From Anaerolineae bacterium (GTDB lineage Bacteria; Chloroflexota; Anaerolineae; Caldilineales; Caldilineaceae), in NCBI GenBank assembly GCA_030432295.1, contig JAUIHI010000001.1:310001-374000 (forward strand): 64,000 bases of DNA, written 5' to 3'. The notes below the pieces were generated by a model. It did no database searches. It saw nothing but the letters and a program-made list of their open reading frames with translations, and was not told where the DNA came from. The translations under genes and the position numbers were made by a program. Of this stretch, positions 1 through 64,000 are shown piece after piece (within the stretch, counting starts at the first letter, position 1; each line of letters starts with the position of its first letter).

Positions 1-364
1 CGATTGTCGGGTCATCCATTGTGGCCAGGGGTGCGTCTTCGTTCTGGTTCGGCTTGGCAAAGCTGGCGTAGGCCGAGAGGGAGGAGACAAATGTGTAATG
101 TTCCACAGCGCCGGCCAGGAGCCGGGCCGAGTCTGTCACCAGCCGGGGCACATAGCCGCTGGGATCGATGACCGCATCCCAGCGCCGTCCTTCCAGCGCA
201 GAGAGATCGCCGTCCCGGTTCCCCCGGAGTTTTTCCACGTCCGGGAAGAGTTCTGGGCCGTGCTGGCCCCGGTTGAAGAGGGTGACTTCGTGGCCCCGGG
301 CCAGCGCAGCTTCGACTGTATGGCGGCCTAGAAAGACGGTCCCGCCGAGGATGAGGAGGTTCAC
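1..364 (-). CDS. NAD-dependent epimerase/dehydratase (partial, runs off left edge)
   Basis: The reading frame begins at a GTG at 364 (MNLLILGGTVFLGRHTVEAA) and is still open at base 1, so only about the first 121 residues are present. The N-terminal Rossmann signature GGTVFLG, followed by RGHEVTLFNRG and later VSSLSAYA, is typical of extended short-chain dehydrogenases of the epimerase family, especially the branch with GGT-x-FLG instead of GxxGxxG. Such enzymes bind NAD(P) and act on nucleotide sugars or, in the CSP41-like branch, on RNA. The substrate cannot be told from this fragment. It is the third gene of a minus-strand run (PAP2, DUF624-like, this gene) with gaps of 40-50 bases, so co-transcription is likely. 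Confidence 0.85.
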   Translation of the reverse strand, partial: MNLLILGGTVFLGRHTVEAALARGHEVTLFNRGQHGPELFPDVEKLRGNRDGDLSALEGRRWDAVIDPSGYVPRLVTDSARLLAGAVEHYTFVSSLSAYASFAKPNQNEDAPLATMDDPTI

Positions 365-414
365 GCGGTTGGGTTTCCTCTCTGCAAAAGTGAAAGCGGT
401 TGGCAGAATCCCAT

Positions 415-1041
415 TCAAACTCCCGGTGGCGGTGGCGGAGCCAGACCCTTATCTTCCAGCAACTTCACCAGCCCCACATTGGCCGCCACAGCCACGGACG
501 CGGGCATGAGCAGGAAGATGGGCAGGACAGTGGCAAAGCTGATGATAATCAATGCGATTTGGAAGATCAGCATCAGAAATGTGTAGAGCGGGTGTTGCAG
601 CGCCAAAATAAAAGCGTTGCGCATGAGCAGACGCAGGCTGGGGTCTTCTTGCTGCCAGAAGAGGGGCAGAAAATATTGGCTGCCCATCATCAACAGGACA
701 ATCACCCACAGCCATAGAATTGTTACAAGACGGGACCAGGTGGCAGCGCTGTTGGCATAGAAGACAATATTCAGAATTACCGCCACGTGCAGCAGCAGGC
801 TTGTCCCCACCAGCAGCCAACTGCGCTTGATCTGGCCTTTGGCTGCATCCCAGAAGAAACCGGAATCGACCCGTTTGTAGTTGGCCGAGCGATTGGCGGC
901 TGCGTTCAGCCCCGCGGCCACCGGCGCGGCGGGCAGGATCAGCAGTGTGCCTGCCCACCAGAGCACGCTGAGCCAGACCCAGAGGAAGAGTTCGTCGTAC
1001 AATACTTTGATGGTACGCCACATGGACGGGAATGCTTTCAT
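415..1041 (-). CDS. DUF624/YesL-like membrane protein
   Basis: A 208-residue protein starting MKAFPSMWRTIKVLYDELF; the ATG at 1041 was chosen because the frame upstream overlaps the preceding gene and lacks membrane-protein character. There are about five hydrophobic segments, a conserved-looking aromatic first helix (LWVWLSVLWWAGTLLILPAAP) and a Pro-rich tail ending PPPPPGV. The pattern (short N-terminal amphipathic stretch, early Trp-rich helix, LPAAPVAAGLNAAANR) resembles the DUF624/YesL family, whose members often sit near carbohydrate uptake genes and have no proven activity. The family assignment is by pattern only. It lies 40 bases downstream of the PAP2 gene and 50 bases upstream of the epimerase. 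Confidence 0.7.
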   Translation of the reverse strand: MKAFPSMWRTIKVLYDELFLWVWLSVLWWAGTLLILPAAPVAAGLNAAANRSANYKRVDSGFFWDAAKGQIKRSWLLVGTSLLLHVAVILNIVFYANSAATWSRLVTILWLWVIVLLMMGSQYFLPLFWQQEDPSLRLLMRNAFILALQHPLYTFLMLIFQIALIIISFATVLPIFLLMPASVAVAANVGLVKLLEDKGLAPPPPPGV

Positions 1042-1081
1042 GGGAAGTCCGATTCTGAGATGAAAAGATGATGAGAAAAGA

Positions 1082-2002
1082 TTATTCCGTGGAGGCCAGC
1101 CCCAGCCGCACAAAGAGCGCCGGGAGCCACCAGCTAATGGTCAGGCCGATCAGCGCGTAGCGGACGACGCGCAGACTGCTTTCGATCAGATGGCCGCCGT
1201 CGATGGCGCCAAAGAGAGCCCGCAGCCCGGCCCAGACCAGAACGAGCAAAAACAGGCCGATCAGATAGCGCCCGATCTTCTGGGCTGGGCTGCCCGCGAC
1301 GGCAAAACCGACCTGCCGTTTCTCCCGGTCGAACCCGATCAGCGCGCCGAGAATCAGGCCGGCTTCGGTGGATGCGTTCTCCACGGGCCAGGCCCTGCCG
1401 CCGCTGGGCATCACCACCAGGGCCAACACGGACAGTATCACAGCCAGGGCAGTGACCTGTCGGGAAGAGAGACGGCTATACCAACCGGCCAGGCGGGGTT
1501 CAACCCAAAGGGACGCCCACAAAAAAATCAGACCAATCAGCAGCCCGGCCAGCACATCCGCTGGGTAGTGGACGGCCAAATAGAGGCGGCTGAACGAAAT
1601 CGATGCGATCAGCCAGAGGGCCAATGCAGGCAGCCAGCGTATGGCTCGACGCAGGCTCCACCCGGCGTAGCCCCACAGCATCACACTCAATTGGGCGTGA
1701 CCGCTGGGCAGTCCGTAGCCCACCTCTTCTACCAGCGCGATTTCTAACGGCGGGCGGGGCACACGGAAGATATTTTTGAGCGCCTCGTTTGTCCACGTGC
1801 CCAGCATCAGCAGATAGGCCAGCCGACGCCCGATCTGTTTGTTGTAGAGCCAATAGATGGCAGGTGGCGCGATGAGAAAAAACTCCTCTTGGCCCAGAAA
1901 GGCGATAGCGAGAAAGTAATAGTTGAGTAGGGGCGTGCGCCACTGGGCCAGATTCTCCAGAAAGCCCTGTCCGCCAATCACCCAGTCGTGTAGAAAGTCC
2001 AT
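1082..2002 (-). CDS. PAP2-superfamily membrane phosphatase
   Basis: A 306-residue integral membrane protein carrying the three PAP2 signatures: KNIFRVPRP (K-x6-RP), the PSGH motif in GYGLPSGHAQLS, and SRLYLAVHYPAD (SR-x5-H-x3-D). The two His residues and the Lys/Arg pair form the vanadium-haloperoxidase-like active site that hydrolyses phosphomonoesters such as phosphatidic acid or undecaprenyl pyrophosphate at the outer membrane face. About eight hydrophobic helices are visible, more than the six of minimal PAP2 proteins, with an extra C-terminal membrane part after residue 200 (AVILSVLALVVMP onward). First gene of the minus-strand run toward base 1. Confidence 0.93.
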   Translation of the reverse strand: MDFLHDWVIGGQGFLENLAQWRTPLLNYYFLAIAFLGQEEFFLIAPPAIYWLYNKQIGRRLAYLLMLGTWTNEALKNIFRVPRPPLEIALVEEVGYGLPSGHAQLSVMLWGYAGWSLRRAIRWLPALALWLIASISFSRLYLAVHYPADVLAGLLIGLIFLWASLWVEPRLAGWYSRLSSRQVTALAVILSVLALVVMPSGGRAWPVENASTEAGLILGALIGFDREKRQVGFAVAGSPAQKIGRYLIGLFLLVLVWAGLRALFGAIDGGHLIESSLRVVRYALIGLTISWWLPALFVRLGLASTE

Positions 2003-2115
2003 ACCTGCTGCCGTCCCAGGAGGAGTTTTATTCTGGATGGAGATAGTATAGCATCAGACCGATTTGCTGACCAGTGCGCAGCCCAGCGTTCTAACCAGTG
2101 CTGCGGCGTCCACTT

Positions 2116-2145
2116 TTGCTTTTTCGCTTTGCGGCGCGCTATAAT
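2116..2145 (+). promoter_or_regulatory. Sigma70-type promoter upstream of the small membrane protein and metG
   Basis: A perfect -10 hexamer TATAAT lies at 2140-2145 with TTGCTT at 2116-2121 as -35, 18-base spacing. It sits in the divergent gap between the PAP2 gene and the TTG-initiated small gene at 2214, leaving a leader of about 60 bases. The call rests on hexamer match and position only. Confidence 0.55.
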
Positions 2146-2213
2146 GGCCCCATGAAGACAAGCAGCGTTTCTGCCAGAAACTCGGTTTGTCGAAAGAAAA
2201 TCAGGAGTGACAA

Positions 2214-2417
2214 TTGCGTGGTCATCGGGAACGAACTGAACTCCAACTCTTTGTCTTTTTCTTTGTCATTCTGTTTGTGTTGGGCGGCGGGCTGATCGCC
2301 TACTTTTTCGGCACTGGCGCTGGTATCGTAGCCGTCCTTTGCTTGATTGGCGCGCTTCTCTTTTTCCTTGCCCTCTATGGCCTGCTCTGGCTGGCGCAAA
2401 AATGGGTGGGGGAGTAA
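2214..2417 (+). CDS. Small two-helix membrane protein
   Basis: A 67-residue protein starting at TTG 2214, preceded by a good Shine-Dalgarno AGGAG seven bases upstream. After a charged N-terminus ([10 protein letters not shown]) there are two hydrophobic segments ([21 protein letters not shown] and [23 protein letters not shown]), ending QKWVGE. No family was recognised. It is 29 bases upstream of the methionyl-tRNA synthetase start and shares its promoter, so it is probably expressed with it. The earlier part of the frame overlaps the leader and was not included. Confidence 0.65.
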
Positions 2418-2446
2418 ACATCTACTCAACTAACCAGGACCTTCCT

Positions 2447-4219
2447 ATGACCGCTCGCAAAATTCTCGTCTGTGTCGCCTGGCCGTATGTCAACGGTGAA
2501 AAGCACATTGGGCAGATTGCCGGGGCCTATCTGCCGCCGGACATCTTCGCCCGCTATCAGCGTATGGCTGGCAACGACGTGTTGATGGTGAGCGGCTCCG
2601 ACACCCACGGCACACCCATCACTTTGCAGGCGGAGAAAGAGGGCATCGGCCCGGAGCAGGTGGTGGACAAATATCACCGGCTCTTTGTGGCGGGCTGTCT
2701 GGAGATGGGTCTGAACTTTGATTTGTATACCCACACGGACACCCAAAACCACTGGGAAGTCACCCAACGGGTCTTTCGGCGCCATCTGCAAAACGAATAC
2801 ATCTACAAAGAGGTCACGAAGCAGTGGTACGATCCCCAGGCCAATCGCTTTCTGGCCGACCGCTATGTGGAGGGAACCTGCCCTTTCTGCGGCTTCCCCG
2901 AAGCCCGGGGCGATCAGTGCGACAACTGCGGACGGCTCTACGACGCCCTGGAATTGAAGGATACCCGCTCCAAAGTGACGGGCAATACCCAACTGGAAGT
3001 GCGGGAGACCGAGCACTTTTTTCTGGATTTGGGGCGACTCAATGAACCCCTGCTGGAATGGATCAACACCGGCAAAGAACACTGGCGCTCGAATGTCCTC
3101 AACTTTACCCGCAGCCAGTTGGATATGAAGGAATTGCGCGGCCGCTCTATCACCCGGGACATCGACTGGGGGGTAGAGATTCCCCTGCCCGGCTATGACG
3201 GCAAGCGCATTTACGTCTGGTACGACGCAGTGCAGGGCTATCTGAGCGCGGCGGTGGAGTGGGCCAAGCTGATAGGCGAGCCGGATCGCTGGCTGGAGTG
3301 GTGGGATGCGGTCACCGCGCCGGATGCCCGCCACTACTATTTCATCGGCAAGGACAATATCCCCTTCCACACCCAAATCTGGCCGGGGATGATTCTGGCC
3401 TGGAACGACGAACCCGCGGCCACCGACGATCCCGTGCAGTTACATATGCCCTACGACGTGCCCGCCAACGAATACCTCAACTGGCGGGGGCAGCAATTCA
3501 GTACCAGCCGGGGCAATGTCATTGGTTGGAATACAGTCCTCGGCCAATACCAGGCCGACGCCTGGCGCTATGTGCTGACCGCAGCCGCGCCGGAAAACGC
3601 GGATGTGGAGTTCAGCTGGGACGATTTTGTGGAGCGGGTCAACAGCGAGCTGGTCGCCAACTGGGGCAATCTGGCCAACCGGGTGCTCGGTTTCGCCTAT
3701 AAACGCTACGACGGCGCAGTGCCCCAACCCGGCCCGCTGGATGCCACAGACACGGCTCTGCTGGATGAAATCCGCTCCGGTTTCCAGAGTGTGGGCGGAC
3801 TCTACGAGACTGTAAAATTGAAGGCCGCTCTGATCGAATGCCGCAAACTGAGCCAGCGGGTGAACCAGTACATAGCGGAAAGAGAGCCGTGGAAGACGAT
3901 TAAAGTCGATCCTCAGGCCGCGGCCACTTCTGTCTACGTCGCGCTGCAGGCCATCGACTGGCTGAAAACCCTTTGGGCGCCCATTCTGCCCCACAGCAGC
4001 GAAGCGCTCCACAGCTACCTGGGCTATGACCAGCCCCTCTTCGGCACCCAGTACACCGAAGAAGTGACCGACAACCGGGGCGTCCACCAGGCCCTACGCT
4101 ACGACCACACCCCCGCCACCGGCGTCTGGCAGGCGGGAACTCTCCAGCCCGGCCAGACGTTACGCCAACCCGCGCCGCTCTTCACGAAGCTCGATCCGGT
4201 GGAGGTGTTGGGGGAATGA
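2447..4219 (+). CDS. metG: Methionyl-tRNA synthetase
   Basis: A 590-residue class I aminoacyl-tRNA synthetase that charges tRNA-Met in the cytoplasm. The HIGH-type motif is HIGQ at residues 20-23 in [10 protein letters not shown] zinc knob is present (CPFC at about 145-148, later CDNC), and the KMSKS loop reads QFSTSRGN at about 350-357. The QFSTSR variant is known from the actinobacterial type of MetRS, so the missing lysines do not suggest inactivity. The SGSDTHG and [11 protein letters not shown] motifs are also present. The anticodon-binding domain ends without the C-terminal EMAP tRNA-binding domain. ATG 2447 was chosen because it directly precedes the conserved N-terminus; the frame opens upstream at 2339 but overlaps the small membrane gene. 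Confidence 0.96.
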
Positions 4220-4220
4220 G

Positions 4221-4401
4221 GTATTGGGTATTGGATATTTCGTAGTGGTGCTCTGGTGTTTAGAGAAGTTCGACTTTTTGGAAAAAGTCGAACTTCTTGC
4301 CTCGAAGCGTGAAACGCGAGAAAGCCTGATACTCTTGCGTTTTACGCTTCACTTCCGATAGGGCGACAATGTGACTACCCAATACCCAATATCCACTATC
4401 C
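4221..4401 (+). repeat. Heptad-repeat inverted repeat with two inner hairpins
   Basis: The gap between metG and the glycosyltransferase is built of palindromes. Outer arms at 4221-4240 and 4376-4401 share 13 bases (CCAATACCCAATA against its complement) and repeat with a 7-bp period (ACCCAAT). Inside lies a perfect 16-bp stem with a two-base loop, 4264-4279 pairing with 4282-4297, then an imperfect hairpin (arms 4304-4324 and 4332-4350) made of heptads such as AAGCGTG and AAACGCG. The right outer arm overlaps the GTG start and first codons of the next gene. Confidence 0.85.
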
Positions 4402-5942
4402 GCTCTCTTATCCTCCTCGTCTACCTCGCCCTCGCTGTCCTCTTCGCCAGCACAACCCCAGCCTGGCAGAACCCGGACGAACCAGCCCATTACAATTATG
4501 TGGCTTTCGTGGCGACAGAAGGCCGCTTACCTGTGCTGCAAATGGGCGATTACAACGAAGCCTATTTGCAGCGGCTGAAGGACGAAAAATTTCCGGCGGA
4601 ATTGTCGATTGCGCCCGTCCGCTACGAATTCCATCAGCCGCCGCTCTACTACATTCTGGCTGCGCCCGTCTACTGGCTGAGTGGGGGGAGTCTGCTGGCC
4701 CTGCGTCTCTTCAGCGCTCTGCTGGGCGCGGGGGGCATCTGGCTGCTCTCCCTTTGCTTCCAGACGGTTTTGCCTGATAGGCCCGGCGTTGTCCTGGCCG
4801 CCACCGCCTTTGTCGCCTTTCTGCCAATGCACCTGGCGATTCTCTCCAGTCTGAACAACGACAGTCTGGCCGAGTTGATGATTGCGGGTGGGCTGCTGGT
4901 GCTGTTGAGATGGACGGCAGATCGCAGACAGCCGACGGCGGACAGCACTCCGCATTCCGCATTCCGCATTCCGCATTTGCTTCAGCTTGGCCTTTTTATC
5001 GGTCTCGGCTTCCTCACCAAAGCCACCTCCTACATCCTTCTCCCGGTCGCTCTCATCACAGTCACACTCGTCATTGCTGTTCGCAATTCGCAATTCGCAA
5101 TTCGCAATTTTTTCTCACCCCTTTTTCTTGTCCTTCTGCCGTCCCTTCTCCTCGGCCTGCCCCTCTGGTTGCGCAACATCGCCACCTACGGCGGGCTGGA
5201 CTTTCTGGGCCTGGGCTGGCACGACCGGGTGGTGACCGGCCAGCCAACAACCGTCGATTGGATCGCCGTCAATGGCTGGTCCGCCTACTGGGAACGGGCC
5301 TGGGATTTCACTTTCAATAGTTTCTGGGGCGTCTTCGGCTGGCTGGGCGTCTTTATGGACGGGCGGGTATACACGCTGCTGCTCATTTTCAGTGGAATTG
5401 TGACTGCGGGTGTAGTAGCTGGTCTCCTTCGTGCTGCGACCAGCGACCGGAGACTAGCGCCGGTTGAGCAGCGCAGCGTGTCGAAACCCAGCGGGTCAGA
5501 CGGTTCGGCTTCCGAGCGCTGGGGGGTCTTTGTCGCGCTCCTCCTGTTGGCCGGTGTGGCTGCCTCCTACGTCTGGTACAACCTGGGCTTTGTCCAGCAC
5601 CAGGGCCGCTACCTCTTCCCCGCGCTCTTTTCCTTCGGGTTGCTCTTTGCGCTGGGCTGGAGGGAAGCACTGCGCCCACGGGTGAGTTTTGTAATCGCCG
5701 GATTGCTATTCCTATGGGCCGTTGTTTTGGCAGGAACCGGGTTGGCTGCGGGTGCGTTGGACAAGTGGACGCTGCTTTTTCTCGCCGGGGGGATGGGCGT
5801 GTTGCTGGTCAACGGGCTGTTGGAACGGATACCCAGCGGCACGCGGCTGCGACCCATCCTTTTCGCTGCGCCTTTTGTGTTGTTGATCCTACTGGACGCA
5901 GCCATTCCCTTCCTGTATACTATTCCTCAGTTGGGACGATGA
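4371..5942 (+). CDS. GT-C membrane glycosyltransferase (PMT/ArnT-like)
   Basis: A 523-residue polytopic protein with about ten or more membrane helices. The first periplasmic loop contains WQNPDEPAHYNY, the acidic DE motif expected of lipid-phosphate-sugar-dependent GT-C transferases, followed by YEFHQPPLYY. Such enzymes move a sugar from a polyprenyl-phosphate donor to an acceptor outside the membrane; donor and acceptor are unknown here. The start is GTG 4371, whose first codons come from the right arm of the upstream repeat. Three short-period repeat arrays lie inside the coding sequence in inter-helix loops: 4919-4974, 5080-5107 and 5434-5461. They encode low-complexity stretches such as STPHSAFRIPH and RNSQFAIRN, presumably tolerated there. 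No obvious operon partner. Confidence 0.85.
   Translation: MTTQYPISTIRSLILLVYLALAVLFASTTPAWQNPDEPAHYNYVAFVATEGRLPVLQMGDYNEAYLQRLKDEKFPAELSIAPVRYEFHQPPLYYILAAPVYWLSGGSLLALRLFSALLGAGGIWLLSLCFQTVLPDRPGVVLAATAFVAFLPMHLAILSSLNNDSLAELMIAGGLLVLLRWTADRRQPTADSTPHSAFRIPHLLQLGLFIGLGFLTKATSYILLPVALITVTLVIAVRNSQFAIRNFFSPLFLVLLPSLLLGLPLWLRNIATYGGLDFLGLGWHDRVVTGQPTTVDWIAVNGWSAYWERAWDFTFNSFWGVFGWLGVFMDGRVYTLLLIFSGIVTAGVVAGLLRAATSDRRLAPVEQRSVSKPSGSDGSASERWGVFVALLLLAGVAASYVWYNLGFVQHQGRYLFPALFSFGLLFALGWREALRPRVSFVIAGLLFLWAVVLAGTGLAAGALDKWTLLFLAGGMGVLLVNGLLERIPSGTRLRPILFAAPFVLLILLDAAIPFLYTIPQLGR
4919..4974 (+). repeat. Heptad array inside the glycosyltransferase gene
   Basis: Eight consecutive 7-bp units: ATTCCGC three times, preceded by related units ACTCCGC, GGACAGC, CGACGGC, AGACAGC and AGATCGC. 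The array is read through in frame. Confidence 0.9.
5080..5107 (+). repeat. Perfect 4x heptad TTCGCAA inside the glycosyltransferase gene
   Basis: TTCGCAA is repeated four times without change, followed by a T run. It encodes RNSQFAIRN between two hydrophobic segments. Confidence 0.95.
5434..5461 (+). repeat. Degenerate heptad array inside the glycosyltransferase gene
   Basis: Four 7-bp units (CTGCGAC, CAGCGAC, CGGAGAC, TAGCGCC) at the beginning of a hydrophilic linker that reads SDRRLAPVEQRSVSKPSG. Confidence 0.75.
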
Positions 5943-5959
5943 AATGAGGGATTTTTCAC

Positions 5960-6268
5960 ATGAAATCAGATGCCGATGTGCAGAATGATCTGTGTGACGG
6001 TCGCTTTGAATTCAGTCGCCATGCGTTTCACCGAGCTGCCGAACGCAATATTTCGATACAAGAAATCCGGGAGACAGGCGAGACGATGCAGGTGATAGAG
6101 CGTTACCCGGATGACAAATACTCTCCCAGTTGTTTGGTGCTTGGCTATACCCGGCAGAAGCGTGCCCTGCACATTCAGGTTTCTCTTCTCGATGTCCCAT
6201 TGTTAAAGATTATTACGCTCTATGAGCCTGACCTATCGGAGTGGATCGATGACGAAATTCGACGATAA
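5960..6268 (+). CDS. DUF4258 protein, toxin-like
   Basis: A 102-residue soluble protein. FEFSRHAFHRAAERNIS followed by the EI-x-ET helix and the strands VIERYPDDKYSPSCLVLGY and ALHIQVSL matches DUF4258, a small family related to RelE-like folds and usually found paired with a YgiT/MqsA-type zinc-finger antitoxin. That arrangement is exactly what is seen here: the next gene starts inside this one, with a 20-base overlap. By analogy it could act as an mRNA-targeting toxin, but no catalytic residues can be asserted from the sequence. First gene of toxin-antitoxin-like module 1. Confidence 0.85.
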   Translation: MKSDADVQNDLCDGRFEFSRHAFHRAAERNISIQEIRETGETMQVIERYPDDKYSPSCLVLGYTRQKRALHIQVSLLDVPLLKIITLYEPDLSEWIDDEIRR

Positions 6269-6506
6269 TACAGTTCAATGTCTTGTCTGTGGTTCAAGTC
6301 GCCTGGAAGAAGCGTATGTGGATGAAGTATTCAATGTCGATGGACGACATGTGCTTGTGGAACACATCCCCGCCCGTCGATGTCGCCAGTGTGGCGAACT
6401 CACTTTTGACTCAGAAACAACAGAACGGGTACGTTTGCTTCTGCACGAATCAGCCACGCCGACTCGCTCTGTGACTCTGGATGTTTTTGATTTAGCGACA
6501 GCCTGA
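6249..6506 (+). CDS. YgiT-type zinc-finger protein, antitoxin-like
   Basis: An 85-residue protein starting MTKFDDNTVQ. It has a CLVCG knuckle near the N-terminus and a second CRQCGE knuckle, together one zinc site of the YgiT/MqsA N-terminal type, followed by a short C-terminal part (TERVRLLLHE). There is no obvious C-terminal HTH as in full MqsA, so it is the short YgiT form. The ATG at 6249 lies inside the DUF4258 gene, arguing for translational coupling. Confidence 0.85.
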   Translation: MTKFDDNTVQCLVCGSSRLEEAYVDEVFNVDGRHVLVEHIPARRCRQCGELTFDSETTERVRLLLHESATPTRSVTLDVFDLATA

Positions 6507-6511
6507 ACCCT

Positions 6512-8293
6512 ATGCAAAACACTCTGCCCGCCTACCGCGCCCGTCCTACATTCCACCGCTCCGCCGGGGATTTCGTCGCCATCTGGTTTGTGGTGGCCGC
6601 GCTCTCTCTGCTGGCAGCAGTGGCGGGCTGGCAATTCTGGCACACGGATCGTATCTTCACTGGCGTGCAGGTGGCGGGCGTGTCTGTGGGCGGGATGACC
6701 CGCTCTGCCGCGCTCCTGCACCTGAGCCGGGAACTGCGGGTCTACCCCAGCCCGCCCCTTTCCATCTCTTTCGAAGACCGCGCGTGGACCCTGAGCAGCG
6801 CTCAGCTACAGGCCCAGCCCGATCTGTTGGGCGCGGTCAACGCCGCCTATCTGATCGGACGCCAGGGCACGATGCGCCAAAATCTGGCTGACCAGTGGAC
6901 GGCTCTGCTGGGCCAGCGCACAGCCGAACCCCAGTTGGCCTACGACGAGGGCGCACTCCGCTATGCCATCAGCCAGGTCGCAGCGGAGGTGCGGCGACCT
7001 GGCCGTTCTGAGATGACGATTGGCGATCTGCACCTGCCTTCTGCCCCCGGCGTGGATGTGGATGTAGACGCCAGCACCCGGCTGGTCCTGGCCCGTTTGC
7101 AGGCGGGAGAGGTGCGCACTGTGGAGTTGCAAACTTACACCGTCGCCCCACCGGATGCCCAAAGCAATTCGACAGCAGACCCGACGACCAGCGCTCCCGC
7201 CCTTCCCCTTGTGCTCAGCGACCCGACCTCTGGCCTTGTCTTTGCTCTGGACCCGACCACCCAGCGGCGGCTGTTGCCCAACGGCGTGGGTGGACAGGTC
7301 AACGCTGCGGCTCTGGTCGAGATAGTGGACCGCTGGGCCGAAGATGTCTATATCCCTGCCCAGGACGCCCGGCTGCGTTTTGATGTGAACGCGGGCGGGC
7401 CGGTGGTGCTCCAGCCCAGTATCGCCGGACGCCAGTTGAATGTGGACGCCACAATCGCGGCTCTCCAGAATGCGCTGGTCAGCGGCCAGAGCCAGGGCCA
7501 ACTGCCTGTGGAAGTCGTCGCGCCCAAAGTCGATTCCAATCGCATCGACGAAATGGGTATCCGGGAACTGGTCGCCAACGGCACTACCTATTACGCGGGG
7601 AGCAGTCGGGACCGCATCCACAATATCGAAGTGGCCGCGGAGAAGTTCGAGGGCGTTGTCATCCCGCCCAACGGCATCTTCAGCTTCAATTCGATTGTGC
7701 AGGATGTGAGCGCGGCCAACGGCTTTGCCGATTCTCTGATTATCTGGGGCGACCGCACCGCGGTGGGTGTGGGCGGCGGCGTCTGTCAAGTGAGCACCAC
7801 TGCCTTCCGCTCGGCTTTTCTGGCCGGTTTTCCGATTGTAGAACGCTACAACCACGGCTATGTGGTCAGTTGGTATGGCGAGCCGGGGATGGATGCCACG
7901 ATTTACACCCCGTCGGTCGATTTCAAATTCCGCAACGACACCAGCGCCTATCTCCTCGTCCAGCCGGTGGTGGACAGTGTGAATGGCGTCATCAGCTTCC
8001 TCTACTACGGCACAAAGCCCGACCGACAGGTGACTATCTCTGAACCGATTATCAGCGATGTAGTGGAAGCGGGCGAACCGGTCTATCAGGAAGACGACAG
8101 CCTGACAACCGGGCAGGTCAAACAGGTGGAGTGGGCCAAGGACGGGCTGACTGTGACCGTCGAGCGCACGATTGTGGAAAATGGCGAAAGCCGGACGGAC
8201 AAAATTGTCTCTGTCTATCAGCCCTGGAGCGCGGTCTATCTGGTGGGGCCGGGCACACCGATTCCTGGCGAGGAGAATCCAGCGACGCCGTAA
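6512..8293 (+). CDS. VanW family protein with peptidoglycan-binding-like repeats
   Basis: A 593-residue membrane-anchored protein. One N-terminal helix (about 24-44, FVAIWFVVAALSLLAAVAGW) is followed by GVQVAGVSVGGMTRSAAL, a hallmark of the PG_binding_4 repeats that precede VanW domains. The VanW domain runs from about 350 to 480: GIFSFNSIVQDVS, VGVGGGVCQVSTTAF, and RYNHGYVVSWY with YTPSVDFKFRN. The C-terminal part (QVTISEPIISDVV, KIVSVYQPWSAVY) resembles a G5-like stretch. VanW proteins were named after glycopeptide-resistance clusters, but their biochemical role is unknown; the domain set suggests an extracytoplasmic cell-wall role. It begins five bases after the YgiT gene. Confidence 0.93.
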   Translation: MQNTLPAYRARPTFHRSAGDFVAIWFVVAALSLLAAVAGWQFWHTDRIFTGVQVAGVSVGGMTRSAALLHLSRELRVYPSPPLSISFEDRAWTLSSAQLQAQPDLLGAVNAAYLIGRQGTMRQNLADQWTALLGQRTAEPQLAYDEGALRYAISQVAAEVRRPGRSEMTIGDLHLPSAPGVDVDVDASTRLVLARLQAGEVRTVELQTYTVAPPDAQSNSTADPTTSAPALPLVLSDPTSGLVFALDPTTQRRLLPNGVGGQVNAAALVEIVDRWAEDVYIPAQDARLRFDVNAGGPVVLQPSIAGRQLNVDATIAALQNALVSGQSQGQLPVEVVAPKVDSNRIDEMGIRELVANGTTYYAGSSRDRIHNIEVAAEKFEGVVIPPNGIFSFNSIVQDVSAANGFADSLIIWGDRTAVGVGGGVCQVSTTAFRSAFLAGFPIVERYNHGYVVSWYGEPGMDATIYTPSVDFKFRNDTSAYLLVQPVVDSVNGVISFLYYGTKPDRQVTISEPIISDVVEAGEPVYQEDDSLTTGQVKQVEWAKDGLTVTVERTIVENGESRTDKIVSVYQPWSAVYLVGPGTPIPGEENPATP

Positions 8294-8383
8294 CAGAACA
8301 GTACGCAAATTGTGCACAAACCACGGATTTTTGCAGATTTTGTACAGATCAGAATGAGGGTGAAAAGGCTATTTTTACTGCAA

Positions 8384-8440
8384 AGCGGCAAAGGAGCAGA
8401 GACGCAGAGAACAGCTTTGCGTCTCTGCTCCTTTGCCGCT
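8384..8440 (+). repeat. Perfect 23-bp inverted repeat made of heptads
   Basis: Arms 8384-8406 and 8418-8440 are exactly complementary, separated by 11 bases. The arms are built from 7-bp units (GGCAAAG, GAGCAGA, GACGCAG). There is no T run on either side, so it is not a textbook terminator. Confidence 0.95.
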
Positions 8441-8614
8441 CTGCGTTAAAGTTCAACATCTTCATCCACGCTTGTCGTTCGTGATCCACCTCACACCCCT
8501 CTGTGTTTCCAATCACACCGGCAACCTCGCTCGTAGCCCACACTGACATACGCGTTTTCCATCTGTATCCCCCAAATGACTTACCCAATCCCCCTTTCTT
8601 TCCGGTAAAGAGGT

Positions 8615-8622
8615 GGTATACT
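8615..8622 (+). promoter_or_regulatory. Extended -10 promoter of the DUF1800 operon
   Basis: TATACT at 8617-8622 is preceded by TG and one spacer base (TGGTATACT). No good -35 is seen, as is usual for extended -10 promoters. The ATG at 8676 has an AGGAG ribosome site at 8663-8667. Confidence 0.45.
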
Positions 8623-8675
8623 GGTCATCGGCCAGATAAAAACAGTGTTTCGAGAAAAAATCAGGAGAGTCGAGT

Positions 8676-10481
8676 ATGGACACAACGAATACGCTCGTGC
8701 CTATTGGCCAGAGCGACAATGCGCAAGAGCCGGGCCGGCTGCCTGTCCAGGCGGCTGAACGCGCCAGGCAAGAGAGACGCCAGAGTCGGCGGCTGCTTTT
8801 GCAGGGTGTTGGCGTCCTGGCTGCCTCAGCCGCGGCGACGGTGGCCCTGTCACCGGGCCGCGCAGGCGCGTCACCCCAACGGCAAGCAGGGGATGCCGTC
8901 CCCGCCATGCGTACCATCCGCTTCCGGCCCCAGGCCCGCTCTGACGCGGCCGCGGGTAAACCTGCCCTGCCCAGTCTGGCGGTCATCGCACTCAACCGGA
9001 TGGGTTTTGGCCCCCGACCCGGCGATATCGACGCCTTCAAAGCGCTGGGCAGCACAGACAGCGAGCGGCTGACCGCCTATGTGGACCAGCAGTTGGACCC
9101 GGCCAGCATCGACGACAGCGCCTGTGACGCCATTATCGCCAGCTACAACTTCCAGACGCTGGACAAATCCCAGGCTCAGTTGTGGGCAGACCACATCAAA
9201 AGCGACGAGGCCAAAGATTGGCGCTATCGCCGCCTGCCCGTGTGGGAGACCGAACGGGTGGCCTTTGTGCGGCTGCTCCACAGCAAGCGCCAATTGGTGG
9301 AAGTCCTGGCCGATTTCTGGCACAATCACTTCAACGTCTACGGCTGGGACTCGTGGATTCAGTCCACTTTCGTCCACTACGACCGGGATGTGATTCGGGG
9401 CAATCTGCTGGGCAACTTCCGCAAAATGCTGGGCGATGTGGCCCGCAGCCCGGCCATGCTCTACTATCTGGACAACCAGTCCAACTCCGGCGGCAACCCC
9501 AACGAGAACTACGCACGGGAGTTGTTCGAGCTTCACGGCCTGGGCGCGGAGAACTATTTCGGCGTGCGTAAGACCACCGACCCGGAGATTGTGGATGAGA
9601 ACGGCGACCGCAAGGGCTACATCGACAGCGATGTCTACGGCGCAACCACCTGCTTTACAGGCTGGCGCATCGACGGCGATACGGGCCTCTTTCACTTTGA
9701 CGCGGCCAGCCACTTCCCCTACACAAAAGTAGTGATGGGCCAGATTATCGAAGATTTCCTGGGCGAAGATGACGGCAATATCGTCCTGGACCTGCTCGCC
9801 AATCATCCGGGCACAGCCCGCTACATATGCCGCAAGCTCTGCCGCCGGTTGGTCAGCGACAATCCGCCAGAGAGTCTGGTGCAGGCCACGGCCGATCTCT
9901 TTCACGCCAACCGGGAGGCCCCCGACCAGCTTGCCCAAGTGGTGCGGATGATTCTGCTTTCCGAGGAGTTCCACACCACCTGGGGCGACAAAATCCGGCG
10001 GCCTTTTGAATTTGCCGGTGCGCTGCTGCGGGCCACCCAGTGCAACTACGACCCAACTCTCGACAACTTCTTCTGGTGGTATGGGGCAATGGGGCAGAGT
10101 CTTTTCAGTTGGCATCCACCCAACGGCTATCCGGATACGGCCGCTGATTGGAGCAGCACAATGCCCATCCTCCAGCGTTGGCGTTTTGTCAACGACATTC
10201 TGGAATGGAAGATCGGCGGCGACGGCGAGGACAAGAACGACAAGCGGATTGTGGTGGATGGTGTGATGCCGGAGGATGTGGCAACACCAGAAGCGATCGT
10301 CGATTTCTGGAGCCGCCGGCTGCTGGGCTATCTGCTCCCCACCGCGGAACGCACGGAGATTGTGGAATTTATGGCCTTTGGCCGGGGCACGGACAGCGAC
10401 CTGCCCCCGGACCAGATCGCCGAACGGTTGCGCTATATGATAGCCCTGATTCTGATGTCGCCCTCTTTCCAGTGGCGCTAG
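8676..10481 (+). CDS. DUF1800 family Tat-exported protein
   Basis: A 601-residue protein with a twin-arginine-like signal (RRQSRRLLLQGVGVLAASAAA at about 35-55). It has the hallmark DUF1800 block NPNENYARELFELHGLG together with FWHNHFNVY and LHSKRQLVEVLADFW. DUF1800 proteins are large exported proteins of unknown activity, almost always encoded next to a DUF1501 sulfatase-like protein; that pair is present here, 15 bases apart. The twin Arg is preceded by a long hydrophilic stretch, so the signal is atypical but plausible. ATG 8676 follows a good ribosome site. Confidence 0.95.
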   Translation: MDTTNTLVPIGQSDNAQEPGRLPVQAAERARQERRQSRRLLLQGVGVLAASAAATVALSPGRAGASPQRQAGDAVPAMRTIRFRPQARSDAAAGKPALPSLAVIALNRMGFGPRPGDIDAFKALGSTDSERLTAYVDQQLDPASIDDSACDAIIASYNFQTLDKSQAQLWADHIKSDEAKDWRYRRLPVWETERVAFVRLLHSKRQLVEVLADFWHNHFNVYGWDSWIQSTFVHYDRDVIRGNLLGNFRKMLGDVARSPAMLYYLDNQSNSGGNPNENYARELFELHGLGAENYFGVRKTTDPEIVDENGDRKGYIDSDVYGATTCFTGWRIDGDTGLFHFDAASHFPYTKVVMGQIIEDFLGEDDGNIVLDLLANHPGTARYICRKLCRRLVSDNPPESLVQATADLFHANREAPDQLAQVVRMILLSEEFHTTWGDKIRRPFEFAGALLRATQCNYDPTLDNFFWWYGAMGQSLFSWHPPNGYPDTAADWSSTMPILQRWRFVNDILEWKIGGDGEDKNDKRIVVDGVMPEDVATPEAIVDFWSRRLLGYLLPTAERTEIVEFMAFGRGTDSDLPPDQIAERLRYMIALILMSPSFQWR

Positions 10482-10496
10482 AAAGCGAGAAGCAAA

Positions 10497-11873
10497 ATGG
10501 CAAGTAACGGATATACTCGACGGGGCTTTCTGGTGGGCTGCTCCGCGGCGATTGCCGGTATGGCGGGCGCAAAGCTGACCCACGTGGCCTTTGGCAGTCC
10601 GGAGGCCGAACCCAACCAGGAGGTGCTGGTCGTCATCTTTCTGCGGGGCGGGATGGACGGTCTTTCCCTCGTCGCACCCATTGCCGGGGACGACCGGGGC
10701 TACTACGAGGCAGCCCGGGAACGGCTGGCCCTGCCCACCACCGGCGACAACAAAGCCTTTGACCTGAACGGGCTGCTGGGTTTGCACGTAGCCGCGGCCC
10801 CTTTCCACGAACTCTACCAGGCGGGCAAGGCGGCTGTCGTCCACGCCGCGGGGCTGACCAGCGACACCCGCTCCCACTTCGACGCTATGCAATACATCGA
10901 ACTGGGCACTCCGGGCAGCAAAAGCGACTCCACCGGCTGGCTCACCCGTCACCTCTCCACCGCGGGCAATCTGCCCCCACAGATCATCGCCCCCGCTGTC
11001 TCAACCAGCGGTTCCACACCTACCTCCCTGGCGGGCAGCCGGGAAGCCATTGCAATGTCCCGGCCCCAGGACTTCAACTTCAACGGCCACTGGAACTACC
11101 GCAACTGGCAGCGCATGGCCCTGCGCAATATGTACAACGGCAGCACCTGGCTCCACAGCGCGGGAACCCAAACCCTAGACGCCATCGACGTTATCGAATA
11201 CGCGGATCCGTCCAACTATTCGGCGGAAAACGGCGCGGTCTATCCCAACAACAGCTTTGGGACCAGCCTGCAATCTGTGGCCCAGATGGTCAAACTTCAG
11301 TTGGGGATGCGTATCGCCACTATCGATTTGGGCGGCTGGGATACCCACGAATACCAGGGCGACGGGGGCACGGGCTATTTTGCCACCCAGATTACCAGCC
11401 TGACCCAGGGGCTGAATGCGTTGATGACCGACCTGAGCAACTCGGCGGGGACCGACCACAGCCAGCGGCTGACGGTTGTGGTGATGAGCGAGTTTGGCCG
11501 CAGTTTCAAGGAGAACGCCAGCAGGGGCACGGATCACGGCCACGGCAATGTGATGCTGGTGGTGGGGGGCAATGTGAACGGGGGGCAGGTCTACGGCCAG
11601 TGGCCGGGGCTGGCAACCGAGCAGTTGTACGACCGGCGGGACCTGGCGATTACCACCGACTACCGCCGGGTATTGAGCGAAATTCTTATTCGCAAGCTGG
11701 GCAACCCGAATCTGGGCACGATCTTCCCCGGCTACACGGGCTACGATCCTCTGGGGATCGTCCAGGGCAGCGATCTGACGCCTGTCTACAGCCCAGTGAC
11801 GCCCACGCCGACACCGACTGTTGTCGGCAGCGAACTGAATCACCGGGTCTATCTGCCCGGAGTGCAGCGGTAG
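10497..11873 (+). CDS. DUF1501 family Tat-exported protein
   Basis: A 458-residue protein beginning MASNGYTRRGFLVGCSA, a canonical twin-arginine signal. The body contains VVIFLRGGMDGLSLV, DLGGWDTHEYQGDG, VVVMSEFGRSFKEN and TDHGHGNVMLVVGG, the alkaline-phosphatase/sulfatase-fold signatures of DUF1501. The tail is a PTPTPTV linker ending NHRVYLPGVQR, a short hydrophobic-YLP-x3-R terminus like that seen on the other giant exported proteins of this window. It forms an operon with the preceding DUF1800 gene. The substrate is unknown. Confidence 0.95.
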   Translation: MASNGYTRRGFLVGCSAAIAGMAGAKLTHVAFGSPEAEPNQEVLVVIFLRGGMDGLSLVAPIAGDDRGYYEAARERLALPTTGDNKAFDLNGLLGLHVAAAPFHELYQAGKAAVVHAAGLTSDTRSHFDAMQYIELGTPGSKSDSTGWLTRHLSTAGNLPPQIIAPAVSTSGSTPTSLAGSREAIAMSRPQDFNFNGHWNYRNWQRMALRNMYNGSTWLHSAGTQTLDAIDVIEYADPSNYSAENGAVYPNNSFGTSLQSVAQMVKLQLGMRIATIDLGGWDTHEYQGDGGTGYFATQITSLTQGLNALMTDLSNSAGTDHSQRLTVVVMSEFGRSFKENASRGTDHGHGNVMLVVGGNVNGGQVYGQWPGLATEQLYDRRDLAITTDYRRVLSEILIRKLGNPNLGTIFPGYTGYDPLGIVQGSDLTPVYSPVTPTPTPTVVGSELNHRVYLPGVQR

Positions 11874-11920
11874 GTCCGCCAGGTGAAGTCCTGGATGTTT
11901 GTAAAAAAAGCGGGCGTTTG

Positions 11921-11993
11921 TTGTATACACGGATCAAAGGGAACACGGATAGCTTTGCATCCTATCCGTGTTCCCTTTGATCCGTGTATACAA
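11921..11993 (+). repeat. Perfect 32-bp palindromic element
   Basis: Arms 11921-11952 and 11962-11993 are exactly complementary with a nine-base loop. Each begins TTGTATACACGGAT and contains a second ACACGGAT. The same arm start occurs in the palindrome at 13276-13483, so both belong to one family. Confidence 0.95.
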
Positions 11994-12104
11994 ATTTCTG
12001 TCTGTAGCCCAAAATCTTCGCCCCTCCCTCACACCTGTGATACACTCAGATCAGAGAATATCGACACATCACCCATTACATTACCCATTTCTGAGACGAA
12101 TCCA

Positions 12105-12986
12105 ATGACGACACCCTACACCCCCTCCGGCGACTACACCCTCCTTGACTCTGGCGGCGAGCGCAAACTGGAACAGATCGGCGACTACCGGCTGCTGCGC
12201 CAGGCTCCCCAGGCCGTGTGGAGCCGACGCATGGCCGAAGCCGAATGGAAGGCCGCTGACGCGGTCTACGAGCGGGACAGCACCGGCGGCGGCGACTGGC
12301 AGTTTCGCCAGAAGATGGGCCGCAAACTGGAAATCCTCTACGCCAACATTCACTTTCAGATCAAACTGACCGACTTCGGCCATCTGGGGCTTTTCCCGGA
12401 GCAGGCTGAGAATTGGGAATGGATGCGCCAACTGATCCGTGCCCGACTGCAACGGACGAATGGACGCAATCTGAATGTGCTCAATCTTTTTGCCTATACC
12501 GGTGGCAGTACCCTTGCGTGTAGTCAGGCTGGTGCGCATCTGGTGCATGTGGACGCTGCCAGGGGTGTGGTGGACTGGGCCAAAGAGAACGCCCGTCTCA
12601 GCCGCCTGGAGGAGCGTCCCATCCGCTGGCTGGTGGACGACGCGCTCAAATTCGTCAAACGGGAGGCCCGCCGGGAGAACCGCTATCAGGGCATTATTCT
12701 GGACCCGCCCAGCTTTGGCCGGGGACCGAAGGGCGAAGTCTTCAAAATTGAGAACGATCTGATGCCTCTGCTGGAAGCCTGCCAGGAGATTCTGGCCCCG
12801 GATGCGCTCTTCTTTCTGTTGAGTTGCCACACACCGGGTTTCACCCCCACGACCCTACGCAACGAAGTGCTGGAAGTGGTGGAACGCTGGGGCGGGCGCG
12901 TGGAAGAGGGCGAGATGCTCATCGCCGAACAATCGGGCCGGATGCTGCCCAGCGGTAACTATGCCCGCTGGAGTGCGGACAAGTAG
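12105..12986 (+). CDS. Class I SAM-dependent methyltransferase, RlmI/RlmK-like
   Basis: A 293-residue cytoplasmic methyltransferase. The SAM-binding motif I region is [20 protein letters not shown] followed by [16 protein letters not shown], and the catalytic-side motif is [20 protein letters not shown]. This layout is that of the C-terminal domain of the 23S rRNA m5C1962 and related rRNA methyltransferases; the N-terminal PUA domain of RlmI is absent. The target base cannot be deduced. ATG 12105 begins the conserved protein; the open frame upstream to 11883 crosses the palindrome and is not coding. Confidence 0.9.
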
Positions 12987-12988
12987 GC

Positions 12989-13016
12989 GACGGACGACAG
13001 ACCGCAGACCGCCGTT
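12989..13016 (+). repeat. Short heptad array after the methyltransferase gene
   Basis: Four units of 7 bp: GACGGAC, GACAGAC, CGCAGAC, CGCCGTT. Confidence 0.7.
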
Positions 13017-13055
13017 ACTCGTCGTCAACGGGTACTATCAATACTTTTGGGTGCG

Positions 13056-13103
13056 AAAAGACGCTGATTCACAGAGCTTTCTTCCTCTGAATCAGCGTCT
13101 TTT
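13056..13103 (+). terminator. Terminator-like 16-bp hairpin
   Basis: Perfect 16-bp arms at 13056-13071 and 13088-13103, flanked by AAAA and TTTT, 16-base loop. It could stop transcription leaving the methyltransferase gene, and in the opposite direction. Confidence 0.65.
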
Positions 13104-13275
13104 ATTTTACGATTTTGGGCATGGTTCATTTCACCGTCAAATGATCTTTACAAATAGAGAGGAGTAGGCACGCCCTCGTGCCGGTCACAGCCGAGTCCAC
13201 CCCGCACGTGGGCGTGCTCACTCCTCCCACCGAATTGGTAAGATGCCGATCCATCCAAATAAACCACGTCCGATT

Positions 13276-13483
13276 TTGTATACACGGATAGGAAGGAACA
13301 CGGATTTTCAGACTTAGGCGACTTCACGAAGATAAGTACCCATAAGTCCCCGGCACTTCACGCACAACAACGGCGTGACTGTGACGTATCGACTCGCTTG
13401 AAGAGAAAGTGCCGGGGACTTTGCCTGGGTGTTTTATTCTTTGAAATAGCCTTATCCGTGTTCCTTCCTATCCGTGTATACAA
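13276..13483 (+). repeat. Nested palindromic element (30-bp outer and 15-bp inner arms)
   Basis: Outer arms 13276-13305 and 13454-13483 are exactly complementary (30 bp) and begin TTGTATACACGGAT. Nested inside are 15-bp arms 13344-13358 and 13407-13421 (AAGTCCCCGGCACTT and complement). With the heptad array and terminator hairpin before it, this fills most of the 513-base gap 12987-13499; no gene is seen there. Confidence 0.92.
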
Positions 13484-13499
13484 TCCCTCTCTTTACAGA

Positions 13500-14366
13500 T
13501 CAGCCGCCGCCGAACTCTGCCACAAAGCCGTCGATCAGCCGTCGGGCGATGCTGGGCGGCGGAGGCAATTGGGGCAGGGCATCGGCTGCAAACCAGCCTG
13601 CCTCCGCGATCTCCGCCTCCTCCAGCACAAACTCCCCGCCCGCATACTCTGCGGTGAATCCCAGCATCAACGAATTGGGGAAGGGCCAGGGCTGGCTGGC
13701 GACGTAACGCACGTTCTGAATCGTAATCCCCACCTCTTCCATCACCTCCCGCTGCGCGCACTCCTCCAGCGATTCCCCCGGCTCGACAAAACCGGCAATG
13801 ACACTATAGCGTCCCGCGGGGAAGCGGTGATTGCGCGCCAGCAGCAGCTTTGGCCCCTCCTCCGTATGACGGACGACCGCAATGATAATCGCCGGAGAGA
13901 GCCGGGGAAAGTTGGTTAGCCCGCAGGCCGGACACTTCTTGGCCCGCTCCGTGGGCAGACTCTCCATTTGCGAGCCGCAGCGTCCGCAGAACTGATGGGT
14001 GCGATCCCAGTCTACAACCTGCACGGCCCGTCCGGCAATCTGGAAAATTGGATCGGGCAGCCGGGCGTAGAGCTGGCGCAGCCCCTCGGCAGAAACGCCC
14101 TCCGGCAGGGGCGTGGCCGGGTCTGTTTCCGCCGAATAGCAGTAGACCGGTGGCTGGCCGTCCCGATGCAGATGGCCCAGATATTGACGGCGCACAATCG
14201 GCAGACCCAACTCCTCCAGCACCGCAGCCCGCAGCACTTCCGCGCCCGTGCCGTTCTGGCGCACCAGCAGATTGTTATCCTGAAAGACAAACCAGTGGGC
14301 CGGGTCGTGTGGCGTGGCCGGCGGTGTCACCGCGCTCTGGAAGGTGTAATCGATGGGTGTGGACAC
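13500..14366 (-). CDS. nudC: NAD(+) diphosphatase NudC
   Basis: A 288-residue Nudix hydrolase that cleaves NADH/NAD to NMNH/NMN plus AMP and, in characterised homologues, removes NAD caps from RNA. All diagnostic parts are visible: a four-cysteine zinc ribbon (C127, C130, C145, C148), a complete Nudix box in GFVEPGESLEECAQREVMEE at about 192-211, and the NADH pyrophosphatase signature SQPWPFPNSLM at about 224-234. The length suits the family. It is transcribed away from the small peptide gene at 14597, with no partner on its strand. Confidence 0.97.
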   Translation of the reverse strand: MSTPIDYTFQSAVTPPATPHDPAHWFVFQDNNLLVRQNGTGAEVLRAAVLEELGLPIVRRQYLGHLHRDGQPPVYCYSAETDPATPLPEGVSAEGLRQLYARLPDPIFQIAGRAVQVVDWDRTHQFCGRCGSQMESLPTERAKKCPACGLTNFPRLSPAIIIAVVRHTEEGPKLLLARNHRFPAGRYSVIAGFVEPGESLEECAQREVMEEVGITIQNVRYVASQPWPFPNSLMLGFTAEYAGGEFVLEEAEIAEAGWFAADALPQLPPPPSIARRLIDGFVAEFGGG

Positions 14367-14389
14367 TGTCGCGCCTGCTTTCTTTAAGG

Positions 14390-14590
14390 TTGTTGCCGTA
14401 TCTGCAACAAAGTTTGGCTAGAGTGAAAGATATAAGGGCTTTGCTGGCTCTTTAATAGTAGTAGTACACAGAATAGACCGGCCATCTGTTCTGTGCGTTC
14501 AAAATCGAGATGCCTGTTTGGGGAGCACGCGTGCCGTCCTGTGGGCGGGAGATCTCCAAACCCAATCTGGCTCCTTTGCAAAAGGAGAGC
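14390..14590 (+). promoter_or_regulatory. Structured leader of the small secreted peptide, ribosome site inside a hairpin
   Basis: Several stems can be drawn between the NudC start and the peptide ATG: TTGTTGC/GCAACAA (14390-14396 with 14404-14410), CACAGAA/TTCTGTG (14467-14473 with 14489-14495), a nine-pair stem GTTTGGGGA/TCTCCAAAC with one G-U pair around 14515-14560 enclosing CCGTCC/GGGCGG, and CTCCTTT/AAAGGAG (14571-14577 with 14581-14587). The last hairpin contains the AGGAG ribosome site of the gene at 14597. No known riboswitch consensus was recognised. Confidence 0.55.
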
Positions 14591-14596
14591 GTTGAA

Positions 14597-14773
14597 ATGG
14601 GTACAGATTGGAAGAAGCAGACTCGTCGTGTTTTGACCTTCGCCGTGCTGGCACTGCTGCTGGCGGTGGGTGGTCTCTTTGGACCTGTGGCGGTTGAGCA
14701 GGTTGTGGGTGGGAATCTGGTTTCTACAACCCACACAGCCCACGCCTGCGGTAGTCAGGGCGGCGGCTGCTGA
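14597..14773 (+). CDS. Small secreted Cys/Gly-tailed peptide
   Basis: A 58-residue product starting MGTDWKKQTRRVLTFAVLA. A basic n-region and a hydrophobic core (VLTFAVLALLLAVGGLFGPVAV) make a signal peptide or anchor, followed by a short mature part ending THTAHACGSQGGGC. The ATG at 14597 was chosen because AGGAG sits just upstream; the frame is open from 14510 but those codons lie in the leader. The gene ends in its own terminator. No family was recognised. The Cys-Gly-rich tail is reminiscent of small exported peptides or modified-peptide precursors, but no maturation enzyme is encoded nearby, so that is speculation. Confidence 0.6.
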   Translation: MGTDWKKQTRRVLTFAVLALLLAVGGLFGPVAVEQVVGGNLVSTTHTAHACGSQGGGC

Positions 14774-14793
14774 CAGCCGCACTGTGTAGTGCT

Positions 14794-14828
14794 CGGCAAG
14801 GGGTCACTCGGCCCCTTGCCGGGCTTTT
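14794..14828 (+). terminator. Rho-independent terminator of the small peptide gene
   Basis: Ten-base arms CGGCAAGGGG (14794-14803) and CCCCTTGCCG (14812-14821) followed by GGC and TTTTT. It overlaps the last codons of the convergent TPR gene. Confidence 0.85.
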
Positions 14829-16048
14829 TGTAGAGAAGCGGTGTACCACCCGCGCTTTTCCGCATATTCTTCGGGAAAGCTTTGTAGACTCTCAATCTCG
14901 GCCAGGCTTTGTTCGCACAGGTCCGCGGCCTCGGCAAAGCGCTTTTGCTGCAGCAGGGCCAGAACGACGCCGTGCTGGGTGTTCAGCCGCGCCTGGTGGT
15001 CACCCAAGCCGACATACACTGCAACCCCGTCGCGAAAAGCATCTTCCGCTCTCTCTGGCTCTGCCAGTTGCAGATAGAGCAGCCCCAAGTTGTTGTAAAT
15101 CCAGGCCAGTGCCCGCTGTCCCCCCAATGGCCGCATGGCGCTATTGGCCTGTTGGTAGAGTCGGAGTGCCTCTTGATAGTTCCCGATCCTCATCTGAACC
15201 GTTCCCAGATTGTTCAGCGTTACAGCCAGATGATAGGGATCAGATGAAGATTCCAACATCTCAACGGCCTGATATAGCCATTCTTCTGCTTCCTGCAAAC
15301 GATTCTGATTTCCATATTCACTTTGCCTCAGGTGGACCAGCCCCAAATTCTGGTAGGCCCAGGCGATGGTGCGCTGATCCTCGCCGCGCAGACGAAAATC
15401 CAGGGCCAATTTGTGCTGCTGCTCCGCATCGGCCCAGCGGCGCTGGCTGAGAGCGACCATCCCCAACACATAATGGGATTCGGCGCGCTCCACATCGCCT
15501 GCCTCCAGATAGGCCAAGGCTTCGTTGGCACAGGCCAGGGCATCCCCATAGCGATATTGGAGATGATATACTCTGCCCAGTTGGTTCAGCGCCGCGGCCA
15601 CCTCTGCCCCTTTCCCACAAAGCCGGAATGCAGCCACCGACTGCTCCAGCCACGTCCTGGCCGCGGAATCGCGATCCATCAGTCGATTCAATTGGCCCAG
15701 GATGCGCCCAATCTCGGCCTCTGCCTCTGTGTCCTCCTCGGATTGCGCCCAGGTGAAATAGGACTCCAAACAGCGAATCCACTCCTCCCGGTAGCCAAAC
15801 TGCTCCATTCCGGGAGCGACGGCAGTGATGATCTGCCGGGACAGAGGCCATCCTTCCCGCCCCAGCAGGCTGTAGCCCAGAATGTGCAGGGAGAGATCGC
15901 AGACCGACTGAATATCTTCCACCCGGTCTGCGTTGATGCGGGCCAGCACCACCCCTGCCCCGTTGCGAATGTATTGCCGGAACATTGCCCCCGTCGATTG
16001 TTCGCTGTCAGCGGGCGGTCTCTCTATTGTTGGGGTTCGCTCAGCCAT
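14804..16048 (-). CDS. Tetratricopeptide-repeat protein
   Basis: A 414-residue soluble protein, mostly TPR units from about residue 130 to the end (AAALNQLGRVYHLQYRYGDA, AWAYQNLGLVHLRQSEYGN, AVTLNNLGTVQMRIGNYQEA, AWIYNNLGLLYLQLAEPERA). It starts inside the upstream STAND ATPase gene (25-base overlap), so the two look like one sensor-regulator split over two chains: ATPase plus TPR scaffold. TPRs normally bind partner proteins or ligands. The last codons overlap the terminator of the convergent peptide gene. Confidence 0.9.
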   Translation of the reverse strand: MAERTPTIERPPADSEQSTGAMFRQYIRNGAGVVLARINADRVEDIQSVCDLSLHILGYSLLGREGWPLSRQIITAVAPGMEQFGYREEWIRCLESYFTWAQSEEDTEAEAEIGRILGQLNRLMDRDSAARTWLEQSVAAFRLCGKGAEVAAALNQLGRVYHLQYRYGDALACANEALAYLEAGDVERAESHYVLGMVALSQRRWADAEQQHKLALDFRLRGEDQRTIAWAYQNLGLVHLRQSEYGNQNRLQEAEEWLYQAVEMLESSSDPYHLAVTLNNLGTVQMRIGNYQEALRLYQQANSAMRPLGGQRALAWIYNNLGLLYLQLAEPERAEDAFRDGVAVYVGLGDHQARLNTQHGVVLALLQQKRFAEAADLCEQSLAEIESLQSFPEEYAEKRGWYTASLQKARQGAE

Positions 16049-17445
16049 TTCAGCGCCTGTTGGTGGAGGAAGGATCGGGTCAGGCTATGGATGGAATAGC
16101 GATAGGTCGGCTTATCCCGCTGACAGTTCACCAGATTGAGGATCATCAGTCGGTCGAGGGCATTCATCACTTCTTCTTCATTCAAGCCGGTGACGGCCAG
16201 CACAAACGGCTGGTCCTCGCCTTTGGGGGGCACAAGTTGCATGGCCATCAGCACCTTTTGGCCCAGATCGTCCAGATTCTCCCATATCTTGCGGTAGACG
16301 TAGGCGTAGAGCTGCTCTGTGCGATAGCCTCGGGCTTCCCGGAAATCTTCCAGAACAGTAGCCAGGGGGCGGAAATGACACTGGCCCACAATCAGAAGCA
16401 GGGCCAGAGGGTTGCCGCCGACCACTTCAAAGATCGGTGCCAGCTCTGCCGTGGGCAATTGGGCAATCTCCGCCAAATTCTCCTTCTCGGCCTCCCGGCG
16501 CACCAGACGGATCGCGTCTTCCAGGCTCAGCGGCGGCAGAGGGTAGTGGTAGACGTCGGTTTCGGCGTAAAGGGAACGGCGGGATGTCAGGAGAAATTTG
16601 CTGGGATTGGCCAGTCTGCGCAGGGTTGGCAGCAGTTTCTCCACATCCGCGATAGTCTCCAGATTGTCGATCACAACGATGTGGGGCGTCTTCAGTCGAT
16701 ATTCCAGGGCGTGTAGGCTCTCGCCGGGGGAAGATGGCTTGCCCGGTCTGTTGCCCCACAGTTGGTCCACAAGGCTGAGGATGATGTCATCGGTGGAGAG
16801 TTCAGTCGCGCTGGCCGGCTGGAAGCCACTCCCCAGGCCACCGTCCTGCCGGGCCGTTACCCAGGCAAAGGCGTAGGCGGTTGTGTCACGAATCAACCGG
16901 CGTATGAGGGCATCGGCCAGGGCTGTCTTGCCGGCCCCGCCGATTCCTTCAATCGCCAGAAGCAGGGGGGAATCGGCAGATGTCAGCGCTTCGCCCAATT
17001 GGGAGAGATGGGCGTCGACACCGATCAGATCAAAATAGGTCGGGTCATCCAGCCGCTCCTCAAACTCTGCGATCATCTGGGCCTGTGCCGCAGACTCCAT
17101 GCCCACCACAATTGCCGTCAACTCGTGCAAAGCCTCGCGCTGAAGGCGATAGATGGAACTTTCGGCCAGACTGAGTTTGTTGGCGACCAGACGCACCGCG
17201 TTTTGGTCGCGGAAGCGAAGACGCACAATCTCGGCAGATTGAGGGGCGTGTTCTTCCAGGCGGAGAAGGGCATCCTCCATCAGTTGGCTGATGGCTGCGT
17301 TCAGACTTTTGCCCGACATTCGCTCCCGCACAACCGAGAGGGCTGCCAGCGGGTTTGTATCATCGGCACCCGCAGTCCACACGTCCAGCGCCTGTTTGAT
17401 CAGTTCTTTCCATTGGGTCGGTGAAACAGCGGTTTGTTTTGACAT
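16024..17445 (-). CDS. STAND/NB-ARC-type ATPase with N-terminal HTH-like region
   Basis: A 473-residue protein. Residues about 68-110 (AEIVRLRFRDQNAVRLVANK, LSLAESSIYRLQREALHEL) resemble a sigma-70 region 4-like helix-turn-helix. The ATPase has a P-loop GIGGAGKT at 167-174, a Walker B-like IVVIDNLE, LLTSRRS (sensor) and GGNPLALLLIVGQ, as in NB-ARC/NACHT-type signalling ATPases. A winged-helix-like end follows (YRYSIHSLTRSFLHQQAL). It probably forms an ATP-gated regulatory complex with the overlapping TPR gene. The start MSKQTAVSP at 17445 was preferred over the frame opening at 17553. Confidence 0.88.
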   Translation of the reverse strand: MSKQTAVSPTQWKELIKQALDVWTAGADDTNPLAALSVVRERMSGKSLNAAISQLMEDALLRLEEHAPQSAEIVRLRFRDQNAVRLVANKLSLAESSIYRLQREALHELTAIVVGMESAAQAQMIAEFEERLDDPTYFDLIGVDAHLSQLGEALTSADSPLLLAIEGIGGAGKTALADALIRRLIRDTTAYAFAWVTARQDGGLGSGFQPASATELSTDDIILSLVDQLWGNRPGKPSSPGESLHALEYRLKTPHIVVIDNLETIADVEKLLPTLRRLANPSKFLLTSRRSLYAETDVYHYPLPPLSLEDAIRLVRREAEKENLAEIAQLPTAELAPIFEVVGGNPLALLLIVGQCHFRPLATVLEDFREARGYRTEQLYAYVYRKIWENLDDLGQKVLMAMQLVPPKGEDQPFVLAVTGLNEEEVMNALDRLMILNLVNCQRDKPTYRYSIHSLTRSFLHQQALKWLSEPQQ

Positions 17446-17763
17446 TGTTTGGTCTTGTAACCGATTCTCCACCAACTGGCGAACGGGTGAATGGGCTGGG
17501 GTGGGTGACGGGACGGCATTGTCTGGGGGACCACAGGATCGACAACCGGGCATTCGCCGTGGGTGGAGCGGATAGATTGGGTTCGGGATTGAACCCTACA
17601 GGAAGCATATCACAGAGTATCGGGAGGAGGGAAACGTAAGCGGGTGGTTGATGTGCCCCCGGAATGGGGCAATGAAAACACCGAATTCGCTTCGTCAACC
17701 GGGCAAAAGGGTGGTACAATTGCCCTACAGTAGGCGGTGAGTGTGGACAGAATGGAGGGCCAA
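17446..17763 (+). other. Divergent gap between the STAND operon and the MNT/HEPN module
   Basis: No gene is seen in these 318 bases. They hold a 6-bp palindrome GGGTTC/GAACCC near 17580 and, close to the right end, an extended -10 element TGGTACAAT (hexamer 17715-17720) for the module at 17764. Confidence 0.6.
17713..17720 (+). promoter_or_regulatory. Extended -10 promoter of the MNT/HEPN module
   Basis: TACAAT at 17715-17720 with TG one base upstream; no clear -35. A GGAGG ribosome site follows at 17754-17758, five bases before the ATG at 17764. Confidence 0.4.
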
Positions 17764-18120
17764 ATGGACAGGCAGCGAACACTGAACGATACAAATCTGA
17801 ATCAGATTGAGCGAGAGGCGCTGGCTGACCTGCGCGCCCGCCTGTCGAATGAATTGCCGTATGTCGAAGATGTCATCCTCTTCGGCTCCGCGGCCCGGGG
17901 CACAGCCGACGCGGAATCGGATATCGATCTGCTGGTGCTCACCGCGTATGCCCTTCCTTATGAGCAGCGCCATCAGATCACGGGTTTGCTCACTGCCATT
18001 AACGATTTTTATGAGACGAATTTCAGTTCATTTGTGATCGATCGCGCCGAGTGGGAAGAAGGGCTGATTACGGTTCTTCCCATCAAGCGTGAAATCGAGC
18101 GAGATGGAGTTCTTGTATGA
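17764..18120 (+). CDS. MNT-type nucleotidyltransferase, antitoxin of a HEPN/MNT pair
   Basis: A 118-residue protein with the minimal nucleotidyltransferase signature GSAARG (41-46) followed by ESDIDLLV, the two Asp residues being metal ligands. In studied HEPN/MNT systems this enzyme adds AMP residues to the HEPN toxin and neutralises it. The ATG at 17764 was chosen for its GGAGG five bases upstream; GTG 17737 is possible. The stop overlaps the next gene by four bases (ATGA). Toxin-antitoxin-like module 2. Confidence 0.92.
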   Translation: MDRQRTLNDTNLNQIEREALADLRARLSNELPYVEDVILFGSAARGTADAESDIDLLVLTAYALPYEQRHQITGLLTAINDFYETNFSSFVIDRAEWEEGLITVLPIKREIERDGVLV

Positions 18121-18518
18121 CCGATGAAGAGAAACGAGCGGTAGCCGTGCAGCGCTTTTGGGAATTGGCCGAAGAAAGTTTGGCTTCTGCCCGTCGAGAG
18201 TTTGAGCACGAATCTTTTGTTTTTGCGTTCAACCGCATCTACTACGCAGCATTTTACGCAGTCAACGCTGCTCTGATGCAAGACGGGCGGCACTTCACAA
18301 AGCACGCTGCGGTCCGTTCCTCGCTGCATAAAGACCTGATCCACGAAGGCAAGTTGCCAATAGCGCAGGGTGCGTTCTTTGACCGGGCCTTTGAAAATCG
18401 GCAGCAGGGCGACTACTGGCCCTTCTTCACCTTTTCACCAGACGACGTAAAACTGGAAATTGAGCAGTGCGCCGTTTTCCTTGAAGTCATACGCCCACTC
18501 ATCCGCTCCCTGCCATAA
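18117..18518 (+). CDS. HEPN domain protein, toxin of a HEPN/MNT pair
   Basis: A 133-residue all-helical protein: SLASARREFEHESFVFAFNR then IYYAAFYAVNAAL, RHFTKHAAVRSSLHKDLIH and RQQGDYWPF. This is the UPF0332-type HEPN layout, with the late R-x3-DY motif at 95-100. HEPN proteins of this type are RNases or are AMPylated by their MNT partner. It starts within the stop of the MNT gene, so translation is coupled. Confidence 0.92.
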   Translation: MTDEEKRAVAVQRFWELAEESLASARREFEHESFVFAFNRIYYAAFYAVNAALMQDGRHFTKHAAVRSSLHKDLIHEGKLPIAQGAFFDRAFENRQQGDYWPFFTFSPDDVKLEIEQCAVFLEVIRPLIRSLP

Positions 18519-18605
18519 TTCCGATCCGCGCCCATCCGCCTAATCGGAGTTATCCGCGGTCCATCCCGTTGTGCGCCTATCTATTTGCCAAATAGGAGTT
18601 TATAT

Positions 18606-18941
18606 ATGACCACCATCGAAATTGAAGCACCTCTTGCGCCCGTACTGAATCTGTTCTCCGGAAGCACCTACACAGAGAAGATCGCGGGTGTTTTGAGCCG
18701 GGAAATCCAGCGCTATTTGCTGGAATGCGAAGAGGGTATGCTGGCGTTGGAAATACGCTATGGAATGGACTACACAGAATTTCAGCACGGACTGGAAACC
18801 GGCGAGTTGGGAGATGAATTCCAGTTTCAACTCGAATCCGATGCTATCCAGTGGAGCGATCTGATGACGGAGAAGCGCCACTGGCTTTCTCAACTCCGCT
18901 CCGTTTCCAAAATGCAGGATCGACCGTCCTATGAGCGTTGA
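18606..18941 (+). CDS. Small protein paired with TumE-like toxin
   Basis: A 111-residue protein starting MTTIEIEAPLAPVLNLFSGS behind a TAGGAG ribosome site seven bases upstream. It is Glu-rich and probably helical, with YLLECEEGMLALEIRYGMDY and a C-terminal WSDLMTEKRHWLSQL. No family was recognised with confidence. Its position directly before, and 11 bases overlapping, a TumE-like gene suggests the antitoxin of that pair. Toxin-antitoxin-like module 3. Confidence 0.7.
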   Translation: MTTIEIEAPLAPVLNLFSGSTYTEKIAGVLSREIQRYLLECEEGMLALEIRYGMDYTEFQHGLETGELGDEFQFQLESDAIQWSDLMTEKRHWLSQLRSVSKMQDRPSYER

Positions 18942-19272
18942 GGCATTCGAGAATCGTCTCCGTTCAGCCATTGCCAGCCATCTGCCCAACGCGCAAGTCC
19001 ATTTGGAGGTGCAACGGGCGATTGTCCTGCAGGGACGGGTGGCCGTTGATGACGACCTCTTTCTGCACGTCTACTTCAACGCGTTGACCTCCAAAACTAT
19101 CTACGCCCTCATCTATCGCAGCCAGCGCGTAATAGGCTACGACAACTATCGTTTCTGGCATTTCCATCCTTTTGGCACACCCAACGATCACATCCCCTGC
19201 GACGAGCCGGATGTCAACGACGTTCTGGCCGCCGTCTCCGCTGCCATCCAAACGATTCAATCCAATAGCTAA
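18931..19272 (+). CDS. TumE/DUF6516-like toxin
   Basis: A 113-residue protein with IVLQGRVAVDDDLFLHVYFN and the signature GYDNYRFWHFHPFGTPNDHI, matching the DUF6516/TumE pattern (GR strand, then YDN followed by a His-rich loop). Members act as toxins of two-gene systems in characterised cases; the mode of action of this one is unknown. It is 13 bases upstream of the fused molybdenum enzyme gene, so read-through from the module into that gene is possible. Confidence 0.8.
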   Translation: MSVEAFENRLRSAIASHLPNAQVHLEVQRAIVLQGRVAVDDDLFLHVYFNALTSKTIYALIYRSQRVIGYDNYRFWHFHPFGTPNDHIPCDEPDVNDVLAAVSAAIQTIQSNS

Positions 19273-19285
19273 ATTGGGGCTACTT

Positions 19286-22285
19286 ATGCAAATCACCCTC
19301 ACCGTCAACGGAACCCAGCACGACCTGACTGTCCATCCCGGCGAACTGTTGCGCACAGCCCTGCGCCGCCTGCGCTACTTCAGCGTCAAGCACGGCGATG
19401 AGACCGGCGAATCCGGCGCGGACGCGGTCCTTCTCACCCACACACCGGACGCGCCCACTAGCTACCGGCTGCTCAACAGCGGCGTGCTCCTGGCCGCGCA
19501 AGCGAATGGCGCATCAATTGTGACCGCCGAGGGACTCTCCCCCAATCAACCAGTCAACCAATCACCCGGCCACCCGGTCACCCTGTCACCCCTTCAGTCT
19601 GAGTTCGTCTCCTGCGGGGCCATCCAATGCGGCTACTGCACCCCGGCCCAACTGTTGGCCGCGCAGAAGCTGCTGGACGAGAACCCGAACCCCTCGGAAG
19701 GCCAGGTGCGGGAAGCGATTGCGGGTGTTCTCTGCCGCTGCACCGGCTACACAAAACCCGTGCAGGCGGTCCTGCGCGCGGCCGCGCAGATGCGCGGGGA
19801 ATCCCTCGACCCCCTGAAAATTGACGTGCGGGACGCGCCCGGCGGCTTCGAGTGGCCCGCCTCCGACGGCGGCTACCCGCCTGATGACCGCTCCGGCGGT
19901 GACGACGACAGCGTAGAAACCCAGACCCGCACCCGCACGCTTCCCGTCACCGTCGCCCAGCCCCAGACCCAAGTGGTCAACAAACCGGAGCCGAAAGTGG
20001 ACGGGGTGAAGCTGGTCAAAGGGCGGGCCGTCTTTGCCGACGACGTGGAGATGCCGGGGATGCTCCACGCTGGTCTGCTCACCAGCCCCCACGCCCACGC
20101 CCGCATCGTCTCCATCGACAAAAGCACGGCGGAGAAGTTGCCCGGCGTCCACGCGGTCCTCACCCATACGGACGTGGCTCGCGTCATCTACGCCAGCGGC
20201 GGCCAGAGCTATCCCCAGCCGCCCCCCTACGATCAGGTCAGCCTGGACAGCAAAGTGCGCCACGTGGGCGACCGGGTGGCCGTCGTCGCCGCAGAGACAC
20301 CCGAATTGGTGCAGCAGGCGTTGGAACTGATCCGGGTGGAGTACGAGATTCTGCCTGCGGTCTTCTCCCCAGAGGAGGCAATGGCGGACGGCGCGCCGGT
20401 CATCCACGACGAGGCCGACGCAGTGGACATCCACGACCCGGCCCGCAACATCGCGGTCAAACTGCACGTGGAACACAGTGACGTGGACGCCGCCCTGGCC
20501 GACGCCCATTTCGTCTATGAGAGCGAATACAGCGTCCATCAGGTGCAGCAGGCCAGCATCGAACCCCACATTGTCATCACCCACTGGGACGAGGACGACC
20601 GGCTGGTCATCCGCACCAGCACCCAAGTGCCCTTCCACGTGCGCCGGATGATTGCCCCGCTGCTCGGCCTGCCCGTGCGCCGCATCCGCGTCGTGAAACC
20701 CCGCATCGGCGGCGGCTTTGGCGGCAAACAGGAAATGCTCATCGAAGACCTCTGCGCCCACCTGACCATCGCCACAGGCCGACCGGTCAAGTTCGAGTAC
20801 ACCCGCCAGCAGGAGTTCAGCAGCGCCCGCACCCGCCACCCCCAGCGCTTGCGCTTCCGCTCCGGCGTGGATGCGCAGGGCAAGCTGCTGGGCATGGACC
20901 TCCACGTCCTGGCCGAGGCCGGGGCCTACGGAACCCACGGCCTGACCGTGCAGATGGTGACCGGCTTCCGCGCCCTGAGCACCTATTGGCTGCCCGCGGC
21001 CCGCTTCGACTGCGATGTGGTCTACACCAACAAACCGGTCCCCGGCGCCTTCCGGGGCTACGGCGCGCCCCAGGCCCTCTTTGGCCTGGAGCAGCATATG
21101 GAGGAGATCGCCCTGGCCATGGGTTGGGACCCGGTGGAGTTTAAACGCAAAAATTGGATCAAAGTAGGGCAGGATTTGCCTATGGCCGAGGCGATGGGCG
21201 AGGGGCGGGAAGGCTTCGCCCAGATTGTCCAGAGCAGCGGGCTGGAGGAGTGCGTCACCCTCGGCGCAGAGGCCATCGGCTGGGAACGGCGCAATGACCC
21301 GGCCTGGAAATCCCCCGCCGACCGCCCCCACATCCGCCGGGGCATCGGGATGGCCGTCTGTATGCACGGCACAGGCATCGCCGGGCTGGATATGGGTGCG
21401 GCCAGCATCAAACTCAACGACGACGGCAGCTTCAATCTGCTCATGGGCGCGACCGATTTGGGCACTGGCTCGGATACGGTCCTGGCCCAGATCGCCGCCG
21501 AGACCCTGGGCGTGGAGCTGGACAAAATCGTCGTCTACAGCAGCGATACCGACTTCACCCCCTTCGACACCGGGGCCTATGCCAGCAGCACCACCTACAT
21601 TTCCGGCGGCGCGGTGATGAAAGCCGCTGAGGATGTGGCGGCGCAGATCTGTCGCCACGCAGCCCGGCACTTTTTCGACGGCATCGATCCAGAGCGCCTG
21701 CATTTGGAAAGGGGTGGAGTTGTCGGCCCACAGGGGAAATCTGTCCCCCTGGAAACCGTCGCCCTGCACAGCACACACCAGGCGGAGCAGCATCAGATTA
21801 TGGCGACCGCCAGCCATATGAGCTACGTCAGCCCGCCCCCCTTCGCGGCCCAGTACGCCGTGGTAGAGGTGGACATTCAGACCGGCCAGGTCACCGCCCA
21901 GCAGGTGGTGATGGCCGTGGACTGCGGCGTCGCCATCAACCCGGTCACCGCCAGCGGCCAGGTGGAGGGCGGAATGGTGCAGGCGCTGGGCTACGCCCTG
22001 AGCGAGGAGATGCCGTACGACGGGGAGGGGCGATTGGAGATTGGGAGATTCGGAGATTACCGAATCTACTCGGCGGATGAGGTGCCGGAGTTGGGGGTGA
22101 TTCTGGTGCAGACGTATGAGCCGTCGGGTCCCTACGGGGCCAAGGCCGTGGCCGAGATTCCCATGGACGGGATGGCCCCGGCCATCGCCAGCGCGATTTT
22201 TGATGCGACGGGCGCGCGCATCAGGGAGATTCCCTTTACCCCGGAGCGGGTGTGGCGGGGGTTGGGGAGGCGAGTGCCAAAATGA
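19286..22285 (+). CDS. Xanthine dehydrogenase/aldehyde oxidase-family enzyme, Fe-S and Mo subunits fused, first Fe-S site lost
   Basis: A 999-residue fusion of an XdhC/CoxS-type Fe-S subunit (about 1-165) with an XdhB/CoxL-type molybdopterin subunit (about 240-999). The second [2Fe-2S] domain is intact: C115 and C118 in IQCGYCTP, C150 and C152 in LCRCTGY. In the plant-type N-terminal domain the fold is clear (KHGDETGESGADAVLL, RLLNSGVLLAAQANG), but all four expected cysteines are replaced (D38, S43, D46, G66). The Mo part shows GGGFGGKQE, GAFRGYGAPQA and GPYGAKAVAE with the catalytic Glu. No FAD subunit gene is nearby. An octad repeat (19544-19591) forms the linker NQPVNQSPGHPVT between the Fe-S domains. 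The substrate is unknown. Confidence 0.92.
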   Translation: MQITLTVNGTQHDLTVHPGELLRTALRRLRYFSVKHGDETGESGADAVLLTHTPDAPTSYRLLNSGVLLAAQANGASIVTAEGLSPNQPVNQSPGHPVTLSPLQSEFVSCGAIQCGYCTPAQLLAAQKLLDENPNPSEGQVREAIAGVLCRCTGYTKPVQAVLRAAAQMRGESLDPLKIDVRDAPGGFEWPASDGGYPPDDRSGGDDDSVETQTRTRTLPVTVAQPQTQVVNKPEPKVDGVKLVKGRAVFADDVEMPGMLHAGLLTSPHAHARIVSIDKSTAEKLPGVHAVLTHTDVARVIYASGGQSYPQPPPYDQVSLDSKVRHVGDRVAVVAAETPELVQQALELIRVEYEILPAVFSPEEAMADGAPVIHDEADAVDIHDPARNIAVKLHVEHSDVDAALADAHFVYESEYSVHQVQQASIEPHIVITHWDEDDRLVIRTSTQVPFHVRRMIAPLLGLPVRRIRVVKPRIGGGFGGKQEMLIEDLCAHLTIATGRPVKFEYTRQQEFSSARTRHPQRLRFRSGVDAQGKLLGMDLHVLAEAGAYGTHGLTVQMVTGFRALSTYWLPAARFDCDVVYTNKPVPGAFRGYGAPQALFGLEQHMEEIALAMGWDPVEFKRKNWIKVGQDLPMAEAMGEGREGFAQIVQSSGLEECVTLGAEAIGWERRNDPAWKSPADRPHIRRGIGMAVCMHGTGIAGLDMGAASIKLNDDGSFNLLMGATDLGTGSDTVLAQIAAETLGVELDKIVVYSSDTDFTPFDTGAYASSTTYISGGAVMKAAEDVAAQICRHAARHFFDGIDPERLHLERGGVVGPQGKSVPLETVALHSTHQAEQHQIMATASHMSYVSPPPFAAQYAVVEVDIQTGQVTAQQVVMAVDCGVAINPVTASGQVEGGMVQALGYALSEEMPYDGEGRLEIGRFGDYRIYSADEVPELGVILVQTYEPSGPYGAKAVAEIPMDGMAPAIASAIFDATGARIREIPFTPERVWRGLGRRVPK
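19544..19591 (+). repeat. Octad array inside the molybdenum enzyme gene
   Basis: Six 8-bp units of the form NN-TCAMCC: AATCAACC, AGTCAACC, AATCACCC, GGCCACCC, GGTCACCC, TGTCACCC. In frame, between the two Fe-S domains. Confidence 0.85.
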
Positions 22286-22815
22286 TAGAGTCTCGATACT
22301 GGAAGGAGGATTTGCTTACACATGCAAAACGGTTGAAACCGGTTGCTAAGCCGCCGAGATGGACTGAACGCGCTGTCGTCAATTTTGAGAAGGAACTTGT
22401 CCTGTCTTTTCTTATCGTTCGTAAATTATTTGAGGAGCACAAAGTTTCCAGTAAAAGCAGGGACTGCCGCGTAACGGTTTACGGGTGTCCTTTGAAGGTG
22501 GCGAAGGTCACTAATCGTAATTATGTCCTCCTCGACGAAATTTATGACCTCAAAAGTGAGAAACAGGTACTAAAGGACATTCGATTTGTGGCGAATCAGT
22601 TTATTCATAGCGGTGCAATGTATACATATCGTGAGGCAGATCGGAATTGGGGTGGTGTATATCTGTGCTCCGATTTTGAACGTGCCAAAATGATTTACAA
22701 AGTCCCTGTTTCAGTCATTCGCGAGATATTTGTACTCGTTGGTAACGACTATCCTTCGTTTGTTTTGCACACCTACAACGAACGCAAAGATGACTACGAC
22801 ATTGAGACAGATTAG
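22282..22815 (+). CDS. Conserved-looking protein of unknown function
   Basis: A 177-residue soluble protein starting MIESRYWKEDLL; its ATG overlaps the TGA of the molybdenum enzyme gene, so translation is coupled. It contains WTERAVVNFEKELVLSFLIV, VANQFIHSGAMYTYRE and NWGGVYLCSDFERAKMIY. Base composition is distinctly lower in GC than the upstream gene, suggesting separate origin. Uncharacterised proteins of this general pattern exist, but no function can be given. Confidence 0.8.
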   Translation: MIESRYWKEDLLTHAKRLKPVAKPPRWTERAVVNFEKELVLSFLIVRKLFEEHKVSSKSRDCRVTVYGCPLKVAKVTNRNYVLLDEIYDLKSEKQVLKDIRFVANQFIHSGAMYTYREADRNWGGVYLCSDFERAKMIYKVPVSVIREIFVLVGNDYPSFVLHTYNERKDDYDIETD

Positions 22816-22977
22816 GCTCTGTTCACAGTTCCGTAAATCAGGCGTTTCGCAACGATAGTTATGTTTCTGGTGGGTCCGTGACCCGTCCTGTTTCCCTTAA
22901 CACGCCGAATAAATGCGTTCAACCGCCGGTCACGGACCGGTTGGGAGCAAATGCCGACTGCGTCGCCCGTCCGCTTG

Positions 22978-23006
22978 TTGACGGGTGGCTACGCTGGCAG
23001 TGCAAT
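22978..23006 (+). promoter_or_regulatory. Promoter P1 of cassette copy 1
   Basis: TTGACG (22978-22983), 17-base spacer, TGCAAT (23001-23006). Confidence 0.5.
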
Positions 23007-23087
23007 CGCTTCTCCACTTCCAGCCGGGTTTCTCCGTTTGTTTCTGGCGTTTTTGCATCGATACTTTCTGCACCGACTGTCCGCCCG

Positions 23088-23116
23088 TTGACAGGCGAGC
23101 CTGTGGCAAGTACAAT
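23088..23116 (+). promoter_or_regulatory. Promoter P2 directly before the DUF433/DUF5615 module
   Basis: A consensus -35 TTGACA (23088-23093), exactly 17 bases, then TACAAT (23111-23116). The DUF433 ATG is at 23180. Confidence 0.75.
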
Positions 23117-23179
23117 CCATTCAGAAAGCCTGAGCGATTCGACAGAACGTCCGTCACAACCGGCGACGAAAGGTAGCAA

Positions 23180-23419
23180 ATGGAGACATCCGAACTTCTC
23201 AAACGGATTACCGTCAACCCGGCTATCTGCCACGGCAAGCCCTGCATTCGCGACCTGCGCTATCCGGTGGAAGTGATTCTGGAACTGCTCAGCGCTGGGA
23301 TGAGCAACGACGAGATTTTGGCCGATTACGAAGATTTGGAATACGCCGACATTCTGGCTTCCCTTGCCTTTGCTGCCCGGATTAGCCAGGTGCAGCGAAT
23401 GGAGGCTGTATTGGCATGA
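23180..23419 (+). CDS. DUF433 protein, antitoxin-like
   Basis: A 79-residue protein: ITVNPAICHGKPCIRDLRYP and the HTH-like VILELLSAGMSNDEILADYEDL are the DUF433 signature. DUF433 proteins are DNA-binding antitoxin candidates (VapB45-like) normally paired with DUF5615 PIN-like proteins, as here; the genes overlap by four bases. Toxin-antitoxin-like module 4. Confidence 0.93.
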   Translation: METSELLKRITVNPAICHGKPCIRDLRYPVEVILELLSAGMSNDEILADYEDLEYADILASLAFAARISQVQRMEAVLA

Positions 23420-23769
23420 GATTTCTCGTCGATGCCCACCTGCCTAAACGTTTGGCACTCCAACTGAGAGTCGCCGGGCACGACACCATTCACACCCTCG
23501 ATCTGCCTCTGGGCAATCGCACGCCCGATGCGGTCATTAACGAAATTTCGCTTGCCGAGGAACGGATTGTTGTGACCAAAGATGCCGACTTCCGCGATTC
23601 ACATTTGGTCAATGGCGAGCCGCATAAACTTTTGTTGGTTTCCACCGGCAATATCAGCAACAACGATCTCCTCAACCTCTTCGCCCAAAATCTTACTCGT
23701 ATTGTCGCTGCGTTTGAGATCCATTCCTACATCGAATTGGATCGGCAACACCTGACGATCCACCAGTAG
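23416..23769 (+). CDS. DUF5615 PIN-like protein, toxin-like
   Basis: A 117-residue protein starting MRFLVDAHLPKRLALQLR, with VVTKDADFRDSHLV: the first Asp (D6) and the KDADF acidic patch are the Mut7-C/PIN-like metal-binding pattern of DUF5615. By family analogy it is a candidate RNase toxin neutralised by the overlapping DUF433 protein. Confidence 0.92.
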   Translation: MRFLVDAHLPKRLALQLRVAGHDTIHTLDLPLGNRTPDAVINEISLAEERIVVTKDADFRDSHLVNGEPHKLLLVSTGNISNNDLLNLFAQNLTRIVAAFEIHSYIELDRQHLTIHQ

Positions 23770-23875
23770 CTGATCTGTTTCCTTCGCGCTCCATCACAGA
23801 GACAGCCGGGTTTCCCGCTTACCCCTGGCGTTTTTGCGTCCTTCCAGCTGCGTCGCCCGTCCGCCCGTCCGCTCG

Positions 23876-23904
23876 TTGGCGGGTGTCTGGGCGGGCAGTG
23901 CAAT
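23876..23904 (+). promoter_or_regulatory. Promoter P3 of cassette copy 2
   Basis: TTGGCG (23876-23881), 17-base spacer, TGCAAT (23899-23904); the bases after the -10 match those after P1. Confidence 0.45.
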
Positions 23905-23983
23905 CGCTTCATCACACCCAGCCGGGTTTCTTCGTTTGTTTCTGGCGTTTTTGCTTCCGTTCTGCTGCGTCGCTGGTTGCTCG

Positions 23984-24012
23984 TTGACAGGTGGGTGGTT
24001 GGGAAGTACAAT
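23984..24012 (+). promoter_or_regulatory. Promoter P4 directly before the DUF4160/DUF2442 module
   Basis: TTGACA (23984-23989), exactly 17 bases, TACAAT (24007-24012): the same hexamers and spacing as P2. A GGAGG ribosome site at 24039-24043 precedes the TTG start at 24052. Confidence 0.75.
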
Positions 24013-24051
24013 CGGTACAAGAGTATCGGACACTTCTTGGAGGATTCGGTC

Positions 24052-24297
24052 TTGCCTACAGCACTGCAAATCGGTCCCTACCGCATCTACTTCTATTCCT
24101 ACGACTGCGGCGAGCCACGTCATATGCATGTGGATCGCGAGAACCGCAGTGCAAAATTCTGGATCGATCCCGATGTGACGCTGGTCCATAACCACGGCTA
24201 TCGGCGCAAAGAAGTGCGGGATATCGAACGCATCTTGCACGAAAATTTGGAGGTATTACGAAATGAATGGGACGCCTTTTGCGGCAGTAGAGCTTAA
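24052..24297 (+). CDS. DUF4160 protein
   Basis: An 81-residue protein starting at TTG 24052 (MPTALQIGPYRIYFYSYDCG) with EPRHMHVDRENRSAKFWIDP, the DUF4160 core. GGAGG eight bases upstream fixes the start; the frame opens further upstream only across the promoter. DUF4160 proteins are usually encoded next to DUF2442, which follows with a 35-base overlap. The pair is widely treated as toxin-antitoxin-like, but no activity is established here. Module 5. Confidence 0.9.
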   Translation: MPTALQIGPYRIYFYSYDCGEPRHMHVDRENRSAKFWIDPDVTLVHNHGYRRKEVRDIERILHENLEVLRNEWDAFCGSRA

Positions 24298-24592
24298 GTT
24301 GTCGCGCATCGTCGATGTGCAAGTGACTGATGACACACTTTCCGTCGATTTAGAGGATGGTCGCACGATTTCTGTGCCTATCGGCTGGTATCCGCGACTG
24401 GCTTACGGAGAACCGGGAGAACGGGCCAACTGGCGTATCAGCGGTGCTGGCTACGGCATATACTGGCCTGAGCTCGACGAAGATTTGGGTGTGGAAGGGC
24501 TGCTGTTGGGCAGGCAATCTATGGAAATCCCGTCTTCTTTTGAGCACTGGCTACAGCGACGACAACAAGCGAGACTTCAAGCTATTCCGTAA
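24263..24592 (+). CDS. DUF2442 protein
   Basis: A 109-residue protein. LSVDLEDGRTISVPIGWYPR followed by NWRISGAGYGIYWPELDEDL is the DUF2442 signature, a small domain believed to bind DNA or act as antitoxin. It overlaps the DUF4160 gene by 35 bases and is followed by a strong terminator. Confidence 0.92.
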   Translation: MNGTPFAAVELKLSRIVDVQVTDDTLSVDLEDGRTISVPIGWYPRLAYGEPGERANWRISGAGYGIYWPELDEDLGVEGLLLGRQSMEIPSSFEHWLQRRQQARLQAIP

Positions 24593-24618
24593 TGGCCCGC
24601 CTGTACTCCGACAGCCAT

Positions 24619-24663
24619 AAAAAGAGAGAAGCACCTTCGCTCCGAAGGTGCTTCTCTCTTTTT
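24619..24663 (+). terminator. Bidirectional terminator between convergent genes
   Basis: Perfect 21-bp arms 24619-24639 and 24643-24663, three-base loop, A5 and T5 ends. It serves the DUF4160/DUF2442 module and the convergent ABC gene. Confidence 0.92.
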
Positions 24664-24691
24664 AGCCTGTTTTCTGTGTTCCGCGACGCGC

Positions 24692-26521
24692 CTACGAATA
24701 CCGGGCGAAGATGTCCCGGTATGCCTGGGAACTCTCTAACAACTCTTCGTGGCTGCCCACTGCGGCCACCCGCCCTTTGCGCAGGACCACAATTTTGTCG
24801 GCCCAGCGAATCTGGGAGAGGCGATGGGTGATCAGAATCGTCGTGCGCCCACGAGTAGCGGCTTCGATGGCCCGCTGAATCTGGTCCTCGGTGGCGCTGT
24901 CGATGGCGCTGGTCGAATCGTCCAGAATCAGCACAGCCGGGTCTGTCAGAAAGGCCCGGGCCAGGGCGATGCGCTGGCGTTGCCCGCCGGAGAGCATCAC
25001 CCCCCGCTCACCCACAACCGTATCGTAGCCCTGGGGAAATGTGCTGATGAAGTCGTGGGCCTGGGCGGATTTGGCCGCTTCCACAATCTCCGCCTGGCTG
25101 GCATCGGGACGGCCAAAGGCAATATTCTCCCCAATCGTGCGGCTGAAGAGGAAGATGTCCTGCTCGATGATAGAAATCTGTCGGCGCAGGTCTGCGATAT
25201 TCCAGCCCCGGACATCCACCCCGTCCACCGTCACCCGACCGTCGGAGATGTCGTAGATGCGGTTGATCAGCTTGGCGACTGTGCTCTTGCCAGAGCCGGT
25301 CTGCCCCACCAGCGCCAGGGTTTGCCCCGCGTCGATAGTAAAGCTGACGCCTTCCAGCGCGGGTCGACTGGCCTGGCTGTCGCTGCTGCTTTGGCCGCTG
25401 CCGTTGACATACCCGCTCGTCTTGCCGCTGTCGTTCAGCGTCGATTCATAGCCAAAGGTCACGTTTTCAAAGCGAATCTCCCCCCGCATCTTTTCACTGT
25501 AGCCGCCTTCGTTGCGGTCCAGTTCTGTCTCTGACCGCAGAAGCTCCAGAATACGTCGGGCGCTGGAAACACCGGAGGAAACCTGGGAATAGGCAAAAAG
25601 AGAGACGAAGACCGGAAAGCTGAAGAGGGAGATAATGCCCGTGTAGGCCACCACATCGCCCAGGGGGATAGCCTCGGCCCGGAAGAGGACCAGCGCGTGC
25701 CACAGACCCGTGGCCTGGGCAATGCCCAACAGGAGCAGGGGCAGATATTTGGCTTCCACCCGGCCCTGGCCCACGAAGGCTTCCCGCACCTGGCGGGCAT
25801 TCTTCTCAAAGCGCTCGATCTCCACGTGCTCCTGGGCCGCGGCTTTGACGGTCTCGATGCCTTCGATGGCCGCGGTCAGCCCCGCATTCATTCGCCCGAA
25901 GCTGGTCCGCACCTGGGTGGTGGCCGGGGAGAGGTCCCGCAGGTATTGGGCCAGGGCGAAGGTGTAGAGGACGGCAAAGATCAGCGGTGTCCAGATCAGT
26001 TGGGGGTGGATGCTGGGGGCCACCAGAATGGGTACGATCAGAAAGTTGGCCGAGCCGACCACCAGATTGAGACCCGGCGCAACCAGCAGGGCCAACTCTC
26101 GCACGTCGTTGGTGGCCCGGGCCATCATTTCGCCGGTGGGATAGCCATCGTGAAAACGCATGGACTTGCCCAGCAGTGAGGCGTACAACTCCTGGCGGCT
26201 GTCCCGCTCCAGCCGTTGGCCCTGGACTTCGCTGGCCGCGTTGCGGGCTAATTGGAGCAGGCTGCGCACCAGTTGCGTCCCCACCATCAGCACAGAGACC
26301 CAGAGAATCGTCTGCAAGTTCACCACATCGCCCCGGGCCGCGTTGAAGGCCTGACCGGCGTAGATGGGGATGGCTGAAGCCAGGGCCGCATTGCCAAACG
26401 CGCCCAGAATCGAGATGATCACCAGCCAGATGTTGTGCTGGAGATGGGAGATCAGCCAGCGCACGGGGCCGCTCTGGTTGGTGCGGATGGGATTTGCAAC
26501 GACAAATTCACTTTTCAGCAC
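24692..26521 (-). CDS. ABC exporter half-transporter (permease-ATPase), degenerate-site type
   Basis: A 609-residue MsbA-like chain: six-helix membrane domain (about 20-330) plus nucleotide-binding domain. Walker A is GQTGSGKS, the signature LSGGQRQR, the H-loop TILITHRL. Walker B reads [13 protein letters not shown]: the residue after the Walker B Asp is Asp, not the catalytic Glu. That is typical of the degenerate half of heterodimeric exporters. No partner half-transporter gene is nearby; the region where one would be expected is the tandem repeat array. A Ser/Gly-rich insert ([18 protein letters not shown]) interrupts the start of the ATPase domain. Substrate unknown. Confidence 0.92.
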
Positions 26522-26639
26522 GGGACTACTCCTGCAAAACGCACAAATGGCAAGGCGTGGGTTCGATTAACCGGTACAGTTGATTATCCCAAAAAGGGGC
26601 GCAAAGGGCAATACACCGGGGGCGTGGGTGACAACGGAT

Positions 26640-27885
26640 GCAATGAGGCGCGAGTGAAAATCGACTGGCCGCCCCTCACCGCCCCCTACCTATTGACGGG
26701 AAGGTCGGTTGTTGGAGGGACGCCCCCACCTCTCCCAGCTATGCCATTGGTTTGTCGGTGTTGTCGTCCGCGCTGGGAGAGGTGGGGGAAGGACAACGAT
26801 TGGTGCGTTTTGTCATCGGCCCCACCACACCGAAACCCACCCAAACGCCATTGACAGACTCCCCTCTCCCGGCCCAGCCAATAGCAGAAGCCCTCACCGC
26901 CCCCTACTTATTGAAGGGAAGGTCGGCTGTTGAAGGGACGCCCCCACCTCTCCCAGCTATGCCATTGGTTTGTCGGTGTTGTCGTCCGCGCTGGGAGAGG
27001 TGGGGGAAGGACAACGATTGGTGCGTTTTGTCATCGACCCCACCACACCGAAACCCACCCAAACGCCATTGACAGACTCCCCTCTCCCGGCCCAGCCAAT
27101 AGCAGAAGCCCTCACCGCCCCCTACTTATTGAAGGGAAGGTCGGCTGTTGAAGGGACGCCCCCGCCTCTCCCAGCTATGCCATTGGTTCGTCGGTGTTGT
27201 CGTCCGCGCTGGGAGAGGCGGGGGAAGGACGAAGATTGGTAGGCTTCGTCATCGACGCCACCACACCTCTCCCAGCGCGAATCACCATCGACAGACTCCC
27301 CTCTCCCGGCCCAGCCAATAGCAGAAGCCCTCACCGCCCCCTACTTATTGAAGGGAAGGTCGACTGTTGGAGGGACGCCCCCGCCTCTCCCAGCTATGCC
27401 ATTGGTTTGTCGGTGTTGCCATCTGCGCTGGGAGAGGTGGGGGAAGGACGAAGATTGGTGCGTTTTGTCATCGAAACCGCATCTTTCATCAGCCCGTCAA
27501 ACGCCATCGACAGACTCCCCTCTCCCTGCCCAACCAACGCAACCTACCAAACATCGCCACGGCTGGGAGAGGGGCCGGGGGTGAGGGCCACGATTGGTGG
27601 GCTTCGTCATCGACCCTATCACGCCGAAACTCATCCAGACGCCATCGACAGACTCCCCTCTCCCCAGCCAAACCAGCAGCCCCCACAAACCATCGCCACG
27701 GCTGGGAGAGGGGCCGGGGGTGAGGGCGACAATTCAATCGTTTCGTCATCGACCCGGTATCTTCCAGCCGCCGCGAATCACCATCGACAGACTCCCCTCT
27801 CCCGGTCCAGCCAGCAGCCCCCACAAACCATCGCCACGGCAGGGAGAGGGGCCGGGGGTGAGGGCGTTGGGGTGAGAGCCACACA
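26640..27885 (+). repeat. Tandem array of about 218-bp units with conserved hairpins
   Basis: Four units start with the left hairpin arms at 26723, 26941, 27159 and 27378 (periods 218, 218, 219). In each a 17-bp arm (CCCCCACCTCTCCCAGC or the G variant) pairs with a downstream arm (26772-26788, 26990-27006, 27208-27224, 27427-27443). Three shorter, more diverged units follow up to the stop of the DUF2723 gene; they carry GACTCCCCTCTCC and GGCTGGGAGAGGGG. The 1368-base gap 26522-27889 contains no credible gene; long open frames across it are low-complexity translations of the repeat. Confidence 0.93.
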
Positions 27886-27889
27886 GATC

Positions 27890-29845
27890 CTACCGCAGCG
27901 CAACCTCCAGCGCCGGAGCCAACTGAATCAACTCCGGCTGGGAATTTTCATCGGAGCCGGGAGCGCGGGTATAGAGAAGCACCTGCATTTTGGCCGCAGC
28001 GCCGGGCACACCCACCGGGAACAGATGGGTGTCCCGCGTGATCTCACCCACTTTCCACAGGGAAGTCGGGTAGAAGTCGCCGCCGGGCGGACGATCGTCC
28101 TGGCCCAGCCGCTGCCCCGCGCCGTCAAAAAGCTGCACGGATGTGGTGTAATCGCCCCGCAGCCTCTCCTCCACCTGCCAGAAGAGGGAGACCTGCGCAG
28201 TATCCCCGCTTTGGCTGACAGAATATCCCAGCAGCGTCAACGGTCTATAGGCCAGATCGAGCCGCTGATCGGCCAGCCCCTCATCGACAGTTCCCATCAC
28301 CCGGACCAGTGGTGGCGTGGACGCTGCCAAATCGAACTTTGCTTCCAGCCCCGCCATTGCTTTGATGAGAAAGACCGGGCGCTCTCCCCCGTCCAGGGCT
28401 GTCGCCGTCACAGCGCCCACATCGGCGAAACGCTCTTCCGGCGTGAGCAGGGGAAAGAGACCGGTCAGCCCGGTGGCCCTGTCCTCCACCGCCTGCAAAT
28501 AGTAGAGGGGCACAATTTCGTTGCGGTCATTGCTGACCAGAATGGCGTCGGCGGGTGGCTGGGCGGCCAGAATCCCGTCCCACATCTGTCGGGCGGAATT
28601 GTCATTCGACCGGTCGAGAGACGGGAAATGGGTCAGAAAAAGCGATGCAGGCAGGAGCAGCAGGATGGCGAACCAGAGTGCCAGTTGCGAGTTGCGGATT
28701 GCGGGTTGCGTCTGCCGTCCGCCGTCCGCGGTCTGCCGTCTTTGGGTCATCCCAATCAGCCATTCCACCCCACAGCCGGCCCACAGTGCGGCGAAGAGGT
28801 AGAGGGGAATATAAAAGACATAAATATCGCCGATGCCGTAGAAAAGATTGAAGATTTGCAGCAGCAGGAAAGCAGGCAGTGTCAGAAGCAGGAGTGGCCA
28901 GTGTCTTTGCCTGAAAAGAACGACCAGCCCCAATAGGGCCAGGGCCAGCCCCGGCCAGGTAAAGTGAACCAGCCAGAGACTCCCCATTTCGGGCAAGCGG
29001 GCCAATGCCTGGGCCGGGCTAAGAAAACTCACCGCAAAGACCGAACCGGTGATAAAGTCCACAAAGCCCTGGAATGTGGGCGTGTAGAGCGCCAGCGTCT
29101 CTGCGCCCAGCCGGGGATAGAGCCAGGGCGAAGCATTCACACCGCTGCGCAGGGGAATGTAGAGATAGAGCAATTGGGGCAAAGCCAGCCCGCCGATCAG
29201 AGCGGCCCACAATCGCCCCTTCTGCCACCAACTGCGTTCCTGCCAAAAGAGCCAGAGCAGGAAGCCCGGCAGGAGAAAGAGAGCGGTGCGGTGGTGGGTG
29301 AGGGCGAGGCCGAGGAGGAGGGACAGGGTGAAAAAGCGATTGGATGATAGGGCGATAGGGAGATTGGGAGATTGGCTGTGACGGGCGGTTAGGAAGAGAA
29401 AGCCCGCTATGAAAAGCGCGTGGAGGGTGTAGACCTCGGCGATGAGGGCCTGGCTCCACAGGGTAGGGTTGATGCCGATGAGCAGGGCGGCGAAAAAGGC
29501 CGACACACGGACGGCAATGGGGGGAGAGGGCGTGCGCCTGGGCAGCCAGCCCAGCACGGCCAGATAGAAGAGCGCGACAGCAGCCGCGGCCAGAAATGCG
29601 CTGAACGCATTGAGGCTGGCCGCCGGGTCTGCGCCGAAAAGCCCGGCCAGGTGTTGCCAGCTTCCCCCCAGCAGCAGATAGAGCGGGTAGCCCGTGGGAT
29701 GCGCCAATCCAAAACGCCAGGCCGCAAACTGGAATTCACCCGGATCGCCAAAGAGCAGACCCGGCGCCAGGGTGCGGCTGTAGAGGCCCAGAAAGAGGGC
29801 GAAGATCACAATCGCCAGCCGCCGATCCAGCCGGGAGATTGTCAC
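27890..29845 (-). CDS. DUF2723 membrane protein, GT-C-like
   Basis: A 651-residue protein with about ten membrane helices in its first 430 residues and a soluble C-terminal domain. The start GLYSRTLAPGLLFGDPGEFQ with AHPTGYPLY is the DUF2723 signature; the acidic D-x2-E motif sits in the first external loop, as in lipid-linked sugar-dependent GT-C transferases. Two short-period arrays lie inside: heptads at 28683-28738 (encoding QTADGGRQTQPAIRNSQ) and octads at 29336-29375. The ATG overlaps the stop of the sulfotransferase gene by four bases, suggesting joint action on one glycan or lipid. Last gene of the operon. Confidence 0.88.
   Translation of the reverse strand: MTISRLDRRLAIVIFALFLGLYSRTLAPGLLFGDPGEFQFAAWRFGLAHPTGYPLYLLLGGSWQHLAGLFGADPAASLNAFSAFLAAAAVALFYLAVLGWLPRRTPSPPIAVRVSAFFAALLIGINPTLWSQALIAEVYTLHALFIAGFLFLTARHSQSPNLPIALSSNRFFTLSLLLGLALTHHRTALFLLPGFLLWLFWQERSWWQKGRLWAALIGGLALPQLLYLYIPLRSGVNASPWLYPRLGAETLALYTPTFQGFVDFITGSVFAVSFLSPAQALARLPEMGSLWLVHFTWPGLALALLGLVVLFRQRHWPLLLLTLPAFLLLQIFNLFYGIGDIYVFYIPLYLFAALWAGCGVEWLIGMTQRRQTADGGRQTQPAIRNSQLALWFAILLLLPASLFLTHFPSLDRSNDNSARQMWDGILAAQPPADAILVSNDRNEIVPLYYLQAVEDRATGLTGLFPLLTPEERFADVGAVTATALDGGERPVFLIKAMAGLEAKFDLAASTPPLVRVMGTVDEGLADQRLDLAYRPLTLLGYSVSQSGDTAQVSLFWQVEERLRGDYTTSVQLFDGAGQRLGQDDRPPGGDFYPTSLWKVGEITRDTHLFPVGVPGAAAKMQVLLYTRAPGSDENSQPELIQLAPALEVALR
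28683..28738 (-). repeat. Heptad array inside the DUF2723 gene
   Basis: Eight 7-bp units on the plus strand: AGTTGCG twice, GATTGCG, GGTTGCG, TCTGCCG, TCCGCCG, TCCGCGG, TCTGCCG. Confidence 0.85.
29336..29375 (-). repeat. Octad array inside the DUF2723 gene
   Basis: Five 8-bp units of the form NN-GATWGG: GCGATTGG, ATGATAGG, GCGATAGG, GAGATTGG twice. It encodes SQSPNLPIALSSN in a loop. Confidence 0.85.
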
Positions 29846-30753
29846 CTTTCCCCGTCCCAGGAGAGCGCCGCGGCCAAATCCTCGTAGTGGGGAAAACCGA
29901 GGCGGGGCGTAATCTCCCGCTGCCAGATCGTGTCCAGCCCGGCGATAATCTCCGGCGAAAGTTCATTGCGGTGTTCGCCCACCTCGCCCTTGCGCACTTT
30001 GGCCGAGTCGCTGCCGGGCGGCAGGCCCCCCACCTTTTCACTGCGCTCCCGCATCATTTTGTCGTCGAATTTGTCTTTGTGCATCAGCATAAAGGGAAAA
30101 GATGCGTGATGTTGCGTGATTTGCAGCAGTTCGTCGTCCAGGTCCACACCGGTGAAATCAGCCACCCGACAAATTGTCCCGGTCAGGTCCCGTTTCATCT
30201 GCTCATAGGCCAGTAGCAGCACATCTTCCCGCTCCCGCTGCTCGCACCAGGAGATGAGGTGGTTCCAATAGCCCTTGCCCTCCTCGGGTTTCATAAAGGT
30301 TTCCCGCGCCCATTCGTCGATGTCGATCGCACCCCGCTCAAAAAACCAGCCTTCCATAAAACGGAAGCCAGAGACCAGCACATCCTTCGGGTTGCGGATG
30401 GAGACGATATAACGCGCGCCTTTGGGGATGTCGTGCCAGTTCAGATGGCTTTTGAATGCCCTGGGATTCGCCTTCTGCTCGGCGTGGATATCCAGACCCA
30501 GATCGTAGGAAGTCTCCAGCCAGGGGACAACCCGTGAGATGTCGTCGAACGCCAGATCGCCCCTCGTGCGCAGAGTGTGGACGATCTGTTGCAGCCAGGT
30601 GGTGCCGGACTTGCCGTAGGGGGTGATAAAAACATCGGTGGGCCGGGGCTGAAAACTTTTCCAGGCTGTGCGCCCTTCTTCCGTGCTGGTGCTTGGGCGC
30701 GCCCGGAATTCTTCCAGGGACCTGGCCCGACGTCCGTGTGTACTGGTCGTCAT
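29842..30753 (-). CDS. PAPS-dependent sulfotransferase
   Basis: A 303-residue protein with the 5-prime phosphosulfate-binding loop TPYGKSGTTWLQQI (K48) and the 3-prime phosphate-binding region YIVSIRNPKDVLVSGFRF. It matches cytosolic Sulfotransfer_1-type enzymes that move sulfate from PAPS to a hydroxyl acceptor; the C-terminal KVGGLPPGSDSAKVRKGEVG resembles the conserved RKG region. The acceptor is unknown; context (GH1 glycosidase, DUF2723 transferase) suggests a glycoside or lipid. It lies 16 bases after the preceding gene and overlaps the next by four bases. Confidence 0.93.
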   Translation of the reverse strand: MTTSTHGRRARSLEEFRARPSTSTEEGRTAWKSFQPRPTDVFITPYGKSGTTWLQQIVHTLRTRGDLAFDDISRVVPWLETSYDLGLDIHAEQKANPRAFKSHLNWHDIPKGARYIVSIRNPKDVLVSGFRFMEGWFFERGAIDIDEWARETFMKPEEGKGYWNHLISWCEQREREDVLLLAYEQMKRDLTGTICRVADFTGVDLDDELLQITQHHASFPFMLMHKDKFDDKMMRERSEKVGGLPPGSDSAKVRKGEVGEHRNELSPEIIAGLDTIWQREITPRLGFPHYEDLAAALSWDGER

Positions 30754-30769
30754 TCGTTGTCCATTCGCA

Positions 30770-31090
30770 TTAATCGTTTTGGTTTTTATCCCACAGCCGG
30801 GGCAGTTTGTCGATCTGCGCCCAGCCCTCGCTGGGGGCTACCTTTTCCACACCCAATTCGACAAAATAGGTGTCCAGGACAGCGGCCCGTTCCATTGCCA
30901 GGGGCGGGCGACAATAGTCCTCCTCTTCCCAAACAGCCCAGCCCGGCGCTTGGATACGGGCGTTGTCCAGCCCTGTGTGTAGCGCTGTGCCAAAGGGACC
31001 CATCCGCTCAATCTCTCCGCTGTCCAGCCGGGCGCGCAGTTCCACCAGTCGATCCTCTCGAAATTGAGCTTTGACAAGATAGTATGCCAT
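30770..31090 (-). CDS. Small protein of unknown function in the GH1-sulfotransferase operon
   Basis: A 106-residue soluble protein starting MAYYLVKAQFREDRLVELRA; a GAGGAGG ribosome site just upstream decides ATG 31090 over the frame opening at 31195. It contains MGPFGTALHTGLDNAR, AVWEEEDYCRPPLAMERAAV and EGWAQIDKLPRLW. The small alpha/beta layout (YYLVKAQF strand, long helix, WEEEDYC) recalls dimeric ferredoxin-like proteins, but no family was recognised. Confidence 0.75.
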   Translation of the reverse strand: MAYYLVKAQFREDRLVELRARLDSGEIERMGPFGTALHTGLDNARIQAPGWAVWEEEDYCRPPLAMERAAVLDTYFVELGVEKVAPSEGWAQIDKLPRLWDKNQND

Positions 31091-31127
31091 CGTAGCCTCC
31101 TCAATCACTCGCCCCAATCCTTGGGGC

Positions 31128-31520
31128 TTATTCCTCCCACTCGTCAATTCCGTCCGGGTCGTAGTCGCCCCACTTGCCGCTGAAGGAGGAAGCAAACATC
31201 TGCGCGTTGGTGCGTTCCGCGTCGTCCAGCGCTTTCTTCAGCACCGCAGCCCGACGGGCATCGGCATCCTTCGCTGATGACAACTGGCCGGGCCGAACGC
31301 TGACAATGCGTATCTGCCGGATGTCGCCCATCTGGTAGGGAATTGTGGTATCGACAAATTTGCCCCGGATCGCTTGGCCCAAAGGCGCATCCGCGCTGAT
31401 CAACCCCTGGCTCACATCCGCCTGTTGGGCTGGAACCAGATGGAAGGCCATGCGCTCGGCGTTGCCCTGCTCGTCGATCAGGTCGATTTCTACGTGGGTT
31501 CCCAGGCCGATTTGCTCCAT
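31128..31520 (-). CDS. Stand-alone GreA/GreB C-terminal-domain protein
   Basis: A 130-residue protein whose first 75 residues match the FKBP-like C-terminal domain of GreA/GreB: GLGTHVEIDLIDEQG, the QADVSQGLISADAPLGQAIR block (compare EAD-x-ISxxSP-x-GxAL) and the closing strand IRQIRIVSV. The N-terminal coiled coil that enters the RNA polymerase channel is absent, so it cannot act as a normal Gre cleavage factor. The tail is acidic (DYDPDGIDEWEE). It shares one base with the preceding stop (TGATG). Its presence in a glycan-related operon is unexplained. Confidence 0.85.
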   Translation of the reverse strand: MEQIGLGTHVEIDLIDEQGNAERMAFHLVPAQQADVSQGLISADAPLGQAIRGKFVDTTIPYQMGDIRQIRIVSVRPGQLSSAKDADARRAAVLKKALDDAERTNAQMFASSFSGKWGDYDPDGIDEWEE

Positions 31521-32197
31521 CAGGACGCCTCCGATCCTGCCCCGATATGCAACACCAACTCAACCCCCCGCCAGATTTCCTCCCCCATGGGTGCGTCGTC
31601 CCAGAGCCGGAAGTGGGGGAACATCGTTCCGTGCCAGTCCGCAGGCGTGTTTTGGGTGGACAGCTTTCCAGTCCGGGGTGGCGACTCCACCACATTGGGC
31701 GATTCCCGGTAGAAAAAGAGCAGATTCTCGTGGATGGATATCAGGCAATATTTGTCGAAGCTGCCCGGCTTCTCCTCCTGCATCTGATAGTGATAGAAAA
31801 TGTAGCTGCTCACCATCTCCGGCTGCAAGCGGGTGATGCGGGCGCTCACCTGTTCCGGCGGGGTTTTGCGCCGCCAATACTCCTCGCTGGTCGGCTCGCC
31901 GCAGTGGAAGATATCCATCATCGGCACAAAACGCCGGGGCTGGGCATGGCCCGGCCAGCTTTCCAGCAGATCGTCCATCTCTCCGGCCAGGGTGTCCGGG
32001 AGCAGGGATGGGTTCACTGTTTCGTAGTAGAGGAAGAATTGATCCTGCCAGGCAAAGACGCTGGCTGTCAGAATGTGTCTGCCCGCTTGTCGGGTGCGCA
32101 AGGATTCTTCCCGGGCGCGCCACGCGGCAATGGTTGCCTCTTGCTGTCCGGGACGGCACTGGGCGCGGTAGACAAAGCGGTGAAGTGGCTGACTCAT
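31520..32197 (-). CDS. Two-domain protein of unknown function, possibly tandem ferredoxin-like domains
   Basis: A 225-residue protein starting MSQPLHRFVYRAQCRPGQQE; ATG 32197 overlaps the GH1 stop by four bases. The two halves look alike: each has an opening strand (HRFVYRAQCRPG; SSYIFYHYQMQEE) and a later aromatic strand (QDQFFLYYETVN; ENLLFFYRESPN). This suggests two dimeric alpha-beta barrel-type domains, as in mutarotase- or NIPSNAP-like proteins. That is inference from pattern; no family is claimed. Confidence 0.7.
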   Translation of the reverse strand: MSQPLHRFVYRAQCRPGQQEATIAAWRAREESLRTRQAGRHILTASVFAWQDQFFLYYETVNPSLLPDTLAGEMDDLLESWPGHAQPRRFVPMMDIFHCGEPTSEEYWRRKTPPEQVSARITRLQPEMVSSYIFYHYQMQEEKPGSFDKYCLISIHENLLFFYRESPNVVESPPRTGKLSTQNTPADWHGTMFPHFRLWDDAPMGEEIWRGVELVLHIGAGSEAS

Positions 32198-33522
32198 AGA
32201 GGCTCCTGAGCTAAATATTGGTTGAGAAGAGAATCGGGAATCCCGTTGGCTTGGGCAATCGCGGCATAGACCGCCGCGCTGGGACGGGCTGTGCGCTCTT
32301 GGGTCTCCGGGTCCAACTCGAAAAGGCCAAAGCGCAGACCCCAGCCCTCGGCCCACTCGAAGTTGTCTGTCAGGGTCCAGTGGAAATAGCCCCGCACATC
32401 ACAGCCGCTGACAATCGCCCGCTGCAACGCGGCCAGATGGGCTACCAGCCAGCGAGGGCGCTGCTCGTCGTCCCGATCCGGCAGGCCATTTTCGGTGATG
32501 TAAATCGGCAGGTCCGGGCGGAAGCGGTGCACCTCCTGGCAGACCTGATAGAGACCTTCCGGGTCGAACTGGCTGAACGGCCCTTGCCGTCCGGAATCCG
32601 AATGTTCCGCATTGGGCAGATACTCCGGGTTGCCAAAAAGTTGGCCCGGGTTGAGGCTGAAGCGGACAAAATCCCGGGTGTAATAGTTCAGCCCGATATA
32701 GTCCATCGTTTTCGCCAGGCGTCCATCCCGTCGATTGAGGGAGAGGGGTGGACGCAGCCAGCCGTCGTCTGTGGCCGCCACCCAAATGTGCTCGAAGAGC
32801 CAGCGGCGCAGACCGGCCGCATAGCGATCGAGCCTATTGTTGAGCCTGATACCAGCGGTCAGGCGTACGTGCTTGGCGTAGCCGACTCTTGCGTTCGGCT
32901 GGTGGGCGTGGATGGCGTGATATGCTTCGGCGTGGGCAAAGAGCAGATGGCGCATCACCCCCATTGCCAGAGGAAAATTCTGCTTGCGCGGCGGCCAGTT
33001 GCCCAGAAACCAGCCCTGGGCAATCAGCACCAGCGGCTCGTTGATCGTCGCCCAGAAGTCGCACAGATCGGCCAAAGCGCGGGTGGCGAAATCCGCGTAG
33101 CGGCGGAAGAGGGCGACGCTGGCCCCGTTTTCCCAGCCGCCCATCCGGGTAAACCAGAGGGGTTCGCTGAAGTGATGGAGCGTCACCAGCGGCGTCATCC
33201 CCCGTTGGCGCAGACCGCCCAGCATCTCCCGGTAGCGGTCAATGGCCGCGGGATCAAAGCGGCCCGGCTCCGGCTCGATCCGGCTCCACTCCAGGCTGAG
33301 CCGATGGGCGTTGAGTCCCAGCCCGGCCATCCGGTCGAAGTCTGCCTCGGCATTGGCCCACCAGTCGCAGGCCAGCCCGCTCTTGTCCCCGTGCCAGATC
33401 GTACCCGGCTGCTGCTCGAAGGCCCACCATTGGTTGTTGCGGTTGTCGCCCTCCACCTGATGGGAAGCAGAAGCCGTGCCCCAGAGGAAGCCGGGGGGGA
33501 ATGTGTGAAGTTTTGTGGTCAT
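32194..33522 (-). CDS. Family 1 glycoside hydrolase (beta-glucosidase-like)
   Basis: A 442-residue TIM-barrel enzyme. FPPGFLWGTASASHQVEGDN is the GH1 N-terminal signature; the acid/base Glu is E162 in TINEP and the nucleophile E344 in YITENG. WSRIEPEPG and the C-terminal FHWTLTDNFEWAEGW are also typical. GH1 enzymes are retaining beta-glycosidases; no signal peptide is present, so it works in the cytoplasm. First gene of the six-gene minus-strand operon ending at 27890. Confidence 0.96.
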   Translation of the reverse strand: MTTKLHTFPPGFLWGTASASHQVEGDNRNNQWWAFEQQPGTIWHGDKSGLACDWWANAEADFDRMAGLGLNAHRLSLEWSRIEPEPGRFDPAAIDRYREMLGGLRQRGMTPLVTLHHFSEPLWFTRMGGWENGASVALFRRYADFATRALADLCDFWATINEPLVLIAQGWFLGNWPPRKQNFPLAMGVMRHLLFAHAEAYHAIHAHQPNARVGYAKHVRLTAGIRLNNRLDRYAAGLRRWLFEHIWVAATDDGWLRPPLSLNRRDGRLAKTMDYIGLNYYTRDFVRFSLNPGQLFGNPEYLPNAEHSDSGRQGPFSQFDPEGLYQVCQEVHRFRPDLPIYITENGLPDRDDEQRPRWLVAHLAALQRAIVSGCDVRGYFHWTLTDNFEWAEGWGLRFGLFELDPETQERTARPSAAVYAAIAQANGIPDSLLNQYLAQEPL

Positions 33523-33543
33523 TGGCTGCTATTTGGGTAGCAA

Positions 33544-33612
33544 ATATTGGGTATTGGAGATTTCGTTGTGAAGACGTGCCGACGTCCCGACCAAATCTCC
33601 AATACCCAATAT
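33544..33612 (-). repeat. Perfect 20-bp inverted repeat (ATTGGGT heptad type)
   Basis: Arms 33544-33563 and 33593-33612 are exactly complementary; the 29-base loop holds a further palindrome GACGT/ACGTC. The arm matches the outer repeats at 4221 and 35094. It separates the dCMP deaminase gene from the GH1 operon. Confidence 0.92.
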
Positions 33613-33617
33613 CTGTT

Positions 33618-34079
33618 TTATGGATGATAGACCGTATCCGCGGGCCGCTGGCGGGGCAGGTGTTCCAGTTGGATGCCCGCTTCGGTCAGGAAGCGACGGC
33701 TGTTTTCGTCGGGGTAGTTGCCCGCGTAGACCACCCGGCGGATGCCCGCATTGATAATCATTTTGGCGCAGGTCAGACAGGGCTGATGGGTGACGTAAAT
33801 TGTTGAGTCTGCGGTGTTGACCCCGTGCAGCGCGGCCTGGATGATGGCGTTCTGCTCGGCGTGGAGGGTGCGCACACAGTGGCCGTCGATGAGCAGATGG
33901 CCCACTTCGTCGCAATGGGGCAGGCCCGCGGGCGCGCCGTTGTAGCCGGTGGTAAGCATACGCCGATCCCGCACAACCACCGCGCCCACATGCGCCCGGT
34001 CACAGGTGCTGCGTTCGGCTACGTCAAAGGCAATTTTAATAAAATAATCGTCCCAGGAGGGGCGAGCAGGTTGCGTCAT
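33618..34079 (-). CDS. dCMP/cytidine deaminase family protein
   Basis: A 153-residue zinc deaminase: HAEQN (H73, catalytic Glu) and PCLTC (C101, C104) are the zinc and proton-shuttle motifs, and AERSTCDRAHVGAVVVRD with TGYNGAP is typical of dCMP deaminases (ComEB type). The reaction is dCMP to dUMP, feeding thymidylate synthesis; an extra HC near residues 67-68 fits the second zinc site of this family. A palindromic repeat lies downstream, heptad repeats upstream. Confidence 0.94.
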   Translation of the reverse strand: MTQPARPSWDDYFIKIAFDVAERSTCDRAHVGAVVVRDRRMLTTGYNGAPAGLPHCDEVGHLLIDGHCVRTLHAEQNAIIQAALHGVNTADSTIYVTHQPCLTCAKMIINAGIRRVVYAGNYPDENSRRFLTEAGIQLEHLPRQRPADTVYHP

Positions 34080-34106
34080 TTGTGATATTCCTTGTGATTG
34101 GCAGTT

Positions 34107-34185
34107 TGCTGCGTGAGAAGTGCTGCGTGCTAAGTGTAAGATACAGGCTCATCACGCAGTACGTAGCACGCAGTACCCAGCTACC
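34107..34185 (-). repeat. Heptad inverted repeat between dCMP deaminase and membrane protein genes
   Basis: Left arm heptads TGCTGCG, TGAGAAG, TGCTGCG, TGCTAAG, TGTAAGA (34107-34141); right arm ATCACGC, AGTACGT, AGCACGC, AGTACCC, AGCTACC (34151-34185), roughly complementary. Confidence 0.85.
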
Positions 34186-34921
34186 CCGCCAACTTCTGCC
34201 ACGTATCCTGGGGGTGCTTTTTTGCGTGGCCATTGAGCGAACGTTGGCTGGCCGCTTCTGCCGCGAAACGGTCATAGAGCAGATCGGCCAGGACAGCGAG
34301 CGCATCATCCCGTTCAGGAAAGGCCAGATATGTCGTTTTGGACACATCCTTTTCCGGCTGAAACCAATTGCGGCGGGGAATGTGTACGGTGTGGGTCACG
34401 GCCAGGCCAGGCAGGGCCTCCGGGCCGTAGCCGATTTCGCCCCAGCGAATATCCCGCACGGCTTCCGGTTTGAAGAAAATGTACCACATCCCGGTCAGGT
34501 GCTCCGGTGATCGGCCCAACCAGAGAAAAGAGGTGGGCTGGTTCAGGCTGATGACCGCGTGTTCCCGGCTGGGGAAGGTGCGAAAGAAGCCCTGCAACCA
34601 GGTGAACTGGTGTTGTCTGTTCTCCACCCCAAAATAGCCGCTGGCCCAGATGGGCAGTTTGGCCGAGGACGACAGCGTAGCCGGTGTGATCAGCGGCATC
34701 TCTGCGGGCTGGAACGCCACGAAATCTCTGGCCTGCCAGGTGCGATGGCCTGCCACCAGCCCGGCAAGCAGCAACAGCATTGCGCCCGCGATCAGCCAGC
34801 CACCGGGCAGCCAGCCCAACAACGCAACCCCGCCGATCAGAATTAGAGCGATCTGTAGCCAGCGCAGAAAATGTTGACCGGCGAATTTGTGGCGGGCCAA
34901 TTGATAGAAGAGTCTACCCAC
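34181..34921 (-). CDS. Two-helix membrane protein of unknown function
   Basis: A 246-residue protein. GTG 34921 was chosen for its GGAGAG ribosome site; the longer frame to 35077 crosses a palindrome. Two adjacent hydrophobic helices (about 25-60: LQIALILIGGVALLGWLPGG, WLIAGAMLLLLAGLVAG) anchor a soluble C-terminal domain with YFGVENRQHQFTWLQGFFRT and GYGPEALPGLAVTH. No family was recognised. The last codons lie in the heptad repeat. Confidence 0.7.
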   Translation of the reverse strand: MGRLFYQLARHKFAGQHFLRWLQIALILIGGVALLGWLPGGWLIAGAMLLLLAGLVAGHRTWQARDFVAFQPAEMPLITPATLSSSAKLPIWASGYFGVENRQHQFTWLQGFFRTFPSREHAVISLNQPTSFLWLGRSPEHLTGMWYIFFKPEAVRDIRWGEIGYGPEALPGLAVTHTVHIPRRNWFQPEKDVSKTTYLAFPERDDALAVLADLLYDRFAAEAASQRSLNGHAKKHPQDTWQKLAG

Positions 34922-34960
34922 GTTCTCTCTCCACAGAAATAACTCCACTGCAAAAAAGTC

Positions 34961-35029
34961 AAAAACCGAGTTTTTCGTGCGGATCACTGGAATTACCAGG
35001 GCTGATCCGGTCTCAAAAACTCGGTTTTT
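34961..35029 (-). repeat. Nested inverted repeat with 15-bp arms
   Basis: AAAAACCGAGTTTTT (34961-34975) pairs exactly with AAAAACTCGGTTTTT (35015-35029); inside, GGATCA (34981-34986) pairs with TGATCC (35003-35008). Confidence 0.88.
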
Positions 35030-35053
35030 ACTGGACTCAGAAATTTCTAGCAA

Positions 35054-35085
35054 AAAGAGCCTCACCGGGTCCGGCAAGGCTCTTT
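35054..35085 (-). terminator. Rho-independent terminator of ftsH
   Basis: Arms AAAGAGCCT (35054-35062) and AGGCTCTTT (35077-35085); read on the minus strand the stem is followed by a run of five T. It lies about 130 bases after the ftsH stop. Confidence 0.8.
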
Positions 35086-35093
35086 GGATATAA

Positions 35094-35212
35094 GGTATTG
35101 GGTATTGGATATTTCCCGTTCGGTCCTATTCTCGCATCACCGCAACGATTCAGCCTTGTGACACAAAGGTCTGCTGTACGCTGTCTGCCAAATAACTACT
35201 ATCCAATATCTA
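35094..35212 (-). repeat. Imperfect inverted repeat (ATTGGGT heptad type)
   Basis: GTATTGG twice then ATATTTC at 35094-35115, with the degenerate complement ACTATCCAATATCT at 35197-35210. Confidence 0.75.
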
Positions 35213-35213
35213 T

Positions 35214-37181
35214 TCAGGCTGGGGCAGGCAGGGTTCCGCCCAGGTCGATGCCCTTATCCCGACCCTCGCCTTCCCGCTTGCGTTCGTCGTCGCTTGCGCC
35301 GGTCTGGCTGCGTTCAGTGCGATTCTTGGCAGGGGGATCGTTCACAGGCCTTTCTACAATCTGTTCGCCCCGCATAATCGCCTCAAATTCGGGTCTGTGC
35401 AGTGTCTCCACTTCCAGCAGACGCAGAGAGACCGCGTCCAGCTTGTCCCGGTGTTCTTCCAAAATTCGATGGGTGGTCTGGTAGGCTTCGTCCACCAGCT
35501 CCCGCACCTCTTCGTCGATCTGCTGGGCCACTTTGTCGCTGTAGTTGCGGCTTTCGCCCAGGCTACGTCCGAGGAAGATCATTTCGTCCCGTTCGCCGTA
35601 TTGGATCGGCCCCAGCTTTTCGCTCATTCCCCACTGGGTGACCATCGACCGGGCCATATCCGACACCCGCTCCAGATCGTTGCTGGCCCCGGTGGTGATG
35701 TCGCCAAAGCGCACCTCCTCGGCCACCCGTCCTCCCAGCAGCGCGGCCAACTGGGACTTGAATTTGTCCCGGCTGGTCAGGCTTGTCTCTTCTTCGGGGA
35801 TGGGCATTGTATAGCCACCCGCCATGCCCCGGGGCACAATCGTCACTTTGTGAACCGGGTCGTGATGGGGCAGTATGTACATCACCACCGCGTGGCCCGC
35901 TTCGTGATAGGCGACGATCTCTTTTTCTTTGGGTGTGATCAACCGGCTGCGCCGCTCTGGACCAGCCATCACCCGTTCGATGGCCTCCTGAAATTCGGCC
36001 ATACCGATGGAGCGCCGATTGCGCCGGGCCGCCAGAATCGCCGCCTCGTTGACCAGATTTTCGATGTCTGCACCCACAAAACCGGGGGTCTGCTTGGCAA
36101 CCACATCCAAATTCACATCGGTTGCCAGGGGCTTGCCTTTGATGTGCACATCCAGAATCGCCCGTCGCCCCTTGACATCCGGCGCATCCATTGTCACCCG
36201 CCGGTCAAAACGGCCTGGGCGCAGCAGGGCCGGGTCCAGAATGTCGGGCCGGTTGGTGGCAGCGATCAGAATAATATTTACATCCGTGTCAAAGCCGTCC
36301 ATCTCCACCAGAATCTGGTTGAGAGTCTGCTCCCGCTCGTCGTGGGAACCGCCCAGACCCGCGCCCCGGTGTCGGCCCACCGCGTCGATTTCGTCGATAA
36401 AGATAATACAGGGCGAGTTCTTCTTGGCCTGCTCGAAGAGGTCCCGCACCCGGCTGGCCCCCACACCCACAAACATCTCCACAAATTCCGAGCCGGAGAT
36501 GCTGAAGAAGGGGACGCCCGCCTCGCCAGAGACGGCCTTGGCCATCAATGTTTTGCCTGTGCCGGGAGGCCCCACCAGCAGCACACCCTTGGGGATGCGT
36601 GCGCCCAGCGTGGCGAACTTCTGGGGTTCTTTGAGGAATTCGACGACCTCTTGCAACTCCTGCTTGGCTTCATCGCTGCCCGCCACATCGGCAAAAGTGA
36701 CCGTCGGTTTGTCGCCGGTGAACATCCGCGCTTTGCTCTTGCCAAAGCTGAATGCCTGGTTGCCCGCGCCCTGGGCCTGACGCAATATAAAGATGAAAAA
36801 GACGGCGATGAGAATGATAGGCAAGAACGCGAAGATGATGCCGCTGTAGGCTTCCCACCCGCTGGGGGCCTTCACGCTCAGATTGATCCCAGCGATCTGC
36901 TCATTGGTCACATCCAGATTGTGGAGCATCTCCACCAGGCTGACCCCAGTCTCTTTGCGGGACTGGAACTGGTTGGCAGATTTCTGTGTGACCAGAACAT
37001 CGTCGTTGTCTACCTCAATCGATGCCACCTGACCGCTACGCACCATTTCGGCCACTTCAGCAATGGAAATCTGCTGGGATACAGTGGCGCTTCGGTTGCC
37101 AAAGACTGTGTACAAGAACGCGCCCAAGGCCACAATCAATAGAAAGTAGATCAGCCCATTGCGAAATCGTTTTGAATCCAT
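35214..37181 (-). CDS. ftsH: ATP-dependent zinc metalloprotease FtsH
   Basis: A 655-residue membrane AAA+ protease that unfolds and degrades membrane and cytosolic proteins. Two N-terminal helices (about 11-29 and 112-133) flank a periplasmic domain. The AAA module has Walker A GPPGTGKT (204-211), Walker [12 protein letters not shown] and the second region of homology RPGRFDRR; the protease has HEAGH (426-430). The C-terminus is extended and charged ([20 protein letters not shown]). The length is normal. Monocistronic, with a terminator downstream. Confidence 0.98.
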
Positions 37182-37381
37182 GTGGTTACTCTTGTCTCAA
37201 TTATGCGAGAGATCGCGCGCAGAAAATTTGGCGAATAGATGCGCTCGTTAGCAGTGTAGCACAGGGCCGTAGGTACGTCAAACAAAAGCCAAATTTACTG
37301 CTCTGTGATTTTGATTCTGTCAGTCTAACGGTTGGCGTGCGTGAGCGCAGTAGGATGGCTTCCAGGCGGAGGAAGTTACCG

Positions 37382-37429
37382 GTGAGCAACTATTCAGTTG
37401 ACGTGCCAATGTCACTGATTACTGCTCAC
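37382..37429 (-). repeat. Degenerate heptad inverted repeat
   Basis: GTGAGCA (37382-37388) pairs with TGCTCAC (37423-37429); between them are 7-bp-periodic units such as GTCACTG and ATTACTG. It overlaps the end of the phosphoesterase gene. Confidence 0.55.
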
Positions 37430-38291
37430 TCTCCCCCGCACTTGCCAGCCGAAATAGGGTAATCTCTGGTCGGCAATTGAAGCGATAGGGCAGGGGCCAG
37501 ACGCCCAATCCCCGGTTGGTGTAGACCTGGCGCGAACCGACCCGATACAGGCCAATTGGATAGCGCTGGCCGTAGCGGGGCAGGACCGGCGCACGGGTCC
37601 ACAGCCCCGCGCCATCCGGCGTGGCCGAGGGAATGCGCACTTGCCCGCCGTGGCTGTGGCCGCTGAACTGGACCGCTACCGGCGCATCCATCTGCACCAC
37701 CTGGTCAAAGTAGTCGGGTTCGTGGGCCAGCAGCAGAGAGACCGCACCCGCAGGCACACCGTCCAGGCTGGCGCGGATGTCCGGCCCGCCGCTCCACAGA
37801 TCATCCACCCCTGCCACAAAGAGACCTGGCAGGGCTTCTGTGCCCTGATTGACCAGCAGGTGCACGGGTGTCTGGGACAGATAATTGGTGACATCGGTCC
37901 GATCTGTCCACAGATCGTGGTTGCCCAGGATGGCGTAGGTGGGCGCGGTCAACGCGCGCAGCGGCTCGACCAACCCGCTGGCCTGGCCCGCGTTTCGGGT
38001 CACATAATCCCCGGTCAAGAAGACCAGATCGGGCGCCAGTTGGTTAATCTGCAAAACCGCATCCAGCAATTTTTCCGGCCCGGTGTACTGGCCCAGATGG
38101 ATGTCGGAAAGTTGGGCGATACGCGTGCCGCTCAGGTGTTCGGGCAGGCCGGGGATCGCCAGGGACTGCTCTACCACCTCCACCCAATTGGGTTCCAATA
38201 GACGGGAGTAGCCAAGTCCAGACGCGCCAGCAAGCGCCAATCCACCGCTCAGTTGGAGAAAGCGGCGGCGAGAAAGCAGTGAATTTTTCAT
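37419..38291 (-). CDS. Tat-exported metallophosphoesterase, YaeI-like
   Basis: A 290-residue calcineurin-like phosphoesterase. The start at 38291 gives MKNSLLSRRRFLQLSGG, a clear twin-arginine signal. Metal-binding motifs in order: LSDIHLG (D63, H65), TGDYV (D95), GNHD (N124, H125), AHEPD, and SGHSHGGQV. Proteins of this type act outside the membrane as phosphodiesterases, for example on UDP-diacylglucosamine-like lipids or nucleotides; the substrate is not known. Transcribed divergently from the HutD gene. Confidence 0.94.
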   Translation of the reverse strand: MKNSLLSRRRFLQLSGGLALAGASGLGYSRLLEPNWVEVVEQSLAIPGLPEHLSGTRIAQLSDIHLGQYTGPEKLLDAVLQINQLAPDLVFLTGDYVTRNAGQASGLVEPLRALTAPTYAILGNHDLWTDRTDVTNYLSQTPVHLLVNQGTEALPGLFVAGVDDLWSGGPDIRASLDGVPAGAVSLLLAHEPDYFDQVVQMDAPVAVQFSGHSHGGQVRIPSATPDGAGLWTRAPVLPRYGQRYPIGLYRVGSRQVYTNRGLGVWPLPYRFNCRPEITLFRLASAGESEQ

Positions 38292-38396
38292 GCGGAGAAA
38301 ACGTTGTACGGCGTGGGCAAGTTCCAAAGGGCGGATGGCTGTGGCATAATGGGGCAGCCCGTTATAGAAATTCCTTCACCCCCGAAGGCAAAAGCT

Positions 38397-39035
38397 ATGC
38401 CATTGCACATCCCCTTTTCTCAACAACTGCCCGGCTCCTGGCGCGGTGGCCAGGTCAATGAAATCTACCGCGACCCGCCAGGCGCCGACTATCCCAACGG
38501 CGACTACCGGCTGTGGGTCGGCACGGCGACCATCGAACGCGCCGCCGACTACAGCTATTTTCCCCGCGCCGAACGGCTGCACATTCTGTTGGACGGCGAC
38601 GGGTTGACTCTGCGCTTTGACGAGCCAGCGGAGACGGTCCCCCTGGCGACCAGTCGCTGGTACGCCTTTGCCGGGGATCGTCCTGTCCACGCCACGCCGG
38701 TTGCTGGCCCGGTCTTTGCGTTCAATCTGATTTATCGTAGGGAGCCACAGCGCAGCGCGAACAGCGGCGCACGTTTTGTCGATGCCGCGGAGATGCCTGT
38801 CGTCCTGCCTGTGCCGACAGCCGGTACGCATCTTACACAGATTCTCTACGGGGTGCGGGGTGAAAGCTGTGTGGAAAGCAGCCAGGGCCACTTTCTGCTC
38901 CCCGCGGGTGATACGCTTGTCTATCCGCCTGCCGAATCTGCGGGGGCATCTTTGCGTCTGATCAGTCACTCTCCAGACGCTCGTCTGCTCGTGGCCCACC
39001 TGCTGGAAACAGATCAGCCCACCACCTCTGCGTAG
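38397..39035 (+). CDS. HutD family protein
   Basis: A 212-residue cupin-like protein starting MPLHIPFSQQLPGSWRGGQV. WRGGQVNEIYRDPPG, DYRLWVGTATIERAADYSYF and RAERLHILLDGDGLTL follow the HutD/Ves layout. HutD is associated with histidine utilisation but no hut genes are present, and its activity is unclear. The gene converges with, and overlaps by 22 bases, the FGGY kinase gene. A CATAAT -10-like element with upstream TG lies at 38345-38350. Confidence 0.85.
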   Translation: MPLHIPFSQQLPGSWRGGQVNEIYRDPPGADYPNGDYRLWVGTATIERAADYSYFPRAERLHILLDGDGLTLRFDEPAETVPLATSRWYAFAGDRPVHATPVAGPVFAFNLIYRREPQRSANSGARFVDAAEMPVVLPVPTAGTHLTQILYGVRGESCVESSQGHFLLPAGDTLVYPPAESAGASLRLISHSPDARLLVAHLLETDQPTTSA

Positions 39036-40453
39036 CGCAGCAGATGGGACGTGGCCGCGTCCAGGCTGGCGAATTCCCCCTGGCCCACAGCGGCTATAAT
39101 GGCCGCGCCCACCGCAGCCTCCTCGGCCAGGGCGGGGATGTGCAGGGGCGCACCGAAACGCTCGGCCAGAATCCCGGCCAGCAGCCGGTTGCGCCGCACG
39201 CCGTTTCCTGCACCCACCAGAGGCGAGCGTTCCCCAATCACCGGGGCCATCTGCTCCCCAAAGCGATAGAAACCCTCGGCCATCCCTTCCAGCAGGGCGC
39301 GGGCAAAATGGCCCGGTGTAAAGTTGTCCGGCGAAAGCCCCGTGAAACTGGCGCGCAGGCTTGGGTCCACCCGGCTGCCTGTAAAGAAGGGGGCGCAGAC
39401 CAGACCGTCGCTGCCGGGCGCAACTGCCCCGGCCAGTTCGGTCATCCGTTCGTAGAGGTCGTCGTCTGTGGCTCCGCTGAAAAGCTGCTGACCAGTCTGC
39501 CGGAAGAAATTGAGCAGATAGGCGTAGGAGCGTCCGCCAAAGAGACCACCGCCGATGAGCAGGTAGTGGCCGCCGGGGAAGGGGCGATTTTCCAGGCCAG
39601 GGATGAAGTGGAATTCGTCGGTGCGGGCCGAAATCTGGCCGCCGGTCCCCACATTGATGCCCAGGCTGGTGGCCGGTTCCCGGACGCTGCCGATGAAGCT
39701 GGCCTGGTTGTCGCCCAGAGCCACGCCCACGGGCAGACCCGCAGGCAGGCCGATCTGCCCGGCCAACTCGGCCCGTAGTCCACCGGCTGCTGCGCCCGCC
39801 ACCCCAACCGGCGGGAAGAGGGAAGCGGGCAGGCCCAGCCGTTCCAGCAGCGCCCAATCCCAATCGTTCGCCACAATATCAAAAACCCCGGCACTGCCCG
39901 CCAGAGTCGGATCGCTGGCTGGCCCCGCGCCGGTCAGAAAAGTCACCACCGCATCCGGTACAAAGCAGGCGACAGTAGAAGGGGCGGGCAACTGGTTGTT
40001 TTCGTGTAGCCAGAATAGGGTTGTACCGAGAAAGCCTGCCGCGGGCAGGCAGCCCATACGTCGAAAGGCTTCGACACCGCCTGCCTGGGCAATCATCCGT
40101 TGCAGATAGCTCTGGCTGCTGCCGGGGATTTTCTCCTGGGCGCGCAGGTCCTGCCAGGTGATGGCCGGGCGCACGGGTGCACCCGCGGGGTCCAGAAAGG
40201 CGACCCCGTGCTGCTGGCCTGTCACGCCGATGCCCCGTATTTTGGCCGGATCGATGGGGGCATCTGCTACAATAGAGGCCAGACAGTCGATGGTGCTGCG
40301 CTGCAACTGTGCTATGTCCAGTTCTGCCCGGCCAGGGGCGGGGAACGCACCCGCATTGTTGGGCGTCGTCCGCTGTGCCAGCAGCGCGCCTGAATCTGTG
40401 TCCAGCACCACCGCGCTCAGGGTGGTGGTGCCAATGTCGAGTCCGATATACAT
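39014..40453 (-). CDS. FGGY-family carbohydrate kinase
   Basis: A 479-residue sugar kinase of the ribokinase/glycerol-kinase (ASKHA) fold. The start MYIGLDIGTTTLSAVVLD (ATG 40453) is the phosphate-1 motif; GVTGQQHGVAFLD, ITWQDLRAQ, NVGTGGQIS and the C-terminal GVRRNRLLAGILAERFG with EEAAVGAAIIAA complete the family pattern. The sequence is closer to sedoheptulokinase/xylulokinase-like members than to glycerol kinase, but the sugar is uncertain. The frame upstream of 40453 is a translation of the heptad repeat and was left out. Confidence 0.9.
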   Translation of the reverse strand: MYIGLDIGTTTLSAVVLDTDSGALLAQRTTPNNAGAFPAPGRAELDIAQLQRSTIDCLASIVADAPIDPAKIRGIGVTGQQHGVAFLDPAGAPVRPAITWQDLRAQEKIPGSSQSYLQRMIAQAGGVEAFRRMGCLPAAGFLGTTLFWLHENNQLPAPSTVACFVPDAVVTFLTGAGPASDPTLAGSAGVFDIVANDWDWALLERLGLPASLFPPVGVAGAAAGGLRAELAGQIGLPAGLPVGVALGDNQASFIGSVREPATSLGINVGTGGQISARTDEFHFIPGLENRPFPGGHYLLIGGGLFGGRSYAYLLNFFRQTGQQLFSGATDDDLYERMTELAGAVAPGSDGLVCAPFFTGSRVDPSLRASFTGLSPDNFTPGHFARALLEGMAEGFYRFGEQMAPVIGERSPLVGAGNGVRRNRLLAGILAERFGAPLHIPALAEEAAVGAAIIAAVGQGEFASLDAATSHLLRYAEVVG

Positions 40454-40474
40454 TGAGTAGTTTCCTGTGGAGTT

Positions 40475-40552
40475 GGGGACTGGGGATCGGAGACTGGGGA
40501 TTGGGAAGCGACTTCCTAGTCCCCAATCCCCAGTCTCCAATCTCTACTTCCC
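40475..40552 (+). repeat. Heptad inverted repeat of CCCCART type
   Basis: Left arm GGGGACT, GGGGATC, GGAGACT, GGGGATT (40475-40502); right arm AGTCCCC, AATCCCC, AGTCTCC, AATCTCT, ACTTCCC (40518-40552). Fifteen bases (CAATCCCCAGTCTCC) are exactly complementary. The unit is the same as the cyanobacterial STRR1 heptad CCCCART. Confidence 0.92.
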
Positions 40553-40590
40553 CTATTTAACCCTCTTTTCTGGAGCAATGCAAACCGGCT

Positions 40591-41232
40591 ATGCGTATTC
40601 TTCCTCAAATTTTTGCCAACAACCGGGCCTGGGCCGAAGAAATGGAAGCCACCCAACCGGGCTTTTTTCAGACCCTTGCCCGCCAACAGCACCCGGAATA
40701 TCTTTGGATCGGCTGCGCTGACAGCCGGGTTCCCGCCAATCAGATTGCGGGAATGTTGCCCGGCGAGCTTTTTGTCCACCGCAATGTGGCCAATCTGGTG
40801 GTCCACACCGACCTGAACTGTCTGTCGGTGATGCAGTTTGCCGTGGATGTGCTGAAGGTGAAGCACATTATCGTCTGTGGGCATTATGGCTGCGGCGGCG
40901 TGCGGGCGGCTCTGCTGCAAAGCCGTCTGGGACTGATCGACAATTGGCTGCGACACATTCAGGATGTGGCCCAGAAGCACGCGGATCGGCTTGCTGCTAT
41001 CCCTGGCGAAGACCAGCGGATTGCCAAGTTGTGTGAGCTGAATATCGTCGAGCAGGTCCACAACGTTTGCGAGACAACAATTGTCCAGGACGCCTGGGAT
41101 CGGGGGCAGTCCCTTTCCGTCCACGGTTGGATCTACGACATCCAGGACGGGCTGTTGCAGGACCTGGGCTTCTGTGTCTCGGCCCAGGACGAATTGGATG
41201 CGCTCTACAAAGGCGCGCTGGTGGCGCTGTAG
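40591..41232 (+). CDS. Beta-class carbonic anhydrase
   Basis: A 213-residue enzyme interconverting CO2 and bicarbonate. Zinc ligands are C42 in IGCADSR, H98 and C101 in VCGHYGCGG; the Asp-Arg dyad D44/R46 is present, as are HRNVAN and the C-terminal VHGWIYDI. The length is typical. ATG 40591 is followed directly by conserved sequence. Monocistronic, with a heptad palindrome upstream. Confidence 0.96.
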   Translation: MRILPQIFANNRAWAEEMEATQPGFFQTLARQQHPEYLWIGCADSRVPANQIAGMLPGELFVHRNVANLVVHTDLNCLSVMQFAVDVLKVKHIIVCGHYGCGGVRAALLQSRLGLIDNWLRHIQDVAQKHADRLAAIPGEDQRIAKLCELNIVEQVHNVCETTIVQDAWDRGQSLSVHGWIYDIQDGLLQDLGFCVSAQDELDALYKGALVAL

Positions 41233-41399
41233 GCTCGGAGAGGATGTATCCTAAATTCGGCAGATCAGACTTGGCAGGTTTCCCCATATCCGGGATGCAG
41301 CCTTCGAAAAATGTGTGTGGTTTTTCTCGTCCTTCTGTTGTAAACTTGTTTGCAAGTAAATGGGGCGTTGCTGAATATCGCGCAGAAAGGGCCAGGATT

Positions 41400-42947
41400 G
41401 TGACAGACAAAATCACGAATCAGGTTTTGCTGGATGCTATTTTCCTGATGGCTCAGGATTCCGAGATCAATCGTTTCGACGTAATCGGGCGGGCTGATCT
41501 GTGGGAGCTTTTCTACAACCGGTCCACTCCCTACAGCGGCCCACCGGTCGGCTCGCTGCCGGGGTTGGCCGACGACGAAAAGCGGAATATCCAGCGCAAG
41601 CTGATCGAGTCACTGGCCCGACGTCAAAATTTTGTTGCGATTACCCTGGGCCATCTGAACTTGCGCACCGGGCCAGGGACCCAATATGGGGTGACCCAGA
41701 CCCTGCCCCCGGACACGAATATGCAGGTGCTGGAAGATGGAGGCGATTGGATTCGTGTGCAGGTGAATGGGCATCAGGGCTTTGTCCATCGGGATTTTGT
41801 CAAACTGCCCAACCAGCCACTCAAGAGTCGGCTGCTGGCGACCCAGCCCGAACTCCTGCGCATTCCCCTGCCCCCCAAACCCAACCACACAATCGACACC
41901 GCCCGGCTTGCCCAGGGCACTCTGCTCTTTGCCCTGGCCGATCTTTGGAACCGCTACGGCGGGCTGCTGGTCGTCCTCTGCAACGAGCTGGAGATCGACC
42001 CCGGCGTAGCGGTTGCGGTGCTGATGGCTGAATCTGGCGGCCAGGGCTTTGCACCCGGCCCCGACGGCCCGCGTATGATTATCCGTTTTGAGAATCACAT
42101 CTTCTATGAGCGCTGGGGGCGCGCCAACCAGGCGCGCTTTGACCGCCATTTTGCCTTTGCCCAGGGCCAATCGTGGACGGGTCACAAGTGGCGGCCTGAT
42201 CCCGACGCGCCCTGGCAGGAATTCCACGGCAACCAGCAGAAGGAGTGGGAGGTTCTCGCCTTCGCCTCCGGGCTGGAGCGCCGGACCGCGCGGGAATCGA
42301 TCAGTATGGGGCTGCCCCAGATTATGGGATTCAATGCCATCGCTGTGGGCTATCCCCAGGCCGACGCGATGTTCGATGCCTTTGCCAGCAGCGAAGCCCG
42401 GCAGATTTTCGGCTTCTTCGACTTTGTGCGCAGCAAAGGGGGCATCTCTCCCCTGCGCAGCCGGGACTACGCCACTTTTGCCGGCATCTATAACGGGCCG
42501 GGCCAGGCAACCGTCTATGCCGCGATTATCCAGGAGCGGGCCGATCTCTTCGACAGCCTGCTGGCTCAGTCCGTCCCCGGCAGCCGGGACATCGGACCAG
42601 TGGCCCCGGCTCTCCCTGCGCCGAGCGACGAATTGTATCGTCCGCGTTCGGCCAGCGAAGAGGAGCGGGTGGCACTGCGTCGTCAACTGGCGGGGCTGCT
42701 GGCCGATCAACGGCGCTCCCTGCGCCTGCACCAGGCGTTGCTCGGTGTCGGACTGGTCGCAATTCTTGCTGGCCTGATTCTGCTCTTTGGCGAAAACAGC
42801 GGTGTGGCCTGGAGCGGGCTGCTCGTCGGTCTGGCCGCAGTGATGGCCTACGCCGCCATCCGCTTTGTCCCGGTTGACGGTGTATTTCAGGCCAAAGTCG
42901 CCCAGATCGAGCGGCTGCTGGACCAGTACGAGCGGCTGCCCTGGTAA
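41400..42947 (+). CDS. N-acetylmuramidase domain protein with SH3 domain and C-terminal membrane anchor
   Basis: About 515 residues. An unassigned helical region (1-75) is followed by a bacterial SH3 domain (about 80-135, LNLRTGPGTQYGVTQTL, WIRVQVNGHQGFVHRDFV). The N-acetylmuramidase (DUF3380-type) domain spans about 170-410, with the likely catalytic Glu in LMAESGGQGF (E211) and RFENHIFYERWG, SMGLPQIMGFN. Two helices near 455-500 anchor the C-terminus. No signal peptide is seen, so how the lysozyme-like domain reaches the wall is unclear. GTG 41400 was chosen on an AGAAAGG site; ATG 41244 in the same frame is possible. Confidence 0.82.
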   Translation: MTDKITNQVLLDAIFLMAQDSEINRFDVIGRADLWELFYNRSTPYSGPPVGSLPGLADDEKRNIQRKLIESLARRQNFVAITLGHLNLRTGPGTQYGVTQTLPPDTNMQVLEDGGDWIRVQVNGHQGFVHRDFVKLPNQPLKSRLLATQPELLRIPLPPKPNHTIDTARLAQGTLLFALADLWNRYGGLLVVLCNELEIDPGVAVAVLMAESGGQGFAPGPDGPRMIIRFENHIFYERWGRANQARFDRHFAFAQGQSWTGHKWRPDPDAPWQEFHGNQQKEWEVLAFASGLERRTARESISMGLPQIMGFNAIAVGYPQADAMFDAFASSEARQIFGFFDFVRSKGGISPLRSRDYATFAGIYNGPGQATVYAAIIQERADLFDSLLAQSVPGSRDIGPVAPALPAPSDELYRPRSASEEERVALRRQLAGLLADQRRSLRLHQALLGVGLVAILAGLILLFGENSGVAWSGLLVGLAAVMAYAAIRFVPVDGVFQAKVAQIERLLDQYERLPW

Positions 42948-43113
42948 TCCTGTCTGGCATCATTTGTGAACTGCATCTTCGGGCCAATCTCTCATCGAAC
43001 CCTCACTCTCTGGCCCGTGAATTCTTTGTCTGCCGTACACTTCGTTTTCTCGTTCTCTGTTTCAGACCCAGCCCCACGGGTCTTTGCTGCGCGTTCAATT
43101 GGAGAATTCTGAA

Positions 43114-46100
43114 ATGACAAACCGTCTGCCTCATCTATGGGTTTTGCGTGTGTTGGCTCTGGTACTCGTTTGGGGTCTGCTATCCGGGTTCCACAGAAGC
43201 TCCATTTGGGCGGAGGGGGAAGCAATGGCTGCCCAGCCCGCGCCACCCAAGGCCACTCCCAGCCCAGCGGCGCCAGCCCAGGCCGCGGGCGCAACCGGCC
43301 AGGATGCAGCCTGGGCCGCGTGGGAGACGCTCTCACCGGATGTGAAGGCCAAAGTGGATGGCCGCATTCTGAGCGAATTGCAGGGGAAATCCCTGCCTGC
43401 GCATCTGGGCGGGCAGACACTTTCCATCACACAGCCCGGCGGATCTTCGCTTCCTCCTCTCCAACACACCCGCTTTATCGTCCATTTGCAGGCCAGTGCG
43501 GACCTGTCAGTTGTGGATCAGCGCGTCTATGCCAGCCAGGCCGACCGCCGCTCGGCACTGGTCAGCGCCCTGCGCTCGACCGCGACCAGCAGCCAGGCCG
43601 GTGTGTTAGGAATTTTGAACGCACGCAGCGGAGACAGGGCGGGCGGCTCCGCGTCGGTCGCCACTTTCCAGCCCTTTTTTGTCATCAACGCGGTGGCCGC
43701 CGAAGCAGACCTCGCCACAATTATTGAATTGGCCCAGCGGCCCGATGTGACCCGGATTGTGGCCAACTATCCGCTCTATCCAGTGCTGCGGGAAGCAGCC
43801 CCACCAGCCGCCGCGCCTGAGATCGAAGCTGGCGGGGCCATTGAGCCTGCGCAGACCGATGCGGGCGGTACGTATTATTGGAACCTGCAAAAGGTCGGGG
43901 CCGACCGGGTGCATACGGAGTTGGGCATTCGGGGCGCAGGCGCGGTGGTGGGCGGCTTCGACACCGGCGTCAACTATCGCCACCCGGCCCTCCTGCGTCA
44001 ATACCGGGGCAACCAGAGTGGGGTCATCGACCACAACTACAACTGGTTTGTCCCCGACGGCGAACTCTATCCCAACGGCAATTTGGGGCGGAGTATCAGC
44101 GATGAGCCGAGCGATTGCGCCTATAGCACCCACGGAACCCACACAATGGGGACAATGGTGGGCGAGGGCAGCACCACGACCGCGCCCACCATCGGAATGG
44201 CCCCGGACGCCCGCTGGATTGCGGTTCCCGGTATCTGTGGCGACACAATGCCCGGCGGCATTCAGGACGACATCGGCGGTATCAAAGCCTTTCAGTGGTT
44301 CCTCTGCCCTACCGACCTGACCGGCGATCTCGCCAGCGCGGACTGCTCCAAAGCGCCGGATGTGGTCAATAGCTCCTGGGGATCGGCCAATCCGGTGGAC
44401 GATACCTTCCGCCCGATTTTGCAGGTGTTGCGGGCCGCGGGGGTGGCCCCGGTTTTTGCCGCGGGCAACCCATCCGCAGGGGCGGGTTCCATCGGCACAC
44501 CGGCCAATATTCCCGAAGCGATTGCGGTTGGGGCCACCAACGAATATGACAGCCTGGCCTATTTCAGCGCCCAGGGACCCTCCTTCTATCCAGGCGAGCA
44601 GAAGCCTGAACTGAGCGCGCCCGGCGATTATGTGCTCTCCTCTGTGGACACATCGACCTATGACAACTATAGCGGTACATCTATGTCCGCGCCCCACGTG
44701 GCTGGTCTGATCGCGCTGCTGGTCTCGGCGGATCTGCAGGACGGCTTTCGGGATTTTGATGTGGCCGAATTGGAGCGGTTGATGGAACTCTCCGCTGTAG
44801 ACCTGGGCGATCCCGGCCCGGACACTCTCTTTGGCTATGGGCGGATCGATGCCTACGCCGCTGTCCAATTGGCGCAGACAGCGGGCGATCTGCGGGGTCA
44901 ATTCTTCGACGCGGAGCGGGGGACACCGATTCCCGCTGTCTGGATCAAGGCGGTGCAGGCGGGTAGCACCCGGCCCTTCACCGCCCAGGCCGACGCCAGC
45001 GGCAGCTATTCCCTCACCCTGCCCGCGGGGGATTATCAGGTCAGCCTCTCGGCCTGGGGCTACGAGACAACCCCTGTGGGAACTCACAAAGTGGTAGCGG
45101 GCGCTCTCGCCCTGCACAATTTCTCCCTGCTTTCCAAACCAAAGGCCACTCTGTCGGGAACCGTGCGTGATGAGAGCGGACCGGTAGCCGACGCGCTGAT
45201 CTATCCCGCGGGCAACCCGGCCTATCAGGTCCGCAGTGTCGAGGATGGACGCTATCAGATTCTGCTGCCCCTGGGCGCGGAGGAGTTGGTCGTCACTGCA
45301 TCCAAACACCGCATTCTACGCCAGCCAGTGACGACACCGGATGTGGGCGGACAGGTCGATTTCACGCTGAAGAGCGCACCGTCGATTCTGCTGGTGGATA
45401 CCAGTTCCCTGGGCGGGTGGTTTCTGGGCTGGCCCGTCTACCGCTTCTTCACCAGCGCTTTGGACGAACAGCGCTATCAATACGACCTGTGGCGTATCCA
45501 ATACAGCAATTTTTCCGACACCCGTGTGGGGCCGGACGGTTCGACGCTCTATGGCCTGCCCTCGGCTGCCACCCTCAAGGGATACGATTTGGTGATCTGG
45601 GCGCAGAGTAGCTGTGCCGACGCCAATTGTTATGCAAGCTCAACCGCTGATATTGGGGCAGACCCCGCGTTGACCGAATTTTTGGATAGCGGCGGCCGGC
45701 TCTTCATCTCTGGCCAGGATATGGGCTGGAGCGACGGGCAGAGCGTACTTTTTGACGAATATTTGCAGGCCGATCTCTATTATTCCGATGGCGGCTATAC
45801 GGGCGACAGTCTGACCGGCGTTGACATTCTCAGCGGTTTCCAGATGACATTGACCAACGGCTCCCTCTATGGCTATGCCAATAGCTATCTGTATAGCAGC
45901 CCGGACGCGGTTGTCCCCCAGCCCGATGGGGTGGCTTTCCCTGTGCTCGCATATGACTATCTCGAAGCCGCGGCTGCCCTGGCTGTGGCCCCCTGCGACG
46001 CTTCTTATCGGGCCTTCTATCTGGCCGCGGGCTACGAGAATCTGGCTCCCCGCGGCAAGTGGAATCAGCCCGAATGGTCACGCCTGTTGGATGTCAGCAT

Positions 46101-49100
46101 CACCTGGCTGACAGGGGACGGCGCAGACAGCCGCTATTCCTTCGCGGCGGGCGATCAGTTCAAAAACGGGGCAGCGGGGGATGATGTCTACTACACCTTT
46201 TCTGTCGCGAATCTGGGTGACGAGCCGATGGACTTCACCGTCGATCTGGCGGGGAATCGTTGGCCCACGTCGTTGCAGCTCCGGGGCGCACCGCTGCTAT
46301 CCCCTGTGGCGTTGCCTGCCTGCACGCGCAGCACCTTCGATCTGCGGGTCAGTGTGCCCCATGCGGCGCAAATGGGCGAACAGGATGTGGTTACGGTGAC
46401 GGTTGGGGCCATCGGCCATCCGAGCCTGCCTGTGTATGAACAGGGGTTTGAGACCCTGCAAATGGCCCAGTGGACAGCCGCTGAGCCACTGCCTACGGAG
46501 TTGGAAGGGATGAGTACCTTCGCTCTCGACACCAGCTATGACCTGATAGGTGGGTGGGTTCCCTTCCACTACGACGAGGCGGGCACGCCTGTCTATGGAA
46601 CCACTGTGGCCGAACACTGGCGCTTCGACCCCTGCACTGCGGCCTGGGAAAGCCGCGCTCCCCTGCCCGAACCCCGCCAGTCTGCGGCCTCGGCGGCCAC
46701 CGGTGAACGTTTCTTTGTGGCGGGGGGGGTAAAGGACACCGAAGATGTATTTGTAATCACAGATTCTCTCTTTATCTACGACAACACAACAGACACCTGG
46801 ACAACCGGCGCTCCTATGCCGCGACCTCTGGCCCAGGCGAGCGGCGCGGCTGTGGATGGCAAATTCTATGTCTTTGGCGGCTATGACAGTATGGAAAGTT
46901 CAGTCAACTTTTACGTCTACGATCCAGCGACGGATCAGTGGCAGGATATGGGCACAATGCCCACTGGTACGAGTAGTGGCTTCCCCATCGCTGCCGCCAA
47001 CGGCGCTATCTATCTACAGGGCAGCGATGCCGATTGGGAGAGCTTCTACCGCTATGAGCCAGCCACAGATCGCTGGGAGCAGATGGCTTCCCCCCGTGTT
47101 GGGAGTTTGGGCCGTGCGCTGGTGGCTGCACCTGACGGCTATCTCTACCTGCTGGGCAGTACATTCTTCTATGATAAGGGGAGTCTGGTTGAGCGTTATG
47201 ATGTGGCGACGGATGTATGGTCGTCGGTGAATTCGTCCTTGGACTTTGGCCGCTTCTTCTCTGGGGCTGCCTATGTGGGCGGGAAGCTCTATCTGGTTGG
47301 CGGTTCCTATGCGACACTCAGCCACGAGTCCCTGCGGCTGTACGGAGACTTCTGCGAATCTGCGCTTATCAACCCACAGACAGCCGCAGCCACAAATGGC
47401 GAAATCGTCTATACACTGGACATACGACCCGGCGACCAGGCCTATCCCGCAGCACAACTGTCCGCGCCTTTGCATCCCAGCCAGACCTTTGCAAAGTTTG
47501 GCGAGAACGCCATCGGGGCCACCTACAACCCAGCCACCCACGCGGTGGAGTGGAAGGGTTCGCTCCCTGCCGATGGCGCACCGCTGCGTCTCTCCTATGC
47601 TGTGCGCCTGAGCGACGGCGTTTGGCAGGTCGGCGAGCGCATTACCCATACGATCTCTCTGGACAGCGGCGGGAATCGCTCCCTGACACGCAGCACGACC
47701 ACCCAGCTTTTTGCCCCGGATTTCTCCGCCAGCACCAAAGGTGTCAGCCAGCCAGCCAGCGCAACGGGGACGCCTTTTACCTATACAATTGCGCTGGACA
47801 GCCGCACACCAGCGGGTGGCGAAGTTACCGTTGTCGATCCCCTGCCGTCGGCCCTGGCATACGTGGCGGGAACCCTCGACTTCAGTGCTGGTGCGGGCAG
47901 CTACAATCCGGATACCCATTCGATCCAATGGCAAGGCCCGGCTGGGGTGGCCCGGCCCGGCTATGTCAATCTGGGCACGGACTATGCCTGGGTGGATACA
48001 CTGGGCGTCGGCGAAACAGCCCCCACTGAGTTTGTCTGGCAGGACATCCGCAGCACCGGCACATCGGTAGTCTCCGGCGTCTATGCGATTTCCTGCGATA
48101 TCGCTCTGGGCTTTCCCTTCCCCTATTTTGGGGATGAATATACGACCGCTTGTGTGGATGTGAGCGGTATCATCACTTTCGGGGATAGCAACTACCCGGA
48201 CGTGTACAACGGTTGCCCTCTCTCCGGTAGCTTTTATGACTTGCCGGGGATCGCCGGTCTCTGGGGGCAGTTTGCCGTCAACGACGGAGTCTATGTGCAG
48301 ACTTTCGGCACGGCTCCTCACCGCTACACAATCTTCCAGTGGACCGACGCCCGTCCCTGGGACTATTATGACGATTTCTTCGGCCTGCAACGCCCCCCGG
48401 ACACGGACTTTCAGATCGTCCTCCACGAAAATGGCCGGGTTCAGGTCCATATCCTGCGTTTGGGTGTCGCGGCCCAACAGAGTTCGAGCACCGGGCTGAT
48501 TGCCCCGGTCGCGGGCAAGAGCCTGACCTATCAATGCAACGGCGGCAATAGCAAGCTGCGCGACCAGATGACCGTCGAGTTTCTGCCACCCGGCGGCACC
48601 CTCCCCAGCCAGGGAGAAACGATCCACTTCCAGGTGATGGCGAAGGCGGATACACCGATCAACAGCCTGATACCCAATACAGTCTCGATCCAGAGCGGTC
48701 AGGATGTCTATACCCGGACAGCCAGCCTGTTGATCCGTTCGGTCGATCTCTCCGGCTCAGTCAAGACCGCCAGCCGGACCGATCTGTTGCCGGGGGAGAG
48801 CGTGGCCTATACGATCACCCTGCATAACCAGGGGCTGGCCGCCAGCCAGCAGATCACACTCTCCGATGCCCTGCCTGGCGCACTGAGCATTGCGCCCGGA
48901 TCGCTTGTGTGCAGCAGTGGTGTGTGCAACGAAAGCGGCGGGCTGGTCACCTGGCAGGGTGACCTGTCGGCCAACGGTTCTGTGTCGCTCACCTACAGCG
49001 CCACCCTCGACAGTATATTGCCGGATAAGACAGCCCTGACCAATACAGTACAAATTCGCAGCACCGGTATTGCTGACCTGGCGCGTTCTGCCGTCGTCTA

Positions 49101-49671
49101 TGCCCGTAGCTCCAATCTGAGCGCATCGGTCTTCGATTTTGGGGGCAAACCCAATGAGCCGGGAGACCGCTTCACCCTGAGCGCATTCTTGCGCAACACT
49201 GGCATCCGGAGCAGTGTTGCGGATTTCTCTATGTCTCTGCCCGACGAGTTGAGCTACATTCCAGGCACGTTGCGCTGTGGCATCGGCACTTGCCGAATAG
49301 AAGAGGCCCGCGCAAGCTCCGGGGGGGCAGCCGCCGACCGCATTCTGTGGAGCGGGACACTGCCGCCCCGGGGGCTGGTGGCTGTACAGATGGATGTGCA
49401 ATTAGCGGACGGATTGCCGCCGGGCCACCGCATCCGCCTCTCCGGGGAGATCAGCGACAACACCTGGGGACAGACCCAGCCACTGGTTGGGGAAATGTTT
49501 GTGGCTTTCCATCAGTTCTTGCCGCTGATGATCGACGGCAGGATTCCACCGATCTATCTGCCGGTTGTTGGGGGCGTGTATGAGCCACCGCCTTTCGAGC
49601 CACTGCCGACGCCGACGCCGACGCCCGCCTCCCCTCTTCCCACACCCACACCCACACCAGCGGGCCGGTAA
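43114..49671 (+). CDS. Giant exported S8 subtilase with Kelch and DUF11-type repeats
   Basis: A 2185-residue secreted protein; ATG 43114 has GGAGA eight bases upstream and is followed by a signal peptide (VLRVLALVLVWGLLSGF). The subtilase domain has D283 (GGFDTG), H340 (STHGTHTMG), the oxyanion Asn in AAGNPS and S523 (GTSMSAPHVAG). After it come two carboxypeptidase-regulatory-like modules (DASGSYSLTLPAGDYQV; EDGRYQILLPLG), a GATase-like module (LVIWAQSS, GGRLFISGQDMG), a Kelch propeller (about 1120-1413), and DUF11-type repeats (FTYTIALDSRTPAGGEVTVV; VAYTITLHNQGLA). The end has FLPLMIDG, IYLPVVGG and a PTPTPTP tail. Probably an extracellular or surface protease. Confidence 0.94.
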   Translation: MTNRLPHLWVLRVLALVLVWGLLSGFHRSSIWAEGEAMAAQPAPPKATPSPAAPAQAAGATGQDAAWAAWETLSPDVKAKVDGRILSELQGKSLPAHLGGQTLSITQPGGSSLPPLQHTRFIVHLQASADLSVVDQRVYASQADRRSALVSALRSTATSSQAGVLGILNARSGDRAGGSASVATFQPFFVINAVAAEADLATIIELAQRPDVTRIVANYPLYPVLREAAPPAAAPEIEAGGAIEPAQTDAGGTYYWNLQKVGADRVHTELGIRGAGAVVGGFDTGVNYRHPALLRQYRGNQSGVIDHNYNWFVPDGELYPNGNLGRSISDEPSDCAYSTHGTHTMGTMVGEGSTTTAPTIGMAPDARWIAVPGICGDTMPGGIQDDIGGIKAFQWFLCPTDLTGDLASADCSKAPDVVNSSWGSANPVDDTFRPILQVLRAAGVAPVFAAGNPSAGAGSIGTPANIPEAIAVGATNEYDSLAYFSAQGPSFYPGEQKPELSAPGDYVLSSVDTSTYDNYSGTSMSAPHVAGLIALLVSADLQDGFRDFDVAELERLMELSAVDLGDPGPDTLFGYGRIDAYAAVQLAQTAGDLRGQFFDAERGTPIPAVWIKAVQAGSTRPFTAQADASGSYSLTLPAGDYQVSLSAWGYETTPVGTHKVVAGALALHNFSLLSKPKATLSGTVRDESGPVADALIYPAGNPAYQVRSVEDGRYQILLPLGAEELVVTASKHRILRQPVTTPDVGGQVDFTLKSAPSILLVDTSSLGGWFLGWPVYRFFTSALDEQRYQYDLWRIQYSNFSDTRVGPDGSTLYGLPSAATLKGYDLVIWAQSSCADANCYASSTADIGADPALTEFLDSGGRLFISGQDMGWSDGQSVLFDEYLQADLYYSDGGYTGDSLTGVDILSGFQMTLTNGSLYGYANSYLYSSPDAVVPQPDGVAFPVLAYDYLEAAAALAVAPCDASYRAFYLAAGYENLAPRGKWNQPEWSRLLDVSITWLTGDGADSRYSFAAGDQFKNGAAGDDVYYTFSVANLGDEPMDFTVDLAGNRWPTSLQLRGAPLLSPVALPACTRSTFDLRVSVPHAAQMGEQDVVTVTVGAIGHPSLPVYEQGFETLQMAQWTAAEPLPTELEGMSTFALDTSYDLIGGWVPFHYDEAGTPVYGTTVAEHWRFDPCTAAWESRAPLPEPRQSAASAATGERFFVAGGVKDTEDVFVITDSLFIYDNTTDTWTTGAPMPRPLAQASGAAVDGKFYVFGGYDSMESSVNFYVYDPATDQWQDMGTMPTGTSSGFPIAAANGAIYLQGSDADWESFYRYEPATDRWEQMASPRVGSLGRALVAAPDGYLYLLGSTFFYDKGSLVERYDVATDVWSSVNSSLDFGRFFSGAAYVGGKLYLVGGSYATLSHESLRLYGDFCESALINPQTAAATNGEIVYTLDIRPGDQAYPAAQLSAPLHPSQTFAKFGENAIGATYNPATHAVEWKGSLPADGAPLRLSYAVRLSDGVWQVGERITHTISLDSGGNRSLTRSTTTQLFAPDFSASTKGVSQPASATGTPFTYTIALDSRTPAGGEVTVVDPLPSALAYVAGTLDFSAGAGSYNPDTHSIQWQGPAGVARPGYVNLGTDYAWVDTLGVGETAPTEFVWQDIRSTGTSVVSGVYAISCDIALGFPFPYFGDEYTTACVDVSGIITFGDSNYPDVYNGCPLSGSFYDLPGIAGLWGQFAVNDGVYVQTFGTAPHRYTIFQWTDARPWDYYDDFFGLQRPPDTDFQIVLHENGRVQVHILRLGVAAQQSSSTGLIAPVAGKSLTYQCNGGNSKLRDQMTVEFLPPGGTLPSQGETIHFQVMAKADTPINSLIPNTVSIQSGQDVYTRTASLLIRSVDLSGSVKTASRTDLLPGESVAYTITLHNQGLAASQQITLSDALPGALSIAPGSLVCSSGVCNESGGLVTWQGDLSANGSVSLTYSATLDSILPDKTALTNTVQIRSTGIADLARSAVVYARSSNLSASVFDFGGKPNEPGDRFTLSAFLRNTGIRSSVADFSMSLPDELSYIPGTLRCGIGTCRIEEARASSGGAAADRILWSGTLPPRGLVAVQMDVQLADGLPPGHRIRLSGEISDNTWGQTQPLVGEMFVAFHQFLPLMIDGRIPPIYLPVVGGVYEPPPFEPLPTPTPTPASPLPTPTPTPAGR

Positions 49672-49685
49672 CGTCGGTGTGTAAC

Positions 49686-49727
49686 AAAAAATAGCCGCCG
49701 ATCTGTGCAGATCGGCGGCTATTTTTT
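49686..49727 (+). terminator. Bidirectional terminator after the subtilase gene
   Basis: Perfect 20-bp arms 49686-49705 and 49708-49727 with a two-base loop and A6/T6 ends; shared with the convergent glutaredoxin gene. Confidence 0.93.
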
Positions 49728-49744
49728 ATAACGAACAGGCAGAC

Positions 49745-49990
49745 TCAGGCGGCCTGCAACTTCTGCACCAGCGCGCTGGTGGATGGCTCGGTCATCACAC
49801 TGCCGTCAGGGAAGACAATCGTCGGCACAGAACGATTGCCGTTGTTGAGCCGAATGACTTTCTCAATCGCCTCTTCGTCGTGGCTGATGTTGACTTCGGT
49901 GTAGGCGACCTGAAGGGAATCCATCACCTTCTTGGCCCGCCAGCAATCCGGGCACCAGTCGGTGGTGTACATTGTGATCGATTGGGACAT
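49745..49990 (-). CDS. Glutaredoxin-like protein (mycoredoxin type)
   Basis: An 81-residue thioredoxin-fold redox protein: MYTTDWCPDCWRAKKVM has the CPDC active site (C13, C16); RSVPTIVFPDGS holds the cis-Pro. WCPDCWRAK is typical of mycoredoxin-like glutaredoxins that work with mycothiol or another thiol. ATG 49990 is the natural start; the frame open to 50089 is a translation of the upstream heptad repeat. Confidence 0.93.
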   Translation of the reverse strand: MSQSITMYTTDWCPDCWRAKKVMDSLQVAYTEVNISHDEEAIEKVIRLNNGNRSVPTIVFPDGSVMTEPSTSALVQKLQAA

Positions 49991-50013
49991 TACGCGGCTC
50001 CTGGAAATGTGGA

Positions 50014-50085
50014 AGGTTGCAGGCGGCAAGCAGAAAGTTGTAAGTGGCAGGTGACGACATCGGCATACCTGCCACTTACAACTTT
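50014..50085 (+). repeat. Heptad array with perfect 19-bp inverted repeat
   Basis: Units AGGTTGC, AGGCGGC, AAGCAGA, AAGTTGT, AAGTGGC, AGGTGAC (50014-50055). Arms 50034-50052 and 50067-50085 are exactly complementary, 14-base loop. Confidence 0.93.
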
Positions 50086-50189
50086 TCATTTGTTACTTTC
50101 TCGCTACGAAAATCATAGCGTAGTCTAGCCCGGAAAGCAAAAACCGACTGTAGGAGTGAGGACATTACGTCCCGCTGCCTGGGTTGTGC

Positions 50190-50457
50190 CCTCACCACCC
50201 CCTACGCATTGGAGGGAAGCCGGTTGATTGAGTGTTGCCCCCTCCTCTCCCAGCGGTGGAATTGGTGTGTGGGGACTGTTGGCTGCGCTGGGAGAGGTGG
50301 GGGGAAGACGACAATTGAAGGGCATCGTCGTCGGATGTTACATCGACATTACAACATCCCGATTTGCCGTCCACGCCATCGACAGACTCCCCTCTCCTGG
50401 CCCAGATAACACCCCCCGCCCCGTCAACGCCGCGGCTGGGAGAGGGGGCGGGGGTGA
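50190..50457 (+). repeat. Dispersed copy of the 26.6-27.9 kb repeat
   Basis: The hairpin arms CCCCCTCCTCTCCCAGC (50238-50254) and GCTGGGAGAGGTGGGGG (50287-50303), the GACAGACTCCCCTCTCC segment and the closing GGCTGGGAGAGGGGGCGG all recur from the tandem array. Confidence 0.88.
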
Positions 50458-50467
50458 GGCCATTTGT

Positions 50468-50475
50468 GGTATACT
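50468..50475 (+). promoter_or_regulatory. Extended -10 promoter of the YdiJ-like gene
   Basis: TATACT at 50470-50475 with TG one base upstream; it lies 46 bases before the ATG at 50522, right after the dispersed repeat. Confidence 0.4.
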
Positions 50476-50521
50476 TTTCTCATACGTCGTTTCCTTCCAA
50501 CCACCGACGAGGACACCCCCG

Positions 50522-53500
50522 ATGACCCTAACCATCCCTTCCCGCTCTGCCCTTTCTGCGGCAGAGATGCGTGGCCCTGTGGCCGAGACCGCCGACCTCC
50601 TGGCCGAACTCAAACGTGACATTCAGGGCGAAGTGCGCTTCGACGCCTATAGCCGGATGCTCTATAGCACCGACGCCAGCCTCTATCAGATTCAGCCCGT
50701 CGGCGTTGTGCTGCCCAAGCACGCCGAAGATATGCAGGCCGCGATGCAGATTGCAGCCCGCCATCACATTCCTGTGTTGCCCCGGGGCGGCGGCAGTTCC
50801 CTGGCCGGTCAGGCGGTGGGCGCGGCCCTGGTCATCGACACCTCCAAATATATGGACCGGGTGCTGGGCATCGACGAGGAGGCCAAAACTGTGCGGGTCC
50901 AGCCGGGGATGACCGTCGGCCTGCTCAACAAAGCTCTGGGCGGTCTGGGGCTGATGCTCGGCCCGGACCCCGCCAGCGCGGAGAGGGCCACCGTCGGCGG
51001 CTCCATCGGCAACAACGCCACAGGCAGCCACAGCATTCTCTACGGGATGATGGCGGACAATGTGCAGGAGACAGCGGTGGTTCTGGCCGACGGCAGCACA
51101 GCCCGTTTTGGCCCGGTTGCGCCCGGCGATCTGGCCGCACTGGGCCGGGGCGATAGCCTGGAAGCCCGCATCTACCGGGAATTGCCGGGGCTGATCAGCG
51201 GCGTCACCGAGCAGATTGTGGCCCGCTGGCCCAAACACTGGCGGCGGGCCTCCGGCTACAATCTGGACCGGTTGGCCGCGGCCCTTCTCCCCGCGGATCA
51301 GCGCGCCCGGCTCAACCCCAGCAGCCCCTTCCGCCCGGATATTGTGGACCCGGCCCGCATCGACCGCTTCAACATCTCCCAGCTTCTCACCGGCAGCGAA
51401 GGCACTCTGGCCGCCATCACCGAAGCCACCCTGCGCCTGGTTGTCAAACCCAAATTCACCGGCCTGGCTGTCGTCCACTTCGACCGGGTGATCGACGCCT
51501 GCGCCTCGATTCCTGCCATTCTGGAGACCGATCCCAGCGCATCCGAACTGTTGGACAAACAGTTGATGGACCTGGCCCGCGCCCAGCCCGAATGGGCCAA
51601 AAAGATGTTCTTTGTGGAGGGCGACCCGGAAGGGGTGCTGCTCACCGAATATTACGGCGACAGCGCCGAAGAGGTGGAGAAGAAGCTGGCCCATCTGGAG
51701 GATCACCTGCGCCGCCGGGGGGTGAAGGGTGTCATCCGCCGCTACGTCCAGCCCCAGGCCCAGGCCGATGTCTGGTCTGTGCGCAAGGCCGGTCTGAACA
51801 TTTTGATGGGCAAGCGGGGCGAGTATAAGCCGATCTCTGGCATTGAGGATGTCTCTGTGCCGCCGGAGATGCTGGCCGCCTATCTGGAGCGTATCCTCGC
51901 CTTTGCCGGAACCCAGACCGCCAGCAAAGGAGTAGCCGTCTATGCACACGCCTCCGCGGGCTGTCTGCATGTGCGCCCGCTGCTGAATGTCAAGAGTGAG
52001 GACGGCATCGCCGCGCTGGAGGCGTTGGGCGAATTTGCCTGCGATCTGGCTGTGGAGTACGGCGGCACAATGAGCGGTGAGCACGGCGACGGTCTGGTGC
52101 GCAGCGCGCTCAATCCCCGGCTCTTTGGCCCGGAACTTTATGAGGCCCTGCGCGGTACCAAAGCCATCTTCGACCCGGAGAACCGAATGAATCCGGGCAA
52201 AATTGTCGATGCCCCACCCATCCGGGAGAACCTGCGCTACGGCACGGACTACGGCACAATCGAACTGAAGACTGTCTACGATTGGGGCAGCGACGGCGGC
52301 TTTGCCCCTGCGGTGGAGATGTGCAACGGCGCGGGCGTCTGCCGCAAAGTGGGGATTGGCACAATGTGTCCCAGCTTCCACGCCACAAAGGACGAACGGG
52401 ACACGACCCGGGGCCGGGCCAACGGTCTGCGCAACGCGCTGGCTGGGCGCATCCCCCAGGAGGAACTCTTCAGTCCGGAGATGTACGGGGTGATGGACCT
52501 TTGCCTGGGCTGCAAAGCCTGCAAAAGTGAGTGTCCGTCGGCGGTGGATATGGCCCGCATCAAATCCGAATATCTGGTCCACTACTACGCCGAAAATGGC
52601 CTGCCCCTCTTCAACCGGATGATGGGGCTGCTGCCGACGCTCAACCGCCTGCTCTATCGGGTGGCCCGCCCGCTGGTTCCGCTGGTCAACGCCAGCCTGG
52701 CCTCGGCCCCGGCCAAAGCTCTATTCGAGAAAATCGGCGTTCACCCGGCCCGCACATTGCCCAAATACGCGCCCGACACATTCTCGAATTGGTTCCACGC
52801 CAGGGGCGAGGCGCGAGGGGCGACATCCCCAATTCCGCATTCCGCATTCCCCACTCCGCATTCGGTGATTCTCTTCCACGACACCTGGGCCGAATACAAC
52901 CACCCGGAAGTGGCCGAGGCCGCGGTGCGGGTGTTGGAAGCCGGGGGGTATACCGTCTATCTGGCCGAGGGTCGGGCCTGCTGTGGGCGTCCGCTCATCA
53001 CCGGCGGCCAGGCGGACAAAGCCAAGCCCTGGGTGGACCAGAACGTGGCTCTGCTTGCGCCCTACGCGGCCCAGGGCATCCCGATTGTAGGTATCGAGCC
53101 GAGCTGCATTTTGACACTGCGGGACGAATACCCGGCCCTGGCCGCAGACAAAAACCGGGCGCAGATTCTGGCCCAGCACGCACTGACCTTCGAGGAGTTT
53201 GTCGTGCGTGAGGCGGAGGGCGGCGGCTTTGGCGACATCTGGCGGGAGACGCCGGGGAGGGTGCATCTCCACGGCCACTGCCACGCCAAAGCGCTGGTGG
53301 GCAACGAAGCGTCGGTGGCCGCGCTCAAGCGTGCGGGCTACGGCGTGCAGGTCATCCCCAGCGGCTGCTGCGGTATGGCTGGCGACTTTGGCTATGAGAA
53401 GGATCACTACGAAGTCAGCCGCACGATCGGGGAAGAGCGACTCTTCCCGGCTGTGCGGGCCGCGGGCAAAGACGATCTGATCGTCGCCAGTGGCACCTCC

Positions 53501-53581
53501 TGTCGGGATCAGATCGAGCATTTCACCGAACGGGAGCCGGTGCATATTGCCCAAGCGTTGGCGGCGGCGCTGAAGGGGTGA
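50522..53581 (+). CDS. FAD-linked oxidase/Fe-S dehydrogenase fusion, YdiJ-like
   Basis: A 1019-residue protein, close to the about 1018 of E. coli YdiJ (D-2-hydroxyglutarate dehydrogenase). The FAD_binding_4 domain (about 55-245, PVLPRGGGSSLAGQAVG) is followed by an FAD-linked oxidase C-terminal domain. A ferredoxin-like Fe-S domain has C601 and onward, and CLGCKACKSECP at 661-672. The C-terminal CCG domains have CCGRP at about 820, GHCHAKAL and SGCCGMAGDFGYE. It probably oxidises a D-2-hydroxy acid and passes electrons to the membrane. A heptad array (52832-52866) encodes the linker SPIPHSAFPTPHS before the CCG part. ATG 50522 was chosen because the frame upstream crosses repeats. Confidence 0.93.
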   Translation: MTLTIPSRSALSAAEMRGPVAETADLLAELKRDIQGEVRFDAYSRMLYSTDASLYQIQPVGVVLPKHAEDMQAAMQIAARHHIPVLPRGGGSSLAGQAVGAALVIDTSKYMDRVLGIDEEAKTVRVQPGMTVGLLNKALGGLGLMLGPDPASAERATVGGSIGNNATGSHSILYGMMADNVQETAVVLADGSTARFGPVAPGDLAALGRGDSLEARIYRELPGLISGVTEQIVARWPKHWRRASGYNLDRLAAALLPADQRARLNPSSPFRPDIVDPARIDRFNISQLLTGSEGTLAAITEATLRLVVKPKFTGLAVVHFDRVIDACASIPAILETDPSASELLDKQLMDLARAQPEWAKKMFFVEGDPEGVLLTEYYGDSAEEVEKKLAHLEDHLRRRGVKGVIRRYVQPQAQADVWSVRKAGLNILMGKRGEYKPISGIEDVSVPPEMLAAYLERILAFAGTQTASKGVAVYAHASAGCLHVRPLLNVKSEDGIAALEALGEFACDLAVEYGGTMSGEHGDGLVRSALNPRLFGPELYEALRGTKAIFDPENRMNPGKIVDAPPIRENLRYGTDYGTIELKTVYDWGSDGGFAPAVEMCNGAGVCRKVGIGTMCPSFHATKDERDTTRGRANGLRNALAGRIPQEELFSPEMYGVMDLCLGCKACKSECPSAVDMARIKSEYLVHYYAENGLPLFNRMMGLLPTLNRLLYRVARPLVPLVNASLASAPAKALFEKIGVHPARTLPKYAPDTFSNWFHARGEARGATSPIPHSAFPTPHSVILFHDTWAEYNHPEVAEAAVRVLEAGGYTVYLAEGRACCGRPLITGGQADKAKPWVDQNVALLAPYAAQGIPIVGIEPSCILTLRDEYPALAADKNRAQILAQHALTFEEFVVREAEGGGFGDIWRETPGRVHLHGHCHAKALVGNEASVAALKRAGYGVQVIPSGCCGMAGDFGYEKDHYEVSRTIGEERLFPAVRAAGKDDLIVASGTSCRDQIEHFTEREPVHIAQALAAALKG
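52802..52866 (+). repeat. Heptad array inside the YdiJ-like gene
   Basis: AGGGGCG, AGGCGCG, AGGGGCG (52802-52822), then ATTCCGC twice, ATTCCCC, ACTCCGC, ATTCGGT (52832-52866). The ATTCCGC unit is the one found at 4919-4974. Confidence 0.85.
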
Positions 53582-53616
53582 GTCGGTAATCGACAGAAGA
53601 GCTTTCAGCCAGATTC

Positions 53617-53667
53617 GTGAAACGAGAAACGTGAGATCGGACAGCGATCTCACGTTTCTCGTTTCAC
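53617..53667 (+). repeat. Perfect 22-bp inverted repeat of heptads
   Basis: Arms 53617-53638 and 53646-53667 are exactly complementary with a seven-base loop; units CGTGAAA, CGAGAAA, CGTGAGA. It lies between two convergent genes and may act as terminator although there is no T run. Confidence 0.94.
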
Positions 53668-53698
53668 AGACAAAACTTACCTGCTGGCTATCGCGTCC

Positions 53699-56600
53699 TT
53701 ACCGATTAATCTGCGGCAGGAAGAGACTGCGGATTTCCGCCAACATTGTTATCTTTTGTGTCTCGGAGAGGGACTGCTGCATCTGGCCGTTCTGGTCGAT
53801 CATCAGCGTGGCAGTGACCAGCGCTTCGCCCACAGCACTCCCCCGGTTGAAGGTGGCAAGCACCTGTCCGGCGCTGTTCGTCGTGCTGGTGATGACCTCC
53901 GCCCCGTCGATTGTGCCCTGCTCCCCGTCGCCGGAGACGCTCAGGCGCACAGCCAGGCCCACCGCTGGATCGCCCCATTTGTCGCTGACGGTGACGGTCA
54001 GAGGCGTCGTCTGGTCCGTGGGCGACAGGACGCTCATTGCGCTGAGCAGTGTCAGTTGATCTGGGAGCGGCGCGGCGATTTCAAGAGTTGTGGTCATCGA
54101 GAGATGAGCTACCGCAATCGAAATCAGCGCCGTGCCGGGGGTGAGGGGCGCAGTGAAGATCGCGTCCACTTTGCCCTGCTGAATGGAAGCGTGGGTGGGA
54201 GAGATGACGCCCAACGACGTAGTAATCGTGACTGGCGTCCCCTCGGCGACGCTGACCATCTGGTCGTCGAAAGCCTGAATCTTCATCGCCGCGGTGTCGC
54301 TTCCGTTGGGACGCAGATTGCCCGCGGAGTTGCGGTTGTCCAGAGAGATGTAGGCGGGCAGGCGGCGACGGGTGACGGAAGCCGTGGTGCTGTCGCTGAT
54401 TGTGCCAGCTTCCTTCTCCGTGAAGGTGACGATTACATCACCTGTCGCGCCGCTGGGCAAGCTGTTGGGGGATGTGGCCGCCATTTTGATCTCTACTGTG
54501 CGGGTCAATGTGCCCCCGGCTACGATACAGAAACCAAAGAGCGCTTCCTGATTGGATATCTTCCAGTCATAGCTCCACCCGCTGGGTACTTCCGTAGAAC
54601 GGTCGTAGCAGTGGGCGACCGAGTCGGCGTTCTTGATAGAGAAACTCAGGGGTGTGATGTCCCCATAGTTGGTGCCGTCACCCAGGGATGTGACTTCCAG
54701 GGGCTGGAAGCTGAAGGGTGTGGAGTCGGAGCGGCTGAAGGATTCGCCGTTGAGGGTTCCCTCGATCCACAGGTAGACAACACCCGGACCGGGCGGCGCG
54801 AAGGCGTCCGAGCCGAAGCGACCGTCGTTCGGTGCGAAGTCGTTGTGGGTTCCGTCGTCGTAGAGGGTGAAGGGGCTGCCAAAGGGCTGGCCGTCCGGTG
54901 TGGTGAAGCGCCCGGTCAGTTGGCTGGCCCCCAGAGAGCGGGTCAGGGGCTGGCCGTCGTTCTCCAGATTCACGCTGATGAGTTGAGAGCCGACCGCAAG
55001 GGTTCGGTCGTTGCCGCCGGTGGCGTTGACGGTGCTGGCACCGATGGAAGAGAAGGTGAAGGTGCCTGCGCCACTATTGCCCGGCGCAACTGTCGCCTTC
55101 CAGTTGCCCTTGCGCCCGTTGACTTTTACCTGTACATACTGGACCAGGCCGGAGGTGATGCAGAGCACATTGGCCGTGTCGGCGCAGCTCACCAGCGCGT
55201 TGTCCGGTGTGCGCACAGCCAGGGGCGCAAAGTTGCCGCTGTAGCCGGTGAGCAGGAAGCCCACGCTGCTGGTCAGCCCGTCCACGGCGACGGTGTAAGT
55301 TTTGGTAGGCTGGACAGGGGCAGGAATGAACTTGTAGCCCATATTGTTCTTCGCGCCATTGCTATCGTTCAGGCTTACCTGCGTCCCAACTGTGCCCGAT
55401 CCATTCTCAATGCCAATTGTCGCTGTGGACGAGTCGATAAAGGACTTGTACTGAAAGCGGATCTCCCCTGTGCTGTTGTTGAGCAGTACCTGATAAGCTC
55501 GCTTGTCACCGGAGGCAGAGCCATCGCCGATGGTGCTGATGGCGAACCAGTCGCTTGTGCTCCTTGTGGATACGTCCACTTGCAGGGCATCGGACGCGGA
55601 GGGTGCAGTGCCCGCCGCCGCCACATTGGGCGGATTGTGCCAGTAGAGATCGTCCCACAGGGGGTAGAGAGCGTTGTTGGGCTGGTTGGCATTGGGAATG
55701 GCGGTATTGTTGGCTTGGGCTGCCGGGGCCAGGGTTCCAAAGGTCAGATAGCCGTGGCGATAGATGTGTGCCCTGTTCTGTACGTTTCCATAATAGGAAA
55801 AGGCGCTGGGCAGGTCTACGGTGACCACCGGATTGGGCGTGCCCCGGTTGGTCCCCCCGGCGGCCGGCGTCGTGTCGATCCAGCTATACTCCCAGGAGTT
55901 GAGTTTGTCGTAGAGGTAGGTAGGATTGTTGCTGACGTAATCGCTCCAGCGGCCCGCGCCCGCGCTGTGGGTGAGCTGGGCGCGCAGGATGTCGGCGGCA
56001 GCCTGGGTCTGGTTCGGGTCCACAAAGAGGAACTGGCCGCCACTGCCCAGAGAGGTGAGCAGATAGGGGACAATGCCGCCGGGCTGGGTGGCGTTGGCTC
56101 CCAGGCCCAAAAGGTTCTTGGCCGCGCCGCTCACCTCCTGGGGATCAGGCGTGGCCGAGTTGCAGCCACCCATCACCGCAAAGGATCCCCGCATCTGGCG
56201 GTTGTTCAGTGACTTGACCAGAGACTCCACACTGACGCTTTGCAGGGCGTCGCCGTCGGTAAAGAGCCAGACATCCCCTTTCATCTTCGGCCCGATGGCC
56301 TGGGACATCGCCCGCAAAGACTCCACCTGGCAGTTGGGGTCAAGGGCAGCGTTGGCCGTCAGGCTGTTGATACCGGGCGTCACCAGATCGGGATAGAATT
56401 TGCCCGCCAGTACTTCGGTGTTGGTGGTCTTTGTGTTGTCGAAGGTGTAGAGGCTGAACTCTGTGCCCTTCGTGCTGGTCTGGGCAATGTCGCTGACCTG
56501 TTCGTTCAGGACGGTCTTGACCGCATTCAGCTTCGTCCCGGCCATACTCTTGCTCACATCGCTGATCAGCACCAGATGCTTCCACCACTGGTAGGCGCTG

Positions 56601-58111
56601 GATTTGGCATCGGCGGCCAAATTGGTGAAGTTGAAGGCCGAGGTTTTGCTGTCCCCGCTGTCCCCGCTGGCCGCGCTGACTGCACTGGTGGTGAAGGGGT
56701 TGGCGACGCCCGTATTCTGGACAATCACCGCGGCTACATCTGCGTCGGATTGCTTCTTCAACGCCTGCCATGCCCGGAAGTATTCGGGAATGGTGCATTC
56801 CTCGTCACCCCATTGATCGGCAAATTCGTCGTGGGTGAAGACCTCCTGAATCTGGGAGTGATCGAACTGGATCCGGTCCTGTACGTCATCAGCCCCGTCG
56901 AACAGATCCCAGAACATCGCTGCAATAGCCATCTCGTTATATTGCGAGGAAAGCGTGGTTGTCACCACAGTTCCCGGCGGCGACCCCACCGTAGATGTTA
57001 TAAATGCGCGGTGCCAGGTTTCTAGGTTGATAGCACCGCCATCGATATAGAGATTCGCTTGTGGATAACCCATCTCCGCCCGAACTGCGCTCTGGAAATA
57101 GTCGTTGTATCCCTCGCTCCAGGCAAACTCCAGGTCATCCAATATCTCGTTGAAGTTGTGAGGCCCGCCCGGATTTTCATCGCACGAATACTTGTCTTCA
57201 ATAAAGTGGCCATATTCGTGGATGATTGGTGATTCATCCCAGGCATCCCCATTACCAAATCCATCGATTGTGATCTCGTCCCAAGCGCCGTAGTAATAGC
57301 TGGTAAGCGGTCTTTCGTCGTATCCCAATTCCCACTGAACATCCGCGGTCAAATCGAGAAACCCATCCTCGCCTGCGATGCCACCGTTTAAGTTGAAGAA
57401 TAACCAAGCGTCAAGGATTGCATCCGCAATGTTGAACGCCCCGCTCTGATCCGCGGTCAACCTCAGATCGATGGGAAAGCTGCCACCGCTCTCGTTGCCA
57501 AAAATCTTGGAGTCGAAGTGATAAAGCCTGTCGATGCCGCTAATGTTGGTTACATTGACAACCTCGTGCCCGTGAACAGGATCAATGAGTTCCGCATATA
57601 GACGTAGATAAAGTTCCAGCGCGCCGCCCAAGGGGCCATCGTTTTCGCAGATATGGAAGCTATAGCTTCCATCCTCGGCGATATAGGCGCTTGCATACAA
57701 GTCATCTTCAATGGGGTCCTCCTCCCGCAGTTCCAGCAGGGCAAAGCGCACAGGCACATATTCGTCTTCTGTATACGTGCCATCAGAGATTGGAGTACGC
57801 TCTATCCGCAGTACCTTGCCAGAGACATCGAAGCAGGGATCGTCACTTGCCGCTCGTCCAGCGCGGTCGGCTGCAATCACCTCTCCGACAATCGTCGGAA
57901 TTTCCGTTTCCATTGGGTTTGCGCCCTGGCTTTGGCCGCCCGCCATCAGCGGCTGTCCATCTGGCCCGTAGATGACAGGCTCGTGGGCCTGGGCCGCGCC
58001 GATTGGCAGCATTCCCAGCAAAATAGCGAGGGTAAGGAGAAGGGAGAGAATTCTCCGCCCGGACCTGAAGGAGAAAAACGCTCTCCTTTGACTGCGCTGT
58101 CGTGTGTGCAT
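53699..58111 (-). CDS. Giant exported metalloprotease-like protein with VWA domain
   Basis: A 1470-residue protein; ATG 58111 has AAAGG nine bases upstream. A signal peptide (ILSLLLTLAILLGMLPIGAAQA) is followed by a zincin-type domain with HEYGH (298-302) and a downstream Glu in AWSEGYNDYF (about 333), the expected third zinc ligand. A von Willebrand A-like domain follows from about 511, with MIDAS residues DVSKS (518-522) and later VWLFTDGDAL. Beta-rich modules come next (FTLYDDGTHNDFAPNDGRFG; Ig-like segments near the end, PLTVTVSDKWGDPAVGLAVR). The last residues are RSLFLPQINR, the LP-x3-R terminus. Substrate unknown. Confidence 0.88.
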   Translation of the reverse strand: MHTRQRSQRRAFFSFRSGRRILSLLLTLAILLGMLPIGAAQAHEPVIYGPDGQPLMAGGQSQGANPMETEIPTIVGEVIAADRAGRAASDDPCFDVSGKVLRIERTPISDGTYTEDEYVPVRFALLELREEDPIEDDLYASAYIAEDGSYSFHICENDGPLGGALELYLRLYAELIDPVHGHEVVNVTNISGIDRLYHFDSKIFGNESGGSFPIDLRLTADQSGAFNIADAILDAWLFFNLNGGIAGEDGFLDLTADVQWELGYDERPLTSYYYGAWDEITIDGFGNGDAWDESPIIHEYGHFIEDKYSCDENPGGPHNFNEILDDLEFAWSEGYNDYFQSAVRAEMGYPQANLYIDGGAINLETWHRAFITSTVGSPPGTVVTTTLSSQYNEMAIAAMFWDLFDGADDVQDRIQFDHSQIQEVFTHDEFADQWGDEECTIPEYFRAWQALKKQSDADVAAVIVQNTGVANPFTTSAVSAASGDSGDSKTSAFNFTNLAADAKSSAYQWWKHLVLISDVSKSMAGTKLNAVKTVLNEQVSDIAQTSTKGTEFSLYTFDNTKTTNTEVLAGKFYPDLVTPGINSLTANAALDPNCQVESLRAMSQAIGPKMKGDVWLFTDGDALQSVSVESLVKSLNNRQMRGSFAVMGGCNSATPDPQEVSGAAKNLLGLGANATQPGGIVPYLLTSLGSGGQFLFVDPNQTQAAADILRAQLTHSAGAGRWSDYVSNNPTYLYDKLNSWEYSWIDTTPAAGGTNRGTPNPVVTVDLPSAFSYYGNVQNRAHIYRHGYLTFGTLAPAAQANNTAIPNANQPNNALYPLWDDLYWHNPPNVAAAGTAPSASDALQVDVSTRSTSDWFAISTIGDGSASGDKRAYQVLLNNSTGEIRFQYKSFIDSSTATIGIENGSGTVGTQVSLNDSNGAKNNMGYKFIPAPVQPTKTYTVAVDGLTSSVGFLLTGYSGNFAPLAVRTPDNALVSCADTANVLCITSGLVQYVQVKVNGRKGNWKATVAPGNSGAGTFTFSSIGASTVNATGGNDRTLAVGSQLISVNLENDGQPLTRSLGASQLTGRFTTPDGQPFGSPFTLYDDGTHNDFAPNDGRFGSDAFAPPGPGVVYLWIEGTLNGESFSRSDSTPFSFQPLEVTSLGDGTNYGDITPLSFSIKNADSVAHCYDRSTEVPSGWSYDWKISNQEALFGFCIVAGGTLTRTVEIKMAATSPNSLPSGATGDVIVTFTEKEAGTISDSTTASVTRRRLPAYISLDNRNSAGNLRPNGSDTAAMKIQAFDDQMVSVAEGTPVTITTSLGVISPTHASIQQGKVDAIFTAPLTPGTALISIAVAHLSMTTTLEIAAPLPDQLTLLSAMSVLSPTDQTTPLTVTVSDKWGDPAVGLAVRLSVSGDGEQGTIDGAEVITSTTNSAGQVLATFNRGSAVGEALVTATLMIDQNGQMQQSLSETQKITMLAEIRSLFLPQINR

Positions 58112-58195
58112 TGGGACCAACCTTTCTTTGAGAAAAGAACGAAAACGGCGTGAAACGAACTTCTGTGTCCATAGGGCAACGGGGATTTTGGGGCA

Positions 58196-58552
58196 TTATT
58201 CAGACGTTGCAAGCAGTTCAGTCACCTCCACAATGCGTGTGAATGGCAGTTCATTGGCCTCGTAGATGTCGCGAATATCGATCGCGTCCATCGCTTCAAA
58301 AAGCCAGAGGACCAGCCCATCCCCTGGCACGACAAAAGAGAGGAGATAGCGAACTGGCTGGCCGTGGGCTGTGGAATGTGTGCGGCTGGCCAGCACGGCT
58401 CTTTGCAGCGTTTCCAGCGCTTCCCTGCTTGCGCCCGCGACAATGGATTCCGCCAGAAAAGTGTTGATTTTGCCCTCCCTCCCAATCGGTAGCAAGCGAT
58501 TGGGCTTCCTTTGCCAGGCGTTTGTTCGTTGTGACAGCGGGTGCTGATGCAA
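58196..58552 (-). CDS. Small DUF4242-like protein (start uncertain)
   Basis: Up to 118 residues. The part from KINTFLAESIVAGASREALE through VRYLLSFVVPGDGLVLWLFE to NELPFTRIVEV resembles DUF4242-type small ferredoxin-like proteins. The frame can open at TTG 58552, which lacks a ribosome site. A strong GGGAGGGAGG instead lies immediately before KINTF, where the codon in the start position is ATC. The function is unknown. It sits between the metalloprotease and the SARP-like gene on the same strand. Confidence 0.6.
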   Translation of the reverse strand: MHQHPLSQRTNAWQRKPNRLLPIGREGKINTFLAESIVAGASREALETLQRAVLASRTHSTAHGQPVRYLLSFVVPGDGLVLWLFEAMDAIDIRDIYEANELPFTRIVEVTELLATSE

Positions 58553-58605
58553 GTGTAACGGGCCGCGTTTATAAGCGCGCTTAAATAATGACTACAAACA
58601 AAAAA

Positions 58606-58639
58606 GAGGTGGCCCAGCGTATATATGCTGGGCCACCTC
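58606..58639 (-). terminator. Terminator of the SARP-like gene
   Basis: GAGGTGGCCCAGC (58606-58618) pairs exactly with GCTGGGCCACCTC (58627-58639); read on the minus strand the stem is followed by T6. A smaller hairpin CGCAAGC/GCTTGCG precedes it (58696-58714). Confidence 0.88.
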
Positions 58640-58723
58640 GACGGATTGTTTTCATTTTGGGGTGCTGTGCCCGTCGCACTGTCAATGCGGGCTGCCGCAA
58701 GCGAACAGCTTGCGTTACGGAGC

Positions 58724-61585
58724 TTATCCGGCGCGCAGACGTTCGTAAAGTGCCTGTGTCTCTGGGGAGGGCAGGGCGGCAAACTCCTTTTTGATCGTCC
58801 GGGCAAGCTCTGTGTAGACGCGCAGGGCCTGTGCCCGTTCGCCCATCTGGGCCAGACAGCCCATCAATTCCCGATAGGCGGCTTCCAGATAGGGGTTGTG
58901 GCTGATAGCCCGGCGGTAGAGAGCCGCGGCCGCCTGGTAATCCTTCCCGTCCCAATGGCGTTGAGCCAGGGCAAAGAGCAGTTCCACAAATTGCTGCGCC
59001 AGTCTCTCGCGCAGAGGCAGATACCATTCCCCCGGGTTGGCGTCTGCCAGGAAGTCGCCCTGGTAGAGGGCCAGAGCCTGCTGGATGTGGGGTATGGAGT
59101 CGGTGTTATGCTGTATGGCCGTAAATTCTTCTGCGTCGTACCAATAGCCGAGGGAACGATTGAAATGGTATTTCTCTTTGTCAAAGATTACCCACTCGTT
59201 GCGGCCCAACGCCCTGCGCAAGTGGTGGAGTGTCACGCCCAGGTTGCGGCGTAGCTGCTCTGGTGAGGCATCAGGCCAAAAGACCAGCCCGATCTCTTCC
59301 CGACTGGCTGTCCCTACTGTCGCCAAATAGAAGAGCAGTTCCCGCGCCTTGGAATAGGTCCAATCCGAAGTGGTGATGGCTCGCCCATCCAGCACAACAC
59401 GAACCGGCCCCAAGGCATAGAGTTTGAGCGGGACAGAGGCAGCCGCAGGCATAACACTTGAAACAGTTGGCTCTGGCCCAACGGTCAAGCTGAGCGCGAT
59501 CTCCGCTGCATCCTCTAGGCCCCAATGCTTTCCCTCTTCCCAGTCCGCGGCAAAGGCTGTTGCACCCAGCCCGGTACGCACAAGCTCCACTGCTGCATTG
59601 TGGGCGGGCTGTTCCAACGGGTGAAAGTGAGTCTGCATAGTAGAAAATTGGCGATCGGCTGCCCCAAAGAGCCGTGCTGCCGGGTGGTGATCCCCAGCAG
59701 CCGCCGCAACCCAGGCCACGCCATCGATGGCATAGGCCACCCCGCGCAGATTGTTGAGCGATCGGCGCACAACCAGACTCTCTTGGAAGGCGGCCAGAGA
59801 GTGAGAATAGCGGCCTTCCAGCCAGCAGAGATGGCCCAGACGCCAGAGCGCGGCCGCCATCAGATTCAGGTCTTTCCCCGCCTGCATAAGTCGCAAGCTC
59901 TCTTCCAGCAGGCTGTGGGAGCGCGGATAGTCGCCCTGGGCCAATGCCAGCCAGGAGGCATAAAAGAGCAAATTGTAGATACGCACCGGGTCGTTGATCT
60001 GGCGTGCGGCATCCAGCCCCCGTCGGATGTATGGCTCGGCTTCGTGTGGATCCCCGCTGCCAGCCAGCACAAAAACCAGACCGCTACAGGCCAGGGCAAT
60101 CGCAGAAAGGTCCTTCAATGCCTCGCCAATCGCCAGAGCATCCGCATAAAATGTGGTGGCTGTGGCCGCGTCGCCGTGCAAAAGTGTGAAAAAGCCCAGA
60201 TAGTTGAGCGCTTCAGCCCGGGTGGCGGAGGGGGCACTGTTTTCCGGGTGGGCCAGCAGTTTGGGTAGATAGAAACGGGCTTCGTGTACGTAGCCTTTGC
60301 GATCCCAATAGTGGCGCATCAGACAGGCCAGGCGTAGCCCGTGCCCAGCCTCGCCCGCTTCTTGTGCGCTCCATTCAATGGCTGCCTGGAAATTCTCGTA
60401 TTCGGCATCCATCTCGGCCAGCCAGCTATTCTGTTGCTCGTTGCCGATCCTTGGAAAGATCGACTCGGCGCGCTGCAAAAGCCAGTCCCGGTGGCGACGG
60501 CGCACACTGGCCTTGTGGCCCGGGCTTTGCAGCTTTTCCAGGCCATATTGACGGATGGTTTCAAGCAGCGTATAGCGCGCGCCCTGCCCATCTCGCTGCT
60601 CGACCACCACCAGCGACTTTTCCACCAGCCGGGTCAGCACATCCAGGGCCGTATCGTCCACAAAAGCGGACTCGTCCGCCACGAGATATTCAACCGCATC
60701 CAGTGTGCATCCACCCACAAACACAGAGAGACATTGCAACAATTCCCGCTCCGCCGCGGAAAGGAGGGCATAGCTCCAGTCGATAGTCGCGCGCAGGGTC
60801 TGGTTGCGGGGCAGAACCGTGCGCATATCTGCCTTGAGCAGCCGGAAACGATCGTCCAGGCGTGCGGCAATCTGCTCCACCGACAGTACTTTGACCCGGG
60901 CCGCGGCCAACTCAATCGCCAGGGGCATCCCGTCCAGCCGTTGGCAGACCCGAACGACCGCTGGCGCGTTTTCAGGTGTCAGTCGAAATTGGGGAAAGGC
61001 GGCGGTGGCCCGTTCGATCCACAGGCGAATTCCGGGGTAGTCGAGCAACTCTGCGAAGGGCGGCTCTGTTCCTCGCCGGGGCACGGAGAGCAGGGGCGTC
61101 AGCCAGATTGTCTCGCCGGGGATTTTGAGCGATTCCCGACTTGTGGCCAGTATTTGCAGGTGTGGACAACCACTGAGCAGTCTCTGCACCAGATCTGCAC
61201 AGCCATCGATTAAGTGTTCGCAGTTGTCAATCATCAGAAGCAGATGTCTTGATTCGAGGTATTTGACCAGTGTAGTCGTCACTTCTTCTTTTGGATTGGT
61301 TGCTATCTGTAGTGCATTTGCCACAGCTTGCCCAATCAGCCGCTCATCCACAACCAGGGACAGATCGACCCATCCCACCGCGTCAGGATATGTCCTTGAC
61401 AGGACAGCGCCCAGACGGATGGCCAGGCGGGTCTTGCCGCTGCCAGCCGCGCCGGTCAGGGTGAGAAGACGGATGGGGTTGTTATCTTGGGTCAACAGAT
61501 GGCGCAGTGTGGCTACGTCCTGCTCGCGCCCGATCAGACTGGTAAGAGGTGAGGGAAGTGTGTTGTCGGAGCCGAACTGTGGCAT
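58724..61585 (-). CDS. SARP-like transcriptional regulator with permuted domain order
   Basis: A 953-residue protein. The ATPase comes first: IGREQDVATLRHLL, P-loop GAAGSGKT (45-52), LLLMIDNCEHL, ATSRESL and RLDGMPLAIELAAARV, as in LuxR/AfsR-type STAND ATPases. A TPR-like region follows (about 400-690), then at about 720-820 an OmpR/SARP-type winged helix (KLYALGPVRVVLDGRAITTS, ASREEIGLVFWPDASPEQLR, RNLGVTLHHLRRALG) and a BTAD domain to the end (LYQGDFLADANPGEWYLPLR, EAAYRELMGCLAQMGERAQA). In AfsR-type proteins the DNA-binding and BTAD domains are N-terminal; here they are C-terminal. It lies 35 bases downstream of the lipase gene. Confidence 0.93.
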   Translation of the reverse strand: MPQFGSDNTLPSPLTSLIGREQDVATLRHLLTQDNNPIRLLTLTGAAGSGKTRLAIRLGAVLSRTYPDAVGWVDLSLVVDERLIGQAVANALQIATNPKEEVTTTLVKYLESRHLLLMIDNCEHLIDGCADLVQRLLSGCPHLQILATSRESLKIPGETIWLTPLLSVPRRGTEPPFAELLDYPGIRLWIERATAAFPQFRLTPENAPAVVRVCQRLDGMPLAIELAAARVKVLSVEQIAARLDDRFRLLKADMRTVLPRNQTLRATIDWSYALLSAAERELLQCLSVFVGGCTLDAVEYLVADESAFVDDTALDVLTRLVEKSLVVVEQRDGQGARYTLLETIRQYGLEKLQSPGHKASVRRRHRDWLLQRAESIFPRIGNEQQNSWLAEMDAEYENFQAAIEWSAQEAGEAGHGLRLACLMRHYWDRKGYVHEARFYLPKLLAHPENSAPSATRAEALNYLGFFTLLHGDAATATTFYADALAIGEALKDLSAIALACSGLVFVLAGSGDPHEAEPYIRRGLDAARQINDPVRIYNLLFYASWLALAQGDYPRSHSLLEESLRLMQAGKDLNLMAAALWRLGHLCWLEGRYSHSLAAFQESLVVRRSLNNLRGVAYAIDGVAWVAAAAGDHHPAARLFGAADRQFSTMQTHFHPLEQPAHNAAVELVRTGLGATAFAADWEEGKHWGLEDAAEIALSLTVGPEPTVSSVMPAAASVPLKLYALGPVRVVLDGRAITTSDWTYSKARELLFYLATVGTASREEIGLVFWPDASPEQLRRNLGVTLHHLRRALGRNEWVIFDKEKYHFNRSLGYWYDAEEFTAIQHNTDSIPHIQQALALYQGDFLADANPGEWYLPLRERLAQQFVELLFALAQRHWDGKDYQAAAALYRRAISHNPYLEAAYRELMGCLAQMGERAQALRVYTELARTIKKEFAALPSPETQALYERLRAG

Positions 61586-61620
61586 AGAGGATGACAGAAA
61601 ATAGAGTGGAGACGATACTC

Positions 61621-62454
61621 CTATTTTACCATATGCCCATTCAGCCACTCGACGATATCGCCGAGTGGCTTTTCTTTGTCCAGGTCGTTGTGGAGTTCGT
61701 GGAAATAGCCGTCGTATAGCCGAAGTGTTTTGTCGGCAGTCGTCACCCGCTCGAAAAATTCCTGGGTGGCCGCGGGGATGACCATATTGTCCGCTGTGCC
61801 TTGCAGCATCAGCAGCGGGCCAGGGGTAGACTGAACCGCGGCCTTCACCCGTTTCTGGGCGGCCAGGATTTCCACAACCCAGCGCACTGTGCTGACAGGC
61901 ACGTGGAGCGGGTCTTGCATAAAACGGAGTGCTTCTTCCGGGTCACGGGAGACATCGCCCCCGCCGGGACGTTCCATCGAATAGGTGGGGTGGACCAGAT
62001 TGATTAGACGCGCAGCCAAGACCAGCGGCCCGGAGGTGTCGGCAGCCAGAGCAGGTGCCTGGACAATCCAGCACTCTGCATCCTGTGGATACGTTTGCGC
62101 GTAGTCAAGCGTAATCAGGCCGCCCATCGAGTGCCCAAAGACGGCAATCGGCTTTTCCGGCTGTTCGCTGTGCACAAGCCCATTCAGCCGGTGGACGTCT
62201 TTGGCGTAGTCGTGGAAATGGTTGACGTGGCCCCGCTGCCCGCCGGAGCGGCCAAAGCCCTGGTGGTCGCCGGCATAGACCGCATAGCTCTCCGGCAGCA
62301 GCCGATCCACCAGATGGCCGTAGCGCCCGCTGTGCTCCCCCAGTCCGTGGACAATCATCACCGCGCCGCGCACCGGGCCGTCGGGCAGCCACTTCTGGTA
62401 GAAGATGGGGAGGTCGGCTACGCCTGTGAAAGTTTCTTCGCTGTGTTGGGTCAT
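61621..62454 (-). CDS. Monoacylglycerol lipase-like alpha/beta hydrolase
   Basis: A 277-residue hydrolase: HGLGEHSGRYGHL (oxyanion region), AGDHQGFGRSGG, nucleophile elbow GHSMGG, the Asp in GTADNMV and a C-terminal His in GYFHELHND. This is the serine hydrolase_4/MGL pattern, acting on monoacylglycerols or similar esters. No signal peptide, so cytoplasmic. It precedes the SARP-like regulator on the same strand and may be co-transcribed with it. Confidence 0.95.
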   Translation of the reverse strand: MTQHSEETFTGVADLPIFYQKWLPDGPVRGAVMIVHGLGEHSGRYGHLVDRLLPESYAVYAGDHQGFGRSGGQRGHVNHFHDYAKDVHRLNGLVHSEQPEKPIAVFGHSMGGLITLDYAQTYPQDAECWIVQAPALAADTSGPLVLAARLINLVHPTYSMERPGGGDVSRDPEEALRFMQDPLHVPVSTVRWVVEILAAQKRVKAAVQSTPGPLLMLQGTADNMVIPAATQEFFERVTTADKTLRLYDGYFHELHNDLDKEKPLGDIVEWLNGHMVK

Positions 62455-62503
62455 TGTTGCCTCTACTATTTCCTGTGTGTCTGCTCAAAAAACATGCGTC
62501 ATT

Positions 62504-64000
62504 TTACATCACTTCCGCTGACAACACACCCCCACCCCACGGATCCATCTGCCAACGGCCCCGCAGCGTAACCACCTGCCAGGGCTTCGGAGCGCCCGCC
62601 CCGCGGTCCCCCTCCCCCTGCACAACCACAAAGCCCGTGCCGTCGTCCAGAAAGAAGCCTTTGCCGCCGGTCCAGCCCGGCAGACGGACGCCGACGACTG
62701 TCACCAGCTTGCCCGGCTGAGACGGCAGATCGGCCAGGGCGACGCAACCGGGCGGGCGGGGGACCAGCGAAACCGGGTGTACGCTGATCGGCTGGCCAAG
62801 TAGTTCCGTCTCCCAGGCCAGCCGCTCTGCCCCACTCTCTGCCGCCACATCGCCGCCCAGAAAGCCAAAGCCCATCTGCCCCGCGTGGCCGGAGCGCCGC
62901 AAATCCTCGGCTTCCTGCAACAGCCCGGCCCGACTCGCGCCCAGCCCGTCCAGCCCGCCGCAGCGGATCAGATGATTCAACTCCTTCGGCTGGGGTTCCA
63001 CCCGCAGCAGAAAATCCCGCAGATCGGCAAAGGGCGCAGCAGCCCGCTCCGCCACAATCCGCTGGGCACAATTGCCCGTCAACTCCCGCACCTGCTCCAA
63101 TCCCATATACAAGACAGGAAAAGAAGGACACGGATTTAGAGGATCAGACGGATTTTCACGGATTTTACTCTGCGAAAATCTGCGTTCATCTGCGTTTATC
63201 TGCGTCCTATTTTCTTCTTCAATCCGTGAAAATCCGCTTTTCTCCGTGTCAATCCGTGTCCTTTTTTCCTCATACACCAGCGAAAAATGGCCGCCGCTGA
63301 AATTCACATGCGGCGGGCGCACGGCAATCCCCAGCCGCTGGGCTTCGGCGATATAGACCGCGGGGTGGTGGAAGCCGCCCCAATCCGCCAGTCGCGCGCA
63401 GAGAAACTCCGCGGGCCAGTGGGCCTTCACATAGGCCGAGCGGTAGGAGACCGCGGCGTAGGCCGTGGCATGGCCCTGGTTGAAGCCGTAACCTGCAAAG
63501 GGTTCCACCTGCTCCCAGAGCGTGCGCGCCTGCTGATCCGACAGCCCCGGCCCGCCCTCCCGCTGACAGCCCGCCACAAAGCGCGCCCGGATGTGCGCCA
63601 TCTCATCCGCCCGGAATTTGCTCATCCCCCGGCGCAGATGCTCTGCCTCTTCCCAACTCAGCCCCGCAATCTCCGTAGCCAGCCGCAAAATCTGCTCCTG
63701 AAAGAGCAGCACCCCCTGGGTGTCGCCAAGAATCGACTCCAACGCCGGGTGCAGAAAGCGCACTGGCTCTTCGCCCCGATAGCGGCGCACAAAGGCCGCA
63801 GCCATCCCGCCCGTGGCCGGTCCCGGTTTGAAGAAGGCGTTGGCCACCGCCAAATCCCGCTGATTGCCCGCCTTCAACTGGCGCAGAGTCCGCTGCGCGC
63901 CGGTGGACTCGCACTGGAAGACGCCGATTGTATCGCCCGTGCGCAGAATCTCCGCGGTCGCCGGGTCCCCGTCCGGGATCGTCTCCAGACGCAGTTCCGG
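62504..64000 (-). CDS. DNA polymerase III alpha subunit-like protein (partial, runs off right edge)
   Basis: The frame is open at base 64000 (PELRLETIPDGDPATAEILR then TGDTIGVFQCESTGAQRTLR); about 498 C-terminal residues are present. DnaE motifs: GVFQCES, FKPGP in place of the usual RPGP, GVLLFQEQILRLATEIAGL, RRGMSKF and FAGYGFNQGHATAYA; the end is an OB-fold-like region (KLVTVVGVRLPGWTGG, FFLDDGTGFVV). The pattern is nearer DnaE2/short DnaE polymerases than the main replicative enzyme, but the PHP and palm domains lie outside the window. A 136-bp palindromic repeat is inserted in frame (63126-63261). Confidence 0.88.
   Translation of the reverse strand, partial: PELRLETIPDGDPATAEILRTGDTIGVFQCESTGAQRTLRQLKAGNQRDLAVANAFFKPGPATGGMAAAFVRRYRGEEPVRFLHPALESILGDTQGVLLFQEQILRLATEIAGLSWEEAEHLRRGMSKFRADEMAHIRARFVAGCQREGGPGLSDQQARTLWEQVEPFAGYGFNQGHATAYAAVSYRSAYVKAHWPAEFLCARLADWGGFHHPAVYIAEAQRLGIAVRPPHVNFSGGHFSLVYEEKRTRIDTEKSGFSRIEEENRTQINADERRFSQSKIRENPSDPLNPCPSFPVLYMGLEQVRELTGNCAQRIVAERAAAPFADLRDFLLRVEPQPKELNHLIRCGGLDGLGASRAGLLQEAEDLRRSGHAGQMGFGFLGGDVAAESGAERLAWETELLGQPISVHPVSLVPRPPGCVALADLPSQPGKLVTVVGVRLPGWTGGKGFFLDDGTGFVVVQGEGDRGAGAPKPWQVVTLRGRWQMDPWGGGVLSAEVM
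63126..63261 (-). repeat. 136-bp palindromic repeat inside the polymerase gene
   Basis: Outer arms GGACACGGATT (63126-63136) and AATCCGTGTCC (63251-63261); inner 16-bp arms CGGATTTTCACGGATT (63149-63164) and its exact complement (63221-63236). The core repeats CTGCGTTYAT with a 10-bp period. It is translated as a charged insert (RTQINADERRFSQSKIREN). Confidence 0.92.

Follow-up and report, generated by a model that had tools for sequence, protein, structure and literature searches.

The window analysed here, a 64,000-nt stretch of contig JAUIHI010000001.1 from an Anaerolineae bacterium of the family Caldilineaceae, carries a repeat array at 26640-27885. The array lies between two minus-strand genes, one encoding an ABC transporter with a transmembrane domain (24692-26521; PF00005 and PF00664) and the other a TMEM260-like membrane protein (27890-29845; PF11028), whose stop codon precedes the array. 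Two kinds of unit are present: four 218-bp units, each containing a hairpin (A) and half of another (B), followed by three complete B units of about 139 bp, which are oriented opposite to the A hairpins. We use A and B as labels distinct from types A and B of Holder et al., although our B also has CCG. Tandem Repeats Finder detected a period of 218 with 4.0 copies at 26673-27537 (score 1372) and a second array with a period of 139 at 27498-27865.

The 218-bp units are located on the plus strand at 26673-26889, 26890-27107, 27108-27326, and 27327-27545. Unit 1 consists, in order, of a third-strand-like segment CCCTCACCGCCCCC, a spacer, the A hairpin, a further spacer, and the left half of a B hairpin. 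Unit 2 is 97% identical to unit 1, and unit 3, which includes a patch resembling the last B unit, is 90% identical to unit 2. Unit 4 shares 83-85% identity with the other units and continues into the first complete B hairpin. These graded identities suggest that the array grew stepwise and make an assembly duplication of one unit unlikely. The 218-bp units share an identical junction, where GCCCTCACC follows directly on an interrupted B loop, indicating that one putative rearrangement, followed by tandem amplification, produced them. The complete B elements are on the minus strand at 27517-27588 (strand given by loop orientation), 27655-27727, and 27794-27865, and the last of these ends 24 bp short of the TMEM260-like gene's stop codon. 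In the first, the plus strand reads CCCCTCTCCC, a 38-nt loop, GGGAGAGGGG, CCG, and GGGGTGAGGG, a layout that, judged by the motif definition of PMC4666352, is that of TM_ECO with a long first loop. A coding array was rejected, as the ORFs across it gave no Pfam match. The constant unit spacing also raised the possibility of an integron attC-like or CRISPR-like array, but the spacers proved conserved and inspection showed no attC core, so this reading was abandoned. Elsewhere in the window, 7-bp tandem repeats (GCATTCC, TTCGCAA, and ATTCCGC) are present at 4945-4977, 5080-5109, and 52832-52863; the first two fall within the span of ORF 4371-5942, where a change in unit number would shift the frame.

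The four A hairpins are located on the plus strand at 26723-26788, 26941-27006, 27159-27224, and 27378-27443. The stem in unit 1 is 17 bp long, with 26723-26739 pairing with 26772-26788, and the hairpins are much more stably folded than dinucleotide shuffles (z -3.7 to -4.7 on the plus strand and -4.8 on the minus strand). The original prediction described a tandem repeat whose hairpin stem covaries, and its reading of the array is exact: the units are spaced by 218, 218, and 219 bases; one stem pair is A-T in unit 1 (26728/26783) and unit 2 (26946/27001), G-C in unit 3 (27164/27219), and G-T in unit 4 (27383/27438); and the remaining 16 stem pairs are invariant across the four units. The G-T pair was taken as a wobble in RNA, which holds for the plus strand, but it reads as an A.C mismatch on the minus strand, where both flanking genes lie. 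Taken alone, one variable position among four tandem units carries little evidential weight, and the statistics come from the genome-wide family.

The 218-bp unit has 51 matches in its own genome, which form approximately 18 clusters between genes predicted from ORFs. When the gap was left free at 28-56 nt, the arm pair CTCTCCC/GGGAGAG was found at 56 sites in this genome, compared with one for the reversed control, and the gap was 37-40 nt at 55 of the 56. Likewise, the loop measures 37-39 nt in 104 of the 118 exact-arm hairpins of the collected loci. The loci are intergenic and dispersed, with A and B copies in both orientations within arrays; tandem arrays of the family have units of 134-219 bp, and the flanks of copies read GCCCTCACC.. 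or GACAGACT/GACGAGTT. The window itself holds a second, non-tandem pair of copies at 50188-50463, comprising a hairpin at 50238-50303 on the plus strand and a divergent one at 50384-50451 on the minus strand. Among congeners, the CTCTCCC/GGGAGAG pattern was counted 32, 14, 13, 5, 0, and 0 times. G018, which belongs to the same taxonomic family, contributes three or four pairs with a 36-37 nt gap, and genera outside have few pairs, mostly with unrelated gaps. The matches listed for 300 other genomes of the phylum are chance pairs or neighbouring short hairpins, none of them with the long loop. The genomes are draft assemblies, and several clusters are at contig ends.

Comparison with congeners gives an indication of the history of the site. 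The orthologue of the TMEM260-like gene in G006 has 82% identity; two B hairpins come after it, and beyond them lie the same promoter-proximal sequence and ABC transporter as here. The stop codon and the anchor AGTCGATTTT, which both genomes share, are 1229 bp apart here versus 266 bp in G006. B copies also occupy the site in G001, up to the contig end, while the element is absent next to the orthologous gene in G005 and G003. In G004 (G004:C89, L231), an unrelated C/G palindrome CCTCCCCCGCTGCGGGGGAGG lies at the same post-stop position, as if this were a hotspot for palindromic repeats. B hairpins are probably the older state at the site, and this is the only one of the genomes seen that has the 218-bp units. 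The best reading is that the array has expanded after divergence from the relative that carries two hairpins there.

At its end, the B hairpin carries the 24-mer GGGAGAGGGGCCGGGGGTGAGGGC; exact copies are present in at least 118 stretches from elsewhere, with hosts including Pseudomonas, Cupriavidus, Thiotrichaceae, Planctomycetota, Acidobacteria, Chloroflexota, Spirochaetia, and one cyanobacterium. At these sites the loop is mostly 3-7 nt, and the single 38-nt case among the at least 118 stretches is that of CHL15 (Caldilineaceae bacterium), whose contig JAHDWH010000192.1 is identical to the G001 stretch compared, which places the genus in Caldilineaceae (Chloroflexota). In L079 and L132 (Thiotrichaceae) and in L109 and L111 (Thiomargarita), the 24-mer forms complete inverted doublets whose copies are separated by only a few to tens of bases, showing that the full palindrome form exists outside Chloroflexota. 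The 24-mer fits the G-strand pattern of TM_ECO, GGGNGAGGG N3 GGGNGAGGG, with CCG as the second loop. The TM_ECO/PIT motif was defined by Holder et al. (2015 NAR, PMC4666352) as 5'-CCCTCNCCC N3-6 GGGNGAGGG N3 GGGNGAGGG, with a second loop of TTA in type A and CCG in type B; in E. coli K-12 it is always intergenic, sometimes as inverted A+B doublets.

The family shares with TM_ECO/PIT the arms CCCTCTCCC/GGGAGAGGG, the third segment GGGTGAGGG, the CCG second loop, the intergenic location, inverted doublets of two subtypes, site instability, and a copy number that differs strongly among relatives (56, 32, and 0 here). The 9-nt C-rich stem, CCCTCNCCC paired with GGGNGAGGG, is present in B copies, whereas A copies carry CCTCTCCC with a different outer stem. 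A 3-nt second loop followed by the third segment GGGNGAGGG was found only in B copies (32; taking the stem as 10 nt makes the loop CCG), and in A copies the third segment is approximately 47 nt away. Unlike TM_ECO/PIT, however, the family has a first loop of 37-40 nt instead of 3-6 nt, with a conserved G/T-rich sequence of its own, and only four short-loop copies are present in this genome. Its A/C subtypes also lengthen the stem to 17 bp, it forms the tandem arrays described above, and it belongs to Chloroflexota, while the published TM_ECO counts are for proteobacteria. Thirty-two genus copies fit the TM_ECO pattern except at loop 1, with the second loop read as 3-5 nt. The published definition excludes these 32 copies from TM_ECO, but their sequence and layout make them long-loop relatives of it. 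The family is best read as a lineage-specific, long-loop (37-40 nt) variant of the known PIT/TM_ECO repeat class.

Covariation of the arms was analysed in 134 non-overlapping copies (133 distinct) from five congeners, collected with a sequence profile that did not use structure but was seeded with intact arms and thus favours intact stems. The tree was based solely on columns of the loop and flanks, and 2000 simulations distributed the substitutions on it anew at random; this null model is a home-made equivalent of R-scape, and its tree uses approximately 56 columns of a recombining family. Column pair (21,76), which corresponds to the 26728/26783 pair, is C-G in 64 copies, T-A in 35, G-C in 16, A-T in one, and non-Watson-Crick in 17. 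It is therefore Watson-Crick in 116 of the 133 copies, compared with 49.4 expected from column composition. Eleven compensatory changes were inferred for the pair, compared with 0.51 on average and at most 4 under the null, and its association statistic also exceeded all simulations. The covariation beyond phylogenetic expectation on which the original prediction staked itself is thus borne out. Within the A/C-type copies alone (n=64), the same pair shows eight compensatory changes against 1.05 (maximum 6). Covariation is also supported for pair (33,64) and more weakly for pair (32,65), with three changes versus 0.19 (p 0.003) and an association statistic that is not significant in the whole set. 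The slid pair (21,78) exceeds the null on the G statistic through the A/B subfamily split, with zero compensatory changes; we therefore rely on the compensatory count. An independent counter applied to 36 A hairpins gave 95.5% paired cells versus 92.4% after shuffling and a covariation score of 0.087 versus 0.042, with slid versions reaching at most 0.014. Uncompensated stem changes, which the original prediction had named as evidence against itself, do occur: at least one mismatch within the 12-bp core was found in 72 of the 133 copies. Arm pairing is maintained yet not strict, and the variable positions reflect more than sequence conservation. Covariation above the phylogenetic null is common to RNA selection and template switching and is hence not decisive between them.

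A second kind of change was found in the loops. In two copies, L027:870 and L033:2267, the 38-nt loop is inverted between conserved flanks, while 87 of the 104 copies are clearly concordant. L033:2267 and L033:2623 (G000:C32) are neighbouring hairpins with matching right flanks and loops in opposite orientations. Template switching between the arms of an inverted repeat homogenises the arms and inverts the spacer (PMC8604942), and even in RNA genes its traces include compensatory changes and inverted loops (PMC8794818). The hairpins described here resemble such quasipalindromes in their compensatory double stem changes and in whole-loop inversions with the arms kept. Template-switch hairpins, however, represent a mutational mechanism and not a repeat family, and the published cases, in rRNA and yeast genes, have much shorter loops than the 38-nt inversions seen here.

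We consider it fairly probable that the array is a cluster produced by local amplification of a dispersed, intergenic, long-loop relative of PIT/TM_ECO, whose arms are kept paired by template switching at the DNA level. The repeat would act as single-stranded DNA in which its arms pair. During replication, the nascent strand may switch template between the arms, so that changes in one arm are copied across to the other and appear as covariation; the same switch would sometimes flip the loop. Unequal recombination between copies, or slippage, could then add tandem units. One mechanism would thus predict both arm covariation and loop inversion, and no host function is needed to explain the pattern. 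The original prediction had offered, besides a structured transcript, arms kept complementary by a recombination mechanism, and a DNA process of this kind is favoured by the two precise loop inversions together with the published mechanism. Several points count against this explanation or could be read otherwise. The 38-nt first loop is outside the TM_ECO definition, and the third strand of A units is approximately 47 nt away. Selection for a DNA or RNA hairpin would give compensatory changes too, and the two loop inversions could alternatively have arisen by recombination between oppositely oriented copies. The loop is also conserved in length and sequence beyond what passive arm correction requires, and its constant length is not accounted for by template switching.

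The main alternative, which we regard as possible but unlikely, is that the family is a REP/BIME-like miniature element moved in trans by a hairpin-recognising HUH transposase (Y1, RAYT-type), with pairing selected because the enzyme reads a single-stranded DNA hairpin. As in the REP/BIME and RAYT systems (GTAG and CGTC superfamilies, PMC3733652), these are extragenic palindromes dispersed in clusters of alternating orientation, with head-to-head A/B doublets and mosaic tandem units as in BIMEs. A sequence-invariant stem in which one position keeps only its pairing would suit a hairpin-reading protein. The genome encodes about six PF01797 proteins, and the gene for one of them lies within tandem units of approximately 150 bp with GTAG ends. 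However, no linked RAYT gene carrying the repeat was found: in a profile search, the element was absent from 30 of 30 PF01797 loci of the genus, this genome included, and the loci inspected are mostly flanked by other palindromes of their own. In contrast to REP/BIME (PMC3733652), the family also has a longer loop and no GTAG or CGTC tag at the hairpin foot. The related TM_ECO was reported to have no association with transposons, phages, or plasmids (PMC4666352), and a phage or plasmid origin was likewise rejected here for want of a match. The tandem units around the PF01797 gene at C24:364110 (L042) carry long-loop palindromes CCTTCCGGGA..CCCGGAAGG and were seen at L249 2138-3051 (G000:C24, about 363137-364050) and in the flanks of the gene; the locus resembles a REPtron, and its architecture recalls that of the present array. 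Three other PF01797 genes, L044, L046, and L047 (G000:C39:90912, C38:6828, and C16:142602), each have their own flanking palindromes, GTGCGGTTTGTAACCGCAC, GTAGGTTGGGTTCTCGC, and CGCAAGCTAACAGCTTGCG, respectively.

A structured RNA or mRNA-end element, in which post-stop hairpins would serve to stabilise, process, or end transcripts, with RNA selection behind the stem covariation, is distinctly unlikely. It would account for the arm covariation above the null, for the strong folding on both strands, and for the position of hairpins directly after the stop codon here, in G006, and in G001. However, stem mismatches in element orientation comprise 33 G.T and 54 A.C (two-sided binomial p 0.03), that is, no excess of G.U; the opposite strand would show a mild G.T excess. 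The common exchange in A copies is from T-A to G-C, and its one-step intermediates, T.C and G.A (three of each seen), are not wobbles, so the exchange proceeds without a wobble route. As A and B copies occur in both orientations within one array, no transcript would read only one orientation. An Rfam gathering scan of the window gave no match, a tRNA/tmRNA search found none, and no intrinsic terminator was seen at the hairpins; one weak terminator site outside the array (26617-26598) is at chance level. Earlier studies cited by PMC4666352 had detected neither promoter nor terminator activity for the related PIT/TM_ECO motif. Taken together, these results do not support the structured transcript of the original prediction, nor a strand-specific RNA.

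We judge it quite improbable that the 38-nt loop is a functional payload, in which case the family would be a novel class of Caldilineaceae DNA hairpin element whose folded single strand is read by a putative enzyme that moves it and can flip the loop between fixed arms. It is very improbable that an intrastrand DNA triplex is the functional form, with the GGTGAGGG segment folding back on the hairpin and driving local genome instability. In its favour, the three-strand layout with its CCG second loop is kept in B copies, the array length changed between congeners, and the short-loop form makes a triplex in vitro as a single strand and is tied to genome instability, marking unstable loci in E. 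coli (PMC4666352). Against it, that form was not detected as a triplex in vivo (PMC4666352), and a first loop as long as 38 nt should make folding weaker. Agreement of the third-strand base with the pair comes down to a contrast between two subfamilies (G.GC 40, T.AT 8), and in A units base and pair are unlinked.

Few short repeats are shared as widely among bacteria as those of the PIT/TM_ECO class. The nearly invariant stem of the present family, with its few freely varying pairs, separates conservation of sequence from conservation of pairing, and the inverted loops suggest that the cause is mutational. Covariation in a repeated hairpin, even when it passes a phylogenetic test, need not mean a structured RNA. 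The family is a clear variant of a known repeat class and provides unusually clean evidence on how the arms of such repeats stay alike.
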